Position numbers and translations under genes: made by a program. From a virus, in the IMG/VR virus record IMGVR_UViG_3300038466_000043, positions 1 to 21,177 of that record: a stretch of 21,177 nt of DNA; one strand, written 5' to 3'. Shown in pieces: positions 1 through 21,177 of the stretch; positions within the stretch are counted from its first letter, which is position 1; each line of letters opens with the position of its first letter. Below the pieces are notes generated by a model, which searched no databases, was not told where the DNA came from, and saw only the letters and a list, made by a program, of their open reading frames with translations.

Positions 1-1
1 G

Positions 2-355
2 GAAGTGGCCGACAAACGCTATTTTCAAGGCTTGCCCAGCCCAGCGGCGGCGGCGATTCTGGCCGGCGGCTTGTGGTTTTGCGTGGAAAACGGTTATGAG
101 GTGGAAAACTTCAAGTACGTGGTACTGATCGCCACCATCGCCACCGGCCTGTTAATGGTCAGCAACTTCCGCTATTCCAGCTTCAAGGAAATCGACTTTA
201 AAAACAAAGTGCCGTTTATCGTCACCATCCTGGCCATGTTGGCGGTAAGCTTTGTGATGGCGCAACCGCAACGCATGTTGTTTCTGCTTTCCGTGGCTTA
301 TGCCGCATCCGGGCCCATCGTGACCCTGGTGATGCGCAAAAAACGCCTGCTGTGA
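2..355 (+). CDS. pssA: CDP-diacylglycerol--serine O-phosphatidyltransferase, C-terminal part (5' end outside window)
   Basis: This is the 3' part of a host gene; the frame is open from base 2 and ends with TGA at 353-355, giving about 117 residues. The tail starts with DKRYFQGLPSPAAAA, a stretch typical of the bacterial PssA/CDP-alcohol phosphatidyltransferase family just after its catalytic segment. It continues with hydrophobic segments (VVLIATIATGLLMVSN, IVTILAMLAVSFVMA, LLSVAYAASGPIVTLVM) that would be membrane helices, ending in a basic RKKRLL tail. The enzyme transfers a phosphatidyl group from CDP-diacylglycerol to serine in the inner membrane, the first step toward phosphatidylethanolamine. 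The GTG at 5 is only an internal codon. The gene appears intact at its 3' end, so the prophage sits downstream of it and does not interrupt it. Confidence 0.88.
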   Translation, partial: EVADKRYFQGLPSPAAAAILAGGLWFCVENGYEVENFKYVVLIATIATGLLMVSNFRYSSFKEIDFKNKVPFIVTILAMLAVSFVMAQPQRMLFLLSVAYAASGPIVTLVMRKKRLL

Positions 356-554
356 TTTAGCAAGATTATTGTCGGGAAGCGGGAAGAAGAGGGATTTGGC
401 CGGATTTGCAGGGATGGCGCGGGGTTTGGCGATTTTGGCGGGCGGAATCACAATATTAGATTTTGCAGATATAAGCGCAAAATTTTGGCGAACTCGGAAC
501 TAACTTGAACGCTTGCGACAAATGTCGCGCAAATTTTTTTGATCAAAAAAGCGA
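356..554. other. Gene-free host/phage junction and presumed left attachment end
   Basis: No convincing gene is seen here. Composition changes around 440-450 from G-rich (many GGATTTG/TTTGGCG stretches) to AT-rich. The segment contains ATTTTGGCG twice (432-440 and 482-490), GCGCAAA twice (475-481 and 527-533), one AACTTGAACG copy (502-511) and a dyad GCGACA-AA-TGTCGC (515-528). Mu-type elements carry several transposase-binding sites within about 170 bp of their left end, and these repeats are candidates for that role. Possible terminal TG positions include 370, 465 and 524; none can be preferred from this window alone. Confidence 0.5.
502..511 (+). promoter_or_regulatory. Outlying AACTTGAACG site near the presumed phage left end
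   Basis: AACTTGAACG here, in the longer form TAACTTGAACGC (501-512), matches exactly the copies at 1296-1307 (reverse) and 1428-1439. It lies about 0.8 kb from the main cluster, beyond the repressor gene. It could be a transposase end-binding site or a remote repressor operator. An exact 12-bp match outside coding sequence makes chance unlikely. Confidence 0.5.
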
Positions 555-603
555 GGTTTTGAGGCGCAAGCCGATTTGGCTTGCAGGCGTTAACCTCAAA
601 ACC
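555..603 (-). terminator. Nested-hairpin terminator of the repressor gene
   Basis: Outer stem GGTTTTGAGG (555-564) pairs perfectly with CCTCAAAACC (594-603). Inside it GCAAGCC (566-572) pairs with GGCTTGC (578-584) around a 5-nt loop. Read leftward, the structure is followed by TCGC and six T residues (550-545), as expected for intrinsic termination of leftward transcription. The outer stem includes the repressor stop codon (596-598), so the coding end and the terminator overlap. Confidence 0.7.
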
Positions 604-1279
604 GTTTGCCGGCCCAGACGACGCGCCCGATGATTTGAACGTCGGCGGTGTCCAGCGGGTAGGCGCGATAGACGGGGTTGTCCGATATGACTTCGAGCTG
701 CTGGGCGTTGATGCGCTGCAAGCGTTTGACCAGCAAGCCGCCGTCGATGCGCAGGCAGTACACGCCGTCTTCTATATATATAGTATGGGAGCGGTCCAGC
801 ATGACGACGTCTTTCTTATGTAGGGTAGGCTCCATCGAGTCGCCGGTGACGTGAATCAAGCAGCAATTCTCGGGGCTTAGGCCCATTTCTCCCTTCAACC
901 AATCCTTTTTAAACGCCAGACGGTCAATGACGGGCTCTTGATCGATCAAAGAGCCGTGGCCGGCACTGGCGTAGACATCGTAAAGCGGCACATAGCAATA
1001 AGCGTCCGGATCGGGCGAGGTTGGCGCGCGCGCGGCGGTATGGTAGCCGTTGGGTGGCTCGGTGATGCCGCCCAGCTTGTGCATTGGACCTTCTTCCGTG
1101 GCGAGCCAGTCTATATATACCTTTCCAACAGCCGAGATGTTAATCAAATTTTTCATTGTTGGCTCTGATGTTCCGGCTAGATAGGCGCGTAAAGTTCCCT
1201 CTGATATATCAGACTTTTGGGCAAAGCTTCTTAAGCTTTCATCTCCGATCACGATTTTCAATCTTTCTTTAAAGTCCAT
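596..1279 (-). CDS. LexA/CI-type phage repressor (HTH plus S24 self-cleaving domain)
   Basis: 227-residue repressor that should keep the prophage silent. Residues 1-60 form a helix-turn-helix-like DNA-binding region (RSFAQKSDISEGTLRAYLAG). After a linker come the S24 features: an Ala-Gly cleavage site at A106-G107 (YASAGHG), the serine nucleophile S148 in GDSMEPT, and the general-base lysine K185 in GLLVKRLQ. All residues for RecA-stimulated self-cleavage are present, which points to SOS induction. Classical Mu repressor is not an S24 protein. I chose ATG at 1279 because GAGG lies at proper distance before it; an in-frame TTG at 1303 would overlap an operator copy. The gene is transcribed leftward, away from the early operon, with its own terminator, as c is in Mu. 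Confidence 0.88.
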   Translation of the reverse strand: MDFKERLKIVIGDESLRSFAQKSDISEGTLRAYLAGTSEPTMKNLINISAVGKVYIDWLATEEGPMHKLGGITEPPNGYHTAARAPTSPDPDAYCYVPLYDVYASAGHGSLIDQEPVIDRLAFKKDWLKGEMGLSPENCCLIHVTGDSMEPTLHKKDVVMLDRSHTIYIEDGVYCLRIDGGLLVKRLQRINAQQLEVISDNPVYRAYPLDTADVQIIGRVVWAGKRF

Positions 1280-1296
1280 AAACACCTCTATTGCTG

Positions 1297-1336
1297 CGTT
1301 CAAGTTAGCTTATTGAACTTGAACGTAACTTGAACG
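1297..1336. promoter_or_regulatory. Operator cluster: one inverted and two tandem AACTTGAACG copies
   Basis: CGTTCAAGTT at 1297-1306 faces AACTTGAACG at 1316-1325 across a 9-bp gap. A further direct copy follows at 1327-1336, exactly 11 bp (one helical turn) after the second. The cluster begins 18 bp upstream of the repressor ATG, so a bound protein would block the start of the repressor gene. Likely ligands are the S24 repressor (autoregulation), Ner, or the transposase N-terminal domain. Confidence 0.7.
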
Positions 1337-1355
1337 TTCTGTCCTAAAAGTTTTT

Positions 1356-1442
1356 TACGCGTTCAAGTTTTATAACTATTTGTTTTTATTCATATTTAAA
1401 TATTTACGAGCAAAACTTCAGTTTATTTAACTTGAACGCGTA
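1356..1442. promoter_or_regulatory. Operator pair: 14-bp inverted repeat around an AT-rich core
   Basis: TACGCGTTCAAGTT (1356-1369) and AACTTGAACGCGTA (1429-1442) are perfect inverted copies separated by 59 bp of AT-rich DNA. Each contains the AACTTGAACG half-site. The spacing and the AT-rich middle fit a looped or bent operator in which protein at the two arms encloses an early promoter. This is inference from layout only. Confidence 0.65.
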
Positions 1443-1485
1443 TTTTCTGTTGATCTGCGTTAAAAACTGCTGTATCGTTTATCCC

Positions 1486-1815
1486 ATGGAAAAGTTAAAC
1501 AGCCCAAAAAAAGCCGGTCTTGAGGACTGGCACAGTGCCGACATCGTGGCGAAATTGCGCAAGGCCGGATGGTCTTTACGGCAGCTATCGATGCATCACC
1601 AATTGTCGCCCGGCACGCTAAAAGCGGCGCTGCAGTTTCCGTATCCCAACGGCGAACGGCTGATTGCCGCCGCCATTGGGGTAAAGCCCTGGGAGATATG
1701 GCCGAGCCGTTACGACTCAGCCGGCCATCCGAACCGGGGCAGAAAGTTGCGCGGTTTCAGACAGTTTAACGCTCAAAACGAAAGCTGCAACGTAAAAGTT
1801 AACGGGGGGGGATGA
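1486..1815 (+). CDS. ner: Ner-like early transcriptional regulator
   Basis: 109-residue protein of the Ner/Nlp/SfsB family, the small helix-turn-helix regulators of Mu-like phages that turn down early and repressor transcription after induction. The core runs from about residue 11 to 68: GLEDWHSADIVAKLRKAGWS, then LRQLSMHHQLSPGTLKAAL, PNGERLIAAAIGVKPWEIWP and SRY. It matches Mu Ner in the DWH..D start, the HTH, and the KP..IWPSRY ending. The C-terminal 35 or so residues are a basic extension absent from Mu Ner. ATG 1486 is the only start that gives the family N-terminus; no Shine-Dalgarno precedes it, and TTG 1432 would lie inside an operator copy. It is first in the early operon. A G8 run (1804-1811) lies just before its stop. 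Confidence 0.87.
   Translation: MEKLNSPKKAGLEDWHSADIVAKLRKAGWSLRQLSMHHQLSPGTLKAALQFPYPNGERLIAAAIGVKPWEIWPSRYDSAGHPNRGRKLRGFRQFNAQNESCNVKVNGGG
1804..1811 (+). repeat. G8 homopolymer at the Ner stop / next start
   Basis: Eight G residues encode the last Gly codons of Ner, end one base before the TGA (1813-1815), and provide the only Shine-Dalgarno-like sequence for the ATG at 1817. Loss of one G would read GGG GGG GAT GAC ATG, joining Ner in frame to the next gene. Confidence 0.7.
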
Positions 1816-1816
1816 C

Positions 1817-2266
1817 ATGGCAAAGGTCAGAGATACGCAGACGCTAGACATCTTTGAGATACCCGAGGTGCATATCTGCTCCCCCGGCGAATGCCAATAC
1901 AGCCGGGAAGTGGCGGAAGGCGTGAGTTTGCTGCTGGCAGAATCCGGCCGGATGGATCGTTACACGATCAGTGCGGAAGTGTCGCGGATCAGCGGCAAGG
2001 ACGTATCCAAAAACATGCTGGATGCCTACGCCAGCCCGGCGCGGGTGGAACATGCCTTGCCGTTTTGGCTAGCGCCGGTTTTAGAAGAGGTTTGCCACAG
2101 CCACGTTTTAACCAATTGGCTGGTGGATAAACGCGGCGGCCGCGTCGCGTATGGCAAGGATGCGTTAAGAGGCGAGCTGGGCAAGCTGGTATTTCTGAAA
2201 GATCAGGCCATGAAGGACTTGAACGGCCGGATTAAACACATTGAAGCATTGTTGGGGAGTGAGTGA
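1817..2266 (+). CDS. Uncharacterised early phage protein (149 aa)
   Basis: I do not recognise a named family. The protein is soluble, acidic in its N-terminal third (VRDTQTLDIFEIPEVHICSP), with a middle region DRYTISAEVSRISGKDVSKN that could be a DNA-binding helix pair and a helical, charged C-terminus (GELGKLVFLKDQAMKDLNGR) that may be coiled coil. Proteins of this general appearance, with a residue stretch like LDAYASP, occur next to the transposase gene in other Mu-like phages, but I would not assign a function. The start at ATG 1817 lies one base after the Ner stop and uses the G8 tract as ribosome-binding site. The end overlaps the next gene (TGATG), so the two are translationally coupled. 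Confidence 0.7.
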   Translation: MAKVRDTQTLDIFEIPEVHICSPGECQYSREVAEGVSLLLAESGRMDRYTISAEVSRISGKDVSKNMLDAYASPARVEHALPFWLAPVLEEVCHSHVLTNWLVDKRGGRVAYGKDALRGELGKLVFLKDQAMKDLNGRIKHIEALLGSE

Positions 2267-3261
2267 TGAGCGATAAAACCGGTATTGAATGGACCGAAGC
2301 GACCTGGAACCCGGTTACAGGCTGTTCAAAAGTCAGCCAAGGTTGTAAACACTGCTACGCCGAACGCGACTGGCCTCGCATGCAGCATGTTCCGGCATAT
2401 GCCGGCCGAAAATTTACCGACGTCGCTTGCCATCCAGACCGGCTTGATATTCCGCTTCGCTGGACAAAGCCGCGTCTTATTTTTGTCAATTCGATGTCCG
2501 ATTTATTCCACGAATCGGTGCCGGATGATTTTATCGACAGGGTTTTCGCAGTGATGGCGCTGGCGAAGCAGCACACGTTTCAAGTGTTGACGAAACGGCC
2601 TGAGCGGATGCTGGCTTACTTGTCTGATCTTGGCTTGCGAGCTGAGCTTATAGGCATCGAAGCTGAAGCCATTGGCGGGATCGATAGGCACACAGAAGAC
2701 TTAAAACAGCGCTGGCCGCTTCCGCTACAAAACGTCTGGCTTGGCGTTTCTGTAGAAGACCAGAAGGCCGCCGACGAACGCATTCCGCTGTTATTGCAAA
2801 CTCCGGCTGCTGTGCGGTGGATTAGTGCTGAGCCGTTGCTTGGGCCGATTGATTTACGACGTAGCACAGGCTATCCATGGATCGGCGGAAAATTTGCCGA
2901 TGGCCGTAAATTCGACGGATTGCTTGACTGGGTAGTTGTTGGCGGCGAATCCGGCAATAACGCGAGACCTATGCATCCAAACTGGGCGCGGGGTTTGCGC
3001 GATCAATGCGCGGCCGCCGAAGTACCGTTTTTGTTTAAACAGTGGGGCGAATTCGCTAATCAAAAAGCGGCTAGCCTTGCTATTGACGATTGCATGTACC
3101 TATCAAAATCAGGGGGATGGGTAGAGATTGATGGCACCTACTCATCTGGCGATCAAGCGGCGCCGATAAATAGCGATGCAGCTCATGTCTTCCGTATCGG
3201 CAAAAAAGCAGCCGGACGACTGCTCGCCGGCGTTGAGCATAACGGCTACCCAACCGTTTAA
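2266..3261 (+). CDS. DUF5131 family protein (phage Gp37/Gp68), three-Cys motif
   Basis: 331 residues, matching the Gp37/Gp68 family now called DUF5131. Diagnostic features are the opening TGIEWTEATWNPVTGC, the three cysteines C20, C27 and C30 (CX6CX2C, in GCSKVSQGCKHCYAE), the segment FVNSMSDLFHESVPDDFIDR, VLTKRPERM, NVWLGVSVEDQKAADERIP, VRWISAEPLLGPID, WVVVGGESGNNARPMHP, FLFKQWGEF and the closing GRLLAGVEHNGYP. The Cys motif recalls radical SAM iron-sulfur sites, but catalysis is unproven. Family members are sometimes paired with a partner called TcmP; none is seen here. The start ATG 2266 overlaps the upstream stop and follows GGGGAG; GTG 2263 is less likely. It separates the Ner region from the transposase, where Mu has no gene, and looks less GC-rich than the transposase, so it is probably cargo. 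Confidence 0.87.
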   Translation: MSDKTGIEWTEATWNPVTGCSKVSQGCKHCYAERDWPRMQHVPAYAGRKFTDVACHPDRLDIPLRWTKPRLIFVNSMSDLFHESVPDDFIDRVFAVMALAKQHTFQVLTKRPERMLAYLSDLGLRAELIGIEAEAIGGIDRHTEDLKQRWPLPLQNVWLGVSVEDQKAADERIPLLLQTPAAVRWISAEPLLGPIDLRRSTGYPWIGGKFADGRKFDGLLDWVVVGGESGNNARPMHPNWARGLRDQCAAAEVPFLFKQWGEFANQKAASLAIDDCMYLSKSGGWVEIDGTYSSGDQAAPINSDAAHVFRIGKKAAGRLLAGVEHNGYPTV

Positions 3262-3267
3262 GACGCC

Positions 3268-5340
3268 ATGAGCACCGAACACTTTTACACCGCCAAACAA
3301 CTCGCCGGCCTGCCTGATATGCCTGGCACCGAGCAAGCTGTTAATCGGGTAGCAAAACGCGAAAGCTGGCCTTATCGCCAACGCGAAGGCCGTGGCGGCG
3401 GTCGTGAATATGCGGCTTCTGCCCTGCCAAAAGCCACGCAGAAAGCTTTACAGGCGCAACGCGACGAGGAAGTGGGCAAGGCTATTTTAAGCACGCCTGA
3501 AGCGGGAAGCGCCCTGCCCTGCCCTGCTCTATCGCTGACTTTGAAGGAATACGACATCCGCGACTGGCAGCGCACACAGCGCGACGCCCGCGACGGCGTC
3601 TGCCAGGCCATCACACGCTTGATGGAAAACGGCATTAGCATGGAAAAGGCTTACAAACTGCTGCTGGGCCAGTCGCTGGCCGCTGGCCCGGATAGCCACG
3701 AATACAAAATGCTAGAGCGCGCCAAGGATGCGCGCGGCCTGAAACGCGCCGTGGGCGATATCGACTTCCCTTCCCTGCGCAGCATTCAGCGTTGGATGGA
3801 AGCCGGCGATTTGACACCCAAAGCGCGGCAAAAAGACATGGCGGTGCCTGCCTGGGCGGGCGATTTTCTAGCCTGCTATCAATCGCCGCAAAAACCCAGC
3901 GTGGAACAGGCTTACACCGAGTTTTGCCGACACAACCCCGGCGAGCGGCCCAGCATCCATCAGGTGCGCCGCTTCCTGGATAAATTGCCGGCCATCGTGC
4001 GCGAAAAAGGCCGGATGGGACCGAGAGAAATCAAGAACATTAAGCCCTTCGTGCGCCGTACCTTCGAAGAACTGTGGCCGAATGACGTATGGAGCGCCGA
4101 CGGTCACACCTTCGACGCCGAGGTGTCGCATCCGTTGCACGGCCGGCCCTTTAGGCCCGAGATTACCAGCATTATCGACATCGGCACCCGCGCCATTGTT
4201 GGGTTTTCGGTGGGCCTGGCCGAATCGACCTTGGCAACCGTGGATAGCTTGCGCCACGCCATCACAAACCACGGCGTGCCGGCCATTTTCTATGTCGATA
4301 ACGGTTCCGGTTTTGCCAACGAGCTACTGGAAAGCGCCGGCACCGGCTTATTAAGCCGCTTCGGCATAACAGTTAAACATTCGCTGCCTTATAACTCCCA
4401 GGCGCGCGGCGTGATCGAACGCTTGCATCGCTCGGTGTGGGTGCCGGCCGCCAAAACCCTGCCTAGTTACATGGGCGCGGATATGGATCGGGAAGCCAAG
4501 CAGCTTAATTACAAACTGACCCGCACCGGCGACAAAGACGGCGTGGTCCGCATGCCGATCAGCTGGCAAAACTTTATTAAATTGTGCGAAGACGCTATCG
4601 AAGCCTACAACCAGCGCCCACATAGCACATTGCCTAAGTACGTGACCGCAGACGGCAAGCGCCGCCACTACAGCCCGGCCGAATACTGGCAGCACCGCGC
4701 CGAATCGCTTGAAGGTTATGAAGCGATCGTTATTGACGCCGACGTGGCCGAAACCCTGTACCGGCCGCGCGTTGAGCGCAAGGTGTTGCGCGGCGAGGTC
4801 AACTTGTTCGGCAACAAATACTTTGCCCAGTGCCTGGATGTGATGCACGCCGAAACCGTGCATGTGGCCTACGACGTGCACGACGCCCAGGCGGTTTGGA
4901 TTTACGGCGAGGAAGGCGAGTTTATCTGCAAGGCCGAGTTCAACGGCAACGCCAAAGAATACTTTGCCAAATCGGTGATTGAAATGGCCCGCGACAAGCG
5001 CGCGGATGGCCGGATGAAGCGCGCCGAAGCGGCATTGGAAGAAATCACGGCGGAACGTAACGGCGGCAACCTGCTGGAAGCCATTCCGGTTAATGAGCTG
5101 CCCGGCATGGAAATCATCGCCAAGAAAGTAGAAGAGAAAGTATCCACCAGGATGGCTGTCACCATCCCGGAAGACCCCCGCGAGCGCCATTTGTTCTGGC
5201 GCGAGTGGACCCAAAAATCTGCAAATGGGACGGCAATCCCGGATGAGTTGCAGATGTTTATGAGCAGCTACCCCACGACCGCCAAATATAGGTCCTGGGA
5301 AGCGTATTACAACGCCGGCCGCGATTCCGCAACCGGTTAA
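3268..5340 (+). CDS. MuA-type DDE transposase
   Basis: 690 residues, close to MuA (663). An N-terminal Mu-type DNA-binding domain (FYTAKQLAGLPDMPGTEQAV to about residue 60) would bind operator/enhancer DNA. Further helical DNA-binding domains run to about residue 260. The retroviral-integrase-like core follows, with the DDE triad D278 (WSADGHTF), D344 (YVDNGSGF) and E384 (GVIERLHR). The Mu C-terminal beta-barrel and tail (LFGNKYFAQCLDVMH onward) complete the protein. It cuts and joins the phage ends into target DNA and drives replicative transposition together with the MuB ATPase. No strong Shine-Dalgarno precedes ATG 3268; coupling to the gene ending 6 bp upstream is likely. The gene appears complete, with all key residues, so the element could be active. 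Confidence 0.96.
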   Translation: MSTEHFYTAKQLAGLPDMPGTEQAVNRVAKRESWPYRQREGRGGGREYAASALPKATQKALQAQRDEEVGKAILSTPEAGSALPCPALSLTLKEYDIRDWQRTQRDARDGVCQAITRLMENGISMEKAYKLLLGQSLAAGPDSHEYKMLERAKDARGLKRAVGDIDFPSLRSIQRWMEAGDLTPKARQKDMAVPAWAGDFLACYQSPQKPSVEQAYTEFCRHNPGERPSIHQVRRFLDKLPAIVREKGRMGPREIKNIKPFVRRTFEELWPNDVWSADGHTFDAEVSHPLHGRPFRPEITSIIDIGTRAIVGFSVGLAESTLATVDSLRHAITNHGVPAIFYVDNGSGFANELLESAGTGLLSRFGITVKHSLPYNSQARGVIERLHRSVWVPAAKTLPSYMGADMDREAKQLNYKLTRTGDKDGVVRMPISWQNFIKLCEDAIEAYNQRPHSTLPKYVTADGKRRHYSPAEYWQHRAESLEGYEAIVIDADVAETLYRPRVERKVLRGEVNLFGNKYFAQCLDVMHAETVHVAYDVHDAQAVWIYGEEGEFICKAEFNGNAKEYFAKSVIEMARDKRADGRMKRAEAALEEITAERNGGNLLEAIPVNELPGMEIIAKKVEEKVSTRMAVTIPEDPRERHLFWREWTQKSANGTAIPDELQMFMSSYPTTAKYRSWEAYYNAGRDSATG

Positions 5341-5353
5341 CTACGGAGACAAA

Positions 5354-6094
5354 ATGATAGCAGAAATCAACAGCCCCGGTATCGCGCATATCGGCAACAT
5401 GATGCAGTGCCAGACAGCTTTGGAGCGCGCCATCGAGCGCAATGCCAATTTGCCGGGCATGGTGTGTTTTTACGGCCCGAGTGGCTGGGGCAAATCGCTG
5501 AGCAGCAACTACCTGTGCAACCAGATGCGCGGCTATTACATCCAGGTGAAATCGATCTGGAGCAAGAAAGTCATCTTGCAAAAAATCCTGGGTGAAATGG
5601 GCATCAAGCCGGCGCAAACCACAGGCGAAATGTTAGACCAAGTTTGCGACCAACTTAGCGCCAGCCAACGGCCGCTGGTGATCGATGAAATGGACCACGT
5701 GGTGGATAAAAAAGCCGTGGAACTGGTGCGCGACATCTATGAGGGATCGCAAGCGCCGATTCTGATCATCGGCGAAGAAAATCTACCGCAAAAACTGAAA
5801 AAGTGGGAACGGTTCCACGGCCGCATCCTGGCTTTTGTCCCCGCGCTGCCGGTCGATCTGGAAGACGCACGGCGCTTGTCCAGCGTCTACGCGCCGGGCA
5901 TCGAATGCGCCGACGAGCTATTGCGCAAGCTGGTGGCGGATAGTCACGGCTCGGTAAGACGGGTTTGCGTCAACCTGGATCAAATCCGCGAAGCCGCTGC
6001 CGAGCACGGCGCCAAAGGCATCGATTTGGGGTGGTGCAAAGCGCACAACGTCACGTTTTACAGCGGTGAGGCACCGAAACGGAGGGTAATGTGA
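5354..6094 (+). CDS. MuB-type AAA+ ATPase (target selection)
   Basis: 246-residue ATPase placed directly after the transposase, as B follows A in Mu. Walker A is GPSGWGKS (residues 41-48), Walker B is LVIDEMD (108-114), and a sensor-like IIGEEN follows. A C-terminal helical domain (HGSVRRVCVNLDQIREAA) matches the TniB/MuB type. The family forms ATP-dependent filaments on DNA, recruits and stimulates the transposase, and gives target immunity. Mu B is about 312 residues with an N-terminal HTH domain; here only 40 residues precede Walker A, so that domain is missing, as in other short phage homologues. CGGAG upstream of ATG 5354 is a good ribosome-binding site. The stop overlaps the GTG start of the next gene. 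Confidence 0.93.
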   Translation: MIAEINSPGIAHIGNMMQCQTALERAIERNANLPGMVCFYGPSGWGKSLSSNYLCNQMRGYYIQVKSIWSKKVILQKILGEMGIKPAQTTGEMLDQVCDQLSASQRPLVIDEMDHVVDKKAVELVRDIYEGSQAPILIIGEENLPQKLKKWERFHGRILAFVPALPVDLEDARRLSSVYAPGIECADELLRKLVADSHGSVRRVCVNLDQIREAAAEHGAKGIDLGWCKAHNVTFYSGEAPKRRVM

Positions 6095-6531
6095 AAGACC
6101 ATAAAGATGTCGAGGAGAACGCCATTATGGTGGCGAGGCAACTCATCAGCTATGCCGAGTGCGCAACAGAACAAGACAAGGCCAATGTTTTGATGAAACT
6201 AGTTAGCGTCTGCGGCGTGGAAATGTGCAGAACTGTCGGGTTTTCCGAAGCGATTACAAGGATGCAAGGCACCACGGACTTTATTGCCAATTTGCCGGCT
6301 CGCGCTGGAATAAAGGTGCATTCGGTTGAAAAAATTACTTGGTTTACAGTCGATGAGCGATTGCCAGACGATGAAATGACTGTCCTGGTCAATCATCCTT
6401 CGCTCAATGAGCCTGTATGGCTTGGATATTGCCTTTGTGAGGGTTGGTTCACGGCAGATGGACAGCCTTTGCCAGATGGCGCGGTAACCCATTGGGCGGA
6501 CATGCCATCAGGCAACGAGGTGACTTTATGA
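6091..6531 (+). CDS. DUF551 domain-containing phage protein
   Basis: 146 residues. The C-terminal half carries the DUF551 signature: ITWFTVDERLPDDEMTVLVN, then WLGYCLCEGWFTADGQPLPD and VTHWADMP, matching the usual pattern W-S-E-RLP-D..VLV...W....G......VTHW..LP. The N-terminal half (about residues 1-70) is helical and does not suggest a family. DUF551 proteins are common in phages and have no established role. GTG 6091 was chosen because GGAGGG lies five bases before it and the codon overlaps the MuB stop (GTGA); no upstream start fits better. Composition is nearer 50% GC in a sampled stretch than the neighbouring transposase. Confidence 0.78.
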   Translation: MKDHKDVEENAIMVARQLISYAECATEQDKANVLMKLVSVCGVEMCRTVGFSEAITRMQGTTDFIANLPARAGIKVHSVEKITWFTVDERLPDDEMTVLVNHPSLNEPVWLGYCLCEGWFTADGQPLPDGAVTHWADMPSGNEVTL

Positions 6532-7142
6532 GTCATGCACGCAAACCCGCACACCTGGAATATGCCGGCGGCAAGTCGCCGCGTCAGCAGATTTGGGAAA
6601 AGATCAGGGAATTAAAAGCCTTCAATATCGACGATCTGGTCGGCGCTTTGCCGGGCACGATTGCCCGTGATACTACGCGCACCTACCTCAAGTCGCTGGT
6701 CGCCGGCGGCTATTTGCTGCACCAGCCAAACCACCCTTACGAGTATGTGGATTACAAGCTGCAAAAAGACAACGGCGTCGAAGCCCCCCGAGTCCGCAAA
6801 GACGGTAGCGAAGTGACCCAAGGCCGCGAACAGGAAAACCTGTGGCGCACCCTGCGCACCGTTAACCATCCCGTTAACTATAGGGAGCTTGCAGCACTGT
6901 CCAGCACGGCTGACCACGGCGTGACCCCGGCATTTGCTAAAGACTACCTGGCCAACCTGCATAAAGCCGGGTATCTGAGCAGGACCGACGCCAAGCCGTT
7001 CAAAGGCAGCTGCAAATATGTGTTGATCAGCGCGAAAAACACCGGCCCGCGCCCGCCCATGATCCAGCGCATCAAGCAGGTGTATGACCCCAACCTGGGC
7101 AAGATTGTCTGGACGGACAGCAAAGGAGACGATCATGACTGA
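6528..7142 (+). CDS. Winged-helix-like early phage protein (204 aa)
   Basis: Two similar segments can be seen: QQIWEKIRELKAFNIDDLVG...TRTYLKSLVAGGYLLH (about residues 16-65) and NLWRTLRTVNHPVNYRELAA...AKDYLANLHKAGYLSRT (about 105-160). Each has the look of a winged helix with a recognition helix and a wing, so the protein is probably a tandem-wHTH DNA-binding protein. Similar unnamed proteins occur in the early region of other transposable phages. ATG 6528 overlaps the upstream stop (ATGA) and is preceded by GAGG. The stop overlaps the following gene by 8 bases. The exact role is unknown; replication or transcription regulation is possible. Confidence 0.72.
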   Translation: MSHARKPAHLEYAGGKSPRQQIWEKIRELKAFNIDDLVGALPGTIARDTTRTYLKSLVAGGYLLHQPNHPYEYVDYKLQKDNGVEAPRVRKDGSEVTQGREQENLWRTLRTVNHPVNYRELAALSSTADHGVTPAFAKDYLANLHKAGYLSRTDAKPFKGSCKYVLISAKNTGPRPPMIQRIKQVYDPNLGKIVWTDSKGDDHD

Positions 7143-7494
7143 CGCCATCGACGAGACACGCCATCTGGTACAAGTAGCGGAGGCCGATAGACAAGCCGAA
7201 GCGCTTAAAAAACTGAAGCAAGCGGTTGCGGAAAGCTCAATATCCACCGTCGCCAAACGCCTGGACATACCGCGTTGCACGTTGTCTTTGGTCGTCAACG
7301 ACAAATATCCCGCGAATCCGAAAAATATCCTGGCCAAGTTCGAGGCGGTTTTCGGCGGTGTGGAGTGTCCGCACCTGGCGCAAACCCTGACCCGCGAGCA
7401 ATGCCGAGATTACGCCGGCAAGGGCCGCCCCAGCAACCCGCTGGGCCTGCAACACTGGCGCGCCTGCCAAAACTGCACACACAAAGGAGGCTGA
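7135..7494 (+). CDS. HTH regulator with C-terminal cysteine cluster
   Basis: 119 residues. The middle (residues about 25-60) reads as a helix-turn-helix: LKQAVAESSISTVAKRLDIP then CTLSLVVNDKYPANPKNILA, similar to small LacI/XRE-like regulators of Mu-like and B3-like phages. The C-terminal part has four cysteines (VECPHL, EQCRDY, ACQNCTH) that may bind a metal; this VECP...C...C..C layout recurs in phage proteins of this kind. AAAGGAGA sits at good distance before ATG 7135, which makes it preferable to the earlier in-frame start at 7084. It probably controls part of the early or middle program. No target site is evident. Confidence 0.72.
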   Translation: MTDAIDETRHLVQVAEADRQAEALKKLKQAVAESSISTVAKRLDIPRCTLSLVVNDKYPANPKNILAKFEAVFGGVECPHLAQTLTREQCRDYAGKGRPSNPLGLQHWRACQNCTHKGG

Positions 7495-7495
7495 G

Positions 7496-7714
7496 ATGGC
7501 CGCGGAATTGAATCTAAAAATGGAAACCAATCACGAGCAGGTGTTTTTTGTGCAAACACGCTTATCCGAATTCGGCGATCTGGTCCATGTGACGTTGAGG
7601 GACGGAACAGATACGACAGAAGCCTTTTTGGACAGTCACGAACTCGACATGCTGATAGCCCTGCTATCGGCGGCCAAGGCACAACTCACACAGGCCAGAC
7701 GGGAGGAACAGTAA
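7496..7714 (+). CDS. Small hypothetical phage protein (72 aa)
   Basis: No family is recognised. The protein is predicted soluble, with beta-like first half (QVFFVQTRLSEFGDLVHVTL) and a helical second half (SHELDMLIALLSAAKAQLTQ). A perfect AAAGGAGG lies before ATG 7496, which is one base after the previous stop; its own stop overlaps the next start (TAATG). The strong ribosome-binding site and tight packing support a real gene. Confidence 0.72.
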   Translation: MAAELNLKMETNHEQVFFVQTRLSEFGDLVHVTLRDGTDTTEAFLDSHELDMLIALLSAAKAQLTQARREEQ

Positions 7715-7941
7715 TGCACGTCATCATCTCTTTAGACGACCAGCCGGACGGCGGCGTCAGCGTTAAAACCCTGGCACACCCGGTTGTTCGCGGCGAGCAA
7801 GCCCGCGCCACGCCGGCCACCGAACTGGCGGATTTTTTAATGAAAGCGGTAGAGGTGTGGCAGCACACCCAAAACATGGATCTGCCGCAAGCCCATCAAT
7901 TTGTACAGTCGCTGGTGAAAGAGCCGGCCAAACATCATTAG
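7714..7941 (+). CDS. Small hypothetical phage protein (75 aa)
   Basis: No family is recognised. The sequence MHVIISLDDQPDGGVSVKTL begins with a beta-like stretch, and the second half (ATELADFLMKAVEVWQHTQN) is helical. It overlaps the previous stop by one base (TAATG) with GGGAGGAAC upstream. It belongs to the early operon; no function can be read from the sequence. Confidence 0.7.
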   Translation: MHVIISLDDQPDGGVSVKTLAHPVVRGEQARATPATELADFLMKAVEVWQHTQNMDLPQAHQFVQSLVKEPAKHH

Positions 7942-7950
7942 GAGGCACCT

Positions 7951-8157
7951 ATGTATACCGAATCTGAATTAGCGGAAATAAAACTGGCCCGCGCCCAGCG
8001 GATACAGCGCGAGCAAGCCGCCCGCTATGCCGCGCAACAGCGGTTTGAGCGGGAAAACGCCCCGGCCCCAGCCAACGCCGCCGGCTTGGTGGTGACTTTG
8101 GCCATTGCCGCCGTGGCTGCTTACGGCTTGTGGGGGGGTGTGCAATGGGCTCAATAA
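7951..8157 (+). CDS. Small single-pass membrane protein (68 aa)
   Basis: The N-terminal two thirds are charged and helical (ELAEIKLARAQRIQREQAAR, then YAAQQRFERENA). The C-terminus is a hydrophobic segment (AAGLVVTLAIAAVAAYGLWG) that should span the inner membrane, leaving a cytoplasmic coil. TTAGGAGGCACCT before ATG 7951 is an excellent ribosome-binding site. A G7 run (8132-8138) near its 3' end lies just before the overlapping start of the next small gene. Function unknown; early membrane proteins of phages often act in host takeover or exclusion, which is only a guess here. Confidence 0.72.
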   Translation: MYTESELAEIKLARAQRIQREQAARYAAQQRFERENAPAPANAAGLVVTLAIAAVAAYGLWGGVQWAQ

Positions 8158-8276
8158 TCTTTGTATTTTTGATCGGCTGCGGTCTGGGGTTTTCGCTGGG
8201 CATGTTTGCCGCCTGCATGCTCAGCTTTGGCAAGGCCCAGGATGCCGAGCTGTACGGTGATAACGATGAACGATAA
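8145..8276 (+). CDS. Very small membrane protein (43 aa)
   Basis: ATG 8145 opens a 43-residue frame, MGSIIFVFLIGCGLGFSLGM then FAACMLSFGKAQDAELYGDN, with one long hydrophobic segment and a short polar tail. It overlaps the previous gene by 13 bases and the next by 11, using the G7 run as its ribosome-binding region. The combination of hydrophobic pattern, overlap style and lack of any other gene between 8157 and 8266 supports it. No family recognised. Confidence 0.6.
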   Translation: MGSIIFVFLIGCGLGFSLGMFAACMLSFGKAQDAELYGDNDER

Positions 8277-8715
8277 CACCATGATCAACGTAGCCGGTTT
8301 GGCCGAGCTATTCGGCGTGCCGAGAGGCTCCATGAGCAATGCCATCAGCAGCCTGGACGGCTTTCCGGCCGGCCGGCGCCTGGGCCGCAAGGGCAAGCAT
8401 TACCGGCTGGACGAGGTCCAGCGGTGGGCGAAAGGCAAGGACGTGGCCGGCTTGGTGCGCGCCGCCAATGCCCGCCGAGTGGCCGAGCAGAACGTCGGGC
8501 CGCTGGCCGCCAAGCCGATCAGCCCGTTTAACGACTTATGTTTGCGCTTTGCCGCCGGGGAATTCCTGCCGGCCCAACAAAAACAGCAAATCGATTTTAA
8601 ACGCCTGGTGGCCAGAACCGCCAGACCCAAAACCCAATCCGTGCATCTGGTACATGACTGGATGCTGGAAGACGGCCCACGCGCCCAACATAGGAGAACA
8701 GCATGCCAGAAGTAA
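8266..8715 (+). CDS. HTH-domain phage protein (149 aa)
   Basis: Residues about 5-60 (MINVAGLAELFGVPRGSMSN ... GRRLGRKGKHYRLDEVQRWA) look like a winged helix or excisionase/MerR-like DNA-binding domain: an HTH followed by a basic wing and a helix. The remainder (ISPFNDLCLRFAAGEFLPAQ and on) is helical without a known signature. ATG 8266 is preferred although its ribosome-binding site is weak; ATG 8281 is an alternative six codons in. The 3' end overlaps the DUF3164 gene by 13 bases. Function unknown; likely regulatory. Confidence 0.7.
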   Translation: MNDNTMINVAGLAELFGVPRGSMSNAISSLDGFPAGRRLGRKGKHYRLDEVQRWAKGKDVAGLVRAANARRVAEQNVGPLAAKPISPFNDLCLRFAAGEFLPAQQKQQIDFKRLVARTARPKTQSVHLVHDWMLEDGPRAQHRRTACQK

Positions 8716-9320
8716 TACCCACCGGATTCCGCGCCAACGCCAAGGGCCACTTAGTGCCGGAGGCAGAGATTAAGGACATAGACAAGCTGCGCGACGATAC
8801 CGTGCAAGGCATCGTCAATCACGCACGGGGCGTACAGGAGCAGCTTAAGGCCTTTAAGCTGCAAACCTTTGCCGATATCGAAACCTTTATGACTTTGTCC
8901 GCCGAGCAATACAACGTCAAATGGGGCGGCGAAAAAGGCAATGTCAGCCTGACCAGCTACGACGGCAAATACAAAGTGTTGCTGGCCGTATCCGATCAGC
9001 TGGCCTTTGATGAGCGTTTGCATATCGCCAAGCAGCTGATCGACGAGTGCATCCACGCCTGGACCAACGGTGCCAGCAGCAACGTACAAGCCTTGATAGA
9101 GCACGCCTTTCAAACGGACAAACAAGGCAAGATCAATACCGCTCGGGTGTTAAGCCTGCTCAGCCTTAAGATGGACGGCGACGAAAAGTGGGCCAAAGCG
9201 ATGGAAGCTTTGCGCGACAGCATCAAGACTGTCAGCAGCTGCAAATACATCCGGCTGTATGAGCGGGTGGGCACGACCAACCAGTATGAGCAAATATCGC
9301 TCGACATTGCGGGGTTATAG
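8703..9320 (+). CDS. DUF3164 family phage protein
   Basis: 205 residues resembling the DUF3164 family found in the early regions of Mu-like phages. Typical stretches are the opening IPTGFRANAKGHLVPEAEIK with D..RDD.V..IV, the SYDGKYKVLLAVSDQLAFDE segment, AKQLIDECIHAWTNGASSNV and the FQTDKQGKINTARVLSLLSL motif, followed by W..AM.AL.DSI....SK.Y...YER. The role is not established. TAGGAGAACAGC before ATG 8703 is a clear ribosome-binding site. The protein appears full length. Confidence 0.82.
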   Translation: MPEVIPTGFRANAKGHLVPEAEIKDIDKLRDDTVQGIVNHARGVQEQLKAFKLQTFADIETFMTLSAEQYNVKWGGEKGNVSLTSYDGKYKVLLAVSDQLAFDERLHIAKQLIDECIHAWTNGASSNVQALIEHAFQTDKQGKINTARVLSLLSLKMDGDEKWAKAMEALRDSIKTVSSCKYIRLYERVGTTNQYEQISLDIAGL

Positions 9321-9322
9321 CC

Positions 9323-9469
9323 ATGGTCCAATTAGACGATTTTGAAAAGGTCTTGATCAGTTTATTTCTCAGCGAAGAATGGTGGCGATTCCTGAGGTTT
9401 TGCAGCGATCGTGATGTGACCGAATCCGATGCGGAAGCGCTGCTGGCTAAGCTGGAGAAGGACAAATGA
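9323..9469 (+). CDS. Very small hypothetical protein (48 aa)
   Basis: ATG 9323, two bases after the DUF3164 stop, opens 48 residues: MVQLDDFEKVLISLFLSEEW, then WRFLRFCSDRDVTESDAEAL and a Lys-rich end. It is acidic and helical, with an amphipathic middle. Its stop overlaps the next start as ATGA, the usual junction in this operon. No family recognised; position and overlap are the evidence. Confidence 0.58.
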   Translation: MVQLDDFEKVLISLFLSEEWWRFLRFCSDRDVTESDAEALLAKLEKDK

Positions 9470-9642
9470 GCGCCTACATGACCCTGGAACGCATCGCCGC
9501 CCTACGCAACCAAGCCCAACAGCATCGGGATGCCGCCAACGATAGCCCGCGTTACGAGGTGTATTTCGCCGAAATGCAAACAGCGGCCTCGCTGGATGGC
9601 GAGGCGGATCAGTTGGAACACGAAACCATAGAGGTAATTTAG
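9466..9642 (+). CDS. Very small hypothetical protein (58 aa)
   Basis: ATG 9466 overlaps the previous stop (ATGA) and is preceded by GGAGAAGGACAA. The 58-residue product (MSAYMTLERIAALRNQAQQH ... EADQLEHETIEVI) is helical and probably coiled coil. It ends two bases before rdgC. No family recognised. Confidence 0.6.
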   Translation: MSAYMTLERIAALRNQAQQHRDAANDSPRYEVYFAEMQTAASLDGEADQLEHETIEVI

Positions 9643-9644
9643 CC

Positions 9645-10562
9645 ATGAAATTAATCAAACAAGCCACAACCTATAAATGCGCCTTACCGGCTGCGTCCGA
9701 TCTGGAACAACACCTGGCTAAATTCGCTTTTGCCGAACCTGGCCCGCACGATTATTACAGTAACGGCTTCGTGCCCGTCATCGACGATCGTTATGTGATG
9801 CCCTTTCCTGGCGGCTACGCGATCAAGTTGAGAATGGCGGAGAAGATATTGCCGAAAGCCGCTTTAAGACAAGAAGCGGAGAAACGCTTGCAAGCGTTGC
9901 TGGACACTACCGGCGGCAAAGCAACCCGAGAATTGCGCAACAAGTTTGTCGATGAAGTCTTTAACGAATTAATCGCAACCGCGCTAGTACAAACGCGCGC
10001 CGTGACAGCCTATTACCACATTGATGACGAGCTGTTGGTGGTCAATAGCGCAAGCAAGCGTTTTGCCAATGCCGTTACCGCTTGGCTGGTTAAAGCGGTC
10101 GGCAGCGTCAAGGCCACCACGATTTATATCGACGGTATCAGTCAAAGCCTGACCAGCAAGCTATTGTCAGAGTTGGAAGGCGGCTCCGGATTCGCCGGGT
10201 TTGATGTGGGCGGCGTTTGCAAGCTGGCTGGCGAAGAAGGCACATCCGCCAGCGTCAAGCTGCATACGGTCAAGGAGGCGAAGAGTGGCCTCATCGAGCG
10301 GATTATGGCCGGGCAACAGGTTATTGAGCTGGAATTGAATAACGACGATGTGTCGTTTCGACTGGACAAGCGTTTCATCACCAAAGGCATTTACTTTAAA
10401 CACGATATGGCGGAAGACGGATTCGAGCCGGATGACGCTATCGAAGAATTCCAGCACGAAGCATCCTGCCAAATGCTGTGGCTGTCGCAAGCCTTTCGCG
10501 ATTTATTGACGTTGTTTGAATATAAAGCGCCCATGCCCGATGCAAATGGTGGTGCCGCATGA
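9645..10562 (+). CDS. rdgC: Recombination-associated protein RdgC
   Basis: 305 residues, essentially the length of E. coli RdgC (303). Family landmarks seen are FVPVIDDRYVMPFPGGYAIK near the N-terminus (the usual G..P......R....G....L), LRMAEKILPKAALRQEAEKR, AYYHIDDELLVVNSASKRFA in the middle, and late LELNNDDVSFRLDKRFITKG with the F..FQHEA...MLWLSQAFRDLL ending. RdgC forms a ring-shaped dimer around DNA and restrains RecA-mediated recombination in well-studied hosts. In this phage it lies between the DUF3164 and gemA genes, in the general position of Mu gam; no gam is seen. It may protect replicating phage DNA from recombination or nuclease processing, which is inference. ATG 9645 follows the previous stop by two bases; the stop overlaps gemA. 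Confidence 0.92.
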   Translation: MKLIKQATTYKCALPAASDLEQHLAKFAFAEPGPHDYYSNGFVPVIDDRYVMPFPGGYAIKLRMAEKILPKAALRQEAEKRLQALLDTTGGKATRELRNKFVDEVFNELIATALVQTRAVTAYYHIDDELLVVNSASKRFANAVTAWLVKAVGSVKATTIYIDGISQSLTSKLLSELEGGSGFAGFDVGGVCKLAGEEGTSASVKLHTVKEAKSGLIERIMAGQQVIELELNNDDVSFRLDKRFITKGIYFKHDMAEDGFEPDDAIEEFQHEASCQMLWLSQAFRDLLTLFEYKAPMPDANGGAA

Positions 10563-11023
10563 ACACCCAACCCCAAGATTACAACATCCGCCACAGAGCC
10601 GAAAGTCGGCGGCGGGCGGCGCTGGGCAAGATTCATATTGGCAAAAAGCAACTGGACATGGACGACGACACCTATCGCGCCATGCTGTTGACCATTGGCG
10701 GCGTGAAATCCAGCAAGGATTTAACGCCGGAAGGTATCGATCAGGTAGTGCGGCATTTAGAGAAATGCGGCGCCAAGTTTGCCGCCGCCAAAAAACACGG
10801 TCGCAAGCCTCACAACCTGCCCAGCGGATCGGATCGGGCGCCGAAGATGAGCAAGATCGAGGCGCTACTGGCGGAGGCCGGCCGGCCTTGGGAATATGCG
10901 GTAGCCATGGCAAAACACATGTACGACAAGGACAATCTGGAGTTTTGCGACCATGCGCAGTTGAGCGGGATTATTGCGGCGCTGGTGAAGAACGCCAAGC
11001 GTGAAGGGCGGAGGACGGAATGA
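10559..11023 (+). CDS. gemA: GemA family regulatory protein (Mu gp16-like)
   Basis: 154 residues matching the GemA/DUF1018 family. Characteristic parts are the N-terminal ALGKIHIGKKQLDMDDDTYR and AMLLTIGGVKSSKDLTPEGI, then VRHLEKCGAKF, a basic linker, and the C-terminal KMSKIEALLAEAGRPWEYAV, AMAKHMYD and LEFCDHAQLSGIIAAL. In Mu, GemA alters host gene expression and DNA topology, but its mechanism is unclear. It overlaps rdgC and precedes the mor-like gene by about 1 kb, as the middle of a Mu early operon would. The stop overlaps the following small gene (ATGA). Confidence 0.9.
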   Translation: MNTQPQDYNIRHRAESRRRAALGKIHIGKKQLDMDDDTYRAMLLTIGGVKSSKDLTPEGIDQVVRHLEKCGAKFAAAKKHGRKPHNLPSGSDRAPKMSKIEALLAEAGRPWEYAVAMAKHMYDKDNLEFCDHAQLSGIIAALVKNAKREGRRTE

Positions 11024-11160
11024 ATATACTTATTTATGCATTAGTTACTGGGCTATGCCTTCATGAGTATCGACGCAATAAAGATGCGACGTTTGGGTTG
11101 TTGTTTATGGCATATTTGTTGCTGGTAGTTAAGGAGATTATGCACTATGCAGCTCAATAG
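11020..11160 (+). CDS. Very small membrane protein (46 aa)
   Basis: ATG 11020 overlaps the gemA stop (ATGA) and has GGAGGACGGA upstream. The product reads MNILIYALVTGLCLHEYRRN then KDATFGLLFMAYLLLVVKEI and a short tail: two short hydrophobic segments separated by a charged turn, a helical-hairpin membrane protein. It is clearly more AT-rich than its neighbours (about 45% GC in a sampled stretch). Overlaps the next gene by 14 bases. No family recognised. Confidence 0.6.
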   Translation: MNILIYALVTGLCLHEYRRNKDATFGLLFMAYLLLVVKEIMHYAAQ

Positions 11161-11644
11161 ATGCCCCATCTGCCACACCCGAATTAGCCTGGACGCCCTG
11201 GCGCAAGACGAAGCCGGCCGCGAATTATTGGGCATGCTGGCCAAGCTGGACACCGACACCGGTACCGCTCTGGTCGGCTACCTGGGTTTATTCCGGTCGA
11301 AAACCCGCGATCTGGCCAACGACCGTGCCTTGCGCATGGCCAAGGAGGTGTTGGCCCTGTCCGAATCGTTGCCGGCGCTGGCCGAGGCTATGCGCATCAC
11401 TGTCGAGCAAATCCGCGCCAAAGGCGGCGACCCGTTGAGCAACCATAACTATCTGCGCAAAGTGCTGGGCGATTGCCACGGGTTCAAAACCGACATAGCC
11501 ACGGTAGGCCGGGATAAGCCGGTAGGCGTTCCCGGCGGGGAAAGCCAATTGCCGGAAACGCTACCGCTTATTCCGGCCTACAAGGGTGGCAAAAGCAAAA
11601 CCGCACAAGCCCTGCAAGCATTGGAGGAGTTCGGCAATGGTTGA
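11147..11644 (+). CDS. Hypothetical phage protein with N-terminal Cys pair (165 aa)
   Basis: The protein opens with a zinc-ribbon half (NRCPICHTRISLDALAQDEA) and continues with a helical body (GRELLGMLAKLDTDTGTALV, LFRSKTRDLANDRALRMAKE). The C-terminus is a loose Gly/Lys-rich tail. Such proteins sit next to replication-type genes in phages and the pattern is reminiscent of helicase-loader or primosome accessory proteins, but I cannot assign one. AAGGAG lies 10 bases before ATG 11147. The end overlaps the next gene by 8 bases, suggesting that the two proteins act together. Confidence 0.7.
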   Translation: MQLNRCPICHTRISLDALAQDEAGRELLGMLAKLDTDTGTALVGYLGLFRSKTRDLANDRALRMAKEVLALSESLPALAEAMRITVEQIRAKGGDPLSNHNYLRKVLGDCHGFKTDIATVGRDKPVGVPGGESQLPETLPLIPAYKGGKSKTAQALQALEEFGNG

Positions 11645-12110
11645 TCGGGAGATAGACTGGTTGCGCAAAGCCATCGGCAAGGGCCTGTCCGGGCTGGTGG
11701 TGTTGCACCTGGACGGCGGCCCCTCCGCCGAAACCGTACAACACACCGCCGGCGTCTGGTACCACGTCATGAAAAGCTGGCCCATCGTCTGGCACGAAGA
11801 ACTGGACCGGCCCCGGCTGCGGGTGGCCTTTACCGCCCTGGCCAGCCAAGCCAACCGCTGGCCGGCGCCGGCGGACCTGCGCAAACTGCTACCGTCCCGC
11901 GCCTATCCGCAATCGGCGCTGGCCGAACCGGAATACCCGCTGGAAAAGCAAAAACTCAACTTGATAGCGATGAAACAAGTACAGATGCTGGCAGACAAGC
12001 GGGCGGCGCTGCTGCGCAAGCTGGACGGCGCCGATCAGTTGAAAGCGGCCTATCTGCGAGACGCCATCGCCAACATCGAACAACAGCAACGGGAGGTATA
12101 CCAATCATGA
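11637..12110 (+). CDS. Hypothetical phage protein (157 aa), possible replication accessory
   Basis: Start ATG 11637 has GGAGG about nine bases upstream and overlaps the previous stop region; an earlier in-frame start at 11586 lies inside the neighbour and is less likely. Visible features are a Trp-rich middle (VWYHVMKSWPIVWHEELDRP), the stretch FTALASQANRWPAPADLRKL, and a long C-terminal helix (KRAALLRKLDGADQLKAAYL to IEQQQREVY). The pattern F..L......WP.P.DL...LP is also seen in helicase-loader-like phage proteins; this is a weak resemblance. The stop overlaps the mor-like start by 4 bases. Confidence 0.68.
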   Translation: MVDREIDWLRKAIGKGLSGLVVLHLDGGPSAETVQHTAGVWYHVMKSWPIVWHEELDRPRLRVAFTALASQANRWPAPADLRKLLPSRAYPQSALAEPEYPLEKQKLNLIAMKQVQMLADKRAALLRKLDGADQLKAAYLRDAIANIEQQQREVYQS

Positions 12111-12508
12111 CCGACACCGCCCACCTGCCCACCCAATACCTGCCGGAGGGCCTGCGCCGCATCGCCACCTATTGCGGTTGGGATGTCATGTGGGCGATAT
12201 GGGAAGAAGCCGCCGGCACCCGCATTCAGGTGCCCAAAGTGGCGGCCAACGACCATTGGATCGTTGCCAAGCTGGGCGCGCTAAAGGCACAAACCTTTTG
12301 CGAGGTATTCGGCGGCGAAACCCTGGTCATCAACAAAGGCGACGCCGCCAAAAGGGCTGTTCGCGACATGGCCATCCGCGCCGAACGCGCGGCCGGCGTG
12401 GATATGAAAATACTCTGCCGGCGTTACAACCTGACCTACCGGCAAATCCAAAGCATTACACGGGAAGACCCGCACGGGGCCAGCCGGAATTTTGATTTAT
12501 TCGATTGA
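12107..12508 (+). CDS. mor: Mor-family transcription activator
   Basis: 133 residues, like Mu Mor (129). The dimerisation part runs from the N-terminus through IQVPKVAANDHWIVAKLGAL and FGGETLVINKGDAAKRAVRD. The C-terminal HTH is GVDMKILCRRYNLTYRQIQS. Mor/C proteins bind a dyad just upstream of a weak -10 and activate middle or late phage promoters that lack a -35. The gene is at the end of the early operon, as in Mu. Which promoter it serves is not proven; the 14372-14506 gap before the lysis genes is the best candidate in this window. Confidence 0.9.
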   Translation: MTDTAHLPTQYLPEGLRRIATYCGWDVMWAIWEEAAGTRIQVPKVAANDHWIVAKLGALKAQTFCEVFGGETLVINKGDAAKRAVRDMAIRAERAAGVDMKILCRRYNLTYRQIQSITREDPHGASRNFDLFD

Positions 12509-12532
12509 TTTTTAACCACGGAGCAATCCACC

Positions 12533-12805
12533 ATGAACCATCAGCAACAAATAGACCTTATCGCCACCACCACCGGCGCCAGCAAAGCCCACGTGGAACA
12601 GGTGCTAAAAGCCCAAGCCGACATCATTGCCGCCGAGCTGGTCAGCCAAGGCAGCATCCACCTACACGGTATCGGCTCCATCAGCGTATTGGACACCGCT
12701 GCCCGCAAGGGCCGCAACCCGCAAACCGGCGAAGAAATCGACATCCCGGCCGGCAAGCGCATCAAGCTGAAGGCCGCCAAGGCGTTGAAAGACGCCGTTA
12801 TTTAA
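12533..12805 (+). CDS. HU/IHF-family DNA-binding protein
   Basis: 90 residues, the standard HU length. The helical N-terminus (QIDLIATTTGASKAHVEQVL) is followed by the beta-arm region. Diagnostic elements are LHGIGSISVLDTAARKGRNP, QTGEEIDIPAGKRIKLKAAK and the closing AKALKDAVI; RNPQTGEEIDIPA is the conserved DNA-intercalating arm motif. HU bends DNA, and Mu transposition needs host HU for assembly of the active transposase complex and IHF at the enhancer. A phage copy may make the element independent of host supply. GGAG precedes ATG 12533. It is the last gene of the rightward early operon, followed by a REP-like hairpin. Confidence 0.92.
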   Translation: MNHQQQIDLIATTTGASKAHVEQVLKAQADIIAAELVSQGSIHLHGIGSISVLDTAARKGRNPQTGEEIDIPAGKRIKLKAAKALKDAVI

Positions 12806-12810
12806 ACCCG

Positions 12811-12839
12811 CGTGGGCACGTAACCCGTGCCCACCCTAC
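12811..12839. repeat. REP-like palindromic repeat, copy 1
   Basis: GTGGGCACG (12812-12820) and CGTGCCCAC (12826-12834) form a 9-bp stem with loop TAACC, followed by CCTAC. A near-identical element lies at 20900-20927. There is no T-run, so it is not a standard intrinsic terminator, although it separates two convergent genes. Elements with this GTAGGGTGGGCAC core are abundant in some bacterial chromosomes. Confidence 0.75.
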
Positions 12840-12854
12840 TCGCTTTGCGTTATG

Positions 12855-13376
12855 CTACTTATCTCGCTCTAGTAACTTATCTAGCATCATACCTGTAATC
12901 AGTTGCTTATGTTGCAATAGCCCTGCAATATCAGACCACACTCCTGCCGGAATTTTTCTGTCTCCTGTCATCCATTGCCTAATTCTACGGGCATCTGACA
13001 AATTTAGATCTCGCGCGATATTGGTTTGCCATTGTTCTCCGTACAAGATTTTTCCCACCGCTGCCAGTTCATCAGGTCCATATTTTTTAGCGTATTCTGT
13101 TGCGGATACCCAATGATAAAAACCAATCCAAAACGGGCCTTGGTCATCGATTGGCATGCCGTTTGTTGGATCGGCTAAATCAGACGGTAGTTTGGAAAAC
13201 AAATGCGCCAATTCGTTCTGGTCTGCATTTTCTCGCTCAGTCCTTTTACTAAGTAATCCGATAGCCTGTATCGGCCGTACAGGAGCAGTGTTTATAAATG
13301 ATGTCGGCATATCAGAGCCAAAGATAGCTCTAAAAATCATGCCAATCGTGTACATGTGTTCGTTCGTGGGTTTCAT
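12855..13376 (-). CDS. HTH-containing protein of unknown function (173 aa), leftward cargo operon
   Basis: Second gene of a leftward pair. The C-terminal 70 residues carry a helix-turn-helix: LYGEQWQTNIARDLNLSDAR then RIRQWMTGDRKIPAGVWSDI, a pattern seen in XRE-like regulators. The N-terminal half (IGMIFRAIFGSDMPTSFINT, LAHLFSKLPSDLADP, DDQGPFWIGFYHW) resembles uncharacterised bacterial and phage proteins, but I cannot name a family. AGGAA lies before ATG 13376. Sampled GC is about 45%, below the flanking phage genes at about 57%, which fits a moron acquired separately. It could be the autorepressor binding the palindrome in the operon promoter at 13907-13924, or an antitoxin-like regulator. 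Confidence 0.75.
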   Translation of the reverse strand: MKPTNEHMYTIGMIFRAIFGSDMPTSFINTAPVRPIQAIGLLSKRTERENADQNELAHLFSKLPSDLADPTNGMPIDDQGPFWIGFYHWVSATEYAKKYGPDELAAVGKILYGEQWQTNIARDLNLSDARRIRQWMTGDRKIPAGVWSDIAGLLQHKQLITGMMLDKLLERDK

Positions 13377-13393
13377 TTACGTTCCTGGTTATT

Positions 13394-13410
13394 GCCCCAC
13401 CGTAGGGGGC
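13394..13410. other. Small hairpin between the two leftward cargo genes
   Basis: GCCCC (13394-13398) can pair with GGGGC (13406-13410) across a 7-nt loop in the 49-bp gap upstream of the 173-aa gene. It might modulate translation or processing of the downstream gene. The stem is only five base pairs, so this is weak. Confidence 0.3.
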
Positions 13411-13425
13411 TTTAGTTTATGTATG

Positions 13426-13848
13426 TTATTTTGACAACTCGCGTCTAAACCATGCATTACTGCCTATCATCGCATCACGATTGTCAATCCAAAAACGAGA
13501 TTCAGTGACGGCCATTGTGTCGTTTATGATAGCTGCCGCCTTGTCGTACATTGCCGGATTTTTTGTTCTGTCCTCTTTGGCTAGCAATGTGCGCAAGTTG
13601 TCCATGCTGGCATTTGCTTCAGCGCGTATTTTCTCAGCCCAGGCGATTTGTTTCTCAGATCCTGTTAAAGCTAGTAAGTCTTTATTTACTAATACAGCTT
13701 GCTCTTGTTGCTGTTTGCGATAGCACTCTGTGCATAGAGTTGTTTCAAGCCATTCCGCTTTGCGTTGTCTTTCGCCGTGTACATTAGTTCCCACGATGTT
13801 GTGGGTTACTACGTGGCCGCAAATGTGTTTGATTTGGTATTTTGACAT
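13426..13848 (-). CDS. Putative zinc-binding protein of unknown function (140 aa), leftward cargo operon
   Basis: First gene of the leftward pair. The N-terminus has a probable metal site, HICGHVVTH then LCTECY (Cys/His plus CXXC), followed by a charged helical region with TGSEKQIAWAEKIRAEAN and the ending SRFWIDNRDA. Proteins with this LTGSEKQ.AWAE.IR and ..FWIDNR signature are scattered over phages, plasmids and genomic islands without assigned function, as far as I know. ATG 13848 is chosen because CTAAGGAGGCGATC precedes it directly; an upstream in-frame start at 13890 lacks such a site. A strong promoter lies 55-80 bp upstream (13904-13931). AT-rich relative to the phage backbone, so probably expressed from the silent prophage. 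Confidence 0.77.
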   Translation of the reverse strand: MSKYQIKHICGHVVTHNIVGTNVHGERQRKAEWLETTLCTECYRKQQQEQAVLVNKDLLALTGSEKQIAWAEKIRAEANASMDNLRTLLAKEDRTKNPAMYDKAAAIINDTMAVTESRFWIDNRDAMIGSNAWFRRELSK

Positions 13849-13903
13849 GATCGCCTCCTTAGGCTTATCTGAGCGGCCCGGAATAGCCATCTCTTGGTAT
13901 TCT

Positions 13904-13931
13904 ATTGTACCTATTTTTAGGTACTTGTCAA
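13904..13931 (-). promoter_or_regulatory. Strong sigma-70 promoter of the leftward cargo operon
   Basis: Reading leftward, TTGACA (13931-13926, consensus -35) is followed after 16 bp by TACAAT (13909-13904, one mismatch from consensus -10). The predicted transcript starts near 13897 and leads into the 140-aa and 173-aa genes. It is the most consensus-like promoter in the window. Confidence 0.82.
13907..13924. promoter_or_regulatory. Perfect 18-bp palindromic operator inside the cargo promoter
   Basis: GTACCTA (13907-13913) and TAGGTAC (13918-13924) are perfect inverted copies around a TTTT centre. The dyad fills the spacer and overlaps the -10 element, so a bound dimer would block RNA polymerase. 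The HTH protein encoded in the same operon is the obvious candidate ligand (inference). Confidence 0.75.
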
Positions 13932-14015
13932 GTTTTTATTTTAATCCGCATAACACAACGCTCCAGCGCGACGGCGGAAAATCACCGCCGCGCCTGAGCT
14001 AAGCGTTTACAACGC

Positions 14016-14044
14016 AAAAAGGCCGGGTTTCCCCGGCCTTTTTT
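14016..14044. terminator. Bidirectional intrinsic terminator
   Basis: GGCCGGG (14021-14027) pairs with CCCGGCC (14032-14038) around TTTC. Five A residues precede it and six T residues follow, extending the stem and giving a U-run in either direction. It ends the leftward exported-protein gene, whose stop codon lies 7 bp away, and would also stop rightward read-through before the lysis genes. Confidence 0.88.
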
Positions 14045-14050
14045 GTGTGT

Positions 14051-14371
14051 TTATCCGATGTGCGGATCGTCTTTGACATCGTAGCCCGTCAAGCCGTTAT
14101 CCATCCGCTTAGTGATAAAACCCACCGCTTGCGCCGTGCGCATAAGGGCGACGATCTGTCGAGTGCGGAACAGGTTTGCGCGTTTAGCGGCGGTGATGTG
14201 CGGCGTGGCAAGACAGGCCGTCTTATTCATCGATTGGGTTTTGCCGATATCGGCATAGTGTGCGACTGGCGGGCCGGTGCTGGCCGATGCGGTGGGCGCG
14301 TAGAGCATCGCCGCAAACATCGTCACCAGTAGCGCCATAACACAGCGTGCTAGAAATGAGAGTTTTTTCAT
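14051..14371 (-). CDS. Small exported protein of unknown function (106 aa)
   Basis: The N-terminus is a classic Sec signal peptide: MKKLSFLARC, hydrophobic core VMALLVTMFAAMLY, and a probable cleavage after APTASA. The mature part (about 75 residues) is basic with no lipobox and only one Cys; it reads HITAAKRANLFRTRQIVALM and so on. I recognise no family. GAGG lies before ATG 14371 and a bidirectional terminator follows. It lies on the strand opposite to the lysis genes and just before them, so it is a candidate lysogenic-conversion gene acting in the periplasm or envelope, for example in superinfection exclusion. That role is only a suggestion. Confidence 0.7.
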   Translation of the reverse strand: MKKLSFLARCVMALLVTMFAAMLYAPTASASTGPPVAHYADIGKTQSMNKTACLATPHITAAKRANLFRTRQIVALMRTAQAVGFITKRMDNGLTGYDVKDDPHIG

Positions 14372-14387
14372 GTTAACCTCGAATTAA

Positions 14388-14434
14388 GGGTTTGCCGTAA
14401 GGGCGCGGCCATTACACAGCGCCCGGCAAAACCC
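14388..14434. other. Long imperfect hairpin in the divergent lysis/exported-protein spacer
   Basis: GGGTTTGCCG (14388-14397) pairs with CGGCAAAACCC (14424-14434) with one bulged A, and inside it GGGCGC (14401-14406) can pair with GCGCCC (14419-14424; the base at 14424 can serve only one stem). It lacks a T-run on either side. It sits in the 5' leader of the leftward exported-protein gene and upstream of the lysis genes, so it may be a protein-binding dyad or a leader structure. Confidence 0.45.
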
Positions 14435-14480
14435 TGCCCCGCGAAGCCCTTCGCATCCCCCGAATCCACCTGCAACGATA

Positions 14481-14506
14481 GACTGTCTCAAACCCTGGAG
14501 ACAGTC
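14481..14506 (+). promoter_or_regulatory. Shine-Dalgarno-sequestering hairpin of the endolysin gene
   Basis: GACTGTCTC (14481-14489) and GAGACAGTC (14498-14506) form a perfect 9-bp stem with loop AAACCCTG. The only ribosome-binding sequence (GGAG, 14497-14500) lies in the right arm, and the ATG (14507) follows immediately. A message containing both arms should translate poorly. A -10-like TAGACT (14479-14484) would start transcription near 14491, in the loop, producing a message without the left arm. Confidence 0.75.
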
Positions 14507-15049
14507 ATGCTTACCTGTTCCGATACCGGAATCAATTTAATCAAAACCCACGAGGGCGTAAGGCTCACAGCATACCTATGCCCCGCCAACCGCTTGACCA
14601 TCGGTTACGGCCACGTGCTGTTGCCCAAGTGGGATTACGGTTTGTTCAGGCGTATCAGCGCCGCCGAATTGGCCCGACTGGTGGCGGAATGCCAAGCCCG
14701 CCGCGTCGTTACGCACGAAGCGCAAGTGGTGCTGAAGATTCGCCAGGATCAAGCCGATGCCTTGCTGGCCAAGGATGTGCAACAGATAAGCCATTTCCTG
14801 AATTCCGTCTTGCCGCCGCTGAATCAACACCAGTTCGACGCGCTGGTGTCGTTTGTGTTCAACATCGGCCAGGGCCAGTTCGCCACCTCAACCTTGCGCA
14901 AAAAGCTGCAATTCGGCGATATGGCCGGCGCCGCCAAGGAGTTCGACCGTTGGGTAAAAGCCACCGATAAACAAGGCGAAAAAGTCACCCTGCCCGGTTT
15001 AGTCACCCGCCGCGCCGCCGAGCGCGCGTTATTTGAACAAGAGGCTTAA
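14507..15049 (+). CDS. GH24 phage endolysin (lysozyme)
   Basis: 180 residues of the T4/P22-type lysozyme family, cleaving the N-acetylmuramic acid to N-acetylglucosamine bond of peptidoglycan. The catalytic pattern E-8aa-D/C-5aa-T is present as E16, C25 and T31 (HEGVRLTAY, LCPANRLTIGYGH). QHQFDALVSFVFNIG and the ending LVTRRAAERALF are family hallmarks. There is no signal peptide or signal-anchor segment, so release to the periplasm should depend on the holin-like protein encoded downstream. It is the first gene of the lysis cassette and its ribosome-binding site is buried in a perfect hairpin. Confidence 0.93.
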   Translation: MLTCSDTGINLIKTHEGVRLTAYLCPANRLTIGYGHVLLPKWDYGLFRRISAAELARLVAECQARRVVTHEAQVVLKIRQDQADALLAKDVQQISHFLNSVLPPLNQHQFDALVSFVFNIGQGQFATSTLRKKLQFGDMAGAAKEFDRWVKATDKQGEKVTLPGLVTRRAAERALFEQEA

Positions 15050-15052
15050 CCC

Positions 15053-15307
15053 ATGACATTACAACAACTCATTTTGATGTATGCCGACCAAAAGAGCGCT
15101 TATGAACGGGATATCAATACCGTGCGGACGCGGATGGCGGCGGACGAGACCACTAGCACTCTGTTAGCGCTGGAAATTAGGCGATTAAGTAGTCTGTTAG
15201 ACGGAATCACTTATTACCACCGCCAAATGCAAGATGCTTTATTGGCGCTGATGACCAGCGGCATTAGCCACCGGGCGTTTTTGAAATTCGTGCGGAGCCT
15301 GCCATGA
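15053..15307 (+). CDS. Hypothetical protein in lysis cassette (84 aa)
   Basis: Helical, probably coiled-coil protein (LQQLILMYADQKSAYERDIN, STLLALEIRRLSSLLDGITY) without a membrane segment or signal. It starts three bases after the endolysin stop and overlaps the holin-like start (ATGA). Its place inside the cassette suggests a lysis accessory or regulator, but no family is recognised. Confidence 0.68.
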   Translation: MTLQQLILMYADQKSAYERDINTVRTRMAADETTSTLLALEIRRLSSLLDGITYYHRQMQDALLALMTSGISHRAFLKFVRSLP

Positions 15308-15519
15308 GCGAAACCAAGCACATAAGCCAAAGCCGAACCCTGTGGTTCAACCTGGCCATGGCCGCCTTTGCGGTGCTGGTCGATCACGTGGGGTTGCTAA
15401 GAGGCTACATGTCGGATGGCGGCTATCTGACGCTGATGATGTTTGTCAGTGCGGCAAACGTGTATCTGCGTAGCATCACCACAACCCCTATCACCTTTAA
15501 AAAGCAGAGTGATTTATGA
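15304..15519 (+). CDS. Holin-like small membrane protein
   Basis: 71 residues with a polar N-terminus, a first hydrophobic segment (LWFNLAMAAFAVLVDHVGLL), a turn (RGYMSDGG), a second segment (YLTLMMFVSAANVYLR) and a polar C-terminus with lysines. This two-helix layout and the opening SRTLWFN resemble small phage holins that follow the pattern K..W.N......L. Holins form inner-membrane lesions at a set time and let the endolysin reach the cell wall. It lies between endolysin and spanin genes, which supports the call. The membrane topology has not been tested here. Confidence 0.72.
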   Translation: MSETKHISQSRTLWFNLAMAAFAVLVDHVGLLRGYMSDGGYLTLMMFVSAANVYLRSITTTPITFKKQSDL

Positions 15520-15860
15520 GTGCCTATTTAGTCATGCTTGGCTTGATTGCCGTGCTGTTTTTGCTGAATGTGATTTTGAGTTATCGCAACCGCATCGAGC
15601 AGGCCAAGCACAAAGCCGAAATTCAGAAAACCGTATTGGAAGCTGTAACGGCAACAGCGCAACACCGTCGCAGGCTGGACGACGACCTGGCCATAGTCGA
15701 GGAGAAACACCGTGTCGAAACCACGTTTGAGCGTAGCCATTTGGCTGATCGTACCGATTTTAATGACGACTGGGACGGGTTGCCAAACCACGCCTCCGGT
15801 TATGTTGCCCCAAATAGTGGCGCTACCGCGGCCGGCCCGGCCAGTGTTGCCGACGATTAA
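15516..15860 (+). CDS. Rz-like i-spanin
   Basis: 114 residues: an N-terminal membrane anchor (AYLVMLGLIAVLFLLNVILS) followed by a charged, probably coiled-coil periplasmic region (RNRIEQAKHKAEIQKTVLEA, HRRRLDDDLAIVEEKHR) and a low-complexity tail. The o-spanin gene starts inside it in another frame, the classic Rz/Rz1 arrangement. The pair is thought to fuse inner and outer membranes in the last step of lysis. ATG 15516 overlaps the holin-like stop (ATGA). Confidence 0.8.
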   Translation: MSAYLVMLGLIAVLFLLNVILSYRNRIEQAKHKAEIQKTVLEAVTATAQHRRRLDDDLAIVEEKHRVETTFERSHLADRTDFNDDWDGLPNHASGYVAPNSGATAAGPASVADD

Positions 15861-15990
15861 GCCCGATGAGTTGCAATGCCTTAGCGACGACGCCTATTCC
15901 AGGCTTGCCGAGCGCAACAGGCTGCAGCGGCAATATGCCGAAAAATTGGAAACCATCATTCAATCGACACATGCACAAGGACAGCAATGA
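15712..15990 (+). CDS. Rz1-like o-spanin lipoprotein (overlapping reading frame)
   Basis: 92 residues starting at GTG 15712 inside the i-spanin gene, with GAGGAG eight bases upstream. A signal peptide (LSVAIWLIVPILMTTGTGC) ends at C24, the likely lipid-modified cysteine; its -3 residue is Gly, which is unusual for a lipobox. A proline-rich stretch follows (PPVMLPQIVALPRPARPVLP), as in Rz1, then a helical end. 149 bases are shared with the i-spanin gene and the rest runs beyond it, so this is the overlapping rather than nested architecture. The stop overlaps the next start (ATGA). Confidence 0.82.
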   Translation: MSKPRLSVAIWLIVPILMTTGTGCQTTPPVMLPQIVALPRPARPVLPTIKPDELQCLSDDAYSRLAERNRLQRQYAEKLETIIQSTHAQGQQ

Positions 15991-16199
15991 GCGATGAAAT
16001 AGACCGCGCCAACGATACTGCGGAATTCAATCTGCAAGTGGCGCTGGCAAAGCACAAGCAGCAAACCGGCAAGACCAGTCTGGAGTTTTGCGACTTTTGC
16101 GGCGTCCCGATCCCGGAAGCGCGGCGTCTGGCCGTGCCGGGGGTGGATCTGTGCGTGGATTGCCAAAGCGATGAAGAGCGCAGGGAGAAATACCGGTGA
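15987..16199 (+). CDS. TraR/DksA-type zinc finger protein
   Basis: 70 residues with the C4 zinc finger C-X2-C-X17-C-X2-C: LEFCDFCGVPIPEARRLAVP then GVDLCVDCQ. This is the short TraR class, which binds in the secondary channel of RNA polymerase and changes transcription without ppGpp. Many Mu-like and P2-like phages carry one near the start of the late genes. The N-terminal helix with acidic residues (SDEIDRANDTAEF) is typical. AAGGACAGCA precedes ATG 15987. Confidence 0.88.
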   Translation: MSDEIDRANDTAEFNLQVALAKHKQQTGKTSLEFCDFCGVPIPEARRLAVPGVDLCVDCQSDEERREKYR

Positions 16200-16552
16200 G
16201 CGTGGAAGAAGCCAAGCTGACGTTTGACGTGATCCAGACGTTGATGATTGCCGTGATTGGCATCATGAACTACCTGAACAACCGCCAGCGGGTGACCAAT
16301 GCCACCATCAATGCACTGAAAGACAGTGTCGACGCCCGGCTGGATAGCCAATTCGAGCGGTTGACACGGCTGGAGCAAGACGTAAAGCACGCCCCAAACC
16401 ATACCGATCTGGCCGAGATTTACCGGGAAATGCGCAACATGACGGCGGCCATATCCAGCGTCAACGCCGCCATTTCCGGGCAGGCGGCCGCGCTGAAAGC
16501 GCTGAATGATCAATTGATATTCATGAGCCAACTGGGCAAGGGTGATCGATGA
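16196..16552 (+). CDS. DUF2730-like Mu-type phage protein
   Basis: 118 residues: an N-terminal hydrophobic segment (FDVIQTLMIAVIGIMNYLNN) followed by a long helical region (RLDSQFERLTRLEQDVKHAP, LAEIYREMRNMTAAISSVNA). This layout, with ..I...L..LE..V...P....I..I and a Q..ALK.LN..LLFL end, agrees with DUF2730 proteins that sit between the lysis and gp27 genes of Mu-like phages. Role unknown. GTG 16196 overlaps the previous stop. Confidence 0.68.
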   Translation: MSVEEAKLTFDVIQTLMIAVIGIMNYLNNRQRVTNATINALKDSVDARLDSQFERLTRLEQDVKHAPNHTDLAEIYREMRNMTAAISSVNAAISGQAAALKALNDQLIFMSQLGKGDR

Positions 16553-16863
16553 GTGTGCATGCGGCCACGTTAATGCTGCATTTTCGCGGCTACCCGGACG
16601 GCGTCGATGTTGAAAAGCCGCTGTATCAAATGCGCGAAAAATACCTGTATCACTGCATTGCACTGATCAATGACGAAGGCGAAGCGCGTTTGGAAGGGTT
16701 TGAGGGCGTGCAGTGCCTACCGGAAGGAACAAAGCTCAACCAATTTAAGCAGATTTTAAAACAGTGCGGTCGGCATGGTGCGCGTTTAGTGACGTACCGG
16801 CACAACGGCATTGCACACAGTCATAACCTGGAGAGGCGAGGATGGACTACAACACACACGTGA
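16549..16863 (+). CDS. Hypothetical phage protein (104 aa)
   Basis: No family recognised. It has a beta-like start (AATLMLHFRGYPDGVDVEKP), a helical middle (GTKLNQFKQILKQCGRHGAR) and a His-rich end (YRHNGIAHSHNLERRG). The start overlaps the previous stop (ATGA), and the 3' end overlaps the next gene by 22 bases. Operon position is the main support. Confidence 0.62.
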   Translation: MSVHAATLMLHFRGYPDGVDVEKPLYQMREKYLYHCIALINDEGEARLEGFEGVQCLPEGTKLNQFKQILKQCGRHGARLVTYRHNGIAHSHNLERRGWTTTHT

Positions 16864-17135
16864 CCGCCCGCCGGCGGCTTTCTATTTTAGAGATTTTGAG
16901 CAGCATCCCTACCGTAACGATGCACGAAGTGGATATGAAGCGCACCCTGGTAGATGCCAGGCAAGGCGTGGATACCGAAACCCTGCGCGACGATTTACGC
17001 TGGCTGCATGACCGCAACCTGATCCACACCACCCAGCCAGGCGGCGTTTGGTTTGCCACATTAGCCCGGCGCGGCGACGATGCCAGACAAGGGCTAATTG
17101 TGGAAGACGGTGTGGCTAGGCCGGAGCTGAAATAA
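16842..17135 (+). CDS. VpaChn25_0724-type winged-helix phage protein
   Basis: 97 residues with the pattern MDYNTHVTARRRLSILEILS, a short loop, LRDDLRWLHDRNLIHTTQPG and VWFATLARRGDDARQGLIVE, ending in GVARPELK. It matches the small winged-helix proteins annotated as VpaChn25_0724 family in Mu-like phages, placed directly before the gp27 gene (Mu gp26 position). Function is unknown; DNA binding in packaging or late regulation is possible. GGAGAGGCGAGG lies before ATG 16842, and the stop overlaps the next start (TAATG). Confidence 0.8.
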   Translation: MDYNTHVTARRRLSILEILSSIPTVTMHEVDMKRTLVDARQGVDTETLRDDLRWLHDRNLIHTTQPGGVWFATLARRGDDARQGLIVEDGVARPELK

Positions 17136-17704
17136 TGCCACCCCGCAGCCCGCTAGACACCCTGCCGGAATCGGTCCTGACCGAACTCAACCAGCGCCTG
17201 ATCGCCAATGGCTTCAGCGGCTATGTCGGTCTGGCGGAATGGTTGACCGAACAAGGCTACCAAATCCGTAAATCCGCCGTGCACCGCCACGGTTCCGCCC
17301 TGCAAGCGAGTATGGAGAAATCCATCAACCGGGTGCGGGAGCGGATGGAGATTGCCAAGGCGCTAAAAGGCGCGAGCGACGAAGATAAGGCCGCACTGAT
17401 GGAAGCCAACGAGATGGTGGCGATGGATCAAATCATGGACATGTTCGAAGATGTTGGCGGCTGGGATGAGGCGGACCGGGTGAAAGCCGTGCCCAAGCTA
17501 GTGCGGGCCATCGCCGACCTCAACCGCTCCGCCATCACCAGCGCCAAATGGAAAAAGGAATTCGAAGAAGCCTTGCACGCAGCTCGGCTTGACGTGCTTA
17601 AGAAAATGGCCGAATTCATTAGGCAGCATTATCCCGAGTTCCGCGAGCCGTTTGCCAAGATCATTACGCCGTTCGCCGAATGGTTGACTAATGCTAAATC
17701 CTAA
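17135..17704 (+). CDS. DUF3486 family protein (Mu gp27-like, probable small terminase)
   Basis: 189 residues matching the Mu gp27/DUF3486 family. Landmarks are SPLDTLPESVLTELNQRLIA, GLAEWLTEQGYQIRKSAVHR (an HTH-like segment that suggests DNA recognition) and the following S.L......R...A.AL......D.D.......M......D, with RAIADLNRSAITSAKWKKEF late in the chain. Position immediately before the large terminase supports the small-terminase role proposed for this family. The 3' end overlaps the terminase gene by 14 bases. Confidence 0.88.
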   Translation: MPPRSPLDTLPESVLTELNQRLIANGFSGYVGLAEWLTEQGYQIRKSAVHRHGSALQASMEKSINRVRERMEIAKALKGASDEDKAALMEANEMVAMDQIMDMFEDVGGWDEADRVKAVPKLVRAIADLNRSAITSAKWKKEFEEALHAARLDVLKKMAEFIRQHYPEFREPFAKIITPFAEWLTNAKS

Positions 17705-19148
17705 AAAAACGCGCGAATTTTTAGGCGATGTCTCAGACCTGGCAGAAGAGGTTGCCCGCGAGGTGGCCGGCGAAGAGTCCACGCAAGCCCTAGATTTTCG
17801 CGACTGGTGTCATGAGGCAAGCCCGGAGTTTCGATGGGACTGGCCGCACTTGGCCTACATTCGCGCCAGACTTGAGCCTATTACCGAAATGCTTGAGCAA
17901 TCCCTGAAAGGGGTTGTATCCGAGCACAAGCCCCGGCATCTAATGCTGTCGGTGCCGCCCCGCCACGGTAAATCCGAACAGGTTACAGTGCGTTATCCCG
18001 CCTATTTGATGGAGCGCTTTCCAACGCTACGCACCATCGTTGGCGCATACAACGCGGCATTGGCCCTGAAATTTAGCCGCAAAACCCGCCGCATTGCCGC
18101 CCAACGGATGGCATTATCCAAGGACGCCAATACTACCGGCGAATGGGAGACAACAGAAGGCGGCGGCTTGCGCGCAGTCGGTGCCGGTGGCGGTGTCACC
18201 GGTCACGGTGCCAACCTGATCATCATCGACGACCCGGTAAAATCCCGCGAGGAAGCGGAGTCTGAAACCTACCGCGAGAAGATTTGGGACTGGTTTACCG
18301 ACGACATCTTTACCCGGCTGGAGCCGGGTGGCGTGATGATCATCATCATGACGCGCTGGCATGAAGATGATCTGGTAGGCCGCATTCAGAAAAGCGACTT
18401 TGCCGACGACTTCGAGGTTGTCAATCTGGCCGCCGAAGCCGAATACGGTGATCCGCTTGGCCGTCCTGTCGGTGCCGCCTTGTGTCCGGATCGATTCAAC
18501 GAAACCGCCCTGGCCAAGCTGCGCACGATCCTGGGCCGTAGTTATTACTCGCTATACCAAGGCCGGCCGGCGGCGGTGGACGGCGACATCATCAATATCA
18601 CCTGGTTTAAACGCTACCGGTATAAACCGGCATTTCAGCGCATCGTACAAAGCTGGGATACGGCGCAAAAAGCCGCCAAAAAGAACGATTACAACGTCTG
18701 CACCACCTGGGGCGAGAGCGCAGAAGGCGACAGTTATTTGCTGGATGTTTACCGCGAAAAGCTGGAGTACCCAAAGCTCAAACGCGCGGTTATCGAGATG
18801 AAGAAGCGCTGGGCACCGAGCGCGATATTGATCGAAGACAAGGGCCACGGCACCGCGCTGGGCCAGGAACTGAAACAGTTACCCGGCTATAGCGTGATCA
18901 TGATCGAGCCGGAAGGCGACAAAGTGACCCGGATGAGCGTCGAATCGTCGGCGCTGGAATCGGGCCGCGTCTGGGTGCCGGAGGAGAACATGGTGCCCTG
19001 GCTGGCCGAGTTTGAAAACGAATGTACCAATTTCCCCGCCGTCAAACACGACGACCAGGTCGACTCGATGAGTCAATACCTATTCTGGAACCGTAACCCT
19101 AACAAGAAAAAAGCGGATTACCGCAGCTGGAGCTTGCCATGGCTATAG
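17691..19148 (+). CDS. Terminase large subunit
   Basis: 485 residues. The ATPase half has a Walker A-like loop PPRHGKS (P89-S95) and Walker B LIIIDDP (acidic D180, D181), with MTRWHEDDLVGRI as the coupling region. The nuclease half shows SWDTAQK (D323), ILIEDKGHGTALGQEL and HDDQVDSMSQYLF (D454, D455, D458), the usual acidic metal ligands. It is the TIGR01630-type terminase C-terminus rather than the Mu gp28 type. The protein cuts DNA and pumps it into the procapsid. Mu-like phages package headful from the integrated element; whether this terminase does so is not shown. No strong Shine-Dalgarno; it overlaps the gp27-like gene by 14 bases and the portal gene by 10. Confidence 0.92.
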   Translation: MLNPKKTREFLGDVSDLAEEVAREVAGEESTQALDFRDWCHEASPEFRWDWPHLAYIRARLEPITEMLEQSLKGVVSEHKPRHLMLSVPPRHGKSEQVTVRYPAYLMERFPTLRTIVGAYNAALALKFSRKTRRIAAQRMALSKDANTTGEWETTEGGGLRAVGAGGGVTGHGANLIIIDDPVKSREEAESETYREKIWDWFTDDIFTRLEPGGVMIIIMTRWHEDDLVGRIQKSDFADDFEVVNLAAEAEYGDPLGRPVGAALCPDRFNETALAKLRTILGRSYYSLYQGRPAAVDGDIINITWFKRYRYKPAFQRIVQSWDTAQKAAKKNDYNVCTTWGESAEGDSYLLDVYREKLEYPKLKRAVIEMKKRWAPSAILIEDKGHGTALGQELKQLPGYSVIMIEPEGDKVTRMSVESSALESGRVWVPEENMVPWLAEFENECTNFPAVKHDDQVDSMSQYLFWNRNPNKKKADYRSWSLPWL

Positions 19149-20455
19149 ACCGCACCTCCGACCAATTCCTATTAGACGCCTACACCGGCAAGGGCGGATT
19201 TGCCACCGGCGACTATCTTGTGGCCCATCCGCGCGAGTCGGTCGATAAACACGACCGCCGCAAGGAATTGGCGGTTTACCCCAACTATTGCCGCAAAATC
19301 GTCGATGTATGCATGGGCTTTCTGTGGAAACAGGCCCCGGCCCGCGAAACGGACGACCTGTACAGCCAGTTTGCCGAAAATGCCGACGGCGCCGGCACCA
19401 AGCTGAACACGTTGCTGTTTACCTATCAGCGGCTGGCCATGATTACCGGCACCGTGTTCGTCATCGTCGACAAGCCGGCCAGCCAGGGGGCAACGGCGGC
19501 CACGCAAGCCTTGCCTTATTTGGCGTTGCGCACCAAGGATCAATTGGTCAGGGAAGAAAAGGACGCCGCCGGCAACTGGGAGTCGGTAACGTTTAGCGAG
19601 TCGCTCAACGGCAAAACCCGTTACCGAACCTTTACCCAAACCGGCTGGACGCTGAGCGAAGACGCCAAAGGGGAACTGCTGATCGAGCAAGGCGAGTACG
19701 ATCTGGGCCGGGTGCCGGTCGTTCGGCTGCATAATGCCAAACCGCTAGAGCCCACCGCCACCAGCGCCGATTCGTTTTTTTACGACCTGGCCGGGCTGTG
19801 CTGGAAGCTTTACAACCTGGACAGCGAAAAGCGCGAGCTGTTCCGGGCGCAAACATTCGCGATCCTGGCCTTGCCGGTGGCGGACAATGCCGAGCGGGAA
19901 AAGTTGAAAACCCTGTCCATCGGCACCGAAAACGCACTGACCTACAACCCAACCGGCGGCGGCCGGCCGGAATTTATCGCCCCGCCGCCAGACCCGATCC
20001 AGCTATACCAGGCGGAAATCGAAAGCGTGGTGACCGAGATTTACCGGGTGGCCAATCTGGAGTTTGTCGGCGGCGTGCAGCAAAGCGGCGTGGCGCTGTC
20101 GTTCCATTTTCAAGAGGCCAATTCGGCGCTGGCCGGCATGGCCGAGATGTGCGAAATGGCGGAGAACGAAATCGCCGACTTGGTGTATTTGTGGCAGGGC
20201 CGCGAGTTCGCCGGCAATATCGCCTATGCCAGCGATTTCAATATGACCGATCTGCAGCAGGCCATCAACACCACGCTGGATAGCGTGACGCTGAATATGG
20301 GCGCCGAGTTTGACAAAGCGATTAAAAAACGCCTGGCAAAGCAGATTTTGGGCAACGATGCCGCGCCGAGTACGCTGGAAGCGATCGACAAGGAGATTGA
20401 CGCGCAGGGTGACACCTACGGCGACAGGCTGGCACAACAGGCGGGGGCGGCGTGA
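19139..20455 (+). CDS. Probable phage portal protein (DUF4055-like)
   Basis: 438 residues, directly after the terminase where portals lie. The N-terminus (LLDAYTGKGGFATGDYLVAH) and the segments YLVAHPRESVDKHDRRKELA, YPNYCRKIVDVCMGFLWKQA, LLFTYQRLAMITGTVFVIVD, LGRVPVVRLHNAKPLEPTAT, YNLDSEKRELFRAQTFAILA and ANLEFVGGVQQSGVALSFHF look like the DUF4055 family, thought to be portal proteins. Mu gp29 (DUF935) has a different pattern. The portal would form the dodecameric ring at the capsid vertex through which DNA passes. GGAG lies before ATG 19139. The stop overlaps a small downstream gene. Confidence 0.78.
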   Translation: MAIDRTSDQFLLDAYTGKGGFATGDYLVAHPRESVDKHDRRKELAVYPNYCRKIVDVCMGFLWKQAPARETDDLYSQFAENADGAGTKLNTLLFTYQRLAMITGTVFVIVDKPASQGATAATQALPYLALRTKDQLVREEKDAAGNWESVTFSESLNGKTRYRTFTQTGWTLSEDAKGELLIEQGEYDLGRVPVVRLHNAKPLEPTATSADSFFYDLAGLCWKLYNLDSEKRELFRAQTFAILALPVADNAEREKLKTLSIGTENALTYNPTGGGRPEFIAPPPDPIQLYQAEIESVVTEIYRVANLEFVGGVQQSGVALSFHFQEANSALAGMAEMCEMAENEIADLVYLWQGREFAGNIAYASDFNMTDLQQAINTTLDSVTLNMGAEFDKAIKKRLAKQILGNDAAPSTLEAIDKEIDAQGDTYGDRLAQQAGAA

Positions 20456-20613
20456 TTGCGTTGGGTCAATACCGTGTCGGCATATTAATCCGCATGGCCA
20501 GCTTTTGGGTGGGAGTGCATTGGTCGCCGTTCAACCGCCGCTTTTGCATCAACCTAATGCCCTGCGTGACGCTATGGATAGCGCTGCCCGGCGGCGAAGC
20601 GGTTAAGTCATGA
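20452..20613 (+). CDS. Very small phage protein (53 aa), Trp/Cys-rich
   Basis: GTG 20452 overlaps the portal stop (GTGA) after a G-rich stretch (GGCGGGGGCGGC). The product includes RMASFWVGVHWSPFNRRFCI and NLMPCVTLWIALPGG. I have the impression that the pattern W.G.H.SP.NRR.CINL.PC.TLW...PGG recurs in small phage proteins encoded near portal genes, but this comes from memory and was not searched. It overlaps the next gene by four bases. Function unknown. Confidence 0.6.
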   Translation: MIALGQYRVGILIRMASFWVGVHWSPFNRRFCINLMPCVTLWIALPGGEAVKS

Positions 20614-20888
20614 CCGTCATCGACTTCAGCCAAGCCAAAAAAGACCGCACCCCGCACTGCACTGCCGCCGCCCGTTGTCTGCAATGCGGTCACGAATGGA
20701 CCGCCACGGCGCCGGCCGGCGTGGTGTGGCTGGAATGCCCGGAATGCAGGATTTTACGCGGCGCCTTTATCGAGCCGGCCTATCCACACGACGGCCAAGT
20801 CTGGCAATGCAATTGCGGCAACCAATTGTTTTTAATCACCCCGGACGGCGAGTTTTGCCCGGTGTGCGGCGTGTATGTTACCGAATAA
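20610..20888 (+). CDS. Double zinc-ribbon phage protein (92 aa)
   Basis: Eight cysteines occur in four CXXC or CXC pairs: RCLQCGHEW, LECPECRIL, WQCNCGNQL and FCPVCGVYV. The first two and the last two would form two zinc ribbons. The N-terminal VIDFSQAKKDRTPHC is typical of small phage zinc-ribbon proteins encoded near head genes. The start ATG 20610 overlaps the previous stop (ATGA). Role unknown; metal-bound structural or nucleic-acid contact is possible. Confidence 0.75.
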   Translation: MTVIDFSQAKKDRTPHCTAAARCLQCGHEWTATAPAGVVWLECPECRILRGAFIEPAYPHDGQVWQCNCGNQLFLITPDGEFCPVCGVYVTE

Positions 20889-21006
20889 CGAAAAATCCGC
20901 GTGGGCACATAAACCGTGCCCACCCTACGCCGGCTACACCGATCATTGTTTCCAATTCTTTGCGATTCCTGGACGATATCGCCGGCGATTGTTTCCAAAT
21001 TGACGC
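20889..21006. other. Gap between zinc-ribbon and last gene
   Basis: 118 bp without a convincing gene, rare in this tightly packed region. It contains REP-like copy 2 (20900-20927) and, further on, two stretches sharing GATTGTTTCCAA-like words (20942-20955, ATCATTGTTTCCAATT, and 20988-21000, GATTGTTTCCAAA). No obvious promoter for the last gene is visible. Confidence 0.6.
20900..20927. repeat. REP-like palindromic repeat, copy 2
   Basis: GTGGGCAC (20901-20908) and GTGCCCAC (20916-20923) form an 8-bp stem with loop ATAAACC, followed by CCTAC. It matches copy 1 at 12811-12839 except within the loop. It lies in one of the few gaps of the late gene block. Confidence 0.75.
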
Positions 21007-21177
21007 ATGACCGACTACCCCGAACTCTACCAACGTCTGGCCCGCGAAATTATCGCCCGCGGCGAAATCGTCGACGGCGATACCTTGCGGCTGGCCAAGC
21101 GGGTGCAGTTTGAGCTGAAAGCCCAGGGCTACCCGGTCGACACTACCGACATCCCCGCCATCCAGGCCTATTTCGAC
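21007..21177 (+). CDS. Start of an unidentified phage gene (3' end outside window)
   Basis: ATG 21007 opens a frame that continues to the end of the window (57 codons): TDYPELYQRLAREIIARGEI, then VDGDTLRLAKRVQFELKAQG and on. It is rich in charged and helical residues with no recognised family signature in the visible part. After a portal gene, a head-morphogenesis protein, scaffold or protease is expected. No clear Shine-Dalgarno precedes it. Coding composition agrees with the neighbours, so I consider it real but unassigned. Confidence 0.6.
   Translation, partial: MTDYPELYQRLAREIIARGEIVDGDTLRLAKRVQFELKAQGYPVDTTDIPAIQAYFD

Follow-up and report, generated by a model that had tools for sequence, protein, structure and literature searches.

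In this Mu-like phage, the hairpin that encloses the start of the lysozyme gene lys likely acts as a translational lock that forms part of a Mor-activated late promoter, in a manner resembling gene e of phage T4. The palindrome of the presumed activator site, the -10 hexamer, their fixed spacing, the inverted repeats and the locus-specific complementarity of their arms can be read directly from the sequence; translational silencing and a role in timing are the functions that the hairpin would presumably provide. An RNA initiated at any upstream start would contain both arms of the hairpin, so that its Shine-Dalgarno sequence would be paired and little or no lysozyme would be produced. Upon binding of a Mor-type activator to the palindrome at 14440-14455, RNA polymerase would start at approximately 14491, within the loop of the hairpin; the left arm, which lies upstream of this start, would thus be missing from the transcript, leaving the 16-nt leader open and the lysozyme translated. 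Related phages would use the same layout with differing arms at most of their activator-driven late operons, and the leaderless promoters of protease genes may get to a similar result by starting the RNA one base before the ATG. Recurring at most of the related late promoters, the arrangement gives the impression of a safety lock that the whole family uses on its late genes.

Promoter and hairpin at the lysozyme start

The window, that is the whole stretch of 21,177 nucleotides of viral DNA that was analysed (IMG/VR record IMGVR_UViG_3300038466_000043), contains the following features around lys:

12107..12508, plus strand: gene for a late transcriptional activator of the Mor family, presumed to act on the lys promoter (Pfam PF08765 Mor, E 3.7e-9; PHROG 836 late transcriptional activator, E 8.5e-24)
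14016..14043, plus strand: strong terminator-like hairpin upstream of lys, a 12-bp stem with a T run, which would limit read-through from the early operon
14440..14455, plus strand: presumed activator site, the 16-bp element CGCGAAGCCCTTCGCA, at fixed spacing in relatives and present as the sole exact copy in the window
14479..14484, plus strand: -10 hexamer TAGACT, with the same spacing and similar hexamers in relatives
14481-14489, plus strand: left stem arm GACTGTCTC, approximately -10 to -2, predicted to be absent from promoter-made RNA
14490-14497, plus strand: hairpin loop AAACCCTG
14491, plus strand: transcription start as predicted (+/-2), within the hairpin loop and counted as 12 bases past the first T of the -10
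14498-14506, plus strand: right stem arm GAGACAGTC, overlapping the Shine-Dalgarno sequence and ending at the ATG
14507..15049, plus strand: lysozyme (endolysin) gene of 180 aa, the first of the lysis region (PF00959 Phage_lysozyme, E 1.3e-36; PHROG 7 endolysin)

The palindrome GCGAAGCCCTTCGC (14441-14454) is situated inside the 16-bp element and is followed, exactly 24 bp later, by TAGACT at 14479. As the start is taken 12 bases past the first T of the -10, the centre of the palindrome (14447.5) comes to lie at -43.5 from the implied start, so that the locus matches the layout of Mor- and C-activated promoters, in which a dyad activator site near -43.5 substitutes for the -35 and precedes the -10. 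If activated by Mor, the lys promoter needs no -35. Equally, the element encodes a Mor-family activator of its own (12107-12508), and a Mor-family gene is also present in most of the related contigs described below in which the region is covered. In phage Mu, the Mor element of the promoter Pm comprises 16 bp, is centred at -43.5 and is bound by a Mor dimer (PMC4390567), and the -10 of the Mu lys promoter also reads TAGACT (PMC4461284, Table 1). The hexamer, termed -10-like in the preliminary description, is very probably a real -10, as judged from the same 24-bp spacing from the palindrome, with a Mor-type geometry, in two related lysozyme loci, L085 (TACACT) and L089 (TAGACT). Binding of Mor to the lys palindrome is presumed from this layout; equally, the proposal that RNA starts in the loop, and that late RNA consequently lacks the left arm, is upheld by the arrangement of the elements, with the exact start predicted at approximately 14491. 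On the opposite side of the palindrome, TGTAAT is found on the minus strand at 14411-14416 with the same 24-bp spacing, facing the opposing gene at 14051-14371; this may possibly be a divergent promoter, at which no stem hiding a Shine-Dalgarno sequence is evident.

The stem described at the ribosome-binding site of the lysozyme gene is indeed perfect over 9 bp (14481-14489 paired with 14498-14506), encloses an 8-base loop (14490-14497) and abuts the ATG at 14507; the plus strand of 14478-14509 reads ATAGACTGTCTCAAACCCTGGAGACAGTCATG. The GGAG Shine-Dalgarno sequence (14497-14500) is enclosed with the refinement that its first G is the last base of the loop, whereas the remaining three bases belong to the stem. 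The 31-nt hairpin RNA has a predicted energy of -15.3 kcal/mol (z = -5.1; 0 of 200 shuffles as good), and the region from -30 to +3 of lys is the most folded of the 37 gene starts in the window, with -15.3 compared to a mean of -4.2 (sd 1.8) and to -8.6 for the second most folded start. Perfect 9-bp hairpins occur at 13 right-arm positions in the 21 kb, which correspond to a handful of places, the remaining ones being near 1316-1360, 8854 and 12826 and at the terminator 14016-14043, so that stem length alone is not decisive; the lys hairpin is the only 9-bp hairpin in the window seen to abut a start codon and overlap its ribosome-binding site. The lys stem is thus unusual, and the strong evidence against chance is that of the related promoters. 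No Rfam family matched 14479-14509 with a gathering score, the only matches being sub-threshold ones to sRNAs on the terminator. A terminator function of the lys hairpin was considered and rejected, since no T run follows the stem.

The closest relative, L085, encodes a lysozyme with 81-82% identity, and its sequence upstream of lys, CCCCGCGAACCCCTTCGCATCCC, is almost the same as CCCCGCGAAGCCCTTCGCATCCC in the window; TACACT is positioned exactly 24 bp past the palindrome GCGAA....TTCGC, where the window has TAGACT. At the L089 locus (lysozyme of 53-55% identity), GCGAAACGCTTCGC is equally separated by 24 bp from TAGACT, and the arms GACTGTTTCC/GGAGGCAGTC associate with two G-U pairs. The lysozyme genes of L134 and L002 are preceded by the arms CTCTGTGC/GCGCAGAG and CTATCGCTCA/TGAGCGATAG, respectively, with an activator site in L002 that is not the same as that of the window. 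Compensatory changes in related prophages, suggested beforehand as a check, were looked for and encountered as stems that are kept with arms that are changed, in L089 via G-U pairs and in L085, L134 and L002 as different arms. A search of the viral contigs for the exact lys stem gave no match elsewhere because the arms are locus-specific. In bacterial genomes, the relatives of the lysozyme (at most 36% identity) were discarded as too distant for a comparison of leaders.

Inverted repeats at related late promoters

Sibling promoters were sought by scanning IMG/VR with GCGAANNNCTTCGCAT-N22-TANNNT, a pattern without hairpin information, by which many contigs were recovered; a looser promoter pattern added a few loci and a relaxed search of the fetched contigs one more. 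Loci were kept if they precede a gene and are located in a contig with Mu-like genes or are of the same gene families, a selection made by hand and blind to pairing, with the hairpin idea already in mind. The resulting set comprises 14 promoters with a leader and four with a predicted start one base before the ATG. The first genes encode lysozymes, another endolysin family, a holin, scaffolding proteins and several proteins of unknown family, and at the four promoters of the leaderless type the first gene is a head protease of the Mu gpI type:

L136 3537 reverse; L132 2384 reverse; L150 12866; L177 3928 reverse: leaderless-type protease promoters, at which RNA is predicted to begin one base ahead of the ATG

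These four probably make leaderless messages, as suggested by the position of the predicted start. Among the Mor relatives KS10 and B23, which were read by eye, B23 has a palindrome and a -10 giving a would-be leaderless message. Most of the extra matches of the looser scan are inside unrelated genes and were used as a negative control. No match to the promoter pattern was found in 369 bacterial genomes from the class of Acinetobacter, and a scan for the bare 16-bp palindrome gave new loci, none with a matching -10, so that the palindrome alone is not diagnostic. At 8807-8880 of L119, one palindrome is apparently shared by two divergent late promoters, each with its own -10 at 24 bp, one serving the endolysin and the other a small unknown gene.

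All 14 leader promoters possess an inverted repeat of their own, starting in the -10/start region and reaching into the leader; the arms mostly differ in sequence, and a few of the repeats are weak. L138 (ACTGTCTCCC/GGGAGACAGT) and L118 (ACACTCTC/GAGAGTGT) differ in their arms despite belonging to one gene family; further arms are ATTTCCTC/GAGGAAAT in L119 and TATCCTGT/ACAGGATA in L130, and CCTGTGC/GCACAGG of L128 compares with CCTGTGC/GTACAGG of L134_b. Even within a single record, two promoters can carry unrelated arms, namely ATTTCCTC/GAGGAAAT and TCTAGA/TCTGGA in G376, and CTCTGTGC/GCGCAGAG and CCTGTGC/GTACAGG in G377. The repeats of L119_endo and L132_a are weak or beside the Shine-Dalgarno sequence, and L334, a relative of L119_endo, has no convincing stem. 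The timing device that the preliminary description envisaged for lysis would accordingly not be special to lysis, as the arrangement is also found at genes for scaffold and holin, in the tail region and at other late genes. In L337 (record G004), a terminator-like hairpin is present within the loop between the repeat arms of the late leader.

The duplex energy between -14..+1 and +4..start was computed for own arms and for arms swapped across loci. Own arms pair with a mean of -12.7 kcal/mol versus -7.1 (sd 3.1) kcal/mol for swapped arms, and 0 of 200,000 permutations of the 14 leaders were as good, a count that is not an exact probability as the loci are not fully independent. As swapped arms retain any general bias of -10 and Shine-Dalgarno sequences, the excess represents locus-specific complementarity. 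The outcome was again 0 of 200,000 with the contiguous Watson-Crick length as the measure, with G-U pairs included, without the window and with the extended set of 18, and restriction to a single locus from each gene family gave 2 of 200,000 permutations as good. Upstream control segments behaved differently, with 26% (-44..-29) and 70% (-30..-15) of permutations as good. In an offset scan, pairing amounted to approximately -5 at -30..-19 and was best at -12..-1 (-11.6), with a smaller bump of -8.2 near -57..-46 that overlaps the activator palindrome. The 35 chance matches of the same patterns had a mean of -6.2 and no repeat (p 3e-6).

Predicted effect on translation and alternative readings

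Opening of the translation start is predicted to cost, on average, 13.2 kcal/mol for RNA beginning at -50, 12.6 for RNA beginning at -16 and 5.8 for RNA beginning at +1; at lys of the window, 14.8 from -50 compares with 2.5 kcal/mol in the promoter-made RNA. Since RNA from -16 behaves like RNA from -50, the lock would consist in the arm at the promoter and not in distant sequence. In L119_p and L173, the predicted opening cost is no lower in the promoter-made RNA, and in L119_endo it drops little. The opening cost was used in place of the Shine-Dalgarno pairing probability, which was uninformative because the chosen 9-nt interval includes loop bases. In the window, the genes upstream of lys are in the opposite direction and the terminator 14016-14043 is located before lys, whereas in L085 lys follows directly after the HU gene of the early side; the source of read-through, and hence the benefit of the lock, is therefore less obvious here than in L085.

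Pairing at the RNA level could also serve another purpose than a lock opened by the promoter, such as the protection or processing of read-through RNA or a translation that is modulated by a protein or by temperature, since a stem that covers a start codon could bind a protein or sense temperature. Translation of the Mu gene mom is controlled by Com, which speaks for such a role, and Com is annotated as a translational activator. This reading is nevertheless unlikely, as the left arm is upstream of the predicted start in nearly all siblings, so that promoter-made RNA would miss the element, and as neither the sequence of the stem nor the loop is conserved. Rather improbable is an operator at the DNA level, at which a dimeric protein bound to both arms would repress or help the promoter: the perfect dyad over the -10 and the start is at a usual place for a repressor site, yet the arms vary between promoters, even within the records G376 and G377, loop lengths are widely variable, the right arm tracks the Shine-Dalgarno sequence, and the G-U pairs of L089, L134_b and L085 preserve RNA pairing and not DNA symmetry. 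We consider it very unlikely that the true start is upstream of the left arm, in which case all lys RNA would carry the hairpin and the lysozyme would simply be weakly translated; sigma-70 start sites do vary by a few bases, but the -10 is conserved at a fixed spacing from the activator site and a start before 14481 needs another promoter, for which the pattern scan gave no candidate near 14481 on this strand. It is hardly credible that the pairing is a by-product of -10/start regions resembling an anti-Shine-Dalgarno sequence near any gene start, because, although -10 regions ending in CT together with CTCC-like starts do pair somewhat with a Shine-Dalgarno sequence (the mean of -7.1 kcal/mol after swapping), this bias is kept upon swapping and still none of the 200,000 permutations reaches the observed pairing, and chance sites are without the repeat.

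Known systems and the wider meaning of the proposed lock

The translational lock proposed here has its closest precedent in phage T4, where the starts of gene e (lysozyme), soc, 49 and I-TevI are hidden in a hairpin of the early read-through RNA and freed in the late RNA (PMC3014915). Like at gene e, a stem would hide the Shine-Dalgarno sequence and/or the start codon in longer RNAs, with the late promoter over the left arm and with lysozyme among the locked genes: at lys, sequestration in the longer RNA is predicted (-15.3 kcal/mol), and the late promoter appears to start inside the structure at approximately 14491, with the left arm missing. T4 differs in that it relies on a late sigma factor of its own and on TATAAATA promoters, at few genes, whereas the system predicted here combines a host-type -10 and an activator site of the Mor type, has arms reaching over the -10 itself and recurs at most of the late operons found in the group.

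Among Mu promoters, Pm shares the 5-bp inverted repeats in a 16-bp dyad at -43.5, the -10 without a -35 and the Mor-family activator (PMC4390567), but has another site sequence with half sites 6 bp apart, compared to 4 bp between GCGAA and TTCGC here; furthermore, late genes appear to be driven directly from the site found here, and Pm has no described hairpin. The C-activated Plys equally drives a lysozyme from a TAGACT -10 (PMC4461284), but is without such a repeat, and its C site is unlike the GCGAA palindrome. The C-activated PI possesses a repeat, CTGACTGCTC/GAGCAGCAG, between the start region and the ribosome-binding site of gene I, with the difference that the left arm may be partly transcribed:

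AF083977, about 18020-18056: inverted repeat of Mu PI

In a diverged Mu prophage of E. coli SE11, the PI-type repeat has lost one inner pair and gained outer pairs, and in Pseudoalteromonas phage HS6 (L344, 194-223) the arms CTGAGCACAG/CTGTGCTCAG form a perfect 10-bp inverted repeat that precedes the ATG of the protease gene by two bases. The repeats of Mu PI, SE11 and HS6 came to light once the pattern had been recognised and are counted as leads.

On balance it seems probable that in a clade of Mu-like phages, possibly including Mu with its PI promoter, the -10/start region doubles as an anti-Shine-Dalgarno arm, so that only activator-made RNA would be translated, with protease promoters being leaderless and with the composite element keeping its complementarity as the sequence drifts. 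The principle is known from T4, and its variant in Mu-like phages is apparently new within the open-access literature searched, in which no report of such a lock in Mu-like phages was found. In T4, a stem that the late promoter leaves out silences the read-through RNA of a few late genes; the comparative evidence suggests the same principle in an unrelated transcription system, and there at the majority of the late operons in a group of transposable phages. This would explain how temperate phages that transpose within transcribed host DNA could silence lysis and structural genes despite leaky read-through. As Mu PI apparently carries a version, the idea would be directly testable in the laboratory phage Mu. 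The design would be compact, with a promoter and a translational lock in approximately 30 bp, and it advises caution in that a sequence constraint over a -10 region may be a constraint on RNA. Elsewhere in the window, at 1297-1369, several copies of CGTTCAAGTT/AACTTGAACG are located between a repressor-like and a ner-like gene and are probably early operators.
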